Source: Stentor roeselii (Eukaryota; Ciliophora; Heterotrichea; Heterotrichida; Stentoridae). Taken from it: a stretch of 64,000 nucleotides of DNA. The notes under the pieces were generated by a model. It searched no databases. It was not told the origin of the DNA and was given only the letters and a program-made list of their open reading frames with translations. Positions 1 through 64,000 of this stretch are shown here, piece after piece (position 1 is the stretch's first letter; each line of letters starts with the position of its first letter). The stretch is taken from positions 1 to 64,000 of the forward strand of contig RSEH01000221.1 in assembly GCA_006503475.1 (NCBI GenBank), in the 5' to 3' direction. The translations under genes were made by a program, and so were the position numbers.

Positions 1-642
1 TCTGAGTGAAAACTATCATTTTAATATCTAATAGAAGATCAATAGCTTGAAGATCCTTTCTTGATGCAATTAAATCAACATTTACTATAAAAAATGATAC
101 ATAGATCTAGAATTACTAAATATAGAAAGATGAGCTAGTAATCTACAATAGACGAGCTGAAAGTATCTAAGTTTATCATCTTTTGAAGACTCAAATACAA
201 AATCCTCCAATTCTTAAATTTGGTCATATCTGACCCTAAGGAGGATCTCCAAAGTTACTTTTAAGATAATCTCTGTGATTTTATATGTCTAAGATTGTAA
301 AATCTTCATTCAGCCGGAATCTATATATGTTATACCTTTTTTAAATAGCTACTTCATAAGAGGATGTTTTTTCAAATAACTTGAAACTGATCTAATCAGT
401 AAAGGCCCAATAAATGACAAGATAATAAATTATAGTAAATAAGCTTGATTTCATAGCTTTAGCTATCTGAAAAACATCGAAATATTAAATTTATAAAAAT
501 ATAGACAATAAATATGGGGTATACCTCTTTGGGACATAAGATCCTAGCATTAAGAGTATTGCCCATAAATAATTACTAAGCTATAATCAAGCATATAATA
601 TAAGTTAAAAACCATAAAGTCTCTCTATTTCTTTCCTTATAA

Positions 643-1449
643 ATGGCTTGTTCATATGAAGAATGCTATAATCTGATTGCTTACTCTTGTAGTAAGTGCA
701 AAAATTTACCTCTGTTTTGTGAAAATCATGCTCAAATTCACATGGCAAGTGCAGCCCATTGTCAATTTGATGATATTAGAGATCAGTATCAATTTCTATG
801 GAAGCGTGAGATGAAGCGTAAACAGAAAGCTATTATCAATCAAATTATCTTAGAACAAGATAAAATCATATCTATTATTAAAAGTGCATCGAGATATACA
901 ATAAAATCAATAAAAGAAATAAGCAACAATTTAGAAAATTCTTATGAATATTTTTTGAAAAAGGAAGATATTATGAAACATTTAGAAAACTTATCACATA
1001 CTTTTGAACTAATGAAAAAACCCATAAATGATTTTTTAAATAATAAAGAGAATAAAAGACTAAAAATAATATATGAAAATAGTATGAAAATTAAAGAAGT
1101 AATGTTTATCAGTACCATTCAAACTTTACCTGGCTCAGATCTTTACATATGTGGTTCAAGTAGTGAATTGGGAAACTGGAATAGTGAACGAGGTATAAAA
1201 TTAGAATGGAGAAATAACTTCTGGAGTAAAAAAGTATCATTTCAAAGCAGTGATATTGAATTTAAATATTTCATTAAAATTCCTGATGGCAATGTGATTT
1301 GGGAAATAGGAGATAATCACAAAGTTGAATTTTATTCTCAGCAATCATTTATCAGTAAATTTGAGCGAAAACTATTTATTATGTTTGACAGCTATAAGGT
1401 CTTTATCGAATTTCCAAATTATGTTATAGATTTGAGAATAAATCGATAA
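643..1449 (+). CDS. B-box zinc finger / coiled coil / CBM20 starch-binding protein, copy 1
   Basis: The 268-residue protein has three parts. Residues 3-39 form a B-box-like zinc module with ligands C3, C8, C16, C19, C26, H29, H33 and H39. Residues 50-150 are charged and helical, probably coiled coil. Residues about 155-230 form a CBM20 starch-binding domain, with the ELGNWN motif and a second tryptophan in IWEIGDNHK; these match the two tryptophans of binding site 1 in known CBM20 domains. No catalytic domain is present. The likely role, by inference, is an adaptor on glycogen or amylopectin granules. The ATG is preceded by ttataa, as in many genes here. The next gene is a tandem paralogue. 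Confidence 0.85.
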   Translation: MACSYEECYNLIAYSCSKCKNLPLFCENHAQIHMASAAHCQFDDIRDQYQFLWKREMKRKQKAIINQIILEQDKIISIIKSASRYTIKSIKEISNNLENSYEYFLKKEDIMKHLENLSHTFELMKKPINDFLNNKENKRLKIIYENSMKIKEVMFISTIQTLPGSDLYICGSSSELGNWNSERGIKLEWRNNFWSKKVSFQSSDIEFKYFIKIPDGNVIWEIGDNHKVEFYSQQSFISKFERKLFIMFDSYKVFIEFPNYVIDLRINR

Positions 1450-2338
1450 ATAATAGATACAATTAAACTAATTCTAGTATCCCATAAAAATAAAATCCCA
1501 ACATCTTATAAATAGAGTTTTTTAATATTCATGTAAATAAGTTTCTTACAAAGTATCCATTATTTCCTACTTTTCTTAAAAGATAAAGCTGTGAAAACTT
1601 TAATTTTCCAAGCATTCATAATAAAGAAATAATTTTGAAAATATCCATTTCTATAACTTATAATAAAAATGCACTTTGAAAACAGGACCAAGATGTTAAC
1701 CATATATTCAATCTAATTCAATTAAGAGTTAACATTTACTATAAAAATTGATATATGGATCATTAATTATTAAATCTATGAAGAAGAACTAGTAATCTAC
1801 AACAAACGAACTCAAGACAACTAAGTTTATCATCATTATGAAACTTAAATACAAATCCTCCAATTCTTGAATATGGCCATATCTGACCCTGAGGAAAATC
1901 CTAATGCTACTTTTAAGATGATCTCTGTCATTTTGTAAGTCTAAGATTGTAAAAGATTCATTCAGCTAACCTATATATAATGCTATATCTTTTTAAAATG
2001 GCTATTTCAATAGAGGATGTTTTTTCAAATAGTTTGAAACTGATCTAATCAGTCAAGGCCCAATAAATAACAAGATAATAAATTATAGTGAATAAGCTTA
2101 ATTTGATTGCTTTAACTATCTGAAAACATCAAAATATTAAATTTATAAAAATATAGACAATAAAGATGGGATATACCCCTTTAGGATGTAAGATTCTAAC
2201 ATCATCACAGACCTTTACTTCAAAATACCAAAGGTTAATCCTAACATTAAGAGTATTACCCATTAATAATTACTAGCTATAATCAAGCATATAGTATAAG
2301 TTAAAAACCGTGAAGTCTCTCTATTTCTTTCCTTATAA

Positions 2339-3169
2339 ATGGCTTGCTCATATGAAGAATGCTATAATCAGGTTGTTGTCTCATGTAGTGGGTGCGAAAA
2401 TTTACCTCTGTTTTGTCAAGATCATATTCAAACTCACTTGGCAAGTACAGGCCATTATCGATTGAATGATATTAGAGATCAGTATCAATTTCTATGGAAG
2501 CGTGAGCTGAAGCGTAAACAGAAAGCTATTATCAATCAAATTATCTTAGAAGAAAATAAAATGATATCAATTATTCAAAGTGCATCAAAATATACAATAG
2601 AATCAATCAAAAATATAAACCAAAACTTAGAAAATTCTAAAGAATATTTTTTGAAAAAGGAAGATATTATGAAATATTTAGAAAACTTATTACATACTTT
2701 TGAACTTATAAAAAAACCGGTGAATGATTTTTTCAATAATTATGAGAATAGAAGACTGAAAATAATTTATGAAAATAGTATGAAAGCGAAAGAAGTAATG
2801 TTTATCAGTACTATTACTACTTTACCTGGCTCAGATGTTTACATAAGTGGCTCATGTAGTGAATTAGGAAACTGGAATACTGAACAATCTATAAGATTAG
2901 AATGGAGAAATAACTTCTGGAGTAAAAAAGTGTCATTTCAAAGCAGTGATATTGAATTTAAATATTTCATTAAAATTCCTGATGGTAATGTGCTTTGGGA
3001 AGTAGGAAACAATCATAAAGTTGAATTTAATAATTGCCTATCATATATCAGTAAATTTGACCAATATTATCAAAATAAAACAAAGAGAATACTGTTTTTT
3101 GAGATTGAGAGATATAAGGTTTTTATCGAATTTCCAAATTATGTTATAGATTTGAATATAAATCAATAA
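2339..3169 (+). CDS. B-box zinc finger / coiled coil / CBM20 starch-binding protein, copy 2
   Basis: This 276-residue paralogue of the preceding gene has the same order: B-box-like module (residues 3-39, all eight ligands kept), helical linker, CBM20 domain with ELGNWN and the tryptophan in LWEVGNNHK. Long central stretches are identical (DQYQFLWKRE, FWSKKVSFQSSDIEFKYF). It differs mainly after the CBM20 core, where an extra segment of about eight residues (YYQNKTKR) appears. Both copies are intact and lack stops, which argues that both are expressed. The upstream leader, including ccttataaATGG, is shared with copy 1, so the pair probably has similar regulation. Confidence 0.85.
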   Translation: MACSYEECYNQVVVSCSGCENLPLFCQDHIQTHLASTGHYRLNDIRDQYQFLWKRELKRKQKAIINQIILEENKMISIIQSASKYTIESIKNINQNLENSKEYFLKKEDIMKYLENLLHTFELIKKPVNDFFNNYENRRLKIIYENSMKAKEVMFISTITTLPGSDVYISGSCSELGNWNTEQSIRLEWRNNFWSKKVSFQSSDIEFKYFIKIPDGNVLWEVGNNHKVEFNNCLSYISKFDQYYQNKTKRILFFEIERYKVFIEFPNYVIDLNINQ

Positions 3170-3350
3170 ATAATTTATATAATTGAATTAATACCAAACT
3201 TAATCAAAATTAAATCCCAAACATCTTATAAATGAATTTTTTAATATGGATGAAAGTCTTTATATAAAAGTCTAATATTTTCAATATCCTTTAAAGATAA
3301 AGCTGTAAAACTTTAATTTTCTAGCATTAATTATAAAGAAATAATCTTGA

Positions 3351-4966
3351 AAAATATCCAGTTTTCCATTTAAGAAGCTTTATGATGTATTAAAATTATA
3401 TCATAATTGTGTCAATCACTAAAGATCAGCCAACTGTAATTCTTTCAACTATAACAACAAAAAAATTTGATTAAGAAATGGAGACTACACTCATGATGAT
3501 TAGTCATTCCTTGAAAGTTTTCGATAAGATAACTATTAATTTAAAGTGATTAATATCTATATAATCTTTATCATGAATGCTGAAACTTAAGGCCTCACTA
3601 TTATTTAGAATAGTTGATGCTCAAGCTACAAAGCTATAATTAAAGATTCAGCTTTCCCTCTTTACTATTTGCATAATCTAAGAGGAATTGTGATCTGAAC
3701 AAATAAATTTATCGCTGGAAGTGGATTTTGGCTGCGTGCTTTAGAGATATAATTGACTGTTTTGTTGAAAGTCCTCCACAGAATTGAATATTTGTCAATA
3801 AAAGGGTAGTGAGATAATTATGACGAAGAGGTATCGTAGACTGTAGCAAGGCCATAAAATACAATGCCAGTATCTTCTCACTAACAGACACGAGCTTGGG
3901 ATATTCTCTCCCTTACAACAACTTTTGATATTGTATATAGGTATTAACGCTATGCATTTTGTATTTGACACATAAAAGATCATTTTTCTTGTTGGAAAAT
4001 CCGAAAAAAAGCCCTAAGTTTGTTGGTATAGATTATATTTGGTGTACTGAGTCCAAAATCATGAAAAAAGATGAAAAATTAATGAAGAAAAAGACTTAAA
4101 ACTTTATATTACAAGTGATTTTATTGATAAATTTGATGATGAAAAATAATTGTAAAAAAAGAAGCTGGAAATAAATTCTATAAAATCGTTTTCGGAATTA
4201 TTCATAGAAATATTACTCAAGCAGCTGCTTAAAACTTATTTGAAGAATTAGGGAATATAACAATTAAAATTTTAAAGAAACTTTTCTAGAAAAAAATCAA
4301 CAGAAACAAAACTATAGTTTTCCTTTACAGTACCTATAAGTAGGGCAATATGCATATCTGGGAATGTGTGGTACTCATAGTTAAAAATAATTAATAGTTA
4401 GCAATAAACCATACTCATAAATTTTCTAATTTCACACAAATCTATTTTTTCAATATTCTTTCATTCTTTAGGATTTTAAACTTTCTATAAAAAAGAGACA
4501 GAATTTAAAAAACATCAGGTTTTTTTTAAAACTTTACTAAAATTTAAATCAGAAATAAAAAACACTTATAGATTAAGAGATTATGGGCCAATATTGATTA
4601 CTATTTTTTTTAAAATCTTTGTAAAGTTTGATAAAACCATTCTTGATCAAAGACTTTTTTGAAAATCTCTAAATTATTTAAACGAAAAGATACTGTAATC
4701 GAGAGATGATGATTAAATCAGAGATTTCTCATATTTATCACAGTAACCCGCGATGAGTTACTTTTAGCCAAAGAACTTATAAACCTAAAAAGTTCATTTC
4801 AGTAGCATTTCCATTTAAGTTATCAAAATCCAAAACCTCCACAAATAAAAAAAAACCTCTAATTCCACGAACAAAAACCCTAAAAACTCACTCCACTAAA
4901 ACTAAAATTCATCTAAAATAAAAACCCATAATAACCAAAACCCACTTAAACCAAAAACCAAAATCA
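3351..4966. other. Gene-poor AT-rich stretch
   Basis: No supported gene. Two short overlapping minus-strand frames at 3709-3983 show no recognisable domain, although this block is less AT-rich than its surroundings. The plus strand at about 4000-4290 looks like interrupted old coding sequence (for example GNKFYKIVFGIIHRNITQA before a stop). A small inverted repeat AGTAAC/GTTACT with a 9-nt loop lies near 4741-4762. The last 100 bp before 4967 are nearly G-free on the plus strand, as usual downstream of a minus-strand gene. Confidence 0.6.
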
Positions 4967-5527
4967 TTACAATTCCTTAACTTTAAAATCAATAAGTGCA
5001 AGTTCATGCAATTTCCAAAGTTTTTCCCCATAACTAAGAGCAGGTTTTATATTACAATTAACCGAAGCCGCTTTTCCACAAATACCAGGAAGAGCTTTCG
5101 GTTGTTTAACATTCAAATTCGTTTTTTTTTTTTTTAAACTTTTGAACTGCCATCCTCTTGCCTCATTACACGGTTGATGAATAGGATGATTAGCGAAAAC
5201 CTTGACAGTCGACCTTGGTGCGACTCTGATAGTTTGAGGCAAATAAAAATAGTTGCTTTTAGGCGATTCGCTTTCATATCTTGTTGTATGGTCTTTTTTA
5301 CTCGTATGGTACTTTCGGTACTTCAAGTAGTTTAGTTGCGGCACTTCAAGGCTGAGGAAGTCGTTCAAGTTGCGACCTGTTTCTGGAGATGTACTGAAAG
5401 CTGAAGTTTCTGCGTTTTTTACACTGTTTGAGGAAAGTTTAGGTAATTTAAAGCTACGAAGAGGAGATGCATTCGCTGAACGGCCTGATTCGTAGAGAGA
5501 GTAGTCTTCGAGGGAAAGGGGGAGCAT
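4967..5527 (-). CDS. Hypothetical protein, 186 aa
   Basis: I do not recognise this protein. It is Ser/Lys rich and apparently mostly disordered, without membrane segments. It has scattered Tyr-rich patches (LNYLKYRKYH) and a lysine run (KKKK) encoded by a poly-A tract. Base composition is that of the coding genes here rather than of the flanking noncoding DNA, and the 5' flank is G-free on the sense strand as for other genes, which supports a real gene. The long homopolymer near 5121-5134 is a place where a sequencing error could shift the frame. Confidence 0.6.
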   Translation of the reverse strand: MLPLSLEDYSLYESGRSANASPLRSFKLPKLSSNSVKNAETSAFSTSPETGRNLNDFLSLEVPQLNYLKYRKYHTSKKDHTTRYESESPKSNYFYLPQTIRVAPRSTVKVFANHPIHQPCNEARGWQFKSLKKKKTNLNVKQPKALPGICGKAASVNCNIKPALSYGEKLWKLHELALIDFKVKEL

Positions 5528-6168
5528 TGCTTATAGGAAGTTATTGATTTATGCGCATATTTGGGAGGTATAGCGTTGGGGAGTTAATTTGGGTCAGTGG
5601 TTGAAGTTTTGTGTAGGGATTGAGATGGGTGTTTTTTTATGGGTTTATATTTGGGGAGAGTTGAGGAGTAATTTGTTTGGATTTTTTTATTGAGGTATAG
5701 GATTGATGGGTTTTAGGGAGGAATGGTGGAATGGAAGGTGGGGGATTATAGGTTTATTGAGGATATTATATGTTTTAGTGATATTTTAGATTGTTTTTGG
5801 AGTTTTTTAGATTGATTTTTTAGATTTTTTTTGGAGTTTTTTAGATTGATTTATGATTTATCTTGTTAGTTTTATTAATATTCAGATTTGAAGGTGATCA
5901 ATAATAATTATTTTAGTTGGTGAATTTATTCTGAGATATTTTTTTAGTTTCTTCAATCATTCATTCTTAAAATTGATATCATCATCTAGTAGGTCTGATA
6001 ATTTTTCCCTATTCACTGAATTTTCTGTTCATGAAGTTTACTTTAGACTGTCGATACTATTCAAGCTAGATTTAAACTTCATCAATCATCCAATCAAAAC
6101 CCAATTTTAATAAAACCTTGAAAATCATATCCCTTAATCCTAACATTCATAATTTATCCTCTATTTAC
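5528..6168. other. Intergenic, with a 266-nt C-free tract
   Basis: No gene seen. Positions 5596-5861 contain no C on the plus strand, so this leader of the minus-strand gene at 5527 is G-free on its sense strand. From about 5900 composition shifts to A/C/T, which is the 3' flank of the Ran gene on the minus strand. No terminator or RNA structure could be supported. Confidence 0.7.
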
Positions 6169-6828
6169 CTAATTAATTTCAGCATCTTCATCTGGAAGTG
6201 GAGCATTTTTAAGTTGTTCCATTTCATGCTGTTCTTTTACAATTTCCTGCATTGTCTCTTCATCAATGTGATGTTCAGCAGCAGCCAAGACCGGAGCTTC
6301 AACAAGAGTCAAGTTGGGGTCGCCGCTGAGTCTTCTAGCAAGCCAAAGGAAGGGTTTTTCGAACTGGTAGTTTGACTTGGCTGAAACATCAAAGTACTGA
6401 AGGTTGTGTCGTCTGTGATAAGTGATTTGTTTGGCTTTGACCTTTCTGTCCTTGACATCGACCTTGTTTCCAACAAGCACAATTGGAATGTTTTCGCAGA
6501 CTCTGACGAGGTCTCTGTGCCACTTAGGAACATTCTTGTAGGTGATTCTAGAAGTCACATCGAACATAATGATACCGCATTGTCCTCCAATATAGTAACC
6601 ATCTCTCAATCCTGACAACTTTTCTTGACCTGCAGTGTCCCACACATTGAACACGACCTTGCCTCTCGTTGTTGAAAATCCTAATGGATGGACCTCCACA
6701 CCCACAGTAGCAATGTAGCGCTTCTCGTATTCTCCGGTTAAGTGTCTCTTAACGAATGTAGTCTTACCTACACCACCATCGCCGATAAGAACTAGCTTGA
6801 ACTCTACAGCTACTGGAGCATCCACCAT
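6169..6828 (-). CDS. RAN: Ran GTPase (nuclear transport)
   Basis: The protein is a small GTPase of 219 residues, close to the usual 216 for Ran. All G motifs are present: GDGGVGKT (P-loop), the switch I effector threonine in the [10 protein letters not shown] segment, [17 protein letters not shown] (switch II, Ran-specific wording), NKVD and SAKSNY. The C-terminal helix is kept ([10 protein letters not shown]), but the usual acidic DEDDDL tail is altered to PDEDAEIN. Ran sets the direction of nuclear import and export and organises spindles. It is a single-exon gene; the start is preceded by ctataaataa. Confidence 0.97.
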
Positions 6829-7358
6829 TTATTTATAGAGACTGAATAGGAAAATAGGGAAGACTCATTCGCTTTGATAGAAGGAAATGAATCGAGAAGA
6901 AAGTTTTGAATAACAAGAACGACTTAAACTTACAAAATTGATTTAAAGGGCATGTATCTTAAGGTATGGCCTTGAGACCTGAAAGTTTTGTCTTGTGACA
7001 CTGGAGGGAAAATTTAAAGTTTTTGGATTTTGAGCTAGGATGAGGGGATGATTGAATGAAAAGCTTTTGGATCATCTGAGAAAGATATTCAGGATATTTT
7101 AGGATTTTTTCACTTTTTTTGAGAATTTAGTTGGGTTCACATTTTTTATAAGAGTATTGAACTAATTATTTTCTAATTATTATTCTTTAGCCCCTTTAAA
7201 CCACCATCCTTCAAACAGATCCACATCAAACCCTCTACACCTTAACCCAAATTCTAAAAATCCTAAAACCCTCTACTGCAGGCAACAATCCAAAAGTCCT
7301 CTAAACCCTTCAATCTCCAAAACAATAATCTAAATAAAAATCCTTTTAATTATTATAC
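6829..7358. other. Intergenic between divergent genes
   Basis: No gene seen. The left half (leader of the Ran gene) is G/T-rich on the plus strand and the right half (leader of the RING gene) is A/C-rich. The switch lies near 7130-7190, so each promoter side is G-poor on its own sense strand. Confidence 0.6.
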
Positions 7359-7721
7359 ATGAAAACGCGATTCCGTACTTCAGCAGATGATTGTTCAATT
7401 TGCCTTGAAAACATAGAAATCCAAGGAAAAATCAACTGTTGTCCTCATTTATTCTGCCTGAAATGCATCAAAAAGTGGAGCGAGGTAATTTCCAATCAGA
7501 GCGAAAACTCATGTCCAATATGCAAATCACGATTTTCCAAAATCAAGAAAATCCCAAGACGAAAAGAGTACAAAAGATCTAAGACCGACACTCATTACGT
7601 TGAAAGTAAAGACCAAGAAAGAATAATTAACCATTCTGAGTTCATTTTATTGTTACAAGAAGCTTCTAACACCCTGACCACTGAACTTCAAAGTCTTTTA
7701 GACCTGATCCTAAGAAAATAG
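7359..7721 (+). CDS. Small RING-finger protein (probable E3 ubiquitin ligase)
   Basis: A C3HC4 RING domain occupies residues about 12-60: CSICLENI, then CPHLFCLKCIKKW, then CPICKSRF. Spacing is canonical (CxxC, CxHxxCxxC, CxxC), similar to the PHRF1/TOPORS type. The remainder is basic (KIPRRKEYKRSK) with a short helical tail. RINGs of this type recruit E2 enzymes, so E3 ligase activity is likely, but no substrate domain is visible. It lies 28 bp upstream of an IQ-motif gene on the same strand. Confidence 0.85.
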   Translation: MKTRFRTSADDCSICLENIEIQGKINCCPHLFCLKCIKKWSEVISNQSENSCPICKSRFSKIKKIPRRKEYKRSKTDTHYVESKDQERIINHSEFILLLQEASNTLTTELQSLLDLILRK

Positions 7722-7749
7722 TTAACCTTAGAAAGTCATCTAAATAATA

Positions 7750-8262
7750 ATGAACAAACCTCTTATCAGAAGGATCAAGCCTGCCATGGTAAAGCAACTT
7801 TTGACTCCTCGTATTCCAGCGGCGAAGAAACTCGACTTGCCTTCGATTTCGAGAATAAAAGTCTCGACGTTCACGAAAAATCCTTTCGTGCAAGAAAGAA
7901 GCAATTTGCCTTTGATAGTCATTAAAAAAGTCATCAAGGTTCAGGCTTTAGCGAGAAGGTTCTTGGTTAGAGTCAGATTTTTGAAGTATGTGAAAGTCTT
8001 TCATGCTGCTCTCATCATTCAGTCTGCGTGGAGAGGGTACTCAACTAGGAAGGTCATGGGATTTTATAAAAGGAAGAAATGCCCTGATTGCAATAGAATT
8101 CTCAATATGGTCTTACCTGATCTTAGGTCTTTGAGACTGGAACTTCATCATATTTCACAAAAACAGGAGGAACTTGCTACTGTTGTTGCTAAATATGAAC
8201 AGGCATTTAGGTACTTGTTTGAACAGGTCGCTAAATTGCAGAGGGGAGGGAAAAGTGATTAG
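7750..8262 (+). CDS. IQ-motif (calmodulin-binding) protein
   Basis: The protein has 170 residues with two IQ-like motifs in the middle: IKVQALARRFLVRVRF and ALIIQSAWRGYSTRK, spaced about 25 residues apart. A CPDC pair follows, then a C-terminal helix likely to form a coiled coil (HHISQKQEELATVVAKYEQA). IQ motifs bind calmodulin or centrin, so attachment to the cortex or basal bodies is plausible but not shown. The 5' neighbour is a RING gene on the same strand, 28 bp away. There is no catalytic domain. Confidence 0.75.
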   Translation: MNKPLIRRIKPAMVKQLLTPRIPAAKKLDLPSISRIKVSTFTKNPFVQERSNLPLIVIKKVIKVQALARRFLVRVRFLKYVKVFHAALIIQSAWRGYSTRKVMGFYKRKKCPDCNRILNMVLPDLRSLRLELHHISQKQEELATVVAKYEQAFRYLFEQVAKLQRGGKSD

Positions 8263-8443
8263 ACACAGTTTGGAATTTTATTTTAATTAAGGATTGAGGT
8301 TAGTTTTGGGTTGACTTAGGATTTTTTATTGGATATAACTCTTAATTGTTTATTTTAAGTCCATCACCTAGTAGTTTAATTAATTTCTGATAATTAATCA
8401 TATATGAAAAATCACAAAACTAATTCTTCCAATAAATTCACCA

Positions 8444-9193
8444 CTAACTTAGACTACCTACATATTTCTGCATATGAACCGTGGCAACTCCCCAGCTCAT
8501 ATCTTTTCTAATAGTTTCCAAGATAATCCAGTTTTTTCCAGGGATTTTCTGTGTAAGTGAAATTGCGATTGTTCCAGTTTTAAGCTCAACTTCTCCAAGT
8601 CGTATCATCATCTCATCACTGAAGCAGGTTGAGTTGGCAAGAATCATATCAGCATCAGTCCAATCAAACTGAAAGAAATCCGAACAAAAAAACTGAATTC
8701 CAGGAAAATCATCAAACAAATGAGCCTGATCAAACAAAAGTGATTCTTTCATAGACTCAAACTTACTCTTCATCGACAACGACAAAGAAAAAAGACTTTC
8801 CAGCAGCTCAATGCCCTTACATTGACTGAACTTCCCAAGCAATGCAGCAGCGACGACTCCCTTGCCACTGCCAGACCCGAGGTCATAAAAAACTCCGCCT
8901 TCAGGTAACGATTGAAACCGATTCTTTAAAGTCTCAAAGATTTCACCAACAGAAACAAAGTCAATCTCTCCATAAGTCAAAGTCGAATCAGGTAAAGCTC
9001 CAAAGTCTCTTCTTTCCCTTTCAGATTCAGAAGCATCTTTTGCTACCTCTTCTGGAAACTCAGTAATGATACTGTTAAAAACAGAGAGTTTTTCATCAAG
9101 AGCCTTTCTTTGTTGTTTGTTTAAAAGGTAAGGGTTTTGGATCGGGTACTGCCTGGTGCGGAATAAAATTATTTGTTCTTCCAAACTCGACAT
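8444..9193 (-). CDS. DOT1-like SAM-dependent methyltransferase
   Basis: The protein has 249 residues from the ATG at 9193; a longer frame exists only with a non-ATG start. It carries a class I methyltransferase core: VFYDLGSGSGKGVVAAAL (motif I, SAM binding), the acidic residue in GIELLESLF (motif II), and the segment ADMILANSTCFSDEMM at the place where DOT1 has VNNFAF. This resembles DOT1 histone H3K79 methyltransferases, but the protein is short and lacks obvious chromatin-binding regions. The substrate is therefore uncertain. Its 3' end converges with the IQ gene across about 180 bp. Confidence 0.72.
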   Translation of the reverse strand: MSSLEEQIILFRTRQYPIQNPYLLNKQQRKALDEKLSVFNSIITEFPEEVAKDASESERERRDFGALPDSTLTYGEIDFVSVGEIFETLKNRFQSLPEGGVFYDLGSGSGKGVVAAALLGKFSQCKGIELLESLFSLSLSMKSKFESMKESLLFDQAHLFDDFPGIQFFCSDFFQFDWTDADMILANSTCFSDEMMIRLGEVELKTGTIAISLTQKIPGKNWIILETIRKDMSWGVATVHMQKYVGSLS

Positions 9194-9344
9194 TTTCAAT
9201 CATTTTAAAATTCTTACCTTTTGTAAGTTTCGACTTTTTATGAATTTTCAGTGCTTGAGGTTTATTTTAACTTAAAATTTTCTAAGTTTTAAGAATTTTA
9301 AACAATTGATCATTGATAATCCCATATCTTTACTTTAATAATAC

Positions 9345-9932
9345 ATGACTGAAAAAAGCTCAGAAAACCTGAAACTTGACCTGGCAGCTGAAAGTGAAAA
9401 GTTGACTCAAATCGACCAGACTTCGATTGAAACACTTTTAATTTATGACATGCCTGATATTGGAGGATGGAATTCAGCCTCTCCTAAGAAGTTCTCAGTT
9501 GACACGACAAGACCCAGTCGATTATCTCAAAGAAAAAACTCTGACCCTCAGAAGTACTTCGAAAGTCAGCAAATAGTAAAGAGTCGAGCAGGAAAAGTTC
9601 ACAGCACACTTTCGAGGCATCAGAAACTGCCGTCGATCACTCCTAAGACTTTAACACCCAGGTTTTTAAGCAACCCGAATCACTTTAATCCAACTTTTCA
9701 GTCGAAAAATAGCCTTTTCAATGAAGACCTTTATACGACTGGAGCTTCTTATTTCACTGAAAAAAACAGCTTGAATCGAATTGTTTTTCCGGCTGATCTT
9801 CTGAAAAGACAGGCTTTTGGGAATAAGTTTGTTCAGCTTAAGGCTGTTACCAAAACTTTAGATATTGAGTCTGATGCTTATAAAAAGATCAAGCCCAGGT
9901 TTTTTAATAATGCTTTTTCGTTTGTGGGGTAG
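9345..9932 (+). CDS. Hypothetical protein, 195 aa
   Basis: Not recognised. The protein is hydrophilic, Ser/Thr/Lys rich, apparently disordered, and has no membrane segment. Short motifs such as PDIGGWN and KIKPRFFNNAFSFVG are distinctive at the two ends. Coding-type composition and a clean ATG-to-TAG frame support it. It converges tail to tail with the next gene, with 32 bp between the two stop codons. Confidence 0.65.
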   Translation: MTEKSSENLKLDLAAESEKLTQIDQTSIETLLIYDMPDIGGWNSASPKKFSVDTTRPSRLSQRKNSDPQKYFESQQIVKSRAGKVHSTLSRHQKLPSITPKTLTPRFLSNPNHFNPTFQSKNSLFNEDLYTTGASYFTEKNSLNRIVFPADLLKRQAFGNKFVQLKAVTKTLDIESDAYKKIKPRFFNNAFSFVG

Positions 9933-9964
9933 ATTGGTGAAAACATATTGTCAATTAAATAAAG

Positions 9965-10561
9965 TTATTTAAAAGGGTCTGGCAACGGAAAGTAAGGGTT
10001 TCTCGGCGTATACGACTGAAACGAATGAACTCTTTTTGGGTTGATAAGTTCGATTGAATGCAGCTCTTCAAATCTCTTCTCATGAGGAGTATCACTTATC
10101 AACCACGATTTACGTTTCAGTTGCTTTTCAAAAGGAATACCTGTGATTCGCTTTGGACCAGTCGGAATATTTACAGGTTGAGGTTCAGGAGTGATCACAA
10201 GTCGCTTGTTGACTGGCTCAGGAGTCTTAGGCTTTGATATGAAAGTGATTTGAGACCTCTTTGCAAGGAAGTCGAAGTTTGGAGAATACCAGCCCAAAGG
10301 AGGAGATTCTTCTTTTCTTCGTTCTCTTCGCCCTGATGATTTAAATGAACTGGTTCCGACTCTTCCTTCTTTTTCTGGTTTGGATATTTTATTAACTTTA
10401 GGGAATTTGAAATTTTTGTAGTAAGGAAACTCTTCGCTTTCGATTGGTTTTTTCATTATTTTCATCAGAGAAGTAACGAAAAAGCGATTTTTCTTAGAGA
10501 GGACTAATCCCATCTTTGAAATACTTGGCTTTAGGTAGTCTTCTACGTTGAAGGACTTCAT
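9965..10561 (-). CDS. Hypothetical basic protein, 198 aa
   Basis: Not recognised. It is basic and Pro rich (KPKTPEPVNKR, TPEPQPVNIPTGPK). The segment PPLGWYSPNFDFLAKRS recalls the PGxGxY type of repeat in ciliary tubulin-associated proteins, but one partial match is not enough to assign it. The start follows ctataaat, the common start context of this window. No transmembrane or catalytic domain is visible. Confidence 0.65.
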   Translation of the reverse strand: MKSFNVEDYLKPSISKMGLVLSKKNRFFVTSLMKIMKKPIESEEFPYYKNFKFPKVNKISKPEKEGRVGTSSFKSSGRRERRKEESPPLGWYSPNFDFLAKRSQITFISKPKTPEPVNKRLVITPEPQPVNIPTGPKRITGIPFEKQLKRKSWLISDTPHEKRFEELHSIELINPKRVHSFQSYTPRNPYFPLPDPFK

Positions 10562-10843
10562 ATTTATAGAAGGATTTGATAGATTGAATGACCTCGATGA
10601 TTTCGTTGATGCTTTTTAGAGGAATTAATTTGAGGATTTAAAATTTTGTGATTTGTGTTGAATAGTAAAAGGTTTATTACCCTTCAAAAAGTTCTCGAAT
10701 TATTTTTATCCAAGATTGTCAACCATCTTCTAATACAATTCTTATAATATGTGATTATTAATAGTAAAATTCTAGATGAGGTTTATACTAACTTCATCAT
10801 ATGAGTCACCAGCATATATATTTTATTAAAATATATTCACAGC

Positions 10844-12328
10844 TCAATAAGAATTATCATTAAAATTAATCATCAAATATTCCTCAAGCACCTGCTTGAA
10901 AAAAGGTCTTACTTTTGGATTAGGGTTTAACATTTTATAAACTAGCTTTCTGATCTCTTTTTTCTCAATTTTACTTGAATAAAATTTCGCCCATTCATCT
11001 TTTTCACTACTATCACTTTTGATTTCATATTGAAACCCAGTAAACAGCATAAAAAGAACACAACCCAAAGAAAAAACATCACTTTTCTCAATATTATAAG
11101 TTTCAGCCTTGTAACCAGTTTTAATCTTTGAAATAAACTCTCTTCTCTCTGGAGCTAAAAACTCGTCTTTCCCCTGTGCCAAGGTAATCGAAGAAATTTT
11201 ATTTGAATTACAGTCAGTCGAATGTAGAACAGCGAAGCCAAAGTCGATGATTTTCGGGGTCAGTTCATTATTCAGTAAAATAGAATCCATTCCTATATTC
11301 CTATGAAAAATTCGATAAAGTGACATAAAAGTGAACCCTTCAATAAGTTCCTTTGCAATTTTTTGGATTTGGTGAAATTGGATGTTAAGTCCCGGTAAGT
11401 TCCTCAAAGGATGAATAGCTAATTCAGAAACAATCATCATTTCATTACCTTTCAAGTTATTCCCGTAAACCATTAGAAAACAAGGTAGTTTTTTATTGAG
11501 AAACTTGAGAATACTGTAGTTATACTGAAGGTGTTTTACATTTTTACTTACAAGTTTCGATATCATTACAGGTTGGTTACTTGATATGCTGAAACCTTTG
11601 TGAATTGAAGTCTGGATGTTCAAGTCTGAAAAAAAAATCACAGGACTTTGCTCGATTTGCAACTTTTCTCTTTTATTCTCATCTATCGGGTAGTTAGTAG
11701 ATTCCAAACATTTCTGACAATAACAGATTTTGCAGGTCTCACAAAATAGATGAAAACCGCATTTTATATAATAATCAATTTTGCATTCAATACAAAGCTC
11801 TTTTTCACTCATTACCTGAAAACGTCTCAACTTTCGCTTGTCTTCTATATTAAATAAACTTTCTAAAGATTTGAAAGTTTTTTTCAATATTTTTTCGTAG
11901 TTCAAATCTTTCCCGGCCATCATTTTTTCGACTGACTCTTGAAACTCGGTATCGATTTTAACAGATTCTTCTGCTTGTGTTGAAAGTGTGAAAGTAATAA
12001 AAAATTTCAGATCTTTTTCTAAGGTTTTTAGTTTTTTTAACTGTGAGTTTGCATCTGACTGTATTTTTAAGATGACTGATGAGGTAGTTTCTGTTAATTT
12101 TGATATGATTTCTTGTAATTTTGTTAAAAAGTCAGAGATTTTAGATGAAAATGACTGAAAACTATTAAGGGTAATGGTTTTTAAGAAGACTACCAGACTG
12201 TGGTCTGTTGATTTAGACCTTTGGTGGTCAGGGTAGTGGATGTTGCAGATGTAGACTGGAGGTGATTCGCATTTGCAATAGGCACTTGGAATTATTTTGC
12301 AGGTATTCATAAAACAGTTTTTTTGCAT
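10844..12328 (-). CDS. B-box-like zinc module fused to a predicted pseudokinase
   Basis: The protein has 494 residues. Residues 5-43 form a zinc module with nearly the same ligand spacing as the CBM20 pair (C5, C10, C18, C20, C28, H31, H35, H43). A helical region follows, then a Cys-rich cluster at 179-207 (CIECK, CETCKICYCQKC). Residues about 243-485 form a protein-kinase fold. DFG is kept (362-364), as are APE (392-394) and DVFSLG. The catalytic loop is HRNIGMDS instead of HRDxKxxN, and the VAIK-like site reads VMIS. It therefore probably lacks phosphotransfer activity and acts as a scaffold. The stop is TGA. Confidence 0.8.
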   Translation of the reverse strand: MQKNCFMNTCKIIPSAYCKCESPPVYICNIHYPDHQRSKSTDHSLVVFLKTITLNSFQSFSSKISDFLTKLQEIISKLTETTSSVILKIQSDANSQLKKLKTLEKDLKFFITFTLSTQAEESVKIDTEFQESVEKMMAGKDLNYEKILKKTFKSLESLFNIEDKRKLRRFQVMSEKELCIECKIDYYIKCGFHLFCETCKICYCQKCLESTNYPIDENKREKLQIEQSPVIFFSDLNIQTSIHKGFSISSNQPVMISKLVSKNVKHLQYNYSILKFLNKKLPCFLMVYGNNLKGNEMMIVSELAIHPLRNLPGLNIQFHQIQKIAKELIEGFTFMSLYRIFHRNIGMDSILLNNELTPKIIDFGFAVLHSTDCNSNKISSITLAQGKDEFLAPERREFISKIKTGYKAETYNIEKSDVFSLGCVLFMLFTGFQYEIKSDSSEKDEWAKFYSSKIEKKEIRKLVYKMLNPNPKVRPFFKQVLEEYLMINFNDNSY

Positions 12329-12356
12329 TTTATATCAACAAAATTTATAATAGAGA

Positions 12357-12896
12357 ATGTCTGATGTGGAAGTGGAACAAGAGTCTGATTCGAATAATTA
12401 TAGAAATATTCTTTTCGTCGAAAGTATCATTTTTGCTGCCACTGGGGTCACTTCGTTCTTGTCAATGATTTTTATACCGAGAAATGTGATTTTTTTCTTC
12501 ACTTTGGCGATTTTGAATGGATTTTTTTCTTTATTTTCAGGGATTTTTGGGTTTTTTATAGCTTATCATAGGAAAATTCAACAGATTATAGTGCTTTGGG
12601 GTTTGAATGTTGTAGTGTTTATTTTGAATATGATTTCTAGTGGTTCAGCTTTTTATCTCCTGATTATTCATATCAAGAATCAGAAACCTGATTGTGAAAA
12701 ATGTAGTTTGGATCAGTTTTTATATGTTTTATATGCTGGGTATTTTTGTGTTCAGGTTGTTTTTGATATCGGTTTGGCTGTCTTAGCTCTTTTTGAAATC
12801 AAGCATTCTTATTTATTTAAGGTCTCTCCAAATAAGAAAATCACAGAGAATGATATCAATAAATATTCAGCTAGTTTGCAATCATCCTTACAATAA
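12357..12896 (+). CDS. Four-transmembrane protein, paralogue of the gene at 24993
   Basis: The protein has 179 residues with four predicted membrane helices at about 18-38, 45-68, 77-103 and 123-146, both termini hydrophilic, and a CEKC pair in the loop before TM4. It aligns with the protein at 24993-25517 (ESIIFAATGVTSFLSMIF against ESILFLVLGVTSYLSLIF; the loop has CEKC against CSQTC). The family is not one I can name. Its start lies 28 bp from the divergent start of the pseudokinase gene, so they share one short leader. Confidence 0.75.
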   Translation: MSDVEVEQESDSNNYRNILFVESIIFAATGVTSFLSMIFIPRNVIFFFTLAILNGFFSLFSGIFGFFIAYHRKIQQIIVLWGLNVVVFILNMISSGSAFYLLIIHIKNQKPDCEKCSLDQFLYVLYAGYFCVQVVFDIGLAVLALFEIKHSYLFKVSPNKKITENDINKYSASLQSSLQ

Positions 12897-12987
12897 CATC
12901 AAACCTATCAATTAATAAATAACCTCTAATCAATCATTCCCTCAAGTCATTAATCCTTCCATAATTAATCTACCGGTAATAAATATT

Positions 12988-13461
12988 TCAATGATCCCTA
13001 GCCTTAGTGATGTGTTTTTTAATAATCCTTGCAGTATTCGCACTTTTCTTCTCTATTTTCTTCGAAGTAGATTTTACATGAATCGAAGGTTTTTTCGTCC
13101 TTTTTTGACTCGGCGAGTAACTCTTGAAAATTTCGCTTTTCCGATCAGTGGCCGGTGCCTTCAACGCGATTTTTTTAACCGAGATGCTTCTTTGATTGAC
13201 TTTCAATTCTCTGACACTGGCAGTTTTTTTAGAAAGCGATGCGACTTTCTTTACTTTATGAACGCTTGCCTGTCTGACATTATTATTGTCAAAAGACGAC
13301 ATTCGAGGTATTTTTTGTTTTTCTTCAGACATTTGTCTTTGTTTCTGAACTTTTAAAAGTCGACTGAAGAGGTCTTGGTACTTGAAGTGAACTCCATAAA
13401 TGTCTTCTACTTTGTCTTCAGTCTGTTGTTTTTTTGCTTTAGCGGCTTCCTTTTTATGCAT
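12988..13461 (-). CDS. Hypothetical Lys/Ser-rich basic protein, 157 aa
   Basis: Not recognised. It is strongly basic and Ser/Lys rich throughout, with only one short ordered-looking segment near the N-terminus (IYGVHFKYQDLFSRLLKVQ). The tail (KHITKARDH) is basic. It could be a microtubule- or nucleic-acid-binding protein by charge alone, which is a weak argument. The 3' end converges with the four-TM gene across about 90 bp. Confidence 0.6.
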   Translation of the reverse strand: MHKKEAAKAKKQQTEDKVEDIYGVHFKYQDLFSRLLKVQKQRQMSEEKQKIPRMSSFDNNNVRQASVHKVKKVASLSKKTASVRELKVNQRSISVKKIALKAPATDRKSEIFKSYSPSQKRTKKPSIHVKSTSKKIEKKSANTARIIKKHITKARDH

Positions 13462-13549
13462 TTTTAGTAATTATCTCAGATTGGGATAAGAATGATGACA
13501 GGTTGTCCTGAATAACAAAAATTTCTGATTTCATTTCCATTAATTCAAG

Positions 13550-14188
13550 TTATTCTAGTTTAAACTCGCTTCGAACCCACTCTTTGATAAATTCGTATTC
13601 GGCCCCTGTCACTTCATGGCCTACTCCTTGATCTACTTGGACCTGCAGGCGGAATCCATTTAAATTCCTTTGAAAACTAGATAAAGCTCTGTCAAGAGTG
13701 ATGATTTGGTCGTCAGATCCGTGGTAAACTAAAACTGGAATGTCTTTTCGGTCTTCTCTGAAAGGATAATCGAAGGCGAAGCCGCTTAATGCAATTATTC
13801 CGTCTACTTTTCCTTCGAATCGGCCAAGACCGCAAAGCAGAGACATCGCTGCTCCCTGGGAAAAACCTCCTATCAGCAAAATGTCAGTATTTTTTCTCTC
13901 GTGATCTAAGATTTGGTTGATTCTGGATACTCCTTCTTCTATTGATGAGTCTGGGGTAGAGGATCCTAAATTGGTATACCAGGCACGTCTGAGTTCTCCA
14001 TGATACATTTCAATAGGAAACTCATTAGCAGTAGGTAATACAACTTTACAATCCTTAACAATAGGAAACTGTAAAAAATCCTCAGCAAACAACTCAGCAG
14101 TATCTCCAAACCCATGAATCCAAACAAGTGTCCTCTTATGCACTTCAGGTAAAATCGTAATATTAAGTCCATCCCTAATCATCTTCAT
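13550..14188 (-). CDS. Acyl-protein thioesterase / carboxylesterase (LYPLA type)
   Basis: This alpha/beta hydrolase has 212 residues from the preferred ATG at 14188, which is preceded by tataaat. An upstream in-frame ATG at 14233 would overlap the neighbouring gene. It has WIHGFGD (oxyanion region), GGFSQGAAMS (nucleophile serine), HGSDDQI (aspartate) and GVGHEV (histidine), the full triad in LYPLA order and spacing. The family removes palmitate and related acyl groups from protein cysteines. A DHHC palmitoyltransferase elsewhere in the window (56228-57001) performs the opposite reaction. The divergent neighbour starts only 10 bp away. Confidence 0.9.
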   Translation of the reverse strand: MKMIRDGLNITILPEVHKRTLVWIHGFGDTAELFAEDFLQFPIVKDCKVVLPTANEFPIEMYHGELRRAWYTNLGSSTPDSSIEEGVSRINQILDHERKNTDILLIGGFSQGAAMSLLCGLGRFEGKVDGIIALSGFAFDYPFREDRKDIPVLVYHGSDDQIITLDRALSSFQRNLNGFRLQVQVDQGVGHEVTGAEYEFIKEWVRSEFKLE

Positions 14189-14198
14189 ATTTATAATC

Positions 14199-14516
14199 AT
14201 GGAAGTTCTCCTTCGCAGTGAATTTTTCTTCACATCTCCAGATTTTCACTCAAAAATCAGAACTCGCTTACAAATGTGCACAGGTTGCATAGTGACGCAA
14301 TGCACAAAAGACCATCTAAACGACTGCATTGACTTCTGCATGCAACCTTGCATTGATTTCCGTCTTAAATACGAGTCCTCAAGATCAGCTTTGCTTTCAA
14401 GTCTAAAAGACGAGATGCTTTTAAAGTGTCTTCACAACGATGAGCAAGACCAATGCGCGAGTGAAGTTCGAGATCAGTACAAGTCACGTCTAGCTACTTT
14501 ATTATCGAATATCTAA
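14199..14516 (+). CDS. Small Cys-rich protein, 105 aa
   Basis: Not recognised. Six cysteines cluster at residues 27-51 (C27, C30, C35, C43, C47, C51: CTGCIVTQC, then DCIDFCMQPC), and two more lie near the C-terminus (KCLHNDEQDQC). Spacings include CxxC and CxxxC, as in small zinc or disulfide-bonded mitochondrial proteins, but they do not fit the Tim or CHCH pattern exactly. The start is 10 bp from that of the thioesterase. Its TAA stop directly abuts the stop codon of the convergent Sec63 gene. Confidence 0.65.
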   Translation: MEVLLRSEFFFTSPDFHSKIRTRLQMCTGCIVTQCTKDHLNDCIDFCMQPCIDFRLKYESSRSALLSSLKDEMLLKCLHNDEQDQCASEVRDQYKSRLATLLSNI

Positions 14517-16445
14517 CTATTCAATATCTTCATATTCCTTCAGCCCGTCTTCCGCGAGTTCAGGTATTTCTTCATCTGAACTCTCATCATTCTGTAGTCC
14601 ACTCATGACACTTTGGATCCAAGTCGCTTGTTTCTCGATTTTCTGGTCGTCAGGGTGAACGAAAATCTCTTTTTTCACGTCTTTCTCAGGAAGGACTTCA
14701 AATTCTAAAGGAGCCAGGAAGTCGAGGCCGTAGTAAGAGTCTGACTTTACGATGACTTCCCAACGTTGCTTACCGGGCTTCAGGTTCAAAGCACCCGGGC
14801 CGATGGGAAACTTGAAGTCGGAGTCTTCAACGACGCGGTCTTGACTGAGGACAGGCTTCAGGTAAAAGAGTCTTTTACTTTCAGGGTCAGTTATAAGAAT
14901 CCACAGTTTTTCCAGCTTTAATCTAGGAAATTGAGAAGAATGGACCAGGCCTGCTTTTTCACCTTCTTGTAAATTAAGTCTTTCGATTTTTACTTTAACT
15001 GTCACTAAATCGCCTTCGGCGATTTTTTCTTTTTCTTTCTCGTCTTCCTCGTCGACGAAGGCTGATGCTGTGACTTTCAACTCGGGGAGGTAATGAAGGA
15101 CACTTTTGAAATCTGCGAAATTTGAAGGTGAGAGCTTTTCTTGAAGCTTTTTGAAGTCCGCGTCTTTGATTTCGCTGATTTTTGGCTTTTTCTTGCCGGT
15201 GAAGAGCTTTAAGTGGGACTCGTCAATGTGAGGCAGCATGAAAACGTTGCTATCATGAAGGCTGAGTCCTTGAGTTAAGAGTTGGGCGAATTCAAGAAGG
15301 ACTTCAAAAGTATGGATCGACATTTTCTTGGTCTTCGGCATCATGTTAAGCATAAAAGCGCCGTCAAGCATAGTTTCGACGAGATTTCCACATTTTTCTA
15401 AAATCATTTCAGTGTCTTTTTGCAGTGAAGGAGAAACTTCTCTTCGGTCCATGTGTGCGCAGAGTAAAAGAATGATTTTTAAGATTTTTGGGTTGATGTC
15501 TGTTCGTTTTGGGATCATTTCCAGGTACTTGTTTCGGAGTTTGTTTAATTCAGGACTTTCTGACTTTGGTAAAGGAAGGTCTTGAAATTCAAGACTAAGA
15601 GCGACCATTAAAAGACAGTGCTTTATAGTCATGTTTTCACTGAGAATCCTGACGTAAGTCCCCATGTTATCTTGAATAACTCCATTTTTATCAAGTCTTT
15701 TCGATGTCGAGATCCAGAAGATTATAGAACCTGGGATAAGAACCAAGATAATCACGAAGAAAACTATTAAGACTGATATATGGTTCTCTGTTTTCAGTAA
15801 AAATTGTGGCAAGCCGATTGAAAACTATTTAAAAGTTACTTTCACCGGACTGGGACCATCTGGGTTCCCGTATTTCTCATAATTCGCTCTTGCTAACTCA
15901 TTTGTTAAAGTTTCATAAGCCTTAGTTATTTGAATGTACTTTCCTGCTGCCCAGTTATTTCCTGGATTTTTATCTGGGTGGAAGACTCGACTCATTTCTC
16001 GAAATGCTTTTTTTATTTCTTTGTCTGTTGCTCCGATTTGAATGCCTAGGATTTCGTAAGGGTCGAATCTTTTAATCCCTTCAGGCGAACTCATAATTGC
16101 CAGGTAAGTTTCATAGGCCAGATAAAGAAACAATACAATTAAAAGCAGGTGAAAAAGTCCTGAAAAGCCAAATCGTCTTGATTCAGTCTTTTGATGAGTG
16201 ATCCTCAATTGTTGGATTGACTTGCATCTTGAACAAGAACAGTTTCGAGTCATTTTATCTAAATTAGAAATCGAAGGGCCTTCCACGGATTTCCCGAAAA
16301 TGCGATTTTTTATAAAGGTGTAGATAAGAGGAAGTAAAACTAGGATCTCGATAACTCCTGCAAAGTAGTAAAAGGCTGAATCGTCATAGTCCAGGTTTTT
16401 TTCACCGCCTTCTTCCTTTGTAAAAGTTTCCTTGAACCCTGACAT
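14517..16445 (-). CDS. SEC63: Sec63, ER translocon J-protein (one 15-nt intron)
   Basis: Two exons, 15840-16445 and 14517-15824, are joined by removing GTAACTTTTAAATAG (15825-15839), giving 637 residues. The splice restores the Sec63 segment after the J domain (EKYGNPDGP, then FSIGLPQFLL). Membrane helices lie at about 26-46 and 98-117, the J domain at about 126-192 with HPD at 156-158, a third helix comes just after the splice, then the Brl domain and an acidic tail (DDEQ... EEIPELAEDG). Sec63 recruits BiP to the Sec61 channel for post-translational import. Its length fits the family. The tail is important for Sec62 binding in other species. Confidence 0.95.
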
Positions 16446-16696
16446 TTATTAGACATGTGGAGAAAGGGCAGAGGGGGAATGTTTAAGTGAGTTTAGAGAA
16501 AAACTGCATTTTTTTGAGATTTTTTGAGAATTTTAAGTGTTTTTTTAGGATTTTTTGAAAATTTGGGTTTTAGGGGAATTTTTTTAGATCTTGCTTGAAC
16601 ATGATTGATGAAAGTTGAAGCATTTAGATGAAAATAGGGAATTTTTATTAAAGATCGAATTTAGGCTCGAAAGCCAGATTTTCTGTTAATTTTAAA

Positions 16697-16860
16697 GGCG
16701 GGGAGGCGACAAGCGCACGACCCCACTGCCAGAAATTTAGTAGTCAGCTGTCCCACTCGGGAAGCTGTAGGGCTTTACAGCATCTTAGTGCGAATGACCT
16801 GCTCCACCCTAAGTAGTCTTCCTTCTTGATCGAAGACTGACTCCAACCAGGTAAGTGAAT
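16697..16860 (-). ncRNA. U1: U1 spliceosomal snRNA
   Basis: On the minus strand the 164-nt segment has every U1 landmark in order. The 5' end carries ACTTACCTGG, complementary to CAGGTAAGT 5' splice sites. Stem-loop I is a perfect 7-bp stem AGTCTTC/GAAGACT with loop GATCAAGAAG; the human U1-70K loop GAUCACGAAG differs at one base. Stem-loop II has loop ATTCGCACTAA (human AUUGCACUCC, the U1A site). Stem-loop III is CAGC..CCC/GGG..GCTG. The Sm site is AAATTTCTGG. The final GC-rich stem-loop IV is GTGGGG..CCCC. The exact 5' end is uncertain by a few bases. An 86-codon frame overlapping it is spurious. Confidence 0.94.
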
Positions 16861-16875
16861 AAATCTCCATTTTGG

Positions 16876-16884
16876 TTATAAATA
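16876..16884 (-). promoter_or_regulatory. TATA-like element upstream of U1
   Basis: On the minus strand, TATTTATAA lies about 16-24 bp before the inferred U1 5' end. It is the only TATA-like word close to the gene. Whether it drives transcription, and whether a separate proximal element exists further upstream, cannot be told from one gene. Confidence 0.4.
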
Positions 16885-17803
16885 CTTGATTTTCTTGAAT
16901 ATAATATGGGACAGGAATAGTTTTATTGGGTATATGGAAATTTTGTGAAGTTTGGACTTTTAAAGATTGGGAATGTTGGAGATTAGATATTGGAGATGTG
17001 TAGAAAGAGTTAGAATAGGAAGGGATGTTTTTCATTGTGGATTTTTTTTTAAAGGATTTTTTTAAGGATTAGTATAGAACTTGAAGCAAGAAATTTTGAA
17101 ATGTTGGAAAGGTTGTATGCTATTTATTAAATGATGTCAAAATAGAATGAATTTTTTGTTTAAAATTTCTATAAATTGTCTTATTGAATATAGTTTAAAA
17201 TTTAGAGAGATTCTCTATCAAATGTAATTTTAGAATCTACTTTACACAAATTAAATAATCATAGGCCAAATCTATTCAGTTACACTAGAATAAAAGTCTA
17301 ATTTTTCATTAAGAATTACCACTAAACTTAATAATAGTATTCTGTTTTTCCAATTACGAAAATTTATCATAATGCTGACTTTCAAAAAAATCTAAATTTC
17401 TAAATATCTTGAATCAAAGAAACCCACAATAAACTTTATCATCACTAACCAACAAAATTATCTTCAAATCTTAACCCCTCAAACTACCTTAAAACACTAA
17501 CTTAATCCCTCTCATAATAATCATCCTAACATAACCTTAAACTCCTCTACCCTCTAAATACTCTCAACATCTAAAAACCAAAATCCCAAAAACCCTTCAA
17601 TCACCCAACTCCAAACCTCTAAAATCCAACCCTAAAAAACCCTAAAAAAAACCCAATATAACCTCAAAAAAATGCAAACCATTCTCCTCATAAATTCCTT
17701 GATTCCAAAACCTCTAACACCCTAAAAACTTCCAATCTCTCAAAACCAACTCATCCACCTTCAATCAAACCCTTCTTAAAAACCACTCACTAACGTTCAA
17801 TAA
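16885..17803. other. Intergenic, with a 254-nt G-free tract
   Basis: No gene seen. The left part is the G/T-rich upstream side of the minus-strand U1 gene. Positions 17420-17673 contain no G on the plus strand and form the distal leader of the kinase gene starting at 17804. Words such as aaccctaaaaaaccc occur, but there is no regular telomere-type array. Confidence 0.7.
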
Positions 17804-19090
17804 ATGGAAAGACTCTGCCAATACGAGATCCTAGAAAAAATCGGCAAGGGTAGCTTCGGAGAGGTTTTCAAAGCATTCGCAAAAGAAACAGGTGAAATCG
17901 TAGCAATCAAGCTAATCGAGTTAAGCGTAATACCCACTCAGGACGAAAACGTTCCGGAAATAATAAACAAAGAAATCCAGGTATTAAAAGAGTCCCAAAA
18001 CCAGCGAATCACGAAGTTTCACGAGTCCTTCATAAACAACTCACAGCTTTACATTGTCATGGAGTACGTCGCCGGAGGCTCCGTGAAAGACATTCTGAGA
18101 ATGCGAGGTCCTATTCCTGAGATTTACATTCCTATTCTTTTACGTGAGATTCTTCTGGCTCTTCATTTTCTTCACACAGATAAAAAGATCCATCGTGATG
18201 TGAAAGCTGCGAATATTTTGCTTTCGATGGATGGACAAGTTAAACTTGCGGATTTTGGAGTCGCGGCGAAGGTTACTGAATCTGTTTCGAAGAGGAACTC
18301 TTTTGTTGGGACTCCTTATTGGATGGCTCCTGAAGTCATTTCGCAGACTAATTATGATGCCAAAGCTGATATATGGTCACTTGGAATCACTAGTATTGAA
18401 ATGGCTACTGGAAATCCACCTTATTCTACTATTCCACCGATTAATGCATTGTTTAAAATACAGACTGACCCTCCTCCTGCTCTTGATAGTAGTTTTTCGG
18501 TTAGTTTTCGAGATTTTGTTTGTCAGTGCTTGCAGAAGGATATGAATGCTAGGCCTTCAGCGGAGAGTCTTTTGGATCACAAGTTCATCAAAACCGCTAA
18601 AAAAATTTACTACTTATCCGACCTGTTAGACTCCGCAAACATCAACCGGAAAGAACACAGCAGGTCTTACTCAAACCAAGCGCCAGTAGAAACAGTAATG
18701 AAAGTTCCAGAGAACGCACATCGTCATTCCCATTCTTCCGAAAGTTCCAAAAACCGTCTTGCAAGTCACCGAAAAAACTCAAGCAACTGTTCATCCGCAT
18801 CCAACTCGACCTTAAAAAGTGTTGAAATGAACTTACACGACGAGCAACTCGCAGTAGTCGACGAGGAATTCTGCGAAAACAAGTCAAAAGAGCTAAGTTT
18901 TTTGAAAGTAATCGGCGAGGCAATAGCAAATATTGACTTAAAAGCTGAAAACTCTTCAGCAATTGACTCTTTAATCATGATAGTCGCAGAACTGGAAAAC
19001 AAGGACAAAGTCCTGATGCAGCGGATTTTAACTGAAATGATGAAAATTTGTATTAACCCCTTGCCTGATAAGCAGTTATTTAATACTTGA
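17804..19090 (+). CDS. STE20-family protein kinase, GCK-III (MST3/4, STK24/25) type
   Basis: The protein has 428 residues, with the kinase domain at about 7-258. Motifs are GKGSFGEVFKA (glycine loop), VAIKLIEL (ATP lysine), HRDVKAANILL, DFGVAAKVT, GTPYWMAPEVI (the GCK activation segment) and DIWSLGITSIEMATG. The linker to about 350 is Ser/Arg rich, and a conserved-looking helical C-terminal segment follows, as in GCK-III kinases that bind MO25 and CCM3. These kinases act in polarity and Golgi or cytoskeleton signalling. It is a single-exon gene with a TGA stop. Only 6 bp separate it from the end of the convergent coiled-coil gene. Confidence 0.92.
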   Translation: MERLCQYEILEKIGKGSFGEVFKAFAKETGEIVAIKLIELSVIPTQDENVPEIINKEIQVLKESQNQRITKFHESFINNSQLYIVMEYVAGGSVKDILRMRGPIPEIYIPILLREILLALHFLHTDKKIHRDVKAANILLSMDGQVKLADFGVAAKVTESVSKRNSFVGTPYWMAPEVISQTNYDAKADIWSLGITSIEMATGNPPYSTIPPINALFKIQTDPPPALDSSFSVSFRDFVCQCLQKDMNARPSAESLLDHKFIKTAKKIYYLSDLLDSANINRKEHSRSYSNQAPVETVMKVPENAHRHSHSSESSKNRLASHRKNSSNCSSASNSTLKSVEMNLHDEQLAVVDEEFCENKSKELSFLKVIGEAIANIDLKAENSSAIDSLIMIVAELENKDKVLMQRILTEMMKICINPLPDKQLFNT

Positions 19091-19096
19091 ATATAA

Positions 19097-20653
19097 CTAT
19101 TTATACTTTCGCTGTTTTTTTATGAAGGAGGAGTCTGTTGACTTTGGAACTTTACTGCCCCATGGACGGAGAGAAGACTTTACCATCTCCGCATCGATGT
19201 CAAGCTTGGGAAGCTCGAAGGTCCCTAATGCGAATGATGTTTGAACCCCGATACTTGTTGTAGGAAGTTTTTTGTTTAGAGAAGGAAGAGAGTCTTCTCG
19301 CACTGGAGTTGAGATTATGTTGATACTTGAAATGTTCGGGATTGATAAGTTACTTGGAGAGATGTAGGGCTGGATCTGCTTTAGAAGAGTTGTTATTAGG
19401 CTTTGTCGGTCTTCTATTGATAACTTTTCTATTGGATTTGAGGAGCTATTTGGAGCTTACAGCTTGTGCATGTGAAGGGTTAACTCGTCTTCTTGGTTTA
19501 GACCTGGAGCTAAGTTTTTTAAGTCGTTTAGGTAATCGGCAAGGAGACATCCTAGATTGCGATATTTTTCAGACTTTTCCTTAAGTTTCTGCTGGATTTC
19601 AGTATAATCCGCTTTCAGCACATTATACTCCTAACTGTCTCTTACCATCTGCACCTGTGCAAGTCTGCTCATGCTTTCTTCTAGTTTATTTTCCAAAAAC
19701 CTTACAAGTTCTTCACTCATTTTACTATCCTGTCGAATATCCAGATCATCTCCAGGTGTAATAGTGATTTTTTTATTATTCAAAATTTCATCCTCCAATT
19801 CTTTGACCTTAGAATTGAGTTTTTTAATGATTTTCTGGCAATAATGTGATCTTTTTGCCAATTCAGACTCGACTTGTTTATGAATTTCGATATCTCTCTT
19901 ATAAGCAGCAGCCTGCTCTTCAAGTTGGGTATTTCTGTTCATCAATTTTTCTGTCTGCTTGCTCTGATACTCAAGTTCAGTAGTAAGCCGATGATTTTCC
20001 AGTATCGTGAACCTAGTAGTCGTATGCAATTGTTCATCATTGAGCGCCATGACATGTTCACGAGTTTCCTTAATCTTATAAAGCATGTCTTTTTTCAGTT
20101 TTTCCGTAGCTTTAATACGTTCCCTTTCAAGTTCTTCCACGTCTTTCACATGTTGTTTCTTTTCCTTTTCATAGTCTTCTTCTAACTGCTGCATTTTTTT
20201 CTCATATTCAGCCTTATTGACCTTGAACTCGTTCAAGTCACTATTGGCAGTCCTAAGTTTTTGTATCTCAATAGCGAGACGGTCAATTTCAGCATTATGG
20301 TCATCCATGATCTTCTTGATAGATGAGTCTGAATGACTATTACCGTAAAATTCTCTGCTTTGCTGAAAATCCGCTTGAAGTTCTTTCAAATCTGTTTCAA
20401 CTTTGCACTTCATTTTCGTCATTTCGCTGACATCTGAGTTCAGTGATTTGACCATCGAACTGTGAACATCTTGCAACTCGGTGAAAGAAGTTTTCAGAGA
20501 ATTTCGCTCTTTTACCAAGTTCTCGTTTTCAAGAAGACTACTTGGAAAGTACTAACGTTGGATGCGCTCTTGAAGCTTTTTTTCGGTCACTAAGCCGTTG
20601 AGGATTTCGCGCATTTGGCTTGTCTGTTCGTCGCTTTTTAAGGGTTACCTCAT
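19097..20653 (-). CDS. Ciliary coiled-coil protein of the CFAP157/BBOF1 (DUF4515-like) kind, four introns
   Basis: Five exons (20649-20653, 20553-20633, 19646-20537, 19461-19630, 19097-19445) are separated by four 15-nt introns and encode 498 residues. The introns are GTAACCCTTAAAAAG, GTACTTTCCAAGTAG, GTAAGAGACAGTTAG and GTAAGCTCCAAATAG. Exon 1 is only ATGAG; if that splice is wrong, translation could start at the next ATG (MREILNG). The middle is long coiled coil with the segment LNDEQLHTTTRFTILENHR, which resembles basal-body and flagellar proteins of this family. The tail is Pro/Ser rich and basic. The family link is from memory of the motif and is moderately sure; the gene model is firm. 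Confidence 0.8.
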
Positions 20654-20867
20654 TGAATTTAATTAGGATTTGAATCAGGTTGAATGTAATGGCAGGAGGA
20701 TTTTATAGGAGTTTGATGAAAATGATAAGTTTTGGATTATTTTGAATGAAGAGAAGTGTATTTTAAGAAGATTGATTAAGTGGGAAGGTTACTTGGGAAG
20801 ATGGAATAATTTAATAATTGAAATGATTATTGATAATAGTTTGAATTATTCTGAGGATTATAAAGTT

Positions 20868-23800
20868 CTAAATTTTCGATTTTTCTTCATGTTCTTCCTC
20901 TTCAACCTGGTTATAAAGATAGTTTCTACACTTGGTTAAAATCCCAGGAGTGAAAATTTGCGAAAAACAGACAAAAAAGTAATCAGGTATCAAGGCTATC
21001 AAAGGAACAATAATAATAACAATAAGTGCGAATTGACACTCAAGCATATCCCAAACTATTCCTCTTGCTTCATTTTGAAAAATAGTCGCGATAACCCTGG
21101 AGTTAAGTCCAAAAATCGACAAGTAATAAATAACAAGACTTGCAACGCCAGCCACTCTGTTTAAAACTTACAAACTCATCCACGTCCAGTGAAGATTTTC
21201 AAGAAACAGCTTCAACGTCACTATATTAATAATCACACTAAATGACAACGTTGAAACCCAGAACAAAGACTTCATGTCACCCGCTGGATCCACCGAAACT
21301 GAAGTCGTCAATGTACTGATCCAATACGAAACACTTCCATGCCAGACTGCGAAAATCACCCACTTCCAAAAATTCCTAAAGTTAAAATAACTTTGTTTTT
21401 GCCCAATTCTATACAACTCAGGAAGTCTCAGACTTTCAAAAGAATCAATATCTTGTTCTAAGGCATAAGCAATTAAACAAGGCCAGCTAGTCCAGAATGA
21501 ATTATAAAGAAGTGGAAGCCAGTCCATAAAAAAGATCTGCCCACTGAACCCATTATAAAGTGCAAACCAAATTTCAGTAAAAACAACAGCAATGTTTTTA
21601 TAAAAATAGTAACAAATAAACCATGAAACTCTTTTATACCCCCATCGCCCATGAACAAGTAAAAACTTATTCAAAAACCTGAACTGGTCAAAAACGAAAT
21701 CCGCGGATTGACTGGCTTGAGCGCCTTCTTTGCCACTAATGCCAATTCCAATATGCGCTTCTTGAATCATGCTGACATCATTCGCGCCATCACCAATAGC
21801 TAAAGTAATCCATTTTCCATAAGTCTTCGCAAGTTTCACCACTTCAGCCTTCTGTGCAGGACTGACTCGACAACAAATGCAAGAAAGTGCCAAAAACCCA
21901 AGTTTAAAAAAAGTCTTTTTTAACTGCAAGTCGCTTAAAGCCCATGCCAAGGTCTGCCCATTGATGACGATGCAGATTTCGAAAGGTAAAGTCGCTTTTG
22001 CCAGTTCAAGATCTCGAAATGAAAGAATCTCCAAAGAGTATTTCTCTGACTGGAGATTCAGCTTTGAAGTGAGTTCAGAGACTGAAGAAGAAGAAAGTTG
22101 CAGTAGTTCCATATTTCTTCGAATAAGGTTGCACGATTTCCCGATTTCCACTGCGGTCTCTTCCTTGTCTCCTGTTAACACCCAGACTCGGATTCCTGCG
22201 GACATCAAAGATTCTATTGTGGAAGGGACTCCTTCTTGAAGACGGTCTTCGATCCCTGAACAGCCGATGAACTCTAAATCGTGTTCCAGGTCTGATGCCA
22301 GTTGGGATAACTGAGAGTCTTTCGAAGGGTCGTTTGAAAGACTGGCTTTTTTCCATTTTTCATGCCAATCGTGGAATTCGTTTCCAGGAATTTGTCTTGA
22401 AGCCATCACAAGACTTCTTAGTCCTTCATTTGCGAATGCTGAAACTTCTAAACTCACTTGAGCAGCGATTTTTTCATTGAGTAAAGGCAAGATGACTGAA
22501 TCAGCTCCTTTGGTCATTAGAATGAGTTTATGAGATTGAGGGTCTCGAACAACGACTGACATTCTTTTTCTGTCTGAGGTGAAAGGGACTTCGATGATTG
22601 TTTCCCAGGTTTCACTGGTTCCGAGGACTTTTAGAAAGGTCATGTTGTCGACTTTATCGATTAATTTCACTCCTAAGTTACTGGCGCCTGTTATTAGTGC
22701 CAACTCGTCGGGGGAGGACCCTTGGTATTTTATCTCGTCGTTTGAGGAGACTGGGAATACTGAGTTGCAAAGAGCCATAAAACGACAGAATGATAAAAGG
22801 TAAGGATGCTCTTTGTTACGGACTAAACGCATCACTTGGTACTCGAGACTTGCCTCTGTGCCGAAGTCTGATGTTGATTTTCCGTATATTATTCCATTTA
22901 CCATGCACTTACGGAATATCATCTCGTTTCGTGTTAAGGTCCCTGTCTTGTCTGAAAAAACAAACTCGATTTGGCCCAGTTCTTCGATGAGATCTGATGA
23001 TTTACATTTAGCCATATTTCCTTCATGAAACAAGTCTTTGTCCTCGTTTATCAAAAAAGCCAAAAATAGCTTCAAAACTTCTAGTGCTACATAAAGAGAT
23101 ATTGGAATAAGATGAGAATACGCAACCCAAAATGTGAGAAACTGTGTTATATATCCTGTAGCTTCATTAGTACTACCAAAATCAATATAACTATGTTTTT
23201 CCATTTTATCTTTATTTTGCGCACTAAGCGCAGAAAAAGTAATACAAATCGCAATCTGAAAAGCAAAAACCGTATACAAAATCTTATTCATAGTCCTCAA
23301 AACATTGCTAACCTTATTAGGAGGTTTCTTGCTATTCTGTATAATTTTAGTATCATGTCCAGTATAAACCACAAATCCATAAACCATCTCAGTATTCTTC
23401 AAAAAGCATCCTTTAAGCATCAAATGTCTTAAACTAAGCGGGACTTTTTCCTTATCAAACAGTTGAAAATTGCAATTCCATTCAAAAGAAGCAGAAGGCT
23501 GGTCACATTCCACATAAAGTCGAAGTCCATTCAACTCACTCTTGCGATTAATCAAGTCCTTAGTATCCTGAACACTATTCTTCTCTTTCAAATTGCTTTC
23601 TCCATCCAAATTCACAGTATTCACATAAGCTTTACCCTTGGGGTCAGTAGAACTAATCAAAACCAAGTCAGCAGGGAAAAATTCTTCATTTTTTACTAAG
23701 ACCAAATCTCCAACTTTCAATTCTTCAGTCTTCACCTGATCAAAAACAAGAGTTTCTCTATTAAATCTCTGAGTCATTACTGAATTAACTGCCCTGTCTT

Positions 23801-24170
23801 GTTTATGTCGATAATAATCTTCGTACCCTTCTTTCAACATCGTAAAAAATAAAACCGCTGCAAAAGTTCCGGCCATAGAAAATGGACTTTTAGGTGAAAA
23901 CGGCATTCCCGATAGAACTGACATGATCAAGAAGTAGATATTAGAGATCCTTTGAAACTGCCACAAAAGTGACTTAGGAGCCCAGGTCAATAACGAGTAT
24001 TTCGAAGTTTTCACCTGGTTAGAACAAAACTTATCCAAAGGCGAAGCAGGAAAAGAAACCAATCGTCCTCCAACAAATTCCCCCTGAGGTTGATTAAGAT
24101 AAGTCAAATCTTCTTTCGCAGCCTTGCTGAAAATGCTGACAGTATTTTTCTTATTGTATCTATTTTTCAT
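20868..24170 (-). CDS. P4-type ATPase (phospholipid flippase), one intron
   Basis: Exons 21172-24170 and 20868-21156 are joined by removing GTAAGTTTTAAACAG (21157-21171), giving 1095 residues. P4 motifs are present: NTVNLDGESNLK, DKTGTLTRNEM (phosphorylated aspartate), KGADSVILPLL, WVLTGDKEETAVEIG and GDGANDVSMIQEAHIG. The N-terminus has the P4 signature LLWQFQRISNIYFLIM. The intron lies in the C-terminal membrane region, so the unspliced frame would lose the last helices. Flippases move aminophospholipids to the cytosolic leaflet and support vesicle budding. Confidence 0.95.
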
Positions 24171-24231
24171 TTATAACCAAAAAGCCAGAAAACTCTTAAA
24201 TAACTAAATACCATTCAATTCCTAAAACTTA

Positions 24232-24984
24232 CTAAAGATCTTCAACAGCTGTTCCATCTTTCGGAGGGTCTTGCATTTCAGAGGTCCACAAAGTGAGATT
24301 ATCTCTAATAAGCTGCATGATTGTCGTGGAGTCCTTATACTGGTCCTCATCCAAGTTGTCAAGTTCAGCAATTGCCTGTTCAAAAGCAGTTCTTGCCATA
24401 GTGCAAGCTTCAGTGGGTTGTTCCCTTACCTCATAATAAAACACTGAAAAGTTCAGCGCTAGTCCAAGTCGGATAGGATGGGTCGAAGGCATTTCACTAC
24501 TCGCAAGTTCCAAAGCCTGCTGATAAGCTTTCTGGGCATTGTCAGTAGAAGTGGTGCCATACTTGGCTTTATTAGCCCCGGCGGTCTGGTACTCTGCCAT
24601 ATATCTATAATAGTCTCCCTGCATTTTCAAGAAGAACACCCTAGATTCAGTCGTGTTTCTTTTGTTAGTCAAGATGAAAGTGATCAGATCTAGAACTTCC
24701 TGACACTTGTTATTTAACTCTTCTTCTATTTTCAGTCGGAAACTTCGGGCAAGTTCAGCACGCTTCAGGTTTTTTCTACTTTCTTCTTTCCCTTCTAAAG
24801 CACTGATTGTGCGCCAGGCGGTTCTTCGGCTTCCGACGACGTTTTTATACCCGACGCTGAGAAGGTTTCTCTGGTCAACGCTGAGTTCACTTGTTTGAGA
24901 GACGACGTCTTTCATGATTTTGACCATATCTTCATATCTTTCAGCTTGCTCAGCAAGTTTCGCATGGTATACAAGCTGCTCCAT
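24232..24984 (-). CDS. 14-3-3 protein
   Basis: The protein has 250 residues, the normal length. Family signatures are the N-terminal [45 protein letters not shown] and the C-terminal DNLTLWTSE. The phosphopeptide-binding residues K, R, R and Y of the family can be placed in [11 protein letters not shown] and DYYRYMAE. 14-3-3 dimers bind phosphoserine/threonine motifs and regulate many kinases and trafficking proteins. The start codon is certain from family alignment and lies 8 bp from the divergent start of the four-TM gene. Confidence 0.97.
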
Positions 24985-24992
24985 TTATATTA

Positions 24993-25517
24993 ATGAACTC
25001 TGCAAATAGTTCTAGCAGTGTGGAAACCACTTCGCTTTTAAAGCAAGATCTGAGGAAGACTATCATGACTGAAAGTATCTTGTTCTTGGTTTTAGGAGTC
25101 ACGAGTTACTTGTCGTTGATTTTTATGCCGCATAATATTTTAGTGTTCTTTGTTGGAGCTATTTTGTATGGAGCTGTGTTGTTGGTTTGTGGAAGTGTTG
25201 GACTTTATGGAAGTTATAAAGTCAGGGTCAAGGTTGTTTTGGTTTATTTGATTTTACTGGTTTTGAGTGCTGTTGCTAATTCTATGGCTATTGTTGCTTG
25301 TGTTGTTCTGCTGATTCAGCATCTTGTTCGTGGAGTTCCTCAGTGTAGTCAAACTTGTGACTTGGCTAGGTTCGTTTTTGTTACTTTTGTTATTTATTAT
25401 GTATTGCAGGCTGTTTTTGCATTGGTGTTGTTTGCTTATTCTTGTATCAGTTTTAAACATTCACTTTTGTTTTATAGGAAAGAGAAGAAGTTTTTGGTTG
25501 GGTTTGTATCGAGTTAA
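24993..25517 (+). CDS. Four-transmembrane protein, paralogue of the gene at 12357
   Basis: The protein has 174 residues with four predicted membrane helices (about 25-45, 50-72, 77-107 and 125-150) and a CSQTC loop before the last one. It shares with the 12357 protein the segment GVTSxLSxIFxPxNxxxFF and the overall layout. The N-terminus is Ser/Thr rich and cytosolic by charge. Function is unknown. An internal ATG at 25065 is a possible alternative start, but it would remove only the hydrophilic tail. Confidence 0.75.
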   Translation: MNSANSSSSVETTSLLKQDLRKTIMTESILFLVLGVTSYLSLIFMPHNILVFFVGAILYGAVLLVCGSVGLYGSYKVRVKVVLVYLILLVLSAVANSMAIVACVVLLIQHLVRGVPQCSQTCDLARFVFVTFVIYYVLQAVFALVLFAYSCISFKHSLLFYRKEKKFLVGFVSS

Positions 25518-26016
25518 GAGATGGGTAATTTAAAGGTTAGAGATCATGACTAGGATTAGTAATTAAGGATTCTTAATGAGGGAATTAGTGTCTTGACAAC
25601 TTGAAAATAATTGAAAAGTTAAGTTGGGGTTTATGGAGCTGGCTTCGTGCAGGTTTTGTTTATCTTGATGATGGTATACTCGTTTTTTTATCCTCGAATT
25701 ATAAAATACCGATTACAACCTTGATTTTTTGTATTTTATAGGACTTTATTTGATGTTTTTGTTGATAATCTTGGTTTTATCAAACCCACCAAAAAATATG
25801 CTAAACTTTTATTTGTTGAAATAGTTTATTTTTCTTGCCTATCGTAATTTATTTCTTTTAAATTACTTCAAACCAGCCAGCTACACATTTAAGATCTACA
25901 GTTATTTTCGTTTGCCTTCTCTAATTAATCTCTCAAGATATATCACTCTTCCCCCAATCTAATATTAAACTAACTTCAATATCAACCTAAAAATTCCAAA
26001 CAAATCTAAACCCTAA
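25518..26016. other. Convergent intergenic region
   Basis: No gene seen. The left half is G/T-rich (3' flank of the plus-strand gene) and the right half A/C-rich (3' flank of the minus-strand gene). There is a poly-T run near 25684. No supported RNA structure. Confidence 0.55.
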
Positions 26017-26439
26017 TTAGTTAATAGGATCTTTGTTGAACTCAAGTTTGAAGTCCTCAGTCTGCTTGATATAGTTAATAAAGTGCTTCACGTTCGAGAA
26101 ACAAAGAAGTGCTTCAGCCGGAATAGTATACCCAAGTTCATCCTCAAGCCGAATGACGATCTCAGCAGCGTCCATGCGGTCCAGTCCATGATCTTCAAGT
26201 TCAGAAGTCGCAGTGAGTTCACCTTTATTGCAGGTCCTGAAGTAGTTCTTAATAACATTCAGCACATACTTCTCGATTTCTTCTTCTTTCTTCAACACTA
26301 AAGCCGTCCTAGTCACAAGCTGACCTGAACTATCATAAGATCTCAGCGAGAGATTCGATGGTTTCTCGTTGTGAGGACGTGCTGAGGCTTGGGTAAGCGA
26401 ACTGATCATTCTCAGCAAGAACTTGGATGATTGCAACAT
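26017..26439 (-). CDS. Mitochondrial acyl-carrier-protein-like protein lacking the attachment serine
   Basis: The protein has 140 residues. The N-terminal 35 residues are basic and Ser rich with few acids, like a mitochondrial presequence. The rest is an ACP fold: EKYVLNVIKNYF (helix 1), LEDHGLDRMDAAEIVIRL (helix 2) and LEDELGYTIPAEAL. In ACPs the helix 2 motif is DSLD, whose serine carries 4'-phosphopantetheine; here it is DRMD (R88, codon CGC). It therefore probably cannot carry acyl chains and may be a structural subunit, for example in respiratory complex I or bound to LYR proteins. That role is inference. Confidence 0.85.
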   Translation of the reverse strand: MLQSSKFLLRMISSLTQASARPHNEKPSNLSLRSYDSSGQLVTRTALVLKKEEEIEKYVLNVIKNYFRTCNKGELTATSELEDHGLDRMDAAEIVIRLEDELGYTIPAEALLCFSNVKHFINYIKQTEDFKLEFNKDPIN

Positions 26440-26616
26440 TTATAGCTATTCAAATTAAGAGAGTCTGAATTGGTAAGAACAAGATTAATGGTTAGACAAT
26501 ATCTGCAGGTTCAGAAATCGAGAAAAATGATGATTTTTCATGAGTTTTCAATTGAATGAGTTTTAAATGATTTCTATTGAAAACTGAAGAAGTTAGCCAA
26601 TAAAAACTTAACTAAT

Positions 26617-27834
26617 CTAATGCTCATGAGATAAATCTTTAGGAATCTCCCAAGTGAAATCAGCCTCTTCTTCCCTTCCAAAGTGACAGTACGAAGCGGT
26701 CCTTTGGTAAATAGGTCTTCTGAGGTTGAGTTCATTGATAATGCATCCAGGTCTTAAATCAAAGTTCCTAAGAACGACTCCCAGTAAATCCCTGTCAGTT
26801 TTTCCAGCTTTGACAGTTCCATAACTATCGACATAAACAGACAAAGGCTGTGCAACTCCAATAGCATAAGAAATCTGAACAATAACCCTTTCACAGAATC
26901 CTCCCTTTACCAGACTTTTCGCGATCCACCTTGCAGCATAAGCTGCTGACCTATCAACTTTCGTAGGATCTTTTCCACTAAAAGCTCCTCCTCCATGAGC
27001 CCCCCACCCTCCATAAGTATCAATAATAATTTTTCTTCCAGTAAGTCCAGCGTCTCCATGAGGTCCTCCAATTACAAACCTTTTACTTGGATTAAGATGA
27101 TAAATAGTGCGATCGTCGATATACTGAGCAGGAATAACATGTTTAATGACATGTTCTTTCAACTGTGACTGAATTTCTTCATTGGTGATGTCAGGGTCGT
27201 GTTGAGTGGAAATAAGAATTGTATGGACCCTTAAAGGCTTGATTTTTCCATTTTCCTCGAAGTACTCGACAGTCACCTGGGTCTTGCCGTCAGGTCTCAC
27301 CCACGGGCAGACCCCTTGTTTCCTGACTTCAGTCAAACGGTACCCGAGGCGAGTGGCGAGCGAGTGAGAAAGCGGCATGCATTCAGATGTCTCGTTCGTC
27401 GCGTAACCAAACATGTGACCTTGGTCACCTGCTCCAATATTTTCGTCGGCTTTGCCCTCGTGGACTGCTTGGGCTATGTCAGGACTCTGCTTCTCTAAAG
27501 CCACTGCCACTTCACACGTGTTGTAGTCAAGACCTTTCTCTACGTTGTCGTAACCGATGCTCTTTATTGCATCTCGAACTACTTGCTCGAAGTTCACTTG
27601 AGCGGTTGTGCTTATTTCTCCGAAGATCATTACAAAGTTCGTCTTGGCGCATGTCTCGCATGCAACCTTTGCGTTTGAGTCTTGTCTTAAACAGGCGTCT
27701 AAAACTGCGTCGGATATCTGGTCGCATAACTTGTCTGGGTGACCTTCGTTTACACTTTCGGATGTGAAGAGGAAGTGACCCAGAGGCAAGTCTGCGATAT
27801 GCGTCAAGTTTCCAGAACTCATATTTATCGCCAT
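26617..27834 (-). CDS. MAT: S-adenosylmethionine synthetase (methionine adenosyltransferase)
   Basis: The protein has 405 residues. Signatures are [49 protein letters not shown] and CHFGR near the C-terminus. It makes SAM from methionine and ATP, and so supplies methyl donors to enzymes such as the DOT1-like protein at 8444. Two starts are possible: 27834 (MAINMSSGN) or 27822 (MSSGN); the second follows ataaat, the usual start context here. Family members do not decide it. Upstream lies a 147-nt tract without C on the plus strand (27863-28009). Confidence 0.97.
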
Positions 27835-29225
27835 TGATGCATTTCTGACGTAAGAAAATGTCTGGAAATAGAGAAGAATTTTTTTGGTTGTTTTGGGTAG
27901 GGGTTTTTAGGAATTTAGGAAGGGGTATATGGGTTTTAGTAGGTTAGGGTTTGTAGTTTTATTTAAGATTGTGATGAGGGTTATATGAAATAGGTTTATT
28001 TAATTTATTCGATTTTGGTAAATATTTTAAATTTAGAATAATAGGTATTGATAAATTGTTTACAAATTTTAGATTAGTAACCAAATATATGTTGATTGCT
28101 ATTAATTAAAAGATATAATTATAATTATAAAAATAATAATCAAATTATTTAAATTAACGAATATTATTTTATATATAATTTATCTTTAATGAATTAATTT
28201 GTCTTTATGAATATAATTTAATTATTATCTTAATTTAAACATATAAATTTTTAATTAATTAATATAATTATAAATTTCTCTTTAACGTAGTTCGGATATT
28301 TAATTAAACCAGTTAATTTACTTAATTAATTTTAAATATTGAAAAATTAAATTTATTATTGCAATAAAATTCATGAATAATTCAAATTTTCATATACTGA
28401 ACACTAAATTACAAAAATATTTATTATAAAATATTTATTATGAAACTTTTAATATGTATAGAAATAGATTCCATTTAAATTTTTAATAATTTGTGCTAAT
28501 ATTATTTGAAATCAATAAATTGAATCAATAATAAATTTGAGATATATAAAATTTAAGCTATTGTAATCTGCTTTATATTTAATGCAATAATTAATCTCTT
28601 TTGTTACGATAATAAATTATATTAAATTTTCATCATGATTAGATGGATTCTTTTTAAAGATTTAATGATATTGAGTTAGTTTTAAGAATAAAAAACATCC
28701 TTCCATATATAAAATATTACTCAACCTTTTCAAAAAAATACTTAAATTTTGTCAGTCTAATTTCTATTATTATTATTATAATTATTTATAATTCAAAGTT
28801 GATTAAAAATCAATTTAAATTTAATTAATTTAAAAAAAATTCCAACAAAGAGTGTCCCGTCATTTAATCATTCAAAAAATTCTCAAATAGCAATTAGTAA
28901 ATATATGGATTTAAGATAGACATAACCTATGCTATAATGTAAAAAATCAAAGACTCTGCAATCTTAAACTAAATATTTAAATATCAGACCGTAAGTAAAG
29001 CTCAGAAAACCGTTTCTCTCTAATTTGTAATTCAATATTCAATAAAAGCTAGTAAAAATTAAGACTTAAAAATAGCTTTATCTCTATGAAATTCTAAAAG
29101 CTCATCTATTAATTTTCCAAAACCTCTAACTACCTAAAAACATAATAAAACTCACCAATACCCAAATAAAACTATAATTTCTTGAAAAATGATCAATCAA
29201 TATTCTAATCAAAACTGATTACTTA
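27835..29225. other. Long AT-rich intergenic region
   Basis: No gene seen in 1.4 kb, the largest gap after the left end. The right end of the MAT leader is C-free (27863-28009). The middle is extremely AT-rich with simple A/T repeats (for example tattattattata near 28770). No open frame above background, no clear RNA fold and no tandem array were found. Confidence 0.6.
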
Positions 29226-30122
29226 TTAATCAAGCATGACACAGTTTTTCGGAAACCTTCCGACTTTCTCCAAGATTTTTCCAACCCACCAAGTTGACTC
29301 ATGATCATTAGCAAACAAAACAACACGATCACCAACATCCAAACTGATTTCTTCTTCATGACTAGCTACAAACGGATAAAGCACAATAGCTTCTTTAAAT
29401 CCGGCATTATTACTATTCTTTGGAGAAAAAACCTCTGAGGCAAAGTTGCTAAAACTAGCAGTTCCCTTAAGACTTCCCCTAACACCCTGTCCTTCATCAG
29501 CACTTACCAGATCAGCGATTTTTTTACTGACGTCTTCACTCAGCTTATCCCAGTTCCCGTCGAATCCCTGCACAAGTCCAACGACATCATTGACGACTCC
29601 CGCGATTCCAAGTTTAAAATCTTCGAATTCTCTTCTTACTCTGAGATTTTCTTCTAAAAGTTCATTTTCCAAAGAAATTTTTTCCTTTTTCGCTTTTTTA
29701 TTCTCACTGAGTAATTTTTCCATTTCTTCTTTTAAATTGTTTTCTTCAAGACAAAGGTTTTCCTGCATATTTTTTAGTTCTTCTTCCATTTCTTCATTCA
29801 TTTTTTTGTGTTTTTCAAGTTTTTCACTGAGCGCCTTTATGTAAGAAGTGTAGTAATTTTCAAGGTTTTCTTGATTACTTGGGACTGACCTTCTTTTTAC
29901 TTCGAAATCATCGAGTTTGGGTTTCGGAGTCTCTGAAGTTCTTTTGTTCAAAATGTTTTTTCCTTTGTTTAAACGAGTCTGACTCGAAGGGAGAGACTTT
30001 TTGATTGAGTCAGAGATACCGATTTTTATTAATTTCGAGGTGGACTCGGAATGACCTTCTTTTGAAATCCCAGACTTCGCCTTGACTAAGCGATTTTTAG
30101 GAAGAGACTTGCGTTTGTCCAT
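29226..30122 (-). CDS. Coiled-coil protein with C-terminal SH3 domain
   Basis: The protein has 298 residues. The N-terminal 90 residues are basic and Ser/Lys rich, then residues about 88-165 form a coiled coil (heptads rich in E, L and K). The SH3 domain is at about 239-297: AIVLYPFVASHEEEISLDVGD, TWWVGKI and GRFPKNCVMLD contain the ALYDY-like, double-W and PxxY-like positions of the fold. It probably is an adaptor joining a proline-rich partner to a cytoskeletal or membrane site. Its start lies 6 bp from that of the divergent gene at 30129. Confidence 0.85.
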   Translation of the reverse strand: MDKRKSLPKNRLVKAKSGISKEGHSESTSKLIKIGISDSIKKSLPSSQTRLNKGKNILNKRTSETPKPKLDDFEVKRRSVPSNQENLENYYTSYIKALSEKLEKHKKMNEEMEEELKNMQENLCLEENNLKEEMEKLLSENKKAKKEKISLENELLEENLRVRREFEDFKLGIAGVVNDVVGLVQGFDGNWDKLSEDVSKKIADLVSADEGQGVRGSLKGTASFSNFASEVFSPKNSNNAGFKEAIVLYPFVASHEEEISLDVGDRVVLFANDHESTWWVGKILEKVGRFPKNCVMLD

Positions 30123-30128
30123 TTAATA

Positions 30129-31451
30129 ATGATAAAGTTTAATTTATTGAAAGTTGAAGGACTTGGTGACCTGTCACAGGCGGAGTGCCTCGTATTTGTT
30201 GATGAAGAACTAGTCAGCCAATCCTGCGACCTGCTTGCTTTCGGCGTTACTTTGAATCCTTTTCGCAATTCAGTTAGGTTCGTTGTGCTTGACCGGCCTA
30301 GTGGCTTGCTTATTTCAAGTTTGCAGTTTTTTTCTGATATTTTTGAGCAGCCAGGACTCACCTGGTTGCCGCTTTTCTTGAGTGACGAGAACTTGATCCG
30401 GGAAATACCGGAAAATGTGCAGGGGCCTAGGGTTTTACTTGATGTTCAAATGGAACTCATGCAAGAACATCTGGTTTTCACTGAAAGTTCTGAATCTATT
30501 GAAGATTTTTCTCTTTCCAAACAAAAAGAAGAAAATTCAGTCCACCCTGAAGTGATTGGACTTCGAATAAAACTCACAGAATTGGAAAATTCGTTAAATC
30601 TTGTCAAAAGAAATTCAGAAGTCGAACTAGAAGAAGTTGTTAGAAAAAGCAAGGAAAAAATCATGAAACTTAAACAGAGATTGGTGAAAAGCTCTGCATT
30701 TTTGATGGAAAAAGAAGAGAAGTTTGAAAGTGCTGTTAAAGAAATTCATCGTTTGAAGGAAAGTCTGGAAAAAATGAGAAAGGAAAAAAAAGATCTTGAA
30801 GAAAAAGTAGAAAAATTTGAAAGACTTTCTGAAACTTTTTACAATTCTTTGCAAGTTGATAAAAGCCGAATGTTTCTTGAAAACAATAAAAAAAACCTGC
30901 AAATATTTAGAGAATCTGAAGTTTTTATCATTCCTTCTTACCCGATTCAAGAAAAGTCTCAAGAAATTTACAACTTATCTTCAAAACTCGTCGAAATCGA
31001 AAAAAAACTAAAAAAATACTCGAATTTCGAGCGAATTGAAAAAAAACTACAAAACATTCTCCATTCCTTAAACGTCGAAGGTCTTTTAAAGCTATCAGAC
31101 GAGGCAGTTTATATAATCGGCAACAAAAAAATCAACCTAGTTCTAAAAAAAGACTCTTTACAAGTACGATGTGGAGGATATTTAAAGACTTTCGAAGCAT
31201 ACATCGCAAACTGTTGCAGTCAAGACATTCAAAACTTTCTCAAATCGAGAAACAGCAAAGAAAGCTCTCCAGTAAAAAGCAATTCAAGGTCCAACAACGG
31301 TTTCGACTGTGAAAAAATACAGAATTCTGTTATTAACAAATCATTTGAATTAGACTTCAAAGTCCCTCTTCACAAAACCAGATCAAAAATAATAAACAAG
31401 CTGAAGTTATTCGAGCCTCTAGCCCAAAGTTTAAGTTCTCGTCACATGTAG
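30129..31451 (+). CDS. Coiled-coil protein with GAS2/GAR-like C-terminal motif
   Basis: The protein has 440 residues. The N-terminal 110 residues may form a beta-rich, C2-like domain, then a long coiled coil spans about 130-245 and a helical patch 270-310. Near 322-362 the segment VYIIGNKKINLVLKKDSLQVRCGGYLKTFEAYI is split here as VYIIGNKKIN, then VRCGGYLKTFEAY; it resembles the microtubule-binding GAR domain of GAS2 proteins (VRVGGGW..F), a moderate match. The tail is basic and Ser rich. A cytoskeletal role is likely. There is a single exon and a very short shared leader with the SH3 gene. Confidence 0.7.
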   Translation: MIKFNLLKVEGLGDLSQAECLVFVDEELVSQSCDLLAFGVTLNPFRNSVRFVVLDRPSGLLISSLQFFSDIFEQPGLTWLPLFLSDENLIREIPENVQGPRVLLDVQMELMQEHLVFTESSESIEDFSLSKQKEENSVHPEVIGLRIKLTELENSLNLVKRNSEVELEEVVRKSKEKIMKLKQRLVKSSAFLMEKEEKFESAVKEIHRLKESLEKMRKEKKDLEEKVEKFERLSETFYNSLQVDKSRMFLENNKKNLQIFRESEVFIIPSYPIQEKSQEIYNLSSKLVEIEKKLKKYSNFERIEKKLQNILHSLNVEGLLKLSDEAVYIIGNKKINLVLKKDSLQVRCGGYLKTFEAYIANCCSQDIQNFLKSRNSKESSPVKSNSRSNNGFDCEKIQNSVINKSFELDFKVPLHKTRSKIINKLKLFEPLAQSLSSRHM

Positions 31452-31559
31452 TTAAATAACTACCTGAATCATCAGATTCTCTAAGAAGTCTTAATCAATG
31501 CAATAAAAAGGAAAAGTAACTTAATGTAAGTTCTTAATTTATATCTGAAAATTAAATAA

Positions 31560-33581
31560 ATGAATGGAATAACCCCAGTCCTCGAAATTAATGAGCCTCA
31601 ATCCGAAGTTCTTCGCCGTAGGTCCTCAGAAATAAGCGATTTTCAAGACTTCGGCCCTGCAGACTTATGCATAGTCACAAGAGAATACAAACCAAGAGGT
31701 TTAAAAAAGCTTCTAAACAAGCCTTACCAAAGCACAAGTTTCCACTTCATTTACGGAGTTAACACCTCATCAGTCACCAGCATCGCAGCTTACTTTAAAC
31801 GTCTTTCTGACACTTTTTCTAACATCCGAAAAGAAGTGATCATCTCTGGATGTTTCTGCACTTTTGATATTTTTAACAAATGTGACGTGCGAGTTGAAAT
31901 CGAGATGCCAGGACATACATCGATGTTCGTCATTGACAGTCTTGGGCGAAAACAAGAGCCAACTGATGAGAACTGGAAAGGGTGTTATTTGAGTTCTGTT
32001 CTAAGGTTTTTATACCCCAGGTACTCAGTCGCTTCTTTTAAAGACATGTTTGAGACACCTTCGGATATTCATCGATTTTTTGAGATCGCTGAAGAGTATT
32101 GGCCGAAACTCGGATTTGTTTTAGGAGACTTGGAAGATGTCGGGCAATATGGAGTGAATCTCCTTTTTCCTGGAGTGAATCGGTTTTTGCTTACTAGACA
32201 ACTGCACCTACTGCATCAGTCTGTTTATAAGAAAATGATTGAAAAGGACCCGCTTTTTCTGGCGTTTTTTTCTGAGTCTAGTGTGAAAATCGCGAAATTC
32301 GATGAAATTTTGACACTACTTTCAAATCAGTTAAAAATCACACCACATGCATTTCCACTTTACTTCTCGATTAGCAGGGCTTATTATAAAAAAGGAGATT
32401 TTGAACAGGCTGCTAAGATCTGCCAGTTCTTAGTTGAACTTAATTTGGAGGTTTTTGAGTATTGGGAACTTCTTATTAAAACATTCATCAAAATGCAGAA
32501 TTTCGCTTGTGCTTTGATTTGCTTGAATAACCTGCCTTTATATTCAGTAAATTGCAGAAACTTTGAAGTTTCTGCTAAAAATTTGCAGAGACCTGAAACG
32601 CTTTCTTGTTCAGCTGATAAAAACTTCTGGACAACGCCTAAAGACCCTGATTTTATCGCTTTTGAACATGTTTCGTCTTCGAAAAGTGTGAAGGAAAGGT
32701 CTTTGTTGAAGAAGCTGCAGGGTTTGCCTTCAGCAAAATACACAGGCGGCTACCGACGTGGTTACAAGTTATTAGTTAAAATCGAAAAAGCTTTGGAATG
32801 GGACAACCTGTTGAAAATCAGATCTGACAACTTAAGAAGATCAAATCTTCAAATCGATGACCCTGAATCTGAAAGTATTTCAACTGACCTAAACAGGTCA
32901 GGTTTCATTAGAACCGTATATGAAAGTATTGAATATTCCGTAAACATCGACACCAGAATCGACTTTTCAATTCAACCCGCTCAATGTTTGACAGTCCGAA
33001 ACTACTTCTTAAGCGAAAATCCAGTAAATAAACTTGCCAAGCTTTTTGACTTTTCTCATCGTCAGCAGAGTGAGGGTACAAGTGACTTTTTCGCAAGTCT
33101 TCACATGGACTTGAAGTCAGTTTATGAGTGGCAAAAAGAAGTGAGCAACATTCAGGTCTTGTACGACTCTTCTCAAAGTAAATCTTATTCAGAAATTCCT
33201 TATTCAGGAGAAGTCTGGCTTTTAAGAGCCATGCTTTCTGAAAGGCTTATGAGGTTCAAGTCGGCTTTAAGGGCTTATGAGTACGTCACCCAAAAAGGCT
33301 TTTCTTTGTTTGCTTGGTCGAGAATTATTCATCTTACTGCTAGAGCTGGATGTCCTGCAAATACTATTAAAGCCGTTGTGGAAGTCATGAAATTTGTTGA
33401 AATGCAAAAAGTCTTTTTTGATAAAATTCCTCCTTGGATTGAATGTGTCTTGGCTCGACTTTGTAAGGAATGTGGAGTTAGACAGGTCATTAGTTTGATC
33501 AAAGAACACCCTGCCAAGTTTAAGGTTTTAGAGGAAGCTGTTGGAAAATTAAAGTATTGGGAAGTAGAAGGGTCGCGATGA
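31560..33581 (+). CDS. ChAPs (Bud7/Bch1-like, exomer) family protein, TPR-rich
   Basis: The protein has 673 residues. The N-terminal GPADLCIVTREYKP followed by FHFIYGVNTSSVTS resembles the start of ChAPs proteins, which with Chs5 form the exomer coat that exports cargo from the trans-Golgi. TPR-like helical pairs follow (FSISRAYYKKGDFEQAAKIC, LLRAMLSERLMRFKSALRAY). I rely on memory of family wording, so the assignment is moderate; TPR architecture is clear. A trafficking role would fit the flippase, ArfGAP and DENN genes nearby. The stop is TGA. Confidence 0.62.
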   Translation: MNGITPVLEINEPQSEVLRRRSSEISDFQDFGPADLCIVTREYKPRGLKKLLNKPYQSTSFHFIYGVNTSSVTSIAAYFKRLSDTFSNIRKEVIISGCFCTFDIFNKCDVRVEIEMPGHTSMFVIDSLGRKQEPTDENWKGCYLSSVLRFLYPRYSVASFKDMFETPSDIHRFFEIAEEYWPKLGFVLGDLEDVGQYGVNLLFPGVNRFLLTRQLHLLHQSVYKKMIEKDPLFLAFFSESSVKIAKFDEILTLLSNQLKITPHAFPLYFSISRAYYKKGDFEQAAKICQFLVELNLEVFEYWELLIKTFIKMQNFACALICLNNLPLYSVNCRNFEVSAKNLQRPETLSCSADKNFWTTPKDPDFIAFEHVSSSKSVKERSLLKKLQGLPSAKYTGGYRRGYKLLVKIEKALEWDNLLKIRSDNLRRSNLQIDDPESESISTDLNRSGFIRTVYESIEYSVNIDTRIDFSIQPAQCLTVRNYFLSENPVNKLAKLFDFSHRQQSEGTSDFFASLHMDLKSVYEWQKEVSNIQVLYDSSQSKSYSEIPYSGEVWLLRAMLSERLMRFKSALRAYEYVTQKGFSLFAWSRIIHLTARAGCPANTIKAVVEVMKFVEMQKVFFDKIPPWIECVLARLCKECGVRQVISLIKEHPAKFKVLEEAVGKLKYWEVEGSR

Positions 33582-33855
33582 AAATAGAAATTAAATAGGT
33601 TGCCTTGTTGTGGTTTATAAGAATTAATAGATTTTTCATCTGGTTTCTTGTAGAGATTTAATTTATCACTGGATCTTGTTAATCAACAGTTTAAATTGCT
33701 TAACTCAAAAAAACCCCTAAAAATTCTCCTAATTCACTTAAAACTCTTTTTCAATCAACAGTTCAAATCGATAACTCTTAAAAAGTCATTAAATATCTTC
33801 CAATAATTAAATTCTCAATCTTTCCTCAAGCCATAAACCACTGACCAGTATAAAA

Positions 33856-34797
33856 ATGAATAATCGTCCAGGAACTTTAATAGTCAGGCCGATTTGCGGC
33901 AAACTATTGCGAGACACCGACTTCCTCACGAAGATGGACCCGTATTGCGTGATAGCCTGCGGAAGTCAAAGACAAAAGACAAGAATCGCATCAGGAGCAG
34001 GAAAAACGCCGAACTGGTCTGACCAGCTGGTATTTAAAAAGAACTTCGAAGACATGATCTCGATTTCTGTATGGGACTACGACGGCAACTCAAAGGATGA
34101 CTTGATTGGAGAAGGGTCAGTTTCGATTTCTAGGATCACGGCAACTCCGAATTGGGAGGACTGGGTGGATATTGTTTATAAAGGAAGGAAGTCGGGAGAA
34201 GTTAGGCTTAATGTGACTTTTACACCTGATGCTAATGCTCAAGGGGCGTATCCACAGGGTGGGACTGGAATGCATGGAGCACCTCCTACGACAATTGTTT
34301 ATATGAATTATCCTCCTCAGCCTCCACCTTACCCTGCTTATCCTCCAAGTGGATACGGCACAGTCCCTCAACAAGCGCCTCCAAGTTACCCTGCTTACCC
34401 TCCGAGTTACCCAGCCTATCCTCCAGCTCCTCCGACGCATCATCAGCCAGCTTATCCGCCCGCTCCTCAAGGTCCTCCAGGATACCCAGCAGTTCCTCAA
34501 GGAGCCCCTGGATATTCAACAATTCCTCAAGGTCCTCCAGGATACCCAGCAGCTCCTCAAGGTGCTCCTGGATATTCAACAGTCCCTCAAGGTGCTCCTG
34601 GATATTCGACAGTCCCTCAAGGTCCTCCAGGTTATTCGACAGTTCCTCAAGGTGCTCCAGGTTATCCACCTCCTCATCAAGCGCCTCCTCCAGGGTACCC
34701 TCCTTCAGGTTACGCCCCAAGCCAAGGAAGTTACCCAGGCGGTTCTTATCCAGGTCATTACCCTCCTCAATACCCAGGCTACCCACAATCCTACTAG
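33856..34797 (+). CDS. C2-domain protein with PQG(P/A)PGY repeat tail
   Basis: The protein has 313 residues. Residues 5-118 form a C2 domain: LRDTDFLTKMDPYCVI and VWDYDGNSKDDLIGEG carry the calcium-binding aspartates, and NWSDQLVFK fits the core. The rest is low-complexity Pro/Tyr/Gln/Gly, with decapeptide repeats of the form PQGxPGYxxx (34465-34674). This resembles SRC2-like and annexin-type C2 proteins with sticky Pro/Tyr tails that act at membranes in a calcium-dependent way. The gene is first of three on the same strand with 20-bp and 6-bp gaps. Confidence 0.88.
   Translation: MNNRPGTLIVRPICGKLLRDTDFLTKMDPYCVIACGSQRQKTRIASGAGKTPNWSDQLVFKKNFEDMISISVWDYDGNSKDDLIGEGSVSISRITATPNWEDWVDIVYKGRKSGEVRLNVTFTPDANAQGAYPQGGTGMHGAPPTTIVYMNYPPQPPPYPAYPPSGYGTVPQQAPPSYPAYPPSYPAYPPAPPTHHQPAYPPAPQGPPGYPAVPQGAPGYSTIPQGPPGYPAAPQGAPGYSTVPQGAPGYSTVPQGPPGYSTVPQGAPGYPPPHQAPPPGYPPSGYAPSQGSYPGGSYPGHYPPQYPGYPQSY
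34465..34674 (+). repeat. 30-bp tandem coding repeat (about seven units)
   Basis: Seven units of about 30 bp begin with cctcaaggt(g)ctcc at 34465, 34495, 34525 and so on. They encode PQG(A/P)PGY(S/P)(T/A)(V/I/A). Units differ at third positions, so the array is not freshly expanded, but its length may vary between strains. Confidence 0.85.
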
Positions 34798-34819
34798 TTA
34801 ACTTTCTCCATAAACTCAA

Positions 34820-35518
34820 ATGAAATGGGAATATTTAGCCTACGCAGCAGTAGCAGCAACAACAGTAGCAGCAATAACAGGAGCATACTTCTATCATCAT
34901 TCAAACACATGCGCTTCTGGAATCATTCTGAAACAAGTGATAAAAAAGTCAACTTATATCCAAATAATCCAAGAAATGCGAGAATTCACGAATTCCGGCT
35001 ACCAAAAAAAACTCAAAGAATTTCGAGAAAAGCGTCGAAAGCTAGACCCAGAGTCTTTAGAATATGAAAAATTAGTGATTTCATTTAACCATGAAAGTAA
35101 ATCACTCGTTGAACAAGCTCAAGAATTAGTCTTGAAAAAGTATCGACTAACTCAAAGTCACTTTGAAGATTCAGTCAATTTTTACGATTCAGACCCAGAA
35201 CTTCAGAATCTGGTGATCAACGTTTTTGACACTTTTATCAGTGTGAAAGAAGAACAGTTACTGGGACTAGAAGAGACTAAAAGAATTTTAGACTATTACC
35301 AAAGTCGACTGAAAGAATACGAGTCTGACTGTCCAGACCTGGAGGAGTACATGATAATCAACAACAAAATAGAAGATGAGGTTTTCAAGTTATTTTCAAT
35401 TGAAATCGAGGTGATGAACGCCTCTTGGGAAATTTACAAGAAAGAGATTGAAGACATGTATGAAGCTATTCGCAACCAAACTTACTGTGTTTTAGCTTCA
35501 ACTGATAACTCTTTTTAG
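34820..35518 (+). CDS. Membrane-anchored helical protein, 232 aa
   Basis: Not recognised. An N-terminal hydrophobic segment (residues about 5-26, LAYAAVAATTVAAITGAYFY) looks like a signal anchor. The rest is acidic and basic helix with a likely coiled coil (about 60-100), ending in a short Ser/Cys tail. No catalytic motif. It starts 20 bp after the C2 gene and ends 6 bp before the SDR gene on the same strand. Confidence 0.7.
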   Translation: MKWEYLAYAAVAATTVAAITGAYFYHHSNTCASGIILKQVIKKSTYIQIIQEMREFTNSGYQKKLKEFREKRRKLDPESLEYEKLVISFNHESKSLVEQAQELVLKKYRLTQSHFEDSVNFYDSDPELQNLVINVFDTFISVKEEQLLGLEETKRILDYYQSRLKEYESDCPDLEEYMIINNKIEDEVFKLFSIEIEVMNASWEIYKKEIEDMYEAIRNQTYCVLASTDNSF

Positions 35519-35524
35519 GTAATA

Positions 35525-36223
35525 ATGGAAAAATTCGCAGTTGTCACTGGAGGGTCTTCTGGACTCGGTCTCAGTATCGCGGATTGTCTCAAGTCATCCG
35601 GTTTCCAAGTAATAGTCTGGGACAGGACACCTTCTACCAATCATTCCTTCATCCAATGCGACGTGTCTGACCCATCTTCAGTACAGCGAGCATTAGTCGA
35701 GTCCTTAAAACTAACAAAAAAATTCGATGTTTTAGTAAATTCCGCAGGAATAAGCATCGCGATTCCAACAGTTTCTCGTCGTTCAACACATGAACTCTCA
35801 GCATTCGAGGCAGTTTTAAAGGTGAACATCATTGGACTGTTCGATGTGACTCGGACTTTAACACCCTACATGAAAAACGGAGTAATTATCAACATTGCAA
35901 GTATGGCGGCTTCTGAAGGGCAAAGAGGACAAGCGGCCTACGCAGCAAGCAAAGCTGCAGTCGCAGGACTCACAATGCCCTTGTCAAGGGACCTGGCAAG
36001 TCGAGCAGTGAGAGTCGTTTGTCTGTGTCCTGGGGTTTTTGAGACTCCCATGGCAAAGTCTATCAATCCTGGGGTAAAGGAAAAGATTTTAGCAGGAGTC
36101 GCTCTGGGAAGATTCGGAAAACCTGAAGAACTTGCTCATGTTGTCAAGATGTGCGTTGAGAATCAGTATTTAAATGGATGCTGCATCAATTTGAATGGAG
36201 GAGGAATATTTCCGAATATTTAA
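35525..36223 (+). CDS. Short-chain dehydrogenase, HSD17B10-like
   Basis: The protein has 232 residues, a typical SDR size. It has TGGSSGLG (cofactor), NSAG, IASMAA (catalytic serine), YAASKAA (Tyr and Lys of the active site) and the C-terminal LNGGG. The order and wording (GQAAYAASKAAVAG, DLASRAVRV) fit mitochondrial HSD17B10, which oxidises 3-hydroxyacyl-CoA and steroids and is part of RNase P in animals. Function in the ciliate is inferred from similarity only. It ends 13 bp before the convergent copine gene. Confidence 0.85.
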   Translation: MEKFAVVTGGSSGLGLSIADCLKSSGFQVIVWDRTPSTNHSFIQCDVSDPSSVQRALVESLKLTKKFDVLVNSAGISIAIPTVSRRSTHELSAFEAVLKVNIIGLFDVTRTLTPYMKNGVIINIASMAASEGQRGQAAYAASKAAVAGLTMPLSRDLASRAVRVVCLCPGVFETPMAKSINPGVKEKILAGVALGRFGKPEELAHVVKMCVENQYLNGCCINLNGGGIFPNI

Positions 36224-36236
36224 GAAATTTAGAATG

Positions 36237-37700
36237 CTAGTGATAGTGGTTTAGGTAGTCCTCTAGTTGATGAGGAAGACGGTCGAGAACGAATGAACTG
36301 GCTTTTGATGGGGACTGAAAGTCTTTTAAACGTATAAATAAAATGTTTTCACGGCTTTGGGATGAGAATGAACTTGGTCGAAATGTTGACTCAGAGTTTA
36401 TCATGTGGTTTGAAACCTCAATGAAGACTATGGACAAAGGACTTGAAGATGTCTTTGCTAGCTGTTCTTGTAAAGCAATTACTGAAGATACTTCGCAGCA
36501 TAACATTATAAACAATATAAAATAACCTCCATTTGACTGATTTTTTAATGAATTCTGGAAGTCTTCAATCAATGGGCACAGGTTGCTATCTTCTGAAAAG
36601 ACTATCAAAGGGATTGAATCTCGATAACAGCTTAAAAACTCGTTCATTGAGGAAAAATCGAAGTCTCTTGACTCTTGTTTCAAGCTGAAAAAACCACTAA
36701 CTGGTTTCAATCTAGCTGAAGAAGCTCCAAATCCATAAACTTTAATCGAATTTTGATTGTAATCTTGTAAAAACTCATTGAATGATAAAATCAATTCCTC
36801 GTATCTCGTTTTTTTACTTGTTTCAATGTAATGCAAGGAATTCCGAAGGCTGCTATGACCGTTTCTTACTGTAAAGTCAACTGCAAAGCCAAAGCCGATC
36901 CACCCTCCTTCAAGTAAAAAGTCCACAAAAGAAAAATGAGTCTCAACAATTGCATTGATGACCTTCAAAACTCCTGAATTTTCATAATTTTTATTTTTCA
37001 TCTTCTTTTTTTGCTCAATTAGAGGAATTTCAAAGCCAGATGTCAAAATTTCTGATAAAGAAATAACCGCTGCTCCTATAAAATCGTCTTTTTTATTCCT
37101 GTCCCAGTCCCAAACTTCTATTCTTAGAGCTGTGTTGTTTGAAAGACCGCCTAGGACATCAGCTGATAAACTAAACTGCCTCCAAGTGGGGTTTAAAGTG
37201 TTTTTGATGATTTCACTGCGGAAGACTTCTGACCACCCCTGCTGGGTGCTTTTAAATATAAAAAAATAAGGATCTGACTTCCCGAAGATGTCTTTTTTGT
37301 CGACTTGTTTAGCTTCTAGTTGAATCTTGACTACTTCTGGAGTTTTTCGCTCTTCAGTGATGGAAAAAGCGAGTTTTTTCTCAGAATTTTCTAAAAGAAG
37401 TACTTTAGGTTTAGATACAAGAAGGGAGGATAAATTGCAAGACGTTGAAAAAGTTTCCTCTTCGAAGATATTAAGTAAAGAAAACTGTAACTTTTGAATA
37501 GACAACGGGAAAAAATTGACTTGAATCTTGTTGGTCCATTTCGAGGCATTGGCGCTGATCGATGATTCAGTTTTTCCCAATTCTACAAAAGAAGATGAGT
37601 CATAGTTGAACTCATATATAATACATTGAGAATCTTCCATATGATTCATTCCTAATGATTTCAAAGAAAAAGCAAGTTGATAGTGGTTGAATCTTTCCAT
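36237..37700 (-). CDS. Copine (two C2 domains plus vWA)
   Basis: The protein has 487 residues from the ATG at 37700; the frame extends a further 16 codons upstream, but the extra stretch is not typical. The second C2 domain is clear: DIFGKSDPYFFIF, TLNPTWRQFSLSA and VWDWDRNKKDDFIG hold the calcium aspartates. The vWA-like copine domain follows (GWIGFGFAVDFTVRNGHSSL, then KVYGFGASS). Copines bind phospholipids with calcium and recruit partners to membranes. The MIDAS-type DxTxSNG is altered to DFTVRNG, which is near the family norm. Confidence 0.9.
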   Translation of the reverse strand: MERFNHYQLAFSLKSLGMNHMEDSQCIIYEFNYDSSSFVELGKTESSISANASKWTNKIQVNFFPLSIQKLQFSLLNIFEEETFSTSCNLSSLLVSKPKVLLLENSEKKLAFSITEERKTPEVVKIQLEAKQVDKKDIFGKSDPYFFIFKSTQQGWSEVFRSEIIKNTLNPTWRQFSLSADVLGGLSNNTALRIEVWDWDRNKKDDFIGAAVISLSEILTSGFEIPLIEQKKKMKNKNYENSGVLKVINAIVETHFSFVDFLLEGGWIGFGFAVDFTVRNGHSSLRNSLHYIETSKKTRYEELILSFNEFLQDYNQNSIKVYGFGASSARLKPVSGFFSLKQESRDFDFSSMNEFLSCYRDSIPLIVFSEDSNLCPLIEDFQNSLKNQSNGGYFILFIMLCCEVSSVIALQEQLAKTSSSPLSIVFIEVSNHMINSESTFRPSSFSSQSRENILFIRLKDFQSPSKASSFVLDRLPHQLEDYLNHYH

Positions 37701-37753
37701 AATAATAATAATGGATACTAAATAGAAATGTGAACAATGTCTTATCAACTATC

Positions 37754-39148
37754 CTATAATTCACTTTTCTTATCAGAAAAATCAGGCTCAGGCCTCGTTC
37801 TTACATAGTTCCTGCTACCTGCAAGTGCATCATCTACAGCTTCTTGCATACATCGATATGAGTTGTCAGGACATTCGACTACACTGTGTCGCATCTTCTT
37901 GCCTCTTGAAATAACGAGACCTGATGTAAATGATTCTTTTATTAAAGGATACTTTTCACTGTTCACCCAAAAAATACTCACAGGGTCACTTTTGAAGTGA
38001 CCTGCAAGCTGGTCTAATACTTTTCGGACTTCAGGTGTTGGGTCGAAGTAAATAAGACAGAACTTGAAATCGTTTATGTTGCAGTTTCCTGTGTTGTAAA
38101 GACCGCGAGTCAGTTCTCGGGCTAGGATTAAAACTTCGTGGGCTTCAACTTTCTCGTCGATCCATCGCACTAGGTCTCTTCTCGAGAAACTACCTGGGTA
38201 TAGCTCGAATTTTGAAGGGGTTATCAGCATGAGACTGGGAAAACGAGGGATGTTGAACTTTTTTATCAGTTCTGTGTCGGTTGATCGGGTTTCCCCAAAA
38301 ACTACTTTTCCTTTAAACTCCCTCGAAAGCACTTTAACCAAAGGACTGGACTCTTTCCCCTCAATAAACGAGATAACTTTAACCTGTTCCAAATCACTAG
38401 CCAAGAACTCTTCCAAGTTATTCACATTAACAAACCTCAAAAATCCAGAAATCTTCTTCAAAACAAACTCATACATCGCATTAAAATTTCTTTCCCCAGT
38501 ATACTGTTCATGATCAACAATAGTACTTTCAGGAAAGAAAACAATACCAGGGTACTTTTTAACATTATACTCTTTACACAAGTCTTCATTTTCATCACAA
38601 TTAACAGCAGCGACTTTTGCAATTCCTTCAAGCCTCGCCGCTAAGGCATTCCACTCACCTGCGAAATGATGAGACAAGTCACATCGAGGTCCATAAAACT
38701 GAAGCATCCAAATTTCATTTCTGCGATAAAGACTTTTAAGATTATTGTCCTTTACCTCAACAACAGGTGAGTCCTCATATAAAAAGTGAGTCCTGTAGTA
38801 CATATTAGGATTTTTATACCCTGCATAGCAGTCATAAATCTCATCAACCGGGTACTTCATGCCTCCAACCGTGATTCCTTCTTCTCCAAATCGATCATAA
38901 ACCTCACGTTTTGCAGGGTTCATCAAAACTTCATAAGCCTGAGAAATTTTCATGAAAATTTGAGGGTCTTCCTCTTTATTCGGGTTCGTATCTGGATGTT
39001 TTTCACGGCTTAGCTTTTTAAAGGCCTTTTGAATTGTTTTCTCGTCAGCTGACCTGTCAACGCCGAGAAGTCTGTAGTAGTCAGCTGAGTGGACTGTGAG
39101 AAGAGAGCAAAGGACTAGTAGAAGCATGAAAGGAGATAATATTGCCAT
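37754..39148 (-). CDS. ER DnaJ-thioredoxin protein (DNAJC10/C16-like) with CxxS active site
   Basis: The protein has 464 residues. Residues 1-21 form a signal peptide (LLLVLCSLLTVHSA). The J domain is at about 23-89 with HPD in SREKHPDTNP. Thioredoxin-like domains follow: LQFYGPRCDLSHHFAGEW, then NVKKYPGIVFFP with the cis-proline. The active-site motif is CDLS where redox-active enzymes have CxxC, so the first domain is probably not a disulfide oxidase. The C-terminus ends KSEL, similar to KDEL retention signals. It resembles ER J-proteins that help fold or degrade secretory proteins, together with Sec63 here. Confidence 0.85.
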   Translation of the reverse strand: MAILSPFMLLLVLCSLLTVHSADYYRLLGVDRSADEKTIQKAFKKLSREKHPDTNPNKEEDPQIFMKISQAYEVLMNPAKREVYDRFGEEGITVGGMKYPVDEIYDCYAGYKNPNMYYRTHFLYEDSPVVEVKDNNLKSLYRRNEIWMLQFYGPRCDLSHHFAGEWNALAARLEGIAKVAAVNCDENEDLCKEYNVKKYPGIVFFPESTIVDHEQYTGERNFNAMYEFVLKKISGFLRFVNVNNLEEFLASDLEQVKVISFIEGKESSPLVKVLSREFKGKVVFGETRSTDTELIKKFNIPRFPSLMLITPSKFELYPGSFSRRDLVRWIDEKVEAHEVLILARELTRGLYNTGNCNINDFKFCLIYFDPTPEVRKVLDQLAGHFKSDPVSIFWVNSEKYPLIKESFTSGLVISRGKKMRHSVVECPDNSYRCMQEAVDDALAGSRNYVRTRPEPDFSDKKSEL

Positions 39149-39202
39149 TGGACTTGTATACGTGTTAAATTCTGGTTAGCTAATGGAGGATTATTTAATA
39201 AT

Positions 39203-40219
39203 ATGGGATGCTGTGCTCCGAGAAGTCTTCCTCAAAAGGAAAATACTTTTATTAGGTTAATTCAAGTCGCGATTATGGGAGAGTCTTTGGAAATACTGAA
39301 ATCTCGAGTCGCTCTTTTTGAGAATGGTTCGAATTTGAGCTTACTTAACCTTCCCATGTTTGATGTGAAAAGTTATAAATTTTCGGCATTGTCGTTGGCT
39401 TTTTATGTTGGAAATTTAGAGGCTTTTCGATTTTTTTATGAAAATAAAGGATTATCTGTGCAGGAGATGGAAAAAAATTTACAAATGAATCAGTTATCGG
39501 CTTTGGTTTTAGCTTGTGAGAAAGACTATTCGGATTTGTTGGAGTTTTACATACCTGTCTATATGAAGAACTTTTCCATTGTTGAGAGGTCGAGTTACTC
39601 CTTCGAGTTAAGTAAGACCACCTCTCAGAAGACTCCTGTTCACATCGCTTGTGAATTAGGACATGTCTCGATATTGATGACTATTTTCAATGCCTTCCAA
39701 AACAGAGAAAAGCCGCCTTTTTTCCTTAACCTTCACTATGTCGATGAAATTTCAGGTGAAAACTGTGTTTTTATTGCTTGTCGGAAGAAAAATAATTTGG
39801 TGCTTAGATGTTTGTTTCATGTTGTTAAAGCTGATTTTTCTTTGAGAAATTTAGAAGGAAAAGGATGTGTCTTTGTTTTGGCCGAAGCGGCTTTGAAAGA
39901 TGGAGCTTCTGGGACTTTGGAATGTTTGGAAATTTTAGTTGATTGTGTTGGTCTTGCTATTCAGGATGAGGAAATGGAATTACTTAGGAAAATTGATGAC
40001 TTTCAAGTACAGGCTTTTGTTGAAAGGAAGGAAAGATTAGTTGAAATTGGAAAGGTTAAAGGGGCAAAGGAAAGTTTTAATGATGGAAATACTTTTGATG
40101 AAATTTTAAATCAGACTCAGAAGGAATTCATTGGGTTTAAATTTATTGAAACTGAACTCACTGGGATTAGCTCGATTAGTAAAGTTGAAGTCACAAATGA
40201 CTCTATATCGTTTAAGTAA
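39203..40219 (+). CDS. Ankyrin-like repeat protein with N-terminal MGCC
   Basis: The protein has 338 residues. Three or more ankyrin-like helices are visible: FSALSLAFYVGNLEAFRFFY, LSALVLACEKDYSDLLEF, TPVHIACELGHVSILMTIF and ENCVFIACRKKNNLVLRCLF. The start MGCCAPRS has a glycine and two cysteines, which suggests N-myristoylation and palmitoylation and so membrane attachment, although the site is not a perfect match to the consensus. Function not recognised. Confidence 0.75.
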   Translation: MGCCAPRSLPQKENTFIRLIQVAIMGESLEILKSRVALFENGSNLSLLNLPMFDVKSYKFSALSLAFYVGNLEAFRFFYENKGLSVQEMEKNLQMNQLSALVLACEKDYSDLLEFYIPVYMKNFSIVERSSYSFELSKTTSQKTPVHIACELGHVSILMTIFNAFQNREKPPFFLNLHYVDEISGENCVFIACRKKNNLVLRCLFHVVKADFSLRNLEGKGCVFVLAEAALKDGASGTLECLEILVDCVGLAIQDEEMELLRKIDDFQVQAFVERKERLVEIGKVKGAKESFNDGNTFDEILNQTQKEFIGFKFIETELTGISSISKVEVTNDSISFK

Positions 40220-40299
40220 TATTTTTGGAAGAATTGGTTTTGAATAAAATATATTTATTGAAGATGTGTAAAGTAGGAAGTTTATTGAAACATTATTAT

Positions 40300-40470
40300 T
40301 TATTTAGACTTTGAGAATTAATAATAGATGAGTAATTGAATTATATTTATTAAACTTCATCATTTAGACTTGGATTATCAATAAATAAATGAATATTTCA
40401 ATTAATTTTATTAAACATCATCATTTAGACTTGGATTATCTATAAATAGATGAGTAATTCAATTTATTCA
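40300..40470. repeat. About 61-bp tandem repeat, three copies
   Basis: The word tttagact recurs at 40303, 40363 and 40424, with shared surrounding text (catcatttagacttggattatc and atagatgagtaatt). Copies are partly diverged. They lie in the 3' flank between two genes. Confidence 0.8.
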
Positions 40471-40498
40471 ATTTAATTATTGAATCAATCTTAATTTA

Positions 40499-40683
40499 GT
40501 AGATGACTCTTTGTGAAAACCGCATAAAATAAATAAACAAACTTTCCTGCTATATAAACTTCAAATAATCCTTGAATTTCACTTAATTATAGCAGATGAC
40601 TCTCTGTGAAAACTTAATGGAACAAATAATAAAAAAAACTTATCCTGCCATATAAACCTCAAATAATCATTGAATTTTACTTA
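40499..40683. repeat. 93-bp direct repeat, two copies
   Basis: The word agatgactct occurs at 40501 and 40594, and the following 80 bp align (gtgaaaac, cctgc.atataaac, tcaaataatc.ttgaatttcactta). The second copy runs up to the stop of the gene at 40681. Together with the 61-bp repeat it fills most of the gap from 40220. Confidence 0.85.
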
Positions 40684-41259
40684 AACATATTTGGATTCCT
40701 GGGCAACCTGCAAATCCCTAATCATCTGATTGCTTTCCTTCAATTGTTTCTTCAGCATTTCAATATCCGCTCTCATATTTTCAACAACATCATCCCTACT
40801 TTTCGAATATTCCGATTCCTCAGACGAATTTTCCCCAATAATCCTTAAATTTTTCTTCTCAACAAGTTTTTTCTCAATATTTTCAAAAACCATTTGTTGT
40901 CTAAGAAATTTTTCCCTTTCTTTTTTTTCTCTTTCAACGATAATTTTAATTTCATTTTCAGCATTTTTCAATTTGAATTCCTGATCCTCCCGATTTTTTT
41001 TTGAATTAACATCAAAAGACCTTCCTGGAAGTCTTTTAAGAGTTGATATTCCAGTAGTAGACTGACAAGAACTGATAACGATTTGTCGATTGCTAGGTAA
41101 AAGAGGGTTATCCAGTAAGTAATAAGTGCTAAGATTGACTCCAGGATCATGTTTTCTAAGTTCAGCACTCCATCCATTGTAAGGAACAGGATAAGTTTCA
41201 CGAGCAGGAGTGACTTGTTTGGAATACCTCAATAACGAATTAAGTATAGTATCTTCCAT
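40681..41259 (-). CDS. Hypothetical coiled-coil protein, 192 aa
   Basis: Not recognised. The N-terminal half has a Tyr/Pro segment (VPYNGWSAELRKHDPGVNLS). The C-terminal half (about 85-185) is a charged coiled coil. Its start codon shares one base with the stop codon of the upstream gene (TAATG). The join could instead be one gene, because removing GTAATACTTAATGGAAG (17 nt) would keep the reading frame; but all confirmed introns here are 15 nt, so two genes are preferred. Confidence 0.65.
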   Translation of the reverse strand: MEDTILNSLLRYSKQVTPARETYPVPYNGWSAELRKHDPGVNLSTYYLLDNPLLPSNRQIVISSCQSTTGISTLKRLPGRSFDVNSKKNREDQEFKLKNAENEIKIIVEREKKEREKFLRQQMVFENIEKKLVEKKNLRIIGENSSEESEYSKSRDDVVENMRADIEMLKKQLKESNQMIRDLQVAQESKYV

Positions 41260-41603
41260 TAAGTATTACTAACTTCGAACTCAGCGTTTTTCGTATAAGC
41301 GAAGTTCTCCGGGTCATCAGAGCCGAACTCTTCTTTTAAAAGACTCAGATTTTCTTCACTGGTCACTCGGTTCACATGAGACAAGTGCTCGGCTTGCAAG
41401 ATCAGGTCTGGATCGTTACTTTCAATCATTTCCTCTAATAAAACCATCAAATTCCCATCAGCTGAACTTCTTAAGTCATCAATCAACGTCTGTGCCTGAC
41501 GTTCCATGAATTTTTGCTCGATTTGAACTTTTGATAGTTCATTAAATAAGTCCTTGTAAAGTTTACTGTACTCTTCTTCAAGACTTGTCAGAGTTTTCTC
41601 CAT
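41259..41603 (-). CDS. Hypothetical coiled-coil protein, 114 aa
   Basis: Not recognised. It is an acidic helical protein with heptad-like leucines (LEEEYSKLYKDLFNELSK) and a central DDLRSSADGNLMVLLEEM segment. It starts 16 bp downstream of the mannosidase stop and ends in the TAATG overlap with the next gene. It may be the N-terminal half of one protein with it; see that entry. Confidence 0.65.
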   Translation of the reverse strand: MEKTLTSLEEEYSKLYKDLFNELSKVQIEQKFMERQAQTLIDDLRSSADGNLMVLLEEMIESNDPDLILQAEHLSHVNRVTSEENLSLLKEEFGSDDPENFAYTKNAEFEVSNT

Positions 41604-41619
41604 CCTTATTAATACTTCA

Positions 41620-44493
41620 CTAATCTACTTTTTTCCTGAATTTCACTGAGTTCAATGTAAGGATCAGGAAAACTGGAAGAGCCGTCAACAGCATCACGAG
41701 TAACAAGAAATAAAAAAGGTCTTGCCAGGAAGTTGATAGATTTTTATGACTGAAATCAAGAAATTCATTTAAAATAGCAGGAAAAGACTTTTTTTTCTCA
41801 GGGAATTCGTAAGAAATTTCAAATGTTTTTAGCTCGAATGGATTTATTTTTGAGGTTGAATTTGATTTTAAAGGTTTTTGGATGTTTTCTGGGAAGTTTT
41901 TGTTGATTTCGAATTTTATGATGTTGCCCAGGGTGTTATGAGTTGTTGGAAGGATTTGTTGCCCGTTCATCAAGGTTTCGTTGAGGAGGGTGAGATGATC
42001 GAAAGTGAGAGGGACAGGATCTTCACAGATGTTGAGAACTGAGACAAACATCTTCTCTTCAACATAAAAAACACGAGATAAGTAAAGACACTCATTTTCA
42101 GATAATATCTTAAAGTCCATCTTCCATTTCCAGTCTTTTTCATCTTTTCCACTGTCAAGGTCGAGACTAGCTTCTAAAACTTCTGATTGATCTTTAAAAG
42201 TATCATCCTTTTCACCCTTCACATTTTTAGTACTAGAAACAGCTAAACAAACAACAGGATTTTTAAAGTTCAAATAATTTTTCCATATTTTCGAATGATT
42301 CAACCTATCAAAAGTGACTAAAAATCTGTGAAAAGCAGCAGAAGGGTCTAATAAAGGAAGACCAAGACCTAAAACGTCATCATTTTCTGGGTTTCTGTGA
42401 ATGTGAAGGTCCAGGAAAGAGTTGCCGAAGGCTACTCCGATAGGAAACCTGGGAAAAACCTGCAAAAGTCCTTCAGAGTAGTTCTGCATAAAGGCTCCAA
42501 CTACTGGGACACTGTTTTCTCCGTAGCAGTTGTAACGTGGTTCGTATTCTGACCTTTTTATCAAGTCTGCAGTGTTAAAAGTGAAGAAGTCCAGGTTGGG
42601 TCTTTGAAAACGTAAGAAAAGTTCATCTCCTGAAGGGCAGGTCAAGTTGAAAGTAAGTAAAAAGTGTTCTTGATCTAAGGAAATCAAAATGTTTTGAGTG
42701 AAATTGGAGTCTAAGTAAACGAACTCGCTTTGAATCAGGCAGAATTTTTGGCCTCTTAGGTAAAAATAGTCAAGATTTTCACCGATTTCTTCAAATGCTG
42801 CCTTTTTAGATTATACCATTGGTCTATACTCGTATGCGCCTCCTTCTAATGCATCTGTTCTTATCAGAGAAGAGGATAGTTTGAAGATGGAGTCTTTGAA
42901 ATGGACTTCTTGAATTAGACCTCTTTGAAATAAGATGTTGAAATTTCCGAATGTTACTCTTTCGCTTGTTCCTTTTCTTCCGGACTTGCTGCAACCTTCG
43001 CATCTTTGGGTGAAGTGACGTAGGAAAATAGTTTTTACTTCGAATCCTTGGAAGTCGAGTAATAAAAATAGGAAATTTTTTGTTTTTGTGTCGAAGATGT
43101 CTCCAATTAGGAACTTACCTGAAGTGTCTGTGACCTGCACAAACTCAGAATTCACAGGAATCTGAACAACATCTCTCTTGCGCCAAGCAAGTGAATTAAA
43201 CAAGAAAAAAACCTTAAAAGGAACCTGAATTTCATTTTTTTCATTTTTCTCTATCTTAATCAAATTCAAATTCCTATTAAAGCTCTCAACAACCTTTTCC
43301 TGTTCAACCCGAAGTCTCATCATATAATCCTCAAAAGGTGCAGGTTGACAAGTGCCAGTGACCGCATCATGATGTAAACTCAAGCAACTATCAAAAGAAT
43401 CAAAATCTCTATTCCCTAAAAACCCATTCAAAACCTCTGCAACCCTGACCAACGAATGAGTTTCTGAAATTTTCTGCTTTAAACTAGGTCTCGAGGCGTA
43501 AAATCCAGTCCAAGAAATCGGTCGAAATCGAATAGTTTCCGAGACATAAGGCAACAAATCCCCTTCAAACACATCAAAAGTTTCTCCAGACTGTAAAACC
43601 TGAGAAAAGTACTCCGAAGGTGTTGCAAATTTTATTTCAACCTGATCAGAGAACTTTGCCAAGTCAAGAATAAACTGAAACTGCCTCTTAGTAGTTTCCA
43701 AGTCTTTAAAAAAAATATCATCTCCATACAAAATCATCAAGTTTTCAGTGCGATAAGCGAACTTTACCTGGTCCACATACCTCAAAAGTGCCTCATAACA
43801 CCCAGGGAGATAATCCGAATAATTCCCTTCTGCCGGGTAACACGATTCAAAGCTTCTAGTATCCATAAAACTCGGTAAATTATAATGACTATGCAGTAAA
43901 TGTGTGAAAATTTCTTCACTTTGCGCGAAAGTTTCAGTCTTCCACCAGAATTCCAAATTCCCTTCTTTAAGCTGTTGCTAAATACTTCTTACCTTGTACC
44001 TTTCTTCGACTCTTCCCATTACCAAGTACTTGAATCCAAACCTCTTCAACAAAGCAGGTGTGAGACTCGAGTGTCCGAAAGGATCCAATTGCCAAGCGAC
44101 TTCAACATTTCTCACATCAAGTTCAACCTTCAAAAACGAGTGACCTGTCTCGATTTGTCTCGCGACTGACTCGAAATCAGTGAGGGCCTCGTCATGCATG
44201 ACCCAGCCGCCCCCAGCGATTTCGATTTGTCCTGTTTTTATCAGTTTTTTTAACCTTTCTTTATCCTCAGGGTGTTTTGAAAGCCAGTGACTGAGCCAGA
44301 TGCTTTCACTCCAACAGAACTTGAACTGTTGATTGGACTCGAGAACTGAAAGGACTGAATGAAAAATAGGCTCGAAATGCTCGATTTGGTAAACTTCTAA
44401 CTTGTCGATCCACCCTGCATCGATGTGACTGTGAGGCACGATGAAGAACTTGATACCTGCTGAAAGAGGAAGAAAGATTAATGTTAATAACAT
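41620..44493 (-). CDS. GH38 alpha-mannosidase, two introns
   Basis: Exons 43993-44493, 42817-43977 and 41620-42801 are joined by removing GTAAGAAGTATTTAG (43978-43992) and GTATAATCTAAAAAG (42802-42816), giving 947 residues. It has a signal peptide, then VPHSHIDAGW (zinc ligands), WQLDPFGHS (catalytic aspartate), LHHDAVTGT and AYEYRPM. A C-terminal membrane helix (FYFLLLVMLLTALPVFLILT) ends in a basic tail. Glycoside hydrolase family 38 trims alpha-mannose from N-glycans in the Golgi or degrades them in lysosomes. The C-terminal anchor differs from the N-terminal anchor of animal Golgi enzymes. The start abuts the preceding stop codon (TAAATG). Confidence 0.95.
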
Positions 44494-45120
44494 TTATTGG
44501 ATCTGTACTTTTAAAGGCTTTGATAATGAAGAATGGGATCGACCACGGGAAAGACGGGATTTTGATGAAGAAAGAATAACTGGAACCTTTACTAGGTTTG
44601 TTGATGACTTTGAACGCTCCGTGATTGACTTGGACTTATGCTTCACGTCGATTTCAGTCTCAAGAAGAAGTTTTCGTGAACTTGTCATTTTTTTCTTCTG
44701 CTCGATCTTTTCTTTTACCTTTTCTAGAAATTTTTCTTGATTTGATAGTTTTTCCTTTAGTTTTTTCACTTCTTGCTTTGAGGTTTGAAGTTCTTTTGCT
44801 AAGTCCTCGATGGTGTTTTTATAAGTTTCGATATCAAGTCGAAGTTGGAAGTGTTTCGCGATATGAGCTCGGTTATCAACTTCTAGTTTCATGATAATCG
44901 TTTCAAATTGCTGAAGTCGTTCAGCAAGTTCTTTTACTTCAGAATTTCTGACCTTTTCTTTGAAGTCCAGCAAGTTGTTGATAAAATTCTTGAGAGCAGA
45001 GTGCAAGTGACTGTTATCTAATTTTTTTATCTTTTCCCAGTCTTCCGAATTGACTTCTTCATCATTGATTTTACAGTCTTTAACAAATACTTCCCAGAAG
45101 AGTTTTTGAAGTTTAGTCAT
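44494..45120 (-). CDS. Hypothetical coiled-coil protein, 208 aa
   Basis: Not recognised. The N-terminal 50 residues are globular (LFWEVFVKDCKINDEEVN), a long coiled coil follows (about 50-150), and the C-terminus is basic and Ser rich (SSSKSRLSRGRSHSS). The stop codon directly abuts the mannosidase ATG; only 6 bp (atataa) separate its start from the kelch stop. Its position in a five-gene run suggests shared transcription. Confidence 0.7.
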   Translation of the reverse strand: MTKLQKLFWEVFVKDCKINDEEVNSEDWEKIKKLDNSHLHSALKNFINNLLDFKEKVRNSEVKELAERLQQFETIIMKLEVDNRAHIAKHFQLRLDIETYKNTIEDLAKELQTSKQEVKKLKEKLSNQEKFLEKVKEKIEQKKKMTSSRKLLLETEIDVKHKSKSITERSKSSTNLVKVPVILSSSKSRLSRGRSHSSLSKPLKVQIQ

Positions 45121-45126
45121 TTATAT

Positions 45127-46020
45127 CTACTTATGATGACTCGCATGTTGAAAGGTCCACTCATCGTTTTCGACTTTGTAAATAAACAAAATATCATCTT
45201 CACTGAAAAGGAAAATTTCAGATCTTAAATTAAAACCGTTATGTGAAAATCGCAGAGTTCCTTGTAAAGGCAGGTCTGCACAATTTTCGAAGTTTTTTCC
45301 ATCAAAAAGATGAACTTTTGTATTTTCTATTAAAGTCAAGCCCATCGGGTCATATCCTCCAATGATGAGAATAGTCGAGTTGGCTAAAGTAATGCAACTA
45401 GGAAGTGCGACTTGAAGAGGAGTTTTAATCATGCTTTCAACCCAGCAGTCAGCAGGAATGTCATAAATAAGAAAGCTGTCGAAGAACCTGGGTGTTGAAG
45501 GGTAGTCCAAGAATCCTCCGATAAGGTAAAGAAAGGTGTGCACAATATAAGACCCGCTAAGAGCTACTTCGACTGGAAGTTTGGGAAGTTCTCCCCATTT
45601 CTTTAATTTAAGGTCGAAGTAATAGGGCGGCGCTGGCCGCCCTTCAGTGATCAAAGCGCCTGTTATGTAAATTCTGTCTTTAAACTTGTTCAACTGACCG
45701 AAACTCAAACTGTGAGGCGCTGGCGGCAGTGAAGTCATTTTCTTTTCATTCAAGTGAATGATCCAGGCCTCTGAAGTGTCTTGTCCCCCGATTAGGATGT
45801 AGAGACCTGGACCTAGCTTTGTAAACATGCAGCCTTTACGGAATGATGAACGAGAATCGAGTATTTCTTCTCGGAATCGCTTTTTCTCTGGGTCGAAACA
45901 GAGAAGACTGCTTGAGTTTAAACGCGGTTTGTAGTAGCAGTTGTCGTTTTGGGTTTTTATTTTTATTAGGCTGTCGTTTCGTGTTTTGTCACGGCTTGTT
46001 CCTCGGCAGGTGTTGCCCAT
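45127..46020 (-). CDS. Kelch-type beta-propeller protein with N-myristoylation signal
   Basis: The protein has 297 residues. MGNTCRGTS fits the N-myristoylation consensus with a palmitoylatable cysteine. Kelch-like blades repeat a hydrophobic GG pattern: LYILIGGQD, IYITGALI, LYLIGGFLD and ILIIGGYD, with W/F pairs (KKWGELP, CWVESMI). It is probably a membrane-attached scaffold. A perfect 8-bp GC-only inverted repeat lies in its coding region at 45624-45643. It is the most upstream gene of the 40.7-46.0 kb minus-strand run. Confidence 0.8.
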   Translation of the reverse strand: MGNTCRGTSRDKTRNDSLIKIKTQNDNCYYKPRLNSSSLLCFDPEKKRFREEILDSRSSFRKGCMFTKLGPGLYILIGGQDTSEAWIIHLNEKKMTSLPPAPHSLSFGQLNKFKDRIYITGALITEGRPAPPYYFDLKLKKWGELPKLPVEVALSGSYIVHTFLYLIGGFLDYPSTPRFFDSFLIYDIPADCWVESMIKTPLQVALPSCITLANSTILIIGGYDPMGLTLIENTKVHLFDGKNFENCADLPLQGTLRFSHNGFNLRSEIFLFSEDDILFIYKVENDEWTFQHASHHK

Positions 46021-46114
46021 TTGGTTTTATTAATGCTTGGATTAGATTTTTTAGGGGTTTCAGGATTGGGTGCGTGGACTGGCGGGGTTAGGATTGAAGT
46101 GGTTATTATTATTC

Positions 46115-46648
46115 ATGATTTATGTATTTGCACTTTTAGTAGTTTTCTCTAATGCAAGTAAAAAACTGACTGACGGTCAAGATGTTCGAGCATATATCGA
46201 AGTCGGTGAATCCCAAGTGTTCGAACTTGACATGCTTTCTTTAAAGCCTGACACGAAATACGAAGTCCGAATATCTTACCTTGGCACGATAGCCGGTCAC
46301 TTCTCAATGGACTGGGACTGCTGGACAGGGGGTCGAAAACTTCTAGACACAGAAAAAATAGTTTTTTTTACTGACAAAGACAGAAGAATCCCAGGCGGTT
46401 GTCATCGAATAAGTGTAAAAGCAACAAGAAATTCAAGAGGCTCATCAAAAAGTGCTTCTGAGCGAGGAATTTGGTTCAACATTAAACTTGAAAGTTACTC
46501 TGCTCTTTCTGTTCCTAATTCAGTTGTTCCTCTAGTTTTAGTGCTTTTGTCGCTTTTTGTTCTGGCCCCGGTACTTTTTTTGTTTTTGAAATCAAGACTT
46601 TCTTTGTTTTCAAGTGACTTGAAACTAGATTCTAATAAAATTAATTAG
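46115..46648 (+). CDS. Secreted or type I membrane protein, 177 aa
   Basis: The ATG at 46115 is preferred; the longer frame starts only with GTG. The first 15 residues form a signal peptide (IYVFALLVVFSNAS). A lumenal beta-rich domain with a Cys pair (MDWDCWTGG... GGCHRISV) follows. A C-terminal membrane helix (VVPLVLVLLSLFVLAPVLFL) ends in a basic tail, so a single-pass type I topology is predicted. No family recognised. Confidence 0.7.
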   Translation: MIYVFALLVVFSNASKKLTDGQDVRAYIEVGESQVFELDMLSLKPDTKYEVRISYLGTIAGHFSMDWDCWTGGRKLLDTEKIVFFTDKDRRIPGGCHRISVKATRNSRGSSKSASERGIWFNIKLESYSALSVPNSVVPLVLVLLSLFVLAPVLFLFLKSRLSLFSSDLKLDSNKIN

Positions 46649-46810
46649 TCTCTGGGTTGATTGAAGTGGTTTTGAATAAATTGAGTAATGGAGAGTTTTT
46701 TTATTATTGGTTATTTTAGGGATGGCTTAAAGGTTAACGTTTAATGAAGGATGATGAATGAAGGATAATGAAATGGTTTGCAAGGAGGGTTTATGCTAAG
46801 GTTAATACAA

Positions 46811-47458
46811 TCATGTGTCCAGTGATTCTGTTTTTCTTCTACGTTGTTTTTTTAGGGTCACAATGTTTTGTTCTCTTCTGCTTTTAAGTTTTACAATATC
46901 GTCCAGTATCTCTTCATTTGAAGTTTTATTAAAATAATAAATTGTTTCGATGTACTTTTGGTTAACATCTGCAAGTTTCAGAAGATTGTTGGTTACCTGG
47001 TCCATCTTTTGTTTCCATTCTTTCAAAAGTTTCTTTTCTTTTTCGATATTTTTATGGAAATCTTTCGATTTTCCCATACTCGAGCAGGCAGTCATCAAGT
47101 TATTAATCGCTTTACATCGACAATCCCTAACTTTCAAGACCTGATCAGAAGAAATTTTTCTTTGTTTAGCAGGACTTACCTTTTTGATGAGATCTTTTCT
47201 TAAAAGCATAGAAAATTGAGTTTCAGGTCGTTGGTCAGAGGACAAGATGCGCATATGCCTTGTTCGATATTTGCTTCTCTCAGGACTTCGAATATTAGAA
47301 AGGTTGGAAGGACTTGGCAGATTCTTTTGAAGGTGTAGAAGACTGATGGTGCTTGACTCGTTGTAGTAAATAGAGTCTATAGGACTAAGACATGCACTAT
47401 ACTGGTTTTGATAGCTGTAAGCTGTACCTGGGCGATAAGGCTGGGTAAGTAATGACAT
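46811..47458 (-). CDS. Hypothetical protein with helical C-terminus, 215 aa
   Basis: Not recognised. The N-terminal half is Ser/Tyr/Pro rich and disordered (PYRPGTAYSYQNQYS). The C-terminal half (about 130-215) is basic helix likely to form a coiled coil (KNIEKEKKLLKEWKQKMDQ). A CRCK motif is central. It converges with the gene at 46115 across about 160 bp of G/T-rich DNA. Confidence 0.65.
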   Translation of the reverse strand: MSLLTQPYRPGTAYSYQNQYSACLSPIDSIYYNESSTISLLHLQKNLPSPSNLSNIRSPERSKYRTRHMRILSSDQRPETQFSMLLRKDLIKKVSPAKQRKISSDQVLKVRDCRCKAINNLMTACSSMGKSKDFHKNIEKEKKLLKEWKQKMDQVTNNLLKLADVNQKYIETIYYFNKTSNEEILDDIVKLKSRREQNIVTLKKQRRRKTESLDT

Positions 47459-47679
47459 TAACTACCGGTATTTTAATCATTTAAAAGCTGTATTGATTAT
47501 TTTCAAAATAGATTCAAGTAAATATCAGAAACGTTTATAATTACTCAAGATATATAACCAAATTTGAAATAATTTGTAAAGTCTTAATAAAATTCTAATA
47601 TATTTAATATGAAAAATTCCTAAGATATGCAAGATACCCAGCCTTCCACAGCTGAAAGATACCAAAAAGTATCTTATAA

Positions 47680-48879
47680 ATGCACAAAAGCCCCACGAAA
47701 TCCTTCAACTCTCCAAAGAAACTTCAAAACCTAAGTCAAGATCACCTAAAATCAGGAAGATTCATTCAAAGCCGTAGCCCATCATCAATCTCTTCCTTTT
47801 ACCCAGACCTAAAAGACCCCCAATCTTATTTCCTGTCACCATTCCAGTCATATCCAATTCAGCCAATTCACTCAAGCCAAGACACGATGACTTTTACGAC
47901 ATCAAAGCCATTTTCCTCCTTTAAAGTCCTCGACGCTCCAGACCTATCAAATTCCTCAAGTCACTCAGTTCTAGACTGGGGAAGTCCAGATCATCTGTGT
48001 ATATCTCTTCCATCAGACCTTTACATCTACTCTCCAACAAAATCAAAGATCTTAAATCAGCTGAATTCAAGACATTCAACCTGTTGCTCATTTGATCATA
48101 GCGATATAAGCGGCGGCCGACTGGCCGCCGGGAACATGAGGGGTGAGGTGCGAGTATTTGATATAGAAAAGCAAGAAGCCCTCCTCTTGCATTCGGAGCA
48201 CAAAGGAAGCGTCCATAGCTGCATCTGGACCGCCTCAGTGGTGACATCAGCAGGAAGCGACGGGCAACTGATTCATACTGACCTCAGATCTCCAGCATTG
48301 GTAAATAAATTCAAAGCACATTTCGATGAAATTACGAAACTTGTCTCATGTTCTGAAACTTTCGCAACTTCGAGCAAGGACAAGTCAATTAAGATCTGGA
48401 AAGGTTTTGATAAATACGCAGTTAGTTCCTTTTGTTCTTTGAAGGCACCTGTTCATGCCATGACTTGGACTGGGGAAAGAGGACTTGAAGGATTTTCTGG
48501 ATTTTCTGGACTTTCAGGAAAACCAGCGCTGATCTTTGGAGATAACGACAAAAAGCTAAACGTTCTTAATTTCAATGAAAGCCAGGGCAAGTTCGAAGAA
48601 CTTGCCACTTTCCCTGAAAAAATTACCTCTCTCAAGTTTATCTCAGATGGAAGTCAACTGCTCACAGGGTTCGAAGATGGAAGCCTTTCTCTTTGGAGCT
48701 ACCCGAGCATGACTTGTCTCGGCAAAAGTTCAGGTCATGAAGGAAGTCTCAGATTTTTATGCCTGTCACCAGATGAAACCTGTGCAGTGTCAGGAGGAGA
48801 CGACGAGACTTTAAGATTCTGGCAGTTTTCAAGTGTTAAGAAAAGAGAAGAAACGGTTTTTCTAGTAGACTTCCGATAG
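47680..48879 (+). CDS. Fizzy/Cdc20/Cdh1-type WD40 protein (APC/C activator)
   Basis: The protein has 399 residues. The N-terminal 80 residues are Ser/Pro rich and probably hold regulatory sites. SSFKVLDAPDLSNS followed by VLDWGSPDHLCISLPSDLYIYSP matches the start of the Cdc20/Cdh1 propeller. Seven WD blades follow (for example LAAGNMRGEVRVFD, TSSKDKSIKIWK, SGGDDETLRFW). The C-terminus ends DFR instead of the canonical IR, so docking to the anaphase-promoting complex may be altered. A perfect 8-bp GC-only inverted repeat lies inside the coding region at 48111-48130. Confidence 0.85.
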   Translation: MHKSPTKSFNSPKKLQNLSQDHLKSGRFIQSRSPSSISSFYPDLKDPQSYFLSPFQSYPIQPIHSSQDTMTFTTSKPFSSFKVLDAPDLSNSSSHSVLDWGSPDHLCISLPSDLYIYSPTKSKILNQLNSRHSTCCSFDHSDISGGRLAAGNMRGEVRVFDIEKQEALLLHSEHKGSVHSCIWTASVVTSAGSDGQLIHTDLRSPALVNKFKAHFDEITKLVSCSETFATSSKDKSIKIWKGFDKYAVSSFCSLKAPVHAMTWTGERGLEGFSGFSGLSGKPALIFGDNDKKLNVLNFNESQGKFEELATFPEKITSLKFISDGSQLLTGFEDGSLSLWSYPSMTCLGKSSGHEGSLRFLCLSPDETCAVSGGDDETLRFWQFSSVKKREETVFLVDFR

Positions 48880-48898
48880 TAAATAATAGTTGTTCATA

Positions 48899-49678
48899 AT
48901 GTCATTATTTCAAGAGTTTAAAAGAAACCTTTCAAGTAAAGAAAACTCGAAATGCGTTGATTGTGGCTCTGCAGGCCCCGGGTGGGCTTGCGTTGTTTTT
49001 GGAGTTTATGTCTGTGAAAAGTGTTCAGCTGTGCACAAAGAAATGGATTTAGATACGAGTTATATCAAGTCACTCACAATGGACTCTTGGTCAGTTTACC
49101 AGATTAACCTGCTGGTGACTGGCGGGAATAAACGATTTCGAGACTTTTTGAACCAGTTTGACCTTCCTGAAAATCAGAGTATTTTAGAGAAATACTCATC
49201 AGAAGCTGCGATTCATTACAAAACGCTTTTAAAACATGAGTCAGAGTATAAAACATTAACACCTGCTTCTCTTGTGACTCTTGAAGACCAGACTGAAGAG
49301 AGCTCATCATGGGTTACAAGTACAAAATCTTATTTCTCAGAAACTATGTCAAAAGTTTCTAATTTCAAGTCAAGTGCTTTGAACACCTTAAAATCTTTAA
49401 ATTCTTTCAGTGCTTTCAGTTTGAAAATAAGTGAAAGTGAAAATCCTTTACTTGAAAACTTGAAAACTCAAACAAAAAACTTAATCGAATCTTCAAAAAA
49501 CCTCGGAGAAGTTTCTAGTTCTTCTATTCAGTCATTTACCATGAAAGGACTTGAAATGATGAAGGAAGTCAAAAGCTTAGCAGTTGAAAAAGCGAAAACA
49601 ATTTACAGTCAAGAAAAAGAAGAAGAAAGTACTGAAATGGTTGAAATGAAGTCTTTTGGCTGTATTAGATTTAATTAA
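48899..49678 (+). CDS. ArfGAP-domain protein with lysine at the catalytic arginine position
   Basis: The protein has 259 residues from the ATG at 48899. It has an ArfGAP zinc finger with C19, C22, C39 and C42 (CVDCGSAGPGWACVVFGVYV and CEKC) and the following YIKSLTMDSW and GGNKRFRDFL, as in ArfGAP1. The conserved CSGxHRxLG, whose arginine is the catalytic finger, reads CSAVHKEMD: the arginine is K47 and the LG is lost. GAP activity is therefore doubtful and it may bind ARF without stimulating GTP hydrolysis. The Ser-rich C-terminal half may bind curved membranes as in ArfGAP1. It starts 19 bp after the Fizzy-type gene and 3 bp precede the EF-hand gene. Confidence 0.88.
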   Translation: MSLFQEFKRNLSSKENSKCVDCGSAGPGWACVVFGVYVCEKCSAVHKEMDLDTSYIKSLTMDSWSVYQINLLVTGGNKRFRDFLNQFDLPENQSILEKYSSEAAIHYKTLLKHESEYKTLTPASLVTLEDQTEESSSWVTSTKSYFSETMSKVSNFKSSALNTLKSLNSFSAFSLKISESENPLLENLKTQTKNLIESSKNLGEVSSSSIQSFTMKGLEMMKEVKSLAVEKAKTIYSQEKEEESTEMVEMKSFGCIRFN

Positions 49679-49681
49679 TAA

Positions 49682-50254
49682 ATGGAAGTCAAAAAGTTCG
49701 CTTTGTCCGACTATCAAAAAGAAGAGCTGAAGTTCGTTTATGACCTTTTTTCCCCTGCTAACGGGAAGATCTCTTTAGAATCAGCGAAAAATCTCCTGTT
49801 TCGACTGGAGGAAGCCAGTGAAAAACAACAATTTTTCATGAGTCCTTCAATTAAACTTTCAAAGTCAGAACCAAATTCGCCTGAATTTTCCACGTCGCCT
49901 GGACTTACGCCCTTTATAAATATTTCAAGTATTGTAACTTTCCCGAATGGGCAGAATGAGTGCACTTTCGAAGAATTCACGACAATGTACGAAAATATCA
50001 TGAGTCAGAACTCGTATGAAGACTTGATTCAACATGCTTTCGCGCTTTTTGATATCAAAAAAACTGGAACTTTTGATTTTAGGGATTTGCAAGTCGTTGC
50101 TGATATTTTGGGAGAAAGTATTGCTAATGATGATGAAGCGAAAAGATTGATTAATTCTATTAATCCTGGGTCGAATGAAGGAGTCACTTTTAAGGAGTTT
50201 AAAGAGTTTTTTATGAATGATATTAAACATGATGAGAATTCGAACCAGGATTAG
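49682..50254 (+). CDS. EF-hand calcium-binding protein, calmodulin/centrin-like
   Basis: The protein has 190 residues. One clear EF-hand loop is DIKKTGTFDFRD (about 124-135), with the terminal ligand D where E is usual. A partial hand before it (VYDLFSPANGKISLESAK) and one after it (NPGSNEGVTFKEF) are degenerate. The inserted Ser/Pro segment between hands (about 55-85) is unusual. It may be a calcium sensor of the cortex or basal bodies. The gap to the ArfGAP gene is 3 bp. Confidence 0.75.
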   Translation: MEVKKFALSDYQKEELKFVYDLFSPANGKISLESAKNLLFRLEEASEKQQFFMSPSIKLSKSEPNSPEFSTSPGLTPFINISSIVTFPNGQNECTFEEFTTMYENIMSQNSYEDLIQHAFALFDIKKTGTFDFRDLQVVADILGESIANDDEAKRLINSINPGSNEGVTFKEFKEFFMNDIKHDENSNQD

Positions 50255-50513
50255 AAGAGTAAGATTGGGTTAAATAGCTTGATGGTTGTTTTAAGATTTT
50301 ATTACTCAGGCTATAATATAGTCTTTATATTGAAATTCTAAAATTCTATTTTAAACCTACTAAACTATTTAAAATATTATAATCAATACAGAAAATAATC
50401 TAGAAAACTGAAACAACATAAAAAAAAATCTCAAAAAACACTCCAAAAAAAACCCCAAAAACCTCATTAAAAATCATAACTCCCTAAAGAGAATTCTAAA
50501 CTACTATCAACAA

Positions 50514-51278
50514 CTATCCATTCATCAAAGCTTTTTTCCTGATCATATAAGGATCCTTGAAATGTCTAGCAGTTTCAACATATGTCATCCTCGAAACAGT
50601 CTTAAACTGTCCCGGATGATAAACAACCGGAACATAATCCTCCACATCTTTATGAGCATATTTCGGAAAATGTCCTTTATCAATTTTCTTATAATCCCTT
50701 TGCGAAGAAGTCTGCATCGGAACAACAAATTTCTCCGATTTCGAGATACTAGACTTAGCCCTATTCAAATTTTCCTCTCCTTTAACAGGTCGAAATTCAC
50801 TTTCATAAGAGCTTTTCCCTTGAAACTTAAGTTTAGTATCATGAACAGGGTGCACAGGCCGTTTCGTATGGCAAAAATCAACAGGTCCCCAATCAGGAAA
50901 GTCCCTATTATACTGCGACTGCCCAGCAAGTCGAAAGCTCGGCTGAGGTGTTGAAGACTGCTCGACTGGAACGACTTCAACGACATATCCTGAAAATTTC
51001 TTCCGATATTCAGTCTCCAAGTCCATCTTTTGACGATTTCGATGGTAAAGAGGAGGAGTCTTCGGAAGAACTGGAGTCATGCTCGGCCTTGAGTAACACC
51101 TTCGGTAGTCCGACTTGTAAGACTCTCGTGTTGCGAAAGTTTTTTTATTACCACCTGGGCATAGGTGCTTTCCACAGATGCATAAAAAACAGAGACAACG
51201 GTTTACAAGGTGGTAGTTTTCGGGAATTACGTCGATTTCATCATCGTCTAGAGGACAATTTGATAACTTTTTAGACAT
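50514..51278 (-). CDS. SAXO/FAM154-type axonemal microtubule-stabilising protein
   Basis: The protein has 254 residues. The N-terminal Cys-rich segment CLCFLCICGKHLCPG matches the SAXO signature (CxCxxCxCGxHxCP). Six short Mn-type repeats follow at about 20-40 residue intervals, for example ESYKSDYRRC, SQYNRDFPDWGP, SSYESEFRPV, SSQRDYKKID and MTYVETARHFK, with the aromatic and charged pattern that binds microtubules in the human proteins. It should sit on axonemal or cortical microtubules and protect them from cold. Its ATG shares a base with the stop of the upstream gene. Confidence 0.85.
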   Translation of the reverse strand: MSKKLSNCPLDDDEIDVIPENYHLVNRCLCFLCICGKHLCPGGNKKTFATRESYKSDYRRCYSRPSMTPVLPKTPPLYHRNRQKMDLETEYRKKFSGYVVEVVPVEQSSTPQPSFRLAGQSQYNRDFPDWGPVDFCHTKRPVHPVHDTKLKFQGKSSYESEFRPVKGEENLNRAKSSISKSEKFVVPMQTSSQRDYKKIDKGHFPKYAHKDVEDYVPVVYHPGQFKTVSRMTYVETARHFKDPYMIRKKALMNG

Positions 51279-51865
51279 TAACTATTACTAGTGAACTTTG
51301 ATAGTTGGGATAGGTTTGAGTCGGTTACTTCTTTGCCTATTGAGATTAATTTTAGAACTTCTTTGTCGTAATCGGATTGAATACGGAAAATCACGTAGGA
51401 TCTTGATTTGAACCACAGGATGTTGCTTTCGTATCTTAAACGGTAAAAACCTCGACCCCAACGGTAGGGGTTGTACCATCTGGGTAAACCGTAGGGGATG
51501 ATACCGTCGAAATCTTGAACTGGAATCACACGTTTTGTGTAATGTCCCCAGCCTGTCATCGGGTATGTCTCAATCTTGACAAGCTGACCACCTTCAATCA
51601 AGACAAGTTTATGTAGGAACTTTCTAAATCTCATTAAACTGAACATATAAAGAAAAGTGAAACCTGGGACTGTATATTGAGAAAAAGATCCAAGCATCGA
51701 CAAAGGATCCAAATGATACAAGAAGTAGATATACCCAGGCCAGATGATCGACAAATATTTAAGATAATTCGACATCCCTGACCATTTCAGCACAAGGAAC
51801 TCTCCATTGCTATCAAAAACAAGTCTTCTGGGAATCCTCGGCTTGGTAGCGAAGAACCTAAACAT
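51278..51865 (-). CDS. Two-TM protein, possibly mitochondrial, 195 aa
   Basis: The ATG at 51865 (MFRFFATKPR) is preferred; a longer frame starts only with TTG. The N-terminus is basic and could be a mitochondrial presequence. Two hydrophobic segments lie at about 40-60 (YLKYLSIIWPGYIYFLYHL) and 66-85 (YTVPGFTFLYMFSLM), followed by a soluble domain rich in Tyr and Arg. The layout is like TMEM70/TMEM186-type assembly proteins but I cannot name the family. The TAA stop overlaps the next gene's start as TAATG. Confidence 0.65.
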   Translation of the reverse strand: MFRFFATKPRIPRRLVFDSNGEFLVLKWSGMSNYLKYLSIIWPGYIYFLYHLDPLSMLGSFSQYTVPGFTFLYMFSLMRFRKFLHKLVLIEGGQLVKIETYPMTGWGHYTKRVIPVQDFDGIIPYGLPRWYNPYRWGRGFYRLRYESNILWFKSRSYVIFRIQSDYDKEVLKLISIGKEVTDSNLSQLSKFTSNS

Positions 51866-51904
51866 TTTCCTATTAAAACAACCAAAAAACAAGCAACTTA
51901 ATAA

Positions 51905-54160
51905 TTATCTAAAACTGCATTCAAGACTATCCTGAATATACCCGGGCAAGTCTTTCAATCCAACTTCAGCAGCATGAGCAAGGAACTCTTCAATATCCGA
52001 GTCATTAAAATGCCATCGAAACTCTTCAAAAAATTCTTTCAATTCTTTAATTCCAACTTCTTCAAATCCTTTTCCCATCCTTTCCTCAAAATAGTTATCA
52101 AGCAACAAACTAACAACTTTTCTAGGAGGAAACTTTTGACTTTTAACAAGGACTTCAACAGCCTCTCTAAGTCCATCTAATCCGATTTTAAACTCTTTAT
52201 CCTGTTTATACCTTACAGGGTGACATTCTCTAGCAAATAACCGAAGTTCATCATCTTCAATTTCAGTTCCAACCAAGGCAAAAACGTCATCCAAATGAAC
52301 GATTTCCAGTTTTTCATCAGCATAAAGCTGAAAAATCTCTTCAATAAACTTTTTCTGGAATTCAGTTAATTCTTGCCCTTTATTTTTCAGGTAAAATCCA
52401 CGAAAGACCATTTTAAGTTGTCTGTAAATTTTTCTGGCAAGTTGACTTTTTTCGATTTTAGAAGAAATCAAAGCAGATTCTAAATGATTTCTTTTTTTCA
52501 TCATTTCGATTGATGTGCAGAAGGTGAGGAGCTTGAGGATGATGGGAAGAAGAAGGAAAAGGTCGAGAAAGCAGATAAAAGGTGAGATGTAAAGTAAAGG
52601 ATTTGAAGAAGACCCGTTGATGAAGGAGCAGAAGTAAAGAGTAAGCCAGAGAAGAAGAGAAATGAAAGAACCTTGCAAAAAGTACTTTAAAGTAACAGGA
52701 CCAAATGAATCAAACCAGAAAAGCAGCGCATGTCGACTAGGAATCGCTCCAGTGAATAAGTAACTGAAGGTCACCTTGCAGGGGTGCACCGGGATACACA
52801 AAAACGTTAATGGAGACGATGCTAATGACGGTATTCTTCCAAAAAGATAAGATGGCTTTGGTAGGGTCTCTGCTTCTTCAGCTTTATAAGAAAATAAAGT
52901 CTCGGGTGTTATTTCTGGAGTCAGTTTCTTTATGATTGAGGCTAGTTTAGATAGAATCAAAAGAAGTAATAATCCGAGGGTAATGGGTAAGGACAGTAGA
53001 AGGTATGACTCGTATGGAATAGTGTAAAGCAGAAGTGCTCTGTAAGAAACGATTATTGAAAGAGTCACTGAGTAACCAAGGAGGGTCATTGATAAGTGCT
53101 CGTGAATTGTCTGGCCGAAACACTTTCCCAGGTACTCCGAAAAGTTTAACCTTTTTAATGAAAAATTACTCAGCAAGTAAGGAGATTTGATGAAAAGTTG
53201 CTTTGTGAAGAAATATTTCACTAGAGCTTCAGGAAGGTCTTCTAGGTTTTTATCTTGGTTTTTTAAATCTTCTTCTAAATCTGATAGTTTTGCCTCGAAA
53301 TTCCTCCAGGTTACTAGAAAACCTTGACAGATCATTAAAAGAATGATGCAAGTCCCTGCATAGATCATTGAAAATAAACAGAGACCGTAGATTATATCAT
53401 CGAGTTCCAAGTCTTCAAAAGGGTCGAGATAGAAGAGAAGGGTGCAAAAAGCACTTAACAAAAGAAGAATTCCGAGGTTTTCATATAAAGTGTATAAAGC
53501 AAGTTTTAAAGCATCGTCAGTGATTTTTTCTAAAGAGTCTTTCCAATAAATCAAGATAAAACAAACACACAAGATGACAACAGCGAAAACTCCAGTTAAT
53601 GAAAGTTCGTCTTTATCCTCATCAGGTTCATCTTCATCATCATCAGTTTCATTGTCTTTCTCATGATTTTCACCTTCCTGTTCATTAGATTTCGTCACTG
53701 ATGTCCCTTCTTCATTACTTTTCTTTGTCTTCTCCTCAGTCATTAAGATTTGATTATATTCTTCTAAATTTTCTATTTCCTCTTCAAGTTCTTGAAAACC
53801 TTCTTCAGAGTAATTTTTGTAATCATCAATTTTCCTTTGCAGGTCTTCATAAAGAGCTAAAAGGTCGTCGTATTGTTTTTGTAAAGATTTATTTTCCGTT
53901 GATAGGTTTTTGTTTAGTTCTTGTTTCAGTGACAAAGAACTCATCAGACCTCGAGAAGCATCTGACTTCGAAGCCTGGGTTTCAACCTCCACAGAAGCAT
54001 CGGACTCTGACAAAGTTGAAGATTTTTCAAGGTTCTGCTTTTGTTGGAGTTTTTCATATTCAGTTAAAGATTCAGTCTCATAATAAACCATGATTGACCC
54101 TTGAGTTTCTTGTGCGAGTAACATCGAAACATTGAGAAGAAAGATCAAAATTATAATCAT
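51905..54160 (-). CDS. MLO-like multi-pass membrane protein with EF-hand-like tail
   Basis: The protein has 751 residues from the ATG at 54160; a longer frame would overlap the divergent gene. A signal peptide (IIILIFLLNVSMLLA) precedes an acidic coiled coil (about 75-165). Then come about seven membrane helices. The segment ALYTLYENLGILLLLSAF, preceded by FAVVILCVCFILIYWK, and YAGTCIILLMICQGFLVTW followed by RNFEAKLSDLEE resemble the TM1-TM3 and W-W-E wording of plant MLO proteins. The tail has EF-hand-like helices (FQLYADEKLEIVHLDD). MLO proteins act as calcium channels. The match is by memory. Confidence 0.6.
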   Translation of the reverse strand: MIIILIFLLNVSMLLAQETQGSIMVYYETESLTEYEKLQQKQNLEKSSTLSESDASVEVETQASKSDASRGLMSSLSLKQELNKNLSTENKSLQKQYDDLLALYEDLQRKIDDYKNYSEEGFQELEEEIENLEEYNQILMTEEKTKKSNEEGTSVTKSNEQEGENHEKDNETDDDEDEPDEDKDELSLTGVFAVVILCVCFILIYWKDSLEKITDDALKLALYTLYENLGILLLLSAFCTLLFYLDPFEDLELDDIIYGLCLFSMIYAGTCIILLMICQGFLVTWRNFEAKLSDLEEDLKNQDKNLEDLPEALVKYFFTKQLFIKSPYLLSNFSLKRLNFSEYLGKCFGQTIHEHLSMTLLGYSVTLSIIVSYRALLLYTIPYESYLLLSLPITLGLLLLLILSKLASIIKKLTPEITPETLFSYKAEEAETLPKPSYLFGRIPSLASSPLTFLCIPVHPCKVTFSYLFTGAIPSRHALLFWFDSFGPVTLKYFLQGSFISLLLWLTLYFCSFINGSSSNPLLYISPFICFLDLFLLLPIILKLLTFCTSIEMMKKRNHLESALISSKIEKSQLARKIYRQLKMVFRGFYLKNKGQELTEFQKKFIEEIFQLYADEKLEIVHLDDVFALVGTEIEDDELRLFARECHPVRYKQDKEFKIGLDGLREAVEVLVKSQKFPPRKVVSLLLDNYFEERMGKGFEEVGIKELKEFFEEFRWHFNDSDIEEFLAHAAEVGLKDLPGYIQDSLECSFR

Positions 54161-54206
54161 AATAATGTTTATAATGAAAAATTTATCAAAATCTCGATAA
54201 CTAAAA

Positions 54207-55034
54207 ATGAACATCTTTTATTTCCTTATTCTAAATTTTTCCCTTTCCTTCACCCTAGTCCTAAATGATACTTTCAAAGACCTTTCCAACTGGGAAGCCG
54301 TGGATCAGTCAGGCCAAAGCACAGGAAACAACGAGTTGCAATACTATCGAAAAGACTCCAGAAACATCTACCGTACAATGCATCATTACGGCCGAGCCTT
54401 AAAGTTAACATCCAGATACGAGCCTCTGGGTCACAACGGTTATTCCTACACATCAGGAAAAGTAATATCAAAAAGTAAAGTCGGTCCTTACGGCTTCATC
54501 AACATTCGAGTACTTGTTCCTAAGGACTACGGAGTTTTAGCTAGTTTAATGCTATTCCCATCATCAGGGGAAAATGAATACGGCCCTTGGGCTGCCTGTG
54601 GGCAAATCGTGATGCTTGACACGAAGTGTTTTGAACAAGAAGCTCAATCTTTTCTTTTTTTCGGAGGACCTTACCCGGACCAGGTGATATTTCCTGGGTA
54701 CAGTGATAGAATCATTAACTCTATCGACTGGAGTGTTCCGCATTACTTCGGACTTGAATGGCAACCGAGTTATTTAAAATTTTGGCTTGATGCTCAGATA
54801 GTTGATGGAATTATCAATGGATTGAACTATTTAACAGTAAATTCAAGTACCTGGTACTCAAAAACCTCTGAAGGGAACTTCTTTCAAAGTGGAGCCCCTT
54901 TCGACGTCGGTACAAACATCATCATGTCTCTCGCGACAGGTGGTGACTGGGTCTGTGGCATTCCAGGGTGTTGTGACTCTATTCCATCCAAGTCAAGTCT
55001 TTACATATTCAACGTGGAAGTCTGGAAACAGTAA
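54207..55034 (+). CDS. GH16-fold protein lacking catalytic acids (beta-1,3-glucan-binding-like)
   Basis: The protein has 275 residues. A signal peptide covers 1-17. The GH16 jelly-roll wording is present: DTFKDLSNWEAVDQ, STGNNELQYY, YTSGKVISKSKVGPYGFINIR is in the N half, and WSVPHYFGLEWQP follows. The active site ExDxxE (GEIDIME) is replaced by GQIVMLD: Q133, V135 and D138. It is probably a secreted non-enzymatic glucan binder, similar in this respect to insect beta-1,3-glucan recognition proteins, which also lost these residues. It may sense or bind bacterial or algal food. Gap to the ABHD gene is 14 bp. Confidence 0.85.
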   Translation: MNIFYFLILNFSLSFTLVLNDTFKDLSNWEAVDQSGQSTGNNELQYYRKDSRNIYRTMHHYGRALKLTSRYEPLGHNGYSYTSGKVISKSKVGPYGFINIRVLVPKDYGVLASLMLFPSSGENEYGPWAACGQIVMLDTKCFEQEAQSFLFFGGPYPDQVIFPGYSDRIINSIDWSVPHYFGLEWQPSYLKFWLDAQIVDGIINGLNYLTVNSSTWYSKTSEGNFFQSGAPFDVGTNIIMSLATGGDWVCGIPGCCDSIPSKSSLYIFNVEVWKQ

Positions 55035-55048
55035 TATTTTAATATAAG

Positions 55049-56194
55049 ATGAAAGTCGTAGGTCTTGCCCTTGCAGGGTTCTTCGGTTTGCCTTATTACT
55101 ACTCAGACATCCGGGTCTACTCATCGCCGAACAGTGAAACTTTGAATCACGTGTTAAAAATCTCAGAACTTTCTAGTTTTCACTCAACGCCTTGGCTTAA
55201 CCTCGGCCTTTTGCAGTCTTTATTCGGATCTACCCCGATTCACCTGTTTTCAGACATGGAGGCAGTAAAGCACATTGAGTATAAAAGAGAAGTTTTCAAG
55301 TTTTCAGATGGAGGAAGTTACTCTTTAGACACTTTTGGACCTGATTCAAATAAAATCCTTTTCATTGTTCCTGGATTGACAGGTGGAAGTGAGTCTGTCT
55401 ATATCAAGCATATTGTTTTAGAGGCAGCGGCTCAAGGGTTTCGTGCTGTTGTCATGAATGGACGCGGGATCAATGGGACCCCCTTGACTGTAAGGTTTAA
55501 ATAGACTGTCAGGACGAACCAGTTGGGGTGCAGCAAGGATATCAAGGAAATCATTGAAAAAATCAAGATAGATAATGAAAACTCAAAAGTCGTCGCAGTT
55601 GGAACCTCCATGGGCGGAAACCAACTTTTGAAATACGCTGGTGAACAAGGAAAAGAATCAAAAATTGAAGGTATTGTTGCACTTTGTGCACCTTTTGATA
55701 TTGTTATTTGCAGCAGGTATCTTAGGAAACGGTCACCGATTCATTCGATTCCTGATCAGTTTCTTGTGGAGAATATGTTGAGGGTTATTAAGTCAAATGA
55801 AGATAGTTTGCTCCATAGTTATGAAGAACTTGGAATTAACTTGGATGAAGTTTATAAAGCTGAAAGAAGCTTTGAATTTGATTCGGTTTTTACTTGTAAG
55901 TTACTTGGGTATAAAAATCCGGAACATTATTATCGGAAGTCGAGTTGTGTTAAGTATTTGCATAAGGTGCATACACCTACTTTGGCTATTAGCTCGCTTG
56001 ATGATCCGGTTGTTACTAGTGATTGCATACCGTATGAAGAGTTTAAAGGTAATCCTTATCTGGTACTTGTGGAAACTTTAAGGGGAGGGCATATCGGTTG
56101 GTTTACTGGGTTATATCCAAAAAGGGTAAAACATAAATAGTGGTATCCTAAAGTCGCAGTTGACTTTTTAAGTAATGTGCTAGAAACTCGATAA
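55049..56194 (+). CDS. ABHD1/ABHD3-type alpha/beta hydrolase, two introns
   Basis: Exons 55049-55489, 55505-56125 and 56141-56194 join by removing GTAAGGTTTAAATAG and GTAAAACATAAATAG (371 residues). An N-terminal hydrophobic anchor is followed by IVPGLTGGSESVYIK (oxyanion region), NGRGINGTPL, VGTSMGGNQLLKYA (nucleophile serine), SSLDDPVV (aspartate) and GGHIGW (histidine): the full triad in ABHD1/3 order. Members cleave phospholipids or lipids at membranes. Splicing is needed: unspliced, the frame ends at 55504 and separates the oxyanion region from the triad. Confidence 0.92.
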
Positions 56195-56227
56195 AATAGT
56201 TAAAAATAGCAAATCAATTTATTAATC

Positions 56228-57001
56228 CTATTCTTGTACATGAACCACAGTCACAGACACGTCAGCATCTTTCGCAATAGTCTCATTGGTATTACTAGCG
56301 ACAGTGGCCTTCGCCTTCCTCTTCATCATAATGAATTCAAAAGTAGTCAATCCAAGAATCTTAAGCCTTGCATGAAAAACAATTAAATAAACCATCCAAA
56401 TCAAAGTAAAAAAGCTATAAACAATAAGCAGGACAATTTCCACAACCCAACATTCATCATCATGATATTTTTCATAATTTTTCCATCGATTCCCTTCAAA
56501 AAGATTTCCCTTTAAAAAAAACTCTGTGAAAACAATGACAGAAACAACAAGCAACGTTAAAGAATTCATCAAAAATGAAAATAAACAAAAAACAAAGCTT
56601 TTATAGTTCTTTTTCCCGATGCAGTTATTGACCCATTTGCAGTGATGATCAAAAAAATAAACACATCGATCACATTGGATGCAATGTTTGCTGTTTTTGT
56701 TTACTGTTGACTTGCATGGCGGGCAGTAACCTGAAGTGCTTTTGTTTTGAATGACGATTTGAAGACGACTTGTGACATCTGTTGGGTCTGACAAGGTCGT
56801 CTTCGCACCGAAGTAAATGATTAGCAAATAGGAAAAGTGGTATATCAGTGAGTAGACTGCCTATATTTTAAATACTTTGACACTCTCTGGAAGCACTGGT
56901 AAAATACTTAGGTCGTTCATTGTGATCTGAGCTATTAGACTTAGCCAGAGAAATATTTGAAAAGGGTGTAAAGGCCAGCTAAGCCCATTCTTTCGAGTCA
57001 T
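56228..57001 (-). CDS. DHHC palmitoyltransferase, one intron
   Basis: Exons 56876-57001 and 56228-56860 are joined by removing GTATTTAAAATATAG (56861-56875), giving 252 residues. Two N-terminal membrane helices (HPFQIFLWLSLIAQ, and the segment restored by splicing) precede the Cys-rich DHHC domain: YCPPCK, HCIQCDRCVYFFDHHCKW, VNNCIGKKNYKSF. Two more helices and the TTFEF motif (TTxE family signature) follow. The enzyme transfers palmitate to cysteines at Golgi or plasma membrane; its products are substrates of thioesterases such as 13550-14188. Size is small but typical. Confidence 0.95.
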
Positions 57002-57089
57002 TATAGAATTATCTTAGTTGGATTTGAGGTAAATCATCCACATCAATAAAAAACCTAGCTTAATCAAAGTTAACTTCATTCGAAATTAC

Positions 57090-57429
57090 TTAGATCTCCT
57101 TCTTTTTAGCTTCTTCTTCTTCAGTTTTGATTCTTTGTGGTTTCAAACTGTTTTGAATGTCAAGATTGGCTTCGAACCCTGACCTTATATACACTTCATT
57201 GAGAATCCTCCTCAAGTAATTATAATCTGGCCTGTCTTCAAACCTGAGAGTGCGAGTGTAGTTCAGAAAAGTGACAAACTCAGCAGGTAGCCCTGAACAA
57301 AGCACTTCAGGAAACGTGTTCATTTTCTTTTCCATGATATTTCGGTACTTCTCATTCTTCGTGTTTCCTGGAAGTCCCTGCCACGGCAAACTTCCTTTAA
57401 GTAGGTAAATGAAAACATTTAAAAGACAT

Positions 57430-57461
<32 letters not shown>

Positions 57462-58019
57462 GAGACTCGTGTTTAAAGATGCGTATCTTGCTGTTCCGGT
57501 TAAGCTTTTACCGTCTCGATAAGGAATATGTGCATTAGTCCGACTATCCTTATACCTCTTCGACAATCCAAAGTCAATAACAAAGACAGTATTAGCCTTA
57601 TTCGCCAATCCAAGCAAGAAGTTATCAGGTTTAATATCTCTATGAAGATATCCCCGATGATGCATATACTCAATCCTACGAATCATCTGGTCAGCAAGTA
57701 AAAGCACAGTCCTTAAATGAAGTTTCCCTTTATTCGACTGAAGAAGTTCTTCAAGAGACTGTCCAAGCAACTCCATGACCATCACATTATGTGTGCCTTC
57801 AACTCCAAACCAAAATATCTGCGGAATTCCTGAATCTCCTTGAAAAACTCTATAAAGACGAGCCTCATAAAGCAACTGAGGATGATTCGAGCTCACTTTT
57901 TCCATCTTCACAGCAACCTGCTCGTTATTCTGGGTGTTAGTCGCGATGTAAATCTCTCCAAAAGAGCCTGAGCCTATTTTACGCCCAACTCGATATTTCC
58001 CTGCGATTCTGAATTCCAT
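57090..58019 (-). CDS. Casein kinase 1
   Basis: The protein has 309 residues. CK1 signatures are GRKIGSGSFGEIY, VAVKMEKV, LHRDIKPDNFLLG, IDFGLSKRYKD, the basic loop (HIPYRDGKSLTGTARYASLN) and EQSRRDDMECL. SIN is replaced by the usual CK1 wording. The tail is short and acidic/basic (EEEEAKKKEI). CK1 phosphorylates acidic or primed sites in signalling, trafficking and cilium control. All catalytic residues are present. Single exon; divergent with the next gene at 75 bp. Confidence 0.97.
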
Positions 58020-58093
58020 TTCAAATTATTTGGCTAAAAGGACTTTGAAGTTTCAACTTTTCTATTGTTTGAGAATTTTGTGAATTTATAATA

Positions 58094-58663
58094 ATGACGA
58101 CTTTACACTCCAAGGCTAAAACCACCCAGTTGAATAAAATTCTTTCTGACCAGACCTTGTCAAAGTCGACTTCGAGGAAGAAAAAATTGGCCACAAGTCG
58201 AAGTGAAAAGTTGGAAGGCCGCGATTCGAATAAAATTGTTTTCAATTCTCAGGATTCGAAAGTTTTGCATAATATTAACTTGCAGATACCTTCAGCGAAT
58301 AGTCCGAATGTTTCTAATTCTATTGGGAAGAAAGTGGTTAAAAAAGAAGCATGCATTAAAGGATATACTAGCAAAATCGCTATTAAGTCACCGAAGAACT
58401 TGATTAAAACTAAGAAAAGTCTTAATTTAAAGGAATCTGGAAAGATTAAAGATTTTTTCTCGGATAGCTCGGAAAAGAATGATAGGAATAGCATGGAAAA
58501 GGGAATCAAAAGAGTCAAAGTGCTTGAAAATGAATTAAAAAAGGCGCTAGATGAAAATAAGAAACTTAAAAAAGTGATACAAAATGAGATACAGAATGAG
58601 GAAACTATTGAGGATCTGATGAAAGGCTTTAAGTCGAGACTTATGAAATTTTTATATGAATAA
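58094..58663 (+). CDS. Hypothetical basic coiled-coil protein, 189 aa
   Basis: Not recognised. It is Ser/Lys rich (residues 1-120 look disordered), with a C-terminal coiled coil at about 135-180 (VLENELKKALDENKKLKK). Coding composition and the ataATG start support it. It ends 16 bp from the convergent DENN gene. Confidence 0.65.
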   Translation: MTTLHSKAKTTQLNKILSDQTLSKSTSRKKKLATSRSEKLEGRDSNKIVFNSQDSKVLHNINLQIPSANSPNVSNSIGKKVVKKEACIKGYTSKIAIKSPKNLIKTKKSLNLKESGKIKDFFSDSSEKNDRNSMEKGIKRVKVLENELKKALDENKKLKKVIQNEIQNEETIEDLMKGFKSRLMKFLYE

Positions 58664-58679
58664 GTAGAGTATTTTAAAA

Positions 58680-60746
58680 TCACCAAGCAATCCACTTCTC
58701 AATCCTCGAATAAAAAATCTGTGTCTGAGTAATCGCATGATAAAAGTTCTGATCATTAACCGCAAAGTTATCCGAGACGGCCTTCTGTATCTCATCAGGA
58801 TGATAAAACATTTTCTTCATAAACCTCTCAAAAATCTCAGAAACCATTTTCTTAAGCACAGCAGCGACTTTGACTTCCATAGCCTCAGCAGCATAACAAG
58901 CGAGAAACTCTTGTCGAAGATGCGAAGCAGGCAATTCATGAACATCTTGCAAAGTTTCAGGATTCGCTATTTTTCTAGTCGGAAGGCATTCATCCAGCAA
59001 GACCCAAACAATATGATTTAAATTTTTTCTATTATCCGGGGCACTTCCAGGAATTCCAGCTAAGATAGGAATAGGAGCTTCAAGCAAGTCTCTTAAATTA
59101 TCAGGAATCAAAGGCATGAAAAAATAAGGCCATTTGCAAGGTCTCAGCAAAGCAAGCATTCCAAGTACACAAGAAGTGAGCAGGTCCAAGTTATAACTCA
59201 CGAAGACTATCGACTTTTCCTGTAAAAGAGCGGAAAAAAGACTTAAAAAGGTCTGCCCGTCAATGGCTGACCGGAGGGAATGAACAAGCCAAGGCATGTC
59301 GATCAGTGAAAGGTCTTCAACGAACTGGAACTCGATGCACGGCGCGAGTGAGTCTTCAATGCAGACTTTGCAACCTGGAGTGATTTCGTCGAATCGAAAG
59401 TACTTTAAAAGCATTTCTTCCCATTTCGGAGGATAGTCTTCACTTTGGTTGGATCTTAACGAGGCTCGGATGTTGTCGAACTCGGCAATTGTTTCCATTC
59501 TCCAGAGTTTTTTTAGTTGAAGGAGAGAATTTAGGAATTTGAAGTGAAGCTCGAAACATGGAACGAAGGAAACTAAACATAAACACTTCGTGTTTATCCA
59601 TTCTGAACGGGTTTGGTTCTCAATTGCTATGTCTTCGAATTGAACGCATATGCAGTAGATGTATTGCTTGTCGGAATTTGGAAGGTCAGATGTTGGAGTT
59701 GATTCGGTTTGGGAGGAAATTAGGGTGAAGATGTAACAGTTGCAACTACGGAATTCGCTATCTTGTCCAAATAAAATATTGTTAATATCTTCCTCACTCG
59801 TACTTTCCCTCAACTGTCTCCTTTTCGGGTCACTAGGAAAGCAAAAATCCGCTAAAATATTCTTATTGAAACTTTCACAACTCCCTTCAAACTTATACAA
59901 AATTTCCGCCGGACTATGAGATTTTCCCAATTTCGAATCAGGAACTCCTAAAACAAAAAAAGCTTCAAAAAATCTTGCTTCACAACTTTCATCTTCAAGT
60001 CCCTGATCAGGATTAGCCTGAGGTGTTTTCGAGGTACTCAAAGAAAATTCCAAATTGAAAGACAAATCAAATTGCGAAGTATTTCTTTCAAAAATCGCAG
60101 GTTTTGTCGAGTCATTCGTAGCAAGATTCCCTCTTCCAGGTGTCATGAAAGGAGATCGAATAGAGCTTGTCTGGCTTTCAGTAGCGACGACGGTGCTGAG
60201 ATCAGACAAGTTGCGATCACGAAGCCCGTTGTTAGGCATGAAAAGACTGAGATTACCCAGCATTTTCGGCATTTTTGAACAGACTGACCGGGAAAATTCG
60301 TTTAAACTTTCTGAGTTGCTGCTTCTTCGAATTTCTTGTTTTTCTAGTTTATCGATTTTTTCTCGGAGTTCTTCGTTTTTTTGTGTCATGATGAAGATTT
60401 CGTTGTTTAGAAGAATGACTCGAGCTTCCATTTCAGAATTTTTTTGGATTTGTTTCGCGTGAAGATGCTCAAGTTCTTCGAGTTTTTTCTTTGAGAAGTA
60501 GTTTTCAGAGGATAAACGGTTTATTTCTTCGATCCGCTCCACGTCGCTGTCCATGGCTTTCGTTCGCTCTGCTTTGACGTTCTCGAATTTCTGCTTGAGA
60601 AGCATGTTTTCTTTGGTTAACATGTCGTTTATTCGGAATTGCTCTGAGTATTCTTCTTTTAGGTCGATGTAAGCATTTTTTAATTGAAGGTATTGGTCGT
60701 TTAAACCTTTGAATCTTTGTTCCCAGTAGTTTTCATCGTTGTTCAT
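58680..60746 (-). CDS. DENN-domain protein (Rab GEF family)
   Basis: The protein has 688 residues. A coiled coil covers about 1-150. The DENN module follows in three parts: uDENN (FFEAFFVLGVPDSK), core DENN (LLQEKSIVFVSYNLDLLTSC, WPYFFMPLIPDNLRDLLEAP, PILAGIPGS) and a helical dDENN end (FLACYAAEAMEVKVAA). These domains activate Rab GTPases by exchanging nucleotide. The long N-terminal coiled coil is not usual for the family and may set the location. Only the core is strongly supported; the partner Rab is unknown. Confidence 0.88.
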   Translation of the reverse strand: MNNDENYWEQRFKGLNDQYLQLKNAYIDLKEEYSEQFRINDMLTKENMLLKQKFENVKAERTKAMDSDVERIEEINRLSSENYFSKKKLEELEHLHAKQIQKNSEMEARVILLNNEIFIMTQKNEELREKIDKLEKQEIRRSSNSESLNEFSRSVCSKMPKMLGNLSLFMPNNGLRDRNLSDLSTVVATESQTSSIRSPFMTPGRGNLATNDSTKPAIFERNTSQFDLSFNLEFSLSTSKTPQANPDQGLEDESCEARFFEAFFVLGVPDSKLGKSHSPAEILYKFEGSCESFNKNILADFCFPSDPKRRQLRESTSEEDINNILFGQDSEFRSCNCYIFTLISSQTESTPTSDLPNSDKQYIYCICVQFEDIAIENQTRSEWINTKCLCLVSFVPCFELHFKFLNSLLQLKKLWRMETIAEFDNIRASLRSNQSEDYPPKWEEMLLKYFRFDEITPGCKVCIEDSLAPCIEFQFVEDLSLIDMPWLVHSLRSAIDGQTFLSLFSALLQEKSIVFVSYNLDLLTSCVLGMLALLRPCKWPYFFMPLIPDNLRDLLEAPIPILAGIPGSAPDNRKNLNHIVWVLLDECLPTRKIANPETLQDVHELPASHLRQEFLACYAAEAMEVKVAAVLKKMVSEIFERFMKKMFYHPDEIQKAVSDNFAVNDQNFYHAITQTQIFYSRIEKWIAW

Positions 60747-61694
60747 TGAAGAGAGGATTTTTATTAAAAATGTTTGAAGGTGGGAATTTTTTGGATTTGG
60801 GAATTGGAGGATTTTTTAGAGGTTTTTAGGGATTTTTTCGAGGATTTTTTTGAGGATTTTAGGAATTTTGGATTTTTTGATTAGATCTTGTTTGGGGTTT
60901 GAAGGGATTAGGTAGTGATTTGAAGGGTGTTTATTTGGATGCGTTGCTTTTTAAGATTTATTATCTATCGACTAAAAGTATAAATTATTTTTGGATTATT
61001 TTAACTTTTACCTGAAGTTCTAGAGAATTCATTGATCTTATTGAACTCGCAGATAATATGCATCAGAATAGAAGTCTTAATTTGACTCATAAAATTACGG
61101 AAAAAGTTGGAAAATTTTTCAAATTCAAAGAAAAATAGCTTAGATCAAGATTTGATTTACCTAAACCCAAAACCCAATTATTTGATTTAAAATATGAAGG
61201 CCCCATAATAGACTTCCATCCTTTTATACTTATTTAATCATCCTCTAATAATTTCAATCTAATTTCAAACTTCTTTAAATAACTTTAATAAACCCCATTT
61301 GATTTTTCTCTAAATTTCATCAAGGAATGATTTAAAAACAATTTACAAAAAATTTTGGCTCCCAACATCAAATTTCTTGAAACCTGAAAATTAGTAACCA
61401 AATTCCATTATCACCTCTTCTAAAATCATCTAAAATTTCAAAAAATCTTCATTTCCATAATTAACAGTATCAGTTAGTAGCATTTCTGTGCCCTTCTACA
61501 ATAAAGAAAACCCTGCAGAAATTTCCTAAACAAAACAATATATCCATCAAGACTCCTAACACCCTGACAAGAAATTCCTCATCAAACCTTAAATCAATAT
61601 ATAAAAACTCTTCTTAACTAAAAGACTCTACCTCAAGAACTTTAGAATAATAAACTTCCGAATAATCATCGTTGTTATTCCCATATAATATTTA
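60747..61694. other. Divergent intergenic region, strand switch
   Basis: No gene seen. The left part (60747-60960) is G/T-rich (leader of the minus-strand DENN gene); the right part (about 61140-61690) is A/C-rich (leader of the plus-strand helicase). The crossover is near 60960-61140. No RNA fold was supported. Confidence 0.6.
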
Positions 61695-64000
61695 ATGGAT
61701 TACGAATCTCTGAAAAATTGGCTGTTGGCAGGATTGAGTGAAATTGAAAGTAAGGTTTCTGAAAACTGTAGACACACTTTCAAAGAATCGGCTGGTTACT
61801 ACTGTACAATGGTTGAGAACCTGATTTTTGATGATGAAGAACCGTCCAAACATCTGGACATCAGAATGATTAAAGATAAACAAGGATATTTCAATAAGTG
61901 TTTGTCGATTGAAAAAATTGTTTCGAATATTGTCCTGCCTATCTACAAGAATAAGAATAGAATAGTCAATGCTATTACTTATCATAATTTTTTTATTCTG
62001 ATTTCACCGACCGGTACAGGAAAAAGTAGCCAAGTCCCTCTATTCTTCCTCTGCTCTCCAATCTTCCAAGACACAAGCATTTTAATCATCGAATCCAACA
62101 AACTATCAGCAAAATCTCTATCAACCAAAGTAAAAGAAGACCTTCTTCACATATCAGAAGTAAAAAGTTGCACAAACCCCAATAAATTCTCAAACACATC
62201 ATCAAGTTCCTTAATTTACTTCGACGAGTTAACTTTTTTATCAATATTACTAGAAGAAAGTCTTTCCGAAAATCCATTTCCATCAACCAAAGTGATAATC
62301 TTAGATGACATCCACGAATACAACTCAGCAATGGAAGTGATTCTCTGCCTTCTTCTAAGAATCATCAAAACTAAAAGACCCGATTTAAGATTAACTTTTT
62401 TTTCAGCGAGTTTAAACGATGCAGAACTCGAGTCATATTTATCAACTTTCTTCGAAGACGGTTTCAATCTGAGACCTGGAGTCTTTTGCGAGGACAAGTT
62501 ACTTCTAAGGTCCGCGAAAATAAAAGTGACTCAAAAACTTTTCGACATTAAAGAAATCTTCGCAAATGAAGGAAATTATAACTTAAAAGAAACTTCCAGG
62601 GTGGTAGAAAGGGTGTTACTTGATGAAGACTCGAAAAAAATAATGGTTTTCGTTGCGAGTGATGAAGAGACTTATGAACTGAAATCTCTTTTAAATAACC
62701 GAAATGATAACCTGACTATTTTCATCGCGAATAAAAGAACTGAAAACATTTCATCGAAGTTATTTTTCCGAAAACTTCAGCCTTTTGAAAGGATGATAAT
62801 TATCGCGACCAACTTCTTCGAAGGGGCGATAACGATTCCTGACGTCACTCATGTGATCGACACAGGTAAAGAAAAAACCCTTCAAATCAAGGGAATCGAC
62901 GTATACGAGTCATCAAAAACATCGATTTCAATGTCTTCAGCCATTCAAAGAAGAGGCAGGACAGGGCGAGAATCAGTAGGAAGTTGCATTTTGCTTTACA
63001 CAGAAGCAGAACAAAAAAACTTTCAACCTTTCAGGTCTCCCAAAATCGATTCAGAGGCCCTTGACTCGATTTTTCTCATCCTAACAAAGCACAGAGTAGA
63101 CCCCTGGTCACTAGAGCTTCTTCATCCTCTTTCCCAGATGCAGTTCGAACTCACTTATCGAAAACTTTGGATGATGGAAGCTTTAGACGTGGTGAAACTT
63201 GAAGAGCCTCATCAAAGTCTTATGACTGAAATCGGAGAACTTGCAATGCAACTGAAAATTGAAGTTTTTCAAGCAAGTATGATAATTCGAGGAAGGTTTT
63301 ACTTTGAAAGTATTTTGATGGCTTGTGTGATTGAATCTAGTGAAAGTTTTATTGATTACCAGAGACAAAGTGATGAAAGTTACCTTTTTTTCAATCAAAA
63401 CATCGACGATTTCACAATTCAACTGGTCCTTGCAAGACACTTTTGCAGCATCAGATGTGAAAACTGTGCGAAACTCTTTCAAAACTTTTCCCCTAGAAGT
63501 CTTAATGACTACCTCCAGTTCATCAGCACCAGTTGTAAAAATTGTGCAGGACTTCGAAACGCTTGGGGAAGCAGATTAAAAATTCGTGGACGACTCATCA
63601 AGTTAGCTTTAAAGGTCTGTAGACGTTTACTGAAAAAAATTGACAGTCAAGGCAAAACAATTAAAACTCTTTTGAATGATGATCATTATGCAAAGGAGCA
63701 GAAGTTCATGAATAACACCCTGGACCTGGTCTTAGGGCGAGAACTTCTTCAGACTTATCTAAAACTTGCAGATTTATTGAAGATTTTAGTGTTAAAAGTC
63801 TTTTCTCATAACATCTGTGAAAATATTTCTAATAGTCAAGTCACTGCTTTTCGACATATGAGAAATGAGTTCATTGCTGTTCCTGGTGAGAACTCGTTTT
63901 ACAAGGCAATTAAGGAAAAGGACTTTATTGTTTGCAAGTTTTTTGAAAAAAATAAAAACAGGTATCGAGTTAAGCTCGCTGTAGGGTTTTCTTACGAAGA
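61695..64000 (+). CDS. DEAH/RHA-type helicase, C-terminus beyond the window
   Basis: A frame opens at the ATG at 61695 (atttaATGGATTACG) and stays open to the last base, so the gene is truncated only by the window edge; at least 768 codons are visible. Motifs in order: SPTGTGKSSQVP (motif I), ILDDIHEYNS (motif II, DDIHE for DEAH), FFSASLND (III), IIATNFFEGAITIPDVTHV (V) and AIQRRGRTGRES (VI). After the helicase core there are paired cysteines (CENCAK, SCKNCAG) resembling a zinc site. It unwinds or remodels RNA by family; the substrate is unknown. The helicase order and spacing fit DEAH enzymes, but the motif II is variant. Confidence 0.85.
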   Translation, partial: MDYESLKNWLLAGLSEIESKVSENCRHTFKESAGYYCTMVENLIFDDEEPSKHLDIRMIKDKQGYFNKCLSIEKIVSNIVLPIYKNKNRIVNAITYHNFFILISPTGTGKSSQVPLFFLCSPIFQDTSILIIESNKLSAKSLSTKVKEDLLHISEVKSCTNPNKFSNTSSSSLIYFDELTFLSILLEESLSENPFPSTKVIILDDIHEYNSAMEVILCLLLRIIKTKRPDLRLTFFSASLNDAELESYLSTFFEDGFNLRPGVFCEDKLLLRSAKIKVTQKLFDIKEIFANEGNYNLKETSRVVERVLLDEDSKKIMVFVASDEETYELKSLLNNRNDNLTIFIANKRTENISSKLFFRKLQPFERMIIIATNFFEGAITIPDVTHVIDTGKEKTLQIKGIDVYESSKTSISMSSAIQRRGRTGRESVGSCILLYTEAEQKNFQPFRSPKIDSEALDSIFLILTKHRVDPWSLELLHPLSQMQFELTYRKLWMMEALDVVKLEEPHQSLMTEIGELAMQLKIEVFQASMIIRGRFYFESILMACVIESSESFIDYQRQSDESYLFFNQNIDDFTIQLVLARHFCSIRCENCAKLFQNFSPRSLNDYLQFISTSCKNCAGLRNAWGSRLKIRGRLIKLALKVCRRLLKKIDSQGKTIKTLLNDDHYAKEQKFMNNTLDLVLGRELLQTYLKLADLLKILVLKVFSHNICENISNSQVTAFRHMRNEFIAVPGENSFYKAIKEKDFIVCKFFEKNKNRYRVKLAVGFSYE

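Follow-up and report, generated by a model that had tools for sequence, protein, structure and literature searches.

The window, meaning the whole 64,000-nucleotide stretch of Stentor roeselii DNA analysed here, contains a U1 snRNA gene on the minus strand at 16697-16858. An Rfam covariance search aligned this segment to the whole U1 model (RF00003, 1-166) with 84.9 bits (E 1.4e-19), above the gathering score of 69.5 bits, and this is the only Rfam match in the window at or above the gathering score. The sequence-only reading had proposed a U1 gene on this strand, with a covariance search as its check. The strong score over the full model bears this out, and on sequence grounds the segment is confirmed as a U1 snRNA gene. 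The folding energy of the 164-nt stretch was not better than that of shuffled sequences (z -0.56; 55 of 200 shuffles as good) and was dropped as evidence. The identification as U1 thus depends on three things: covariance score, motifs, and flanking elements.

The 5' stretch, the loop of stem-loop I, the Sm site, and the GC-rich stem-loop IV had all been described as lying in the right order, and the Rfam alignment and the sequence agree. On the minus strand, the stretch that pairs with the 5' splice site, ACTTACCTGG (that is, ACUUACCUGG), lies at 16847-16856; its ACUUACC (16856-16850) is present and fully canonical. Stem-loop I (16815-16838) carries the loop GATCAAGAAG, equal to GAUCAAGAAG, which we take to be the U1-70K site. 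Human U1 has C in this loop at one base where A is found here; the Rfam consensus also has a. Stem-loop II (16769-16810) has an 11-nt loop, AUUCGCACUAA, and is followed by stem-loop III (16745-16768). The Sm site AAATTTCTGG, or AAAUUUCUGG, was recognized from the sequence at 16729-16738, between stem-loop III and the GC-rich stem-loop IV (16697-16726). All four stem-loops were placed by the Rfam alignment and the fold. The gene thus resembles the Rfam family in its 5' ACUUACC, the four ordered stem-loops, the Sm site, and the full-length match above the cut-off; it differs in the loop of stem-loop II. This loop had been read as a canonical U1A-type loop, but it is of the U1A type with one inserted C: in AUUCGCAC the C interrupts the AUUGCAC core and is treated as an insertion in the Rfam alignment. 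The AUUGCAC of the U2 counterpart loop is intact.

The 5' end of the RNA should lie within 16856-16860. The Rfam alignment starts at 16858, and both A16856 and A16860 are compatible with the promoter spacing. Counted from the upstream CCC, the first A follows at a spacing of 55 in U2 and 54 in U4; a U1 start at A16856 would correspond to 54, and one at A16860 to 50. A spacing of 50 is also seen for a possible A start of the U12 candidate described further on, so the whole interval is retained, and a length of 164 nt cannot be asserted. The earlier statement that the RNA starts at 16860 and has exactly the length of human U1 was therefore an assumption.

Some 250 bases separate the U1 gene from a downstream Sec63-like gene in the same orientation (14517-16445, minus strand), which contains DnaJ and Sec63 domains (Pfam PF00226 and PF02889). 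A 15-nt intron, GTAACTTTTAAATAG, at 15825-15839 on the minus strand joins two exons of this gene, and would introduce an in-frame TAG if retained. An 86-aa ORF (16775-17035, minus strand) overlaps U1. It has no Pfam match, and its codon score is -0.025 per codon, as compared with 0.09 to 0.12 in the neighbouring genes, on a scale derived from long ORFs in this DNA. A real protein was ruled out on these two grounds; the ORF looks spurious, as had been supposed. The stop codons are standard: 103 long open frames end with TAA (49), TAG (44), or TGA (10), and TGG makes up 0.9% of codons. Blepharisma differs in this respect, since UGA is read as tryptophan there according to the available part of PMC9942806.

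The flanks of five snRNA genes (U1, U2, U4, U5, and U6) were compared after alignment by their Rfam ends. The box TCCCATA is found at 16905-16911 on the minus strand, and is common to U1, U2, and U4 at a like distance. The box AGTATT at 16881-16886 (minus strand) recurs at -28 to -30 in U1, U4, and U5. Downstream, AACAGAA at 16681-16687 (minus strand) is the same 7-mer as that after U2, U4, and U5. These boxes resemble the control elements typical of snRNA genes: a proximal sequence element, a TATA-like box, and a 3' box. The CCCWTA box starts 52 (U1), 55 (U2), 54 (U4), 53 (U5), and 59 (U6) bases upstream. The TATA-like box lies at -28 to -31 in all five genes, with TACTTA in U2 and AGTATA in U6. 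AACAGAA starts 10, 12, 11, and 10 bases downstream of U1, U2, U4, and U5, respectively, and was not found after U6. Such agreement is rare by chance: a common 7-mer in register, as TCCCATA is in U1, U2, and U4, occurred in 3 of 20,000 random trios, and one placed as AACAGAA is in U1, U2, U4, and U5 occurred in none of 20,000 random quartets. No 4-mer is common in register to all five upstream regions, since U5 has TCCCTTA and both U2 and U6 vary. A genome-wide search with the promoter pattern gave 42 matches, as against 41 for the reversed pattern, so the pattern is no detector by itself. Five of the 42 matches are snRNA genes (U1, U4, U5, U6, and the U12 candidate).

Short introns were collected from 264 kb, consisting of the window, 140 kb of C17, and 60 kb of C18. 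In this set, 33 GT-AG 15-mers join open, coding-like frames, and A stands at position 10 in 32 of them, in agreement with the 15-nt introns first noticed. GTA starts 28 of the 33 and GTG starts 2; the three with neither start, one of which lacked A10, were removed to leave 30. A codon-score filter on 90-base flanks proved too weak for picking introns, and the whole open-frame length was used with the score instead. The filter keeps introns whose retention interrupts the frame. It favours T at 13 with the final AG (phase 0) and can also favour A at 10 (phase 2); the bias lies mainly at the 3' end. Among the 30 introns, information is high at +1 to +4, +10, and +13 to +15; the exon positions, -4 to -1 included, hold almost none (0.04 to 0.27 bits; 0.10 to 0.27 bits at -4 to -1). 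Position +5 is G in 14/30, and +6 is T in 11/30. The crude motif spacing GTAA...TAG gave a weak signal at 15 nt (32 cases), yet 28 to 32 cases were counted at several other lengths. There was no sign of 16-nt introns: the same type of filter on the 264 kb gave no 16-mer with GTA and A at -6. The tiny size of the introns and their A at position 10 point to a heterotrich ciliate near Stentor.

Over positions -4 to +6, U1 can pair with the 15-nt introns at 5.5 of 10 positions on average. A possible course of events may be outlined as follows. RNA polymerase II would transcribe U1 from the TCCCATA and TATA-like promoter; the AACAGAA box would set the 3' end; and Sm proteins, U1-70K, and U1C would assemble on the RNA. 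The ACUUACC of U1 would pair with the 5' splice site mostly at +1 to +4, because the exon positions -4 to -1 are nearly uninformative and G is found at +5 in only 14/30. The branch-point A is likely at +10, and U1 pairing may reach +6, so that the U1 and U2 pairings would nearly touch. U1 therefore probably leaves, or passes the site to U6, no later than when U2 docks. The sequence-only reading had also held U1 to be of direct interest for how short introns are defined. The 15-nt introns stand, but the insight specific to U1 is weaker, because the pairing stretch is fully canonical, as reported for Stentor in the available text of PMC9505925. Since U1 is canonical and single-copy in a genome with introns of 14-15 nt, the RNA that recognizes the 5' splice site would itself not have been reshaped to suit tiny introns, and the adaptation would have to be sought in proteins, in timing, or in a rule that fixes the intron length.

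Apparent 14-nt introns were found beside the 15-nt introns. Sequences with a GTA start and A six from the end numbered 4 at length 14 and 21 at length 15, and 0 to 3 at the other lengths from 10 to 30. The pattern GTAA..TA..YAG occurred 3 times at length 14 and 8 times at length 15, once each at 11 and 28, and never at the other 17 lengths in this range. Protein homology supports two cases. The 14-nt GTAAAGGTAAATAG at C18:25408-25421 (plus strand) lies in an OXA1-like gene with a Pfam 60KD_IMP match; after its removal, the encoded protein matches human OXA1L (E 1e-15) in an alignment that is ungapped at the exon junction. The 14-nt GTAAATTTAATCAG at L030:1491-1504 (plus strand) lies in a two-RRM U1A/U2B'' gene, whose product gives ungapped alignments with human U2B'' and U1A. 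A wider net for 14-nt introns gave 11 rows at 10 sites. Five of these and L030:1491-1504 make the six accepted cases, picked after inspection: C17:71521 (minus strand), and C18:7916, C18:8115 (doubtful), C18:25408, C18:38555, and L030:1491-1504 (plus strand), of the form GTAAA...A....G. The sites at 56704, 13979, and 8820 of the window, C17:47523, and C18:18412 were left out for poor coding scores. The possible 14-nt intron GTAAACAAAAACAG at 56691-56704 of the window (minus strand) lies just upstream of a DHHC-like coding stretch, and the coding score of its upstream exon is poor.

These sequences might instead be 15-nt introns from which one base was lost in assembly, a possible explanation to which we give the smaller weight. 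Several of the cases fall in short homopolymers, and there are six accepted cases in all, selected after inspection from about 1% of the genome and the fetched loci. However, the six come from separate loci, and all of them start with GTAA followed by A, as compared with A at +5 in 4/30 of the 15-nt introns (Fisher p 1e-4, post hoc). Lengths 14 and 15 also stand out together from 10 to 30 under GTAA..TA..YAG, and the two introns placed by homology leave no gap in the protein. The sequences are more probably true 14-nt introns. In the parts of the literature available, heterotrich introns are about 95% 15 bp with the rest 16 bp (PMC11441545), Blepharisma introns are predominantly 15 and 16 bp (PMC9942806), and 15 nt in Stentor is the lower end of intron sizes (PMC12862383). 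The 15-nt class is dominant here as well; the remainder there is 16 bp, whereas here it is apparently 14 nt. No 14-nt heterotrich intron was found in the literature searched, and the available parts of PMC11441545 and PMC9942806 do not mention one. If true, the 14-nt introns would lower the smallest size known for the spliceosome, and would provide a direct steric test of U1-U2 co-occupancy.

Candidates for two minor-spliceosome RNAs were also found in the assembly. The sole match to the U12 model (RF00007), at C513:33061-33189 on the minus strand (L037:1501-1629), scores 36.4 bits (E 2.3e-4), below the cut-off of 53. Its 5' region is CUGCCUGAAACUAUGAGUAAGGAAAAUA, and UGCCUGAAACUAUGAGUAAGGAAAAUA is retained. 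Its flanks contain TCCCATA with CCC at -52, AGTATT at -28, and AACAGAA at +6. The promoter-pattern search independently places a match exactly upstream of this candidate; from the genome-wide count of the pattern, the chance of a match so placed is about 3e-6. The U6atac (RF00619) candidate, at C206:178445-178552 on the plus strand (L076:1501-1608), scores 37.7 bits, above the cut-off of 33, and keeps the GGAGAGA..UUAGC core. TCCCATA lies upstream of it (CCC at -56) and six T stand at its end; the AGTATW box is absent. Its ACGGAGAGA corresponds to AAGGAGAGA in the Rfam consensus (L076:1501-1530), a change that might be matched by a different minor 5' splice site. Each candidate thus keeps features of its family, the 5' region in U12 and the core in U6atac, and the U12 candidate departs from its family in falling below the cut-off. 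Rfam identified neither U11 nor U4atac among the 37 other promoter-pattern sites.

These candidates suggest, from their sequences, that there might be a minor spliceosome. Both matches might also be due to chance or be relics, with one spliceosome only. The U12 score is below the cut-off, and at E <= 1 matches occurred in 3/14 control genomes for U12 and in 8/14 for U6atac, none of them above the cut-off. The search for U12-type introns in 312,035 bases (<1% of the genome) gave 4 rows at 2 sites, none convincing, and the counts of U12-type half-motifs in the 64-kb window are at chance level. The promoter pattern, as noted, is also not enriched genome-wide. This explanation seems unlikely, because the U12 candidate retains UGCCUGAAACUAUGAGUAAGGAAAAUA together with all three flanking boxes and a promoter placement hardly expected by chance, and U6atac is above the cut-off with TCCCATA and the six terminal T, though without AGTATW.

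On balance, it seems plausible that two spliceosomes operate in one nucleus whose introns are the smallest known. The major one, with a single-copy canonical U1, would act on introns of 15 nt (branch A at +10) or 14 nt (branch A at +9), and the minor one would contain U12 and U6atac. This would be in a lineage in which the sole heterotrich study found (PMC9505925, available text) reports no U11, U12, U4atac, or U6atac for Stentor coeruleus with the same Rfam families. The available part of PMC10946202 describes the use of minor-spliceosome models, and states that all snRNAs are present in two spirotrich ciliates, minor ones included or not being unstated; no priority is therefore claimed for a minor spliceosome in ciliates as a whole. 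Should U12 and U6atac be active, a second spliceosome would have been kept, or brought back into use, in heterotrich-like ciliates. The question would then be how U12-type introns fit into a genome of such short introns.

The major snRNA set has one match each for U2, U6, U5, and U4 in the assembly, all above the cut-off, with part of the first-look candidates scored. U1 likewise gave one covariance-model match in 44,391,514 bases and 522 contigs, with 41 of 502 first-look candidates taken to scoring. The 164-base segment, used as the query of a DNA search, found only itself. No better U1 was thus found than the one first proposed; the assembly might be incomplete, so "single" means single within its sequence.

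Partners of U1 are encoded as well. A 275-aa open frame on C508 with the N-terminal domain and the RRM matches U1-70K (72.7 bits), and its top PDB match is U1-70K (E 2e-52). U1C was found on C402 (69.1 bits; PDB U1C, E 1e-12), in a zf-U1 family search that also exceeded the cut-off in 1/14 control genomes, E. coli; a second, weaker zf-U1 match is on C518. Two U1A/U2B'' relatives were identified, a single-RRM protein on C402 (49% identity to human U1A) and a two-RRM protein on C378, with five further, weaker matches. The genes of U1C and the single-RRM relative are at most 2 kb apart (L027 and L029, C402:78983-80968). In prokaryote contigs, a search for U1C yielded a single weak match, in a Sungbacteria record.

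The U1 gene looks functional, as judged from the TCCCATA and AACAGAA boxes common to other snRNA genes and from the encoded U1-70K, U1C, and two U1A/U2B''-type proteins. It is almost certainly the single functional U1 gene in a ciliate-like genome whose introns measure 15 nt and, apparently, also 14 nt. A pseudogene or silent copy, with the working U1 outside the assembly, was ruled out as highly improbable: the insertion in the U1A-type loop and the split of the assembly over 522 contigs would fit it, but the promoter and 3' box are intact with spacing as in U2, U4, and U5, the four stem-loops and the Sm site are all retained, and neither the covariance search (41 of 502 candidates scored) nor the DNA search found a second copy in the assembled sequence.

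As a U1, the gene is ordinary. The available text of PMC9505925 (Nuadthaisong 2022) already describes the five major snRNAs, U1A, U1C, and U1-70K, introns of 15 and 16 nt, and the standard code in Stentor coeruleus. The present genome is similar in the U1 ACUUACCU, the five major snRNAs, the 15-nt introns with A at 10, and the standard code. It differs from that description in showing no sign of 16-nt introns, in the apparent 14-nt introns, and in the U12 and U6atac candidates. The value beyond the U1 gene is in these candidates, the apparent 14-nt introns, and the common promoter and 3' box, which offer a simple handle for finding more small RNA genes in the genome.

Among the 37 promoter-pattern sites that are not snRNA genes, Rfam gave one sub-threshold match, to vault RNA (29.1 bits, cut-off 34), at L047. 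This site and L048 (C179:69975-70335 and 70891-71251) look like two facing small-RNA genes with U6-type promoter spacing, and the start sequence of L048 is identical to that of L047.
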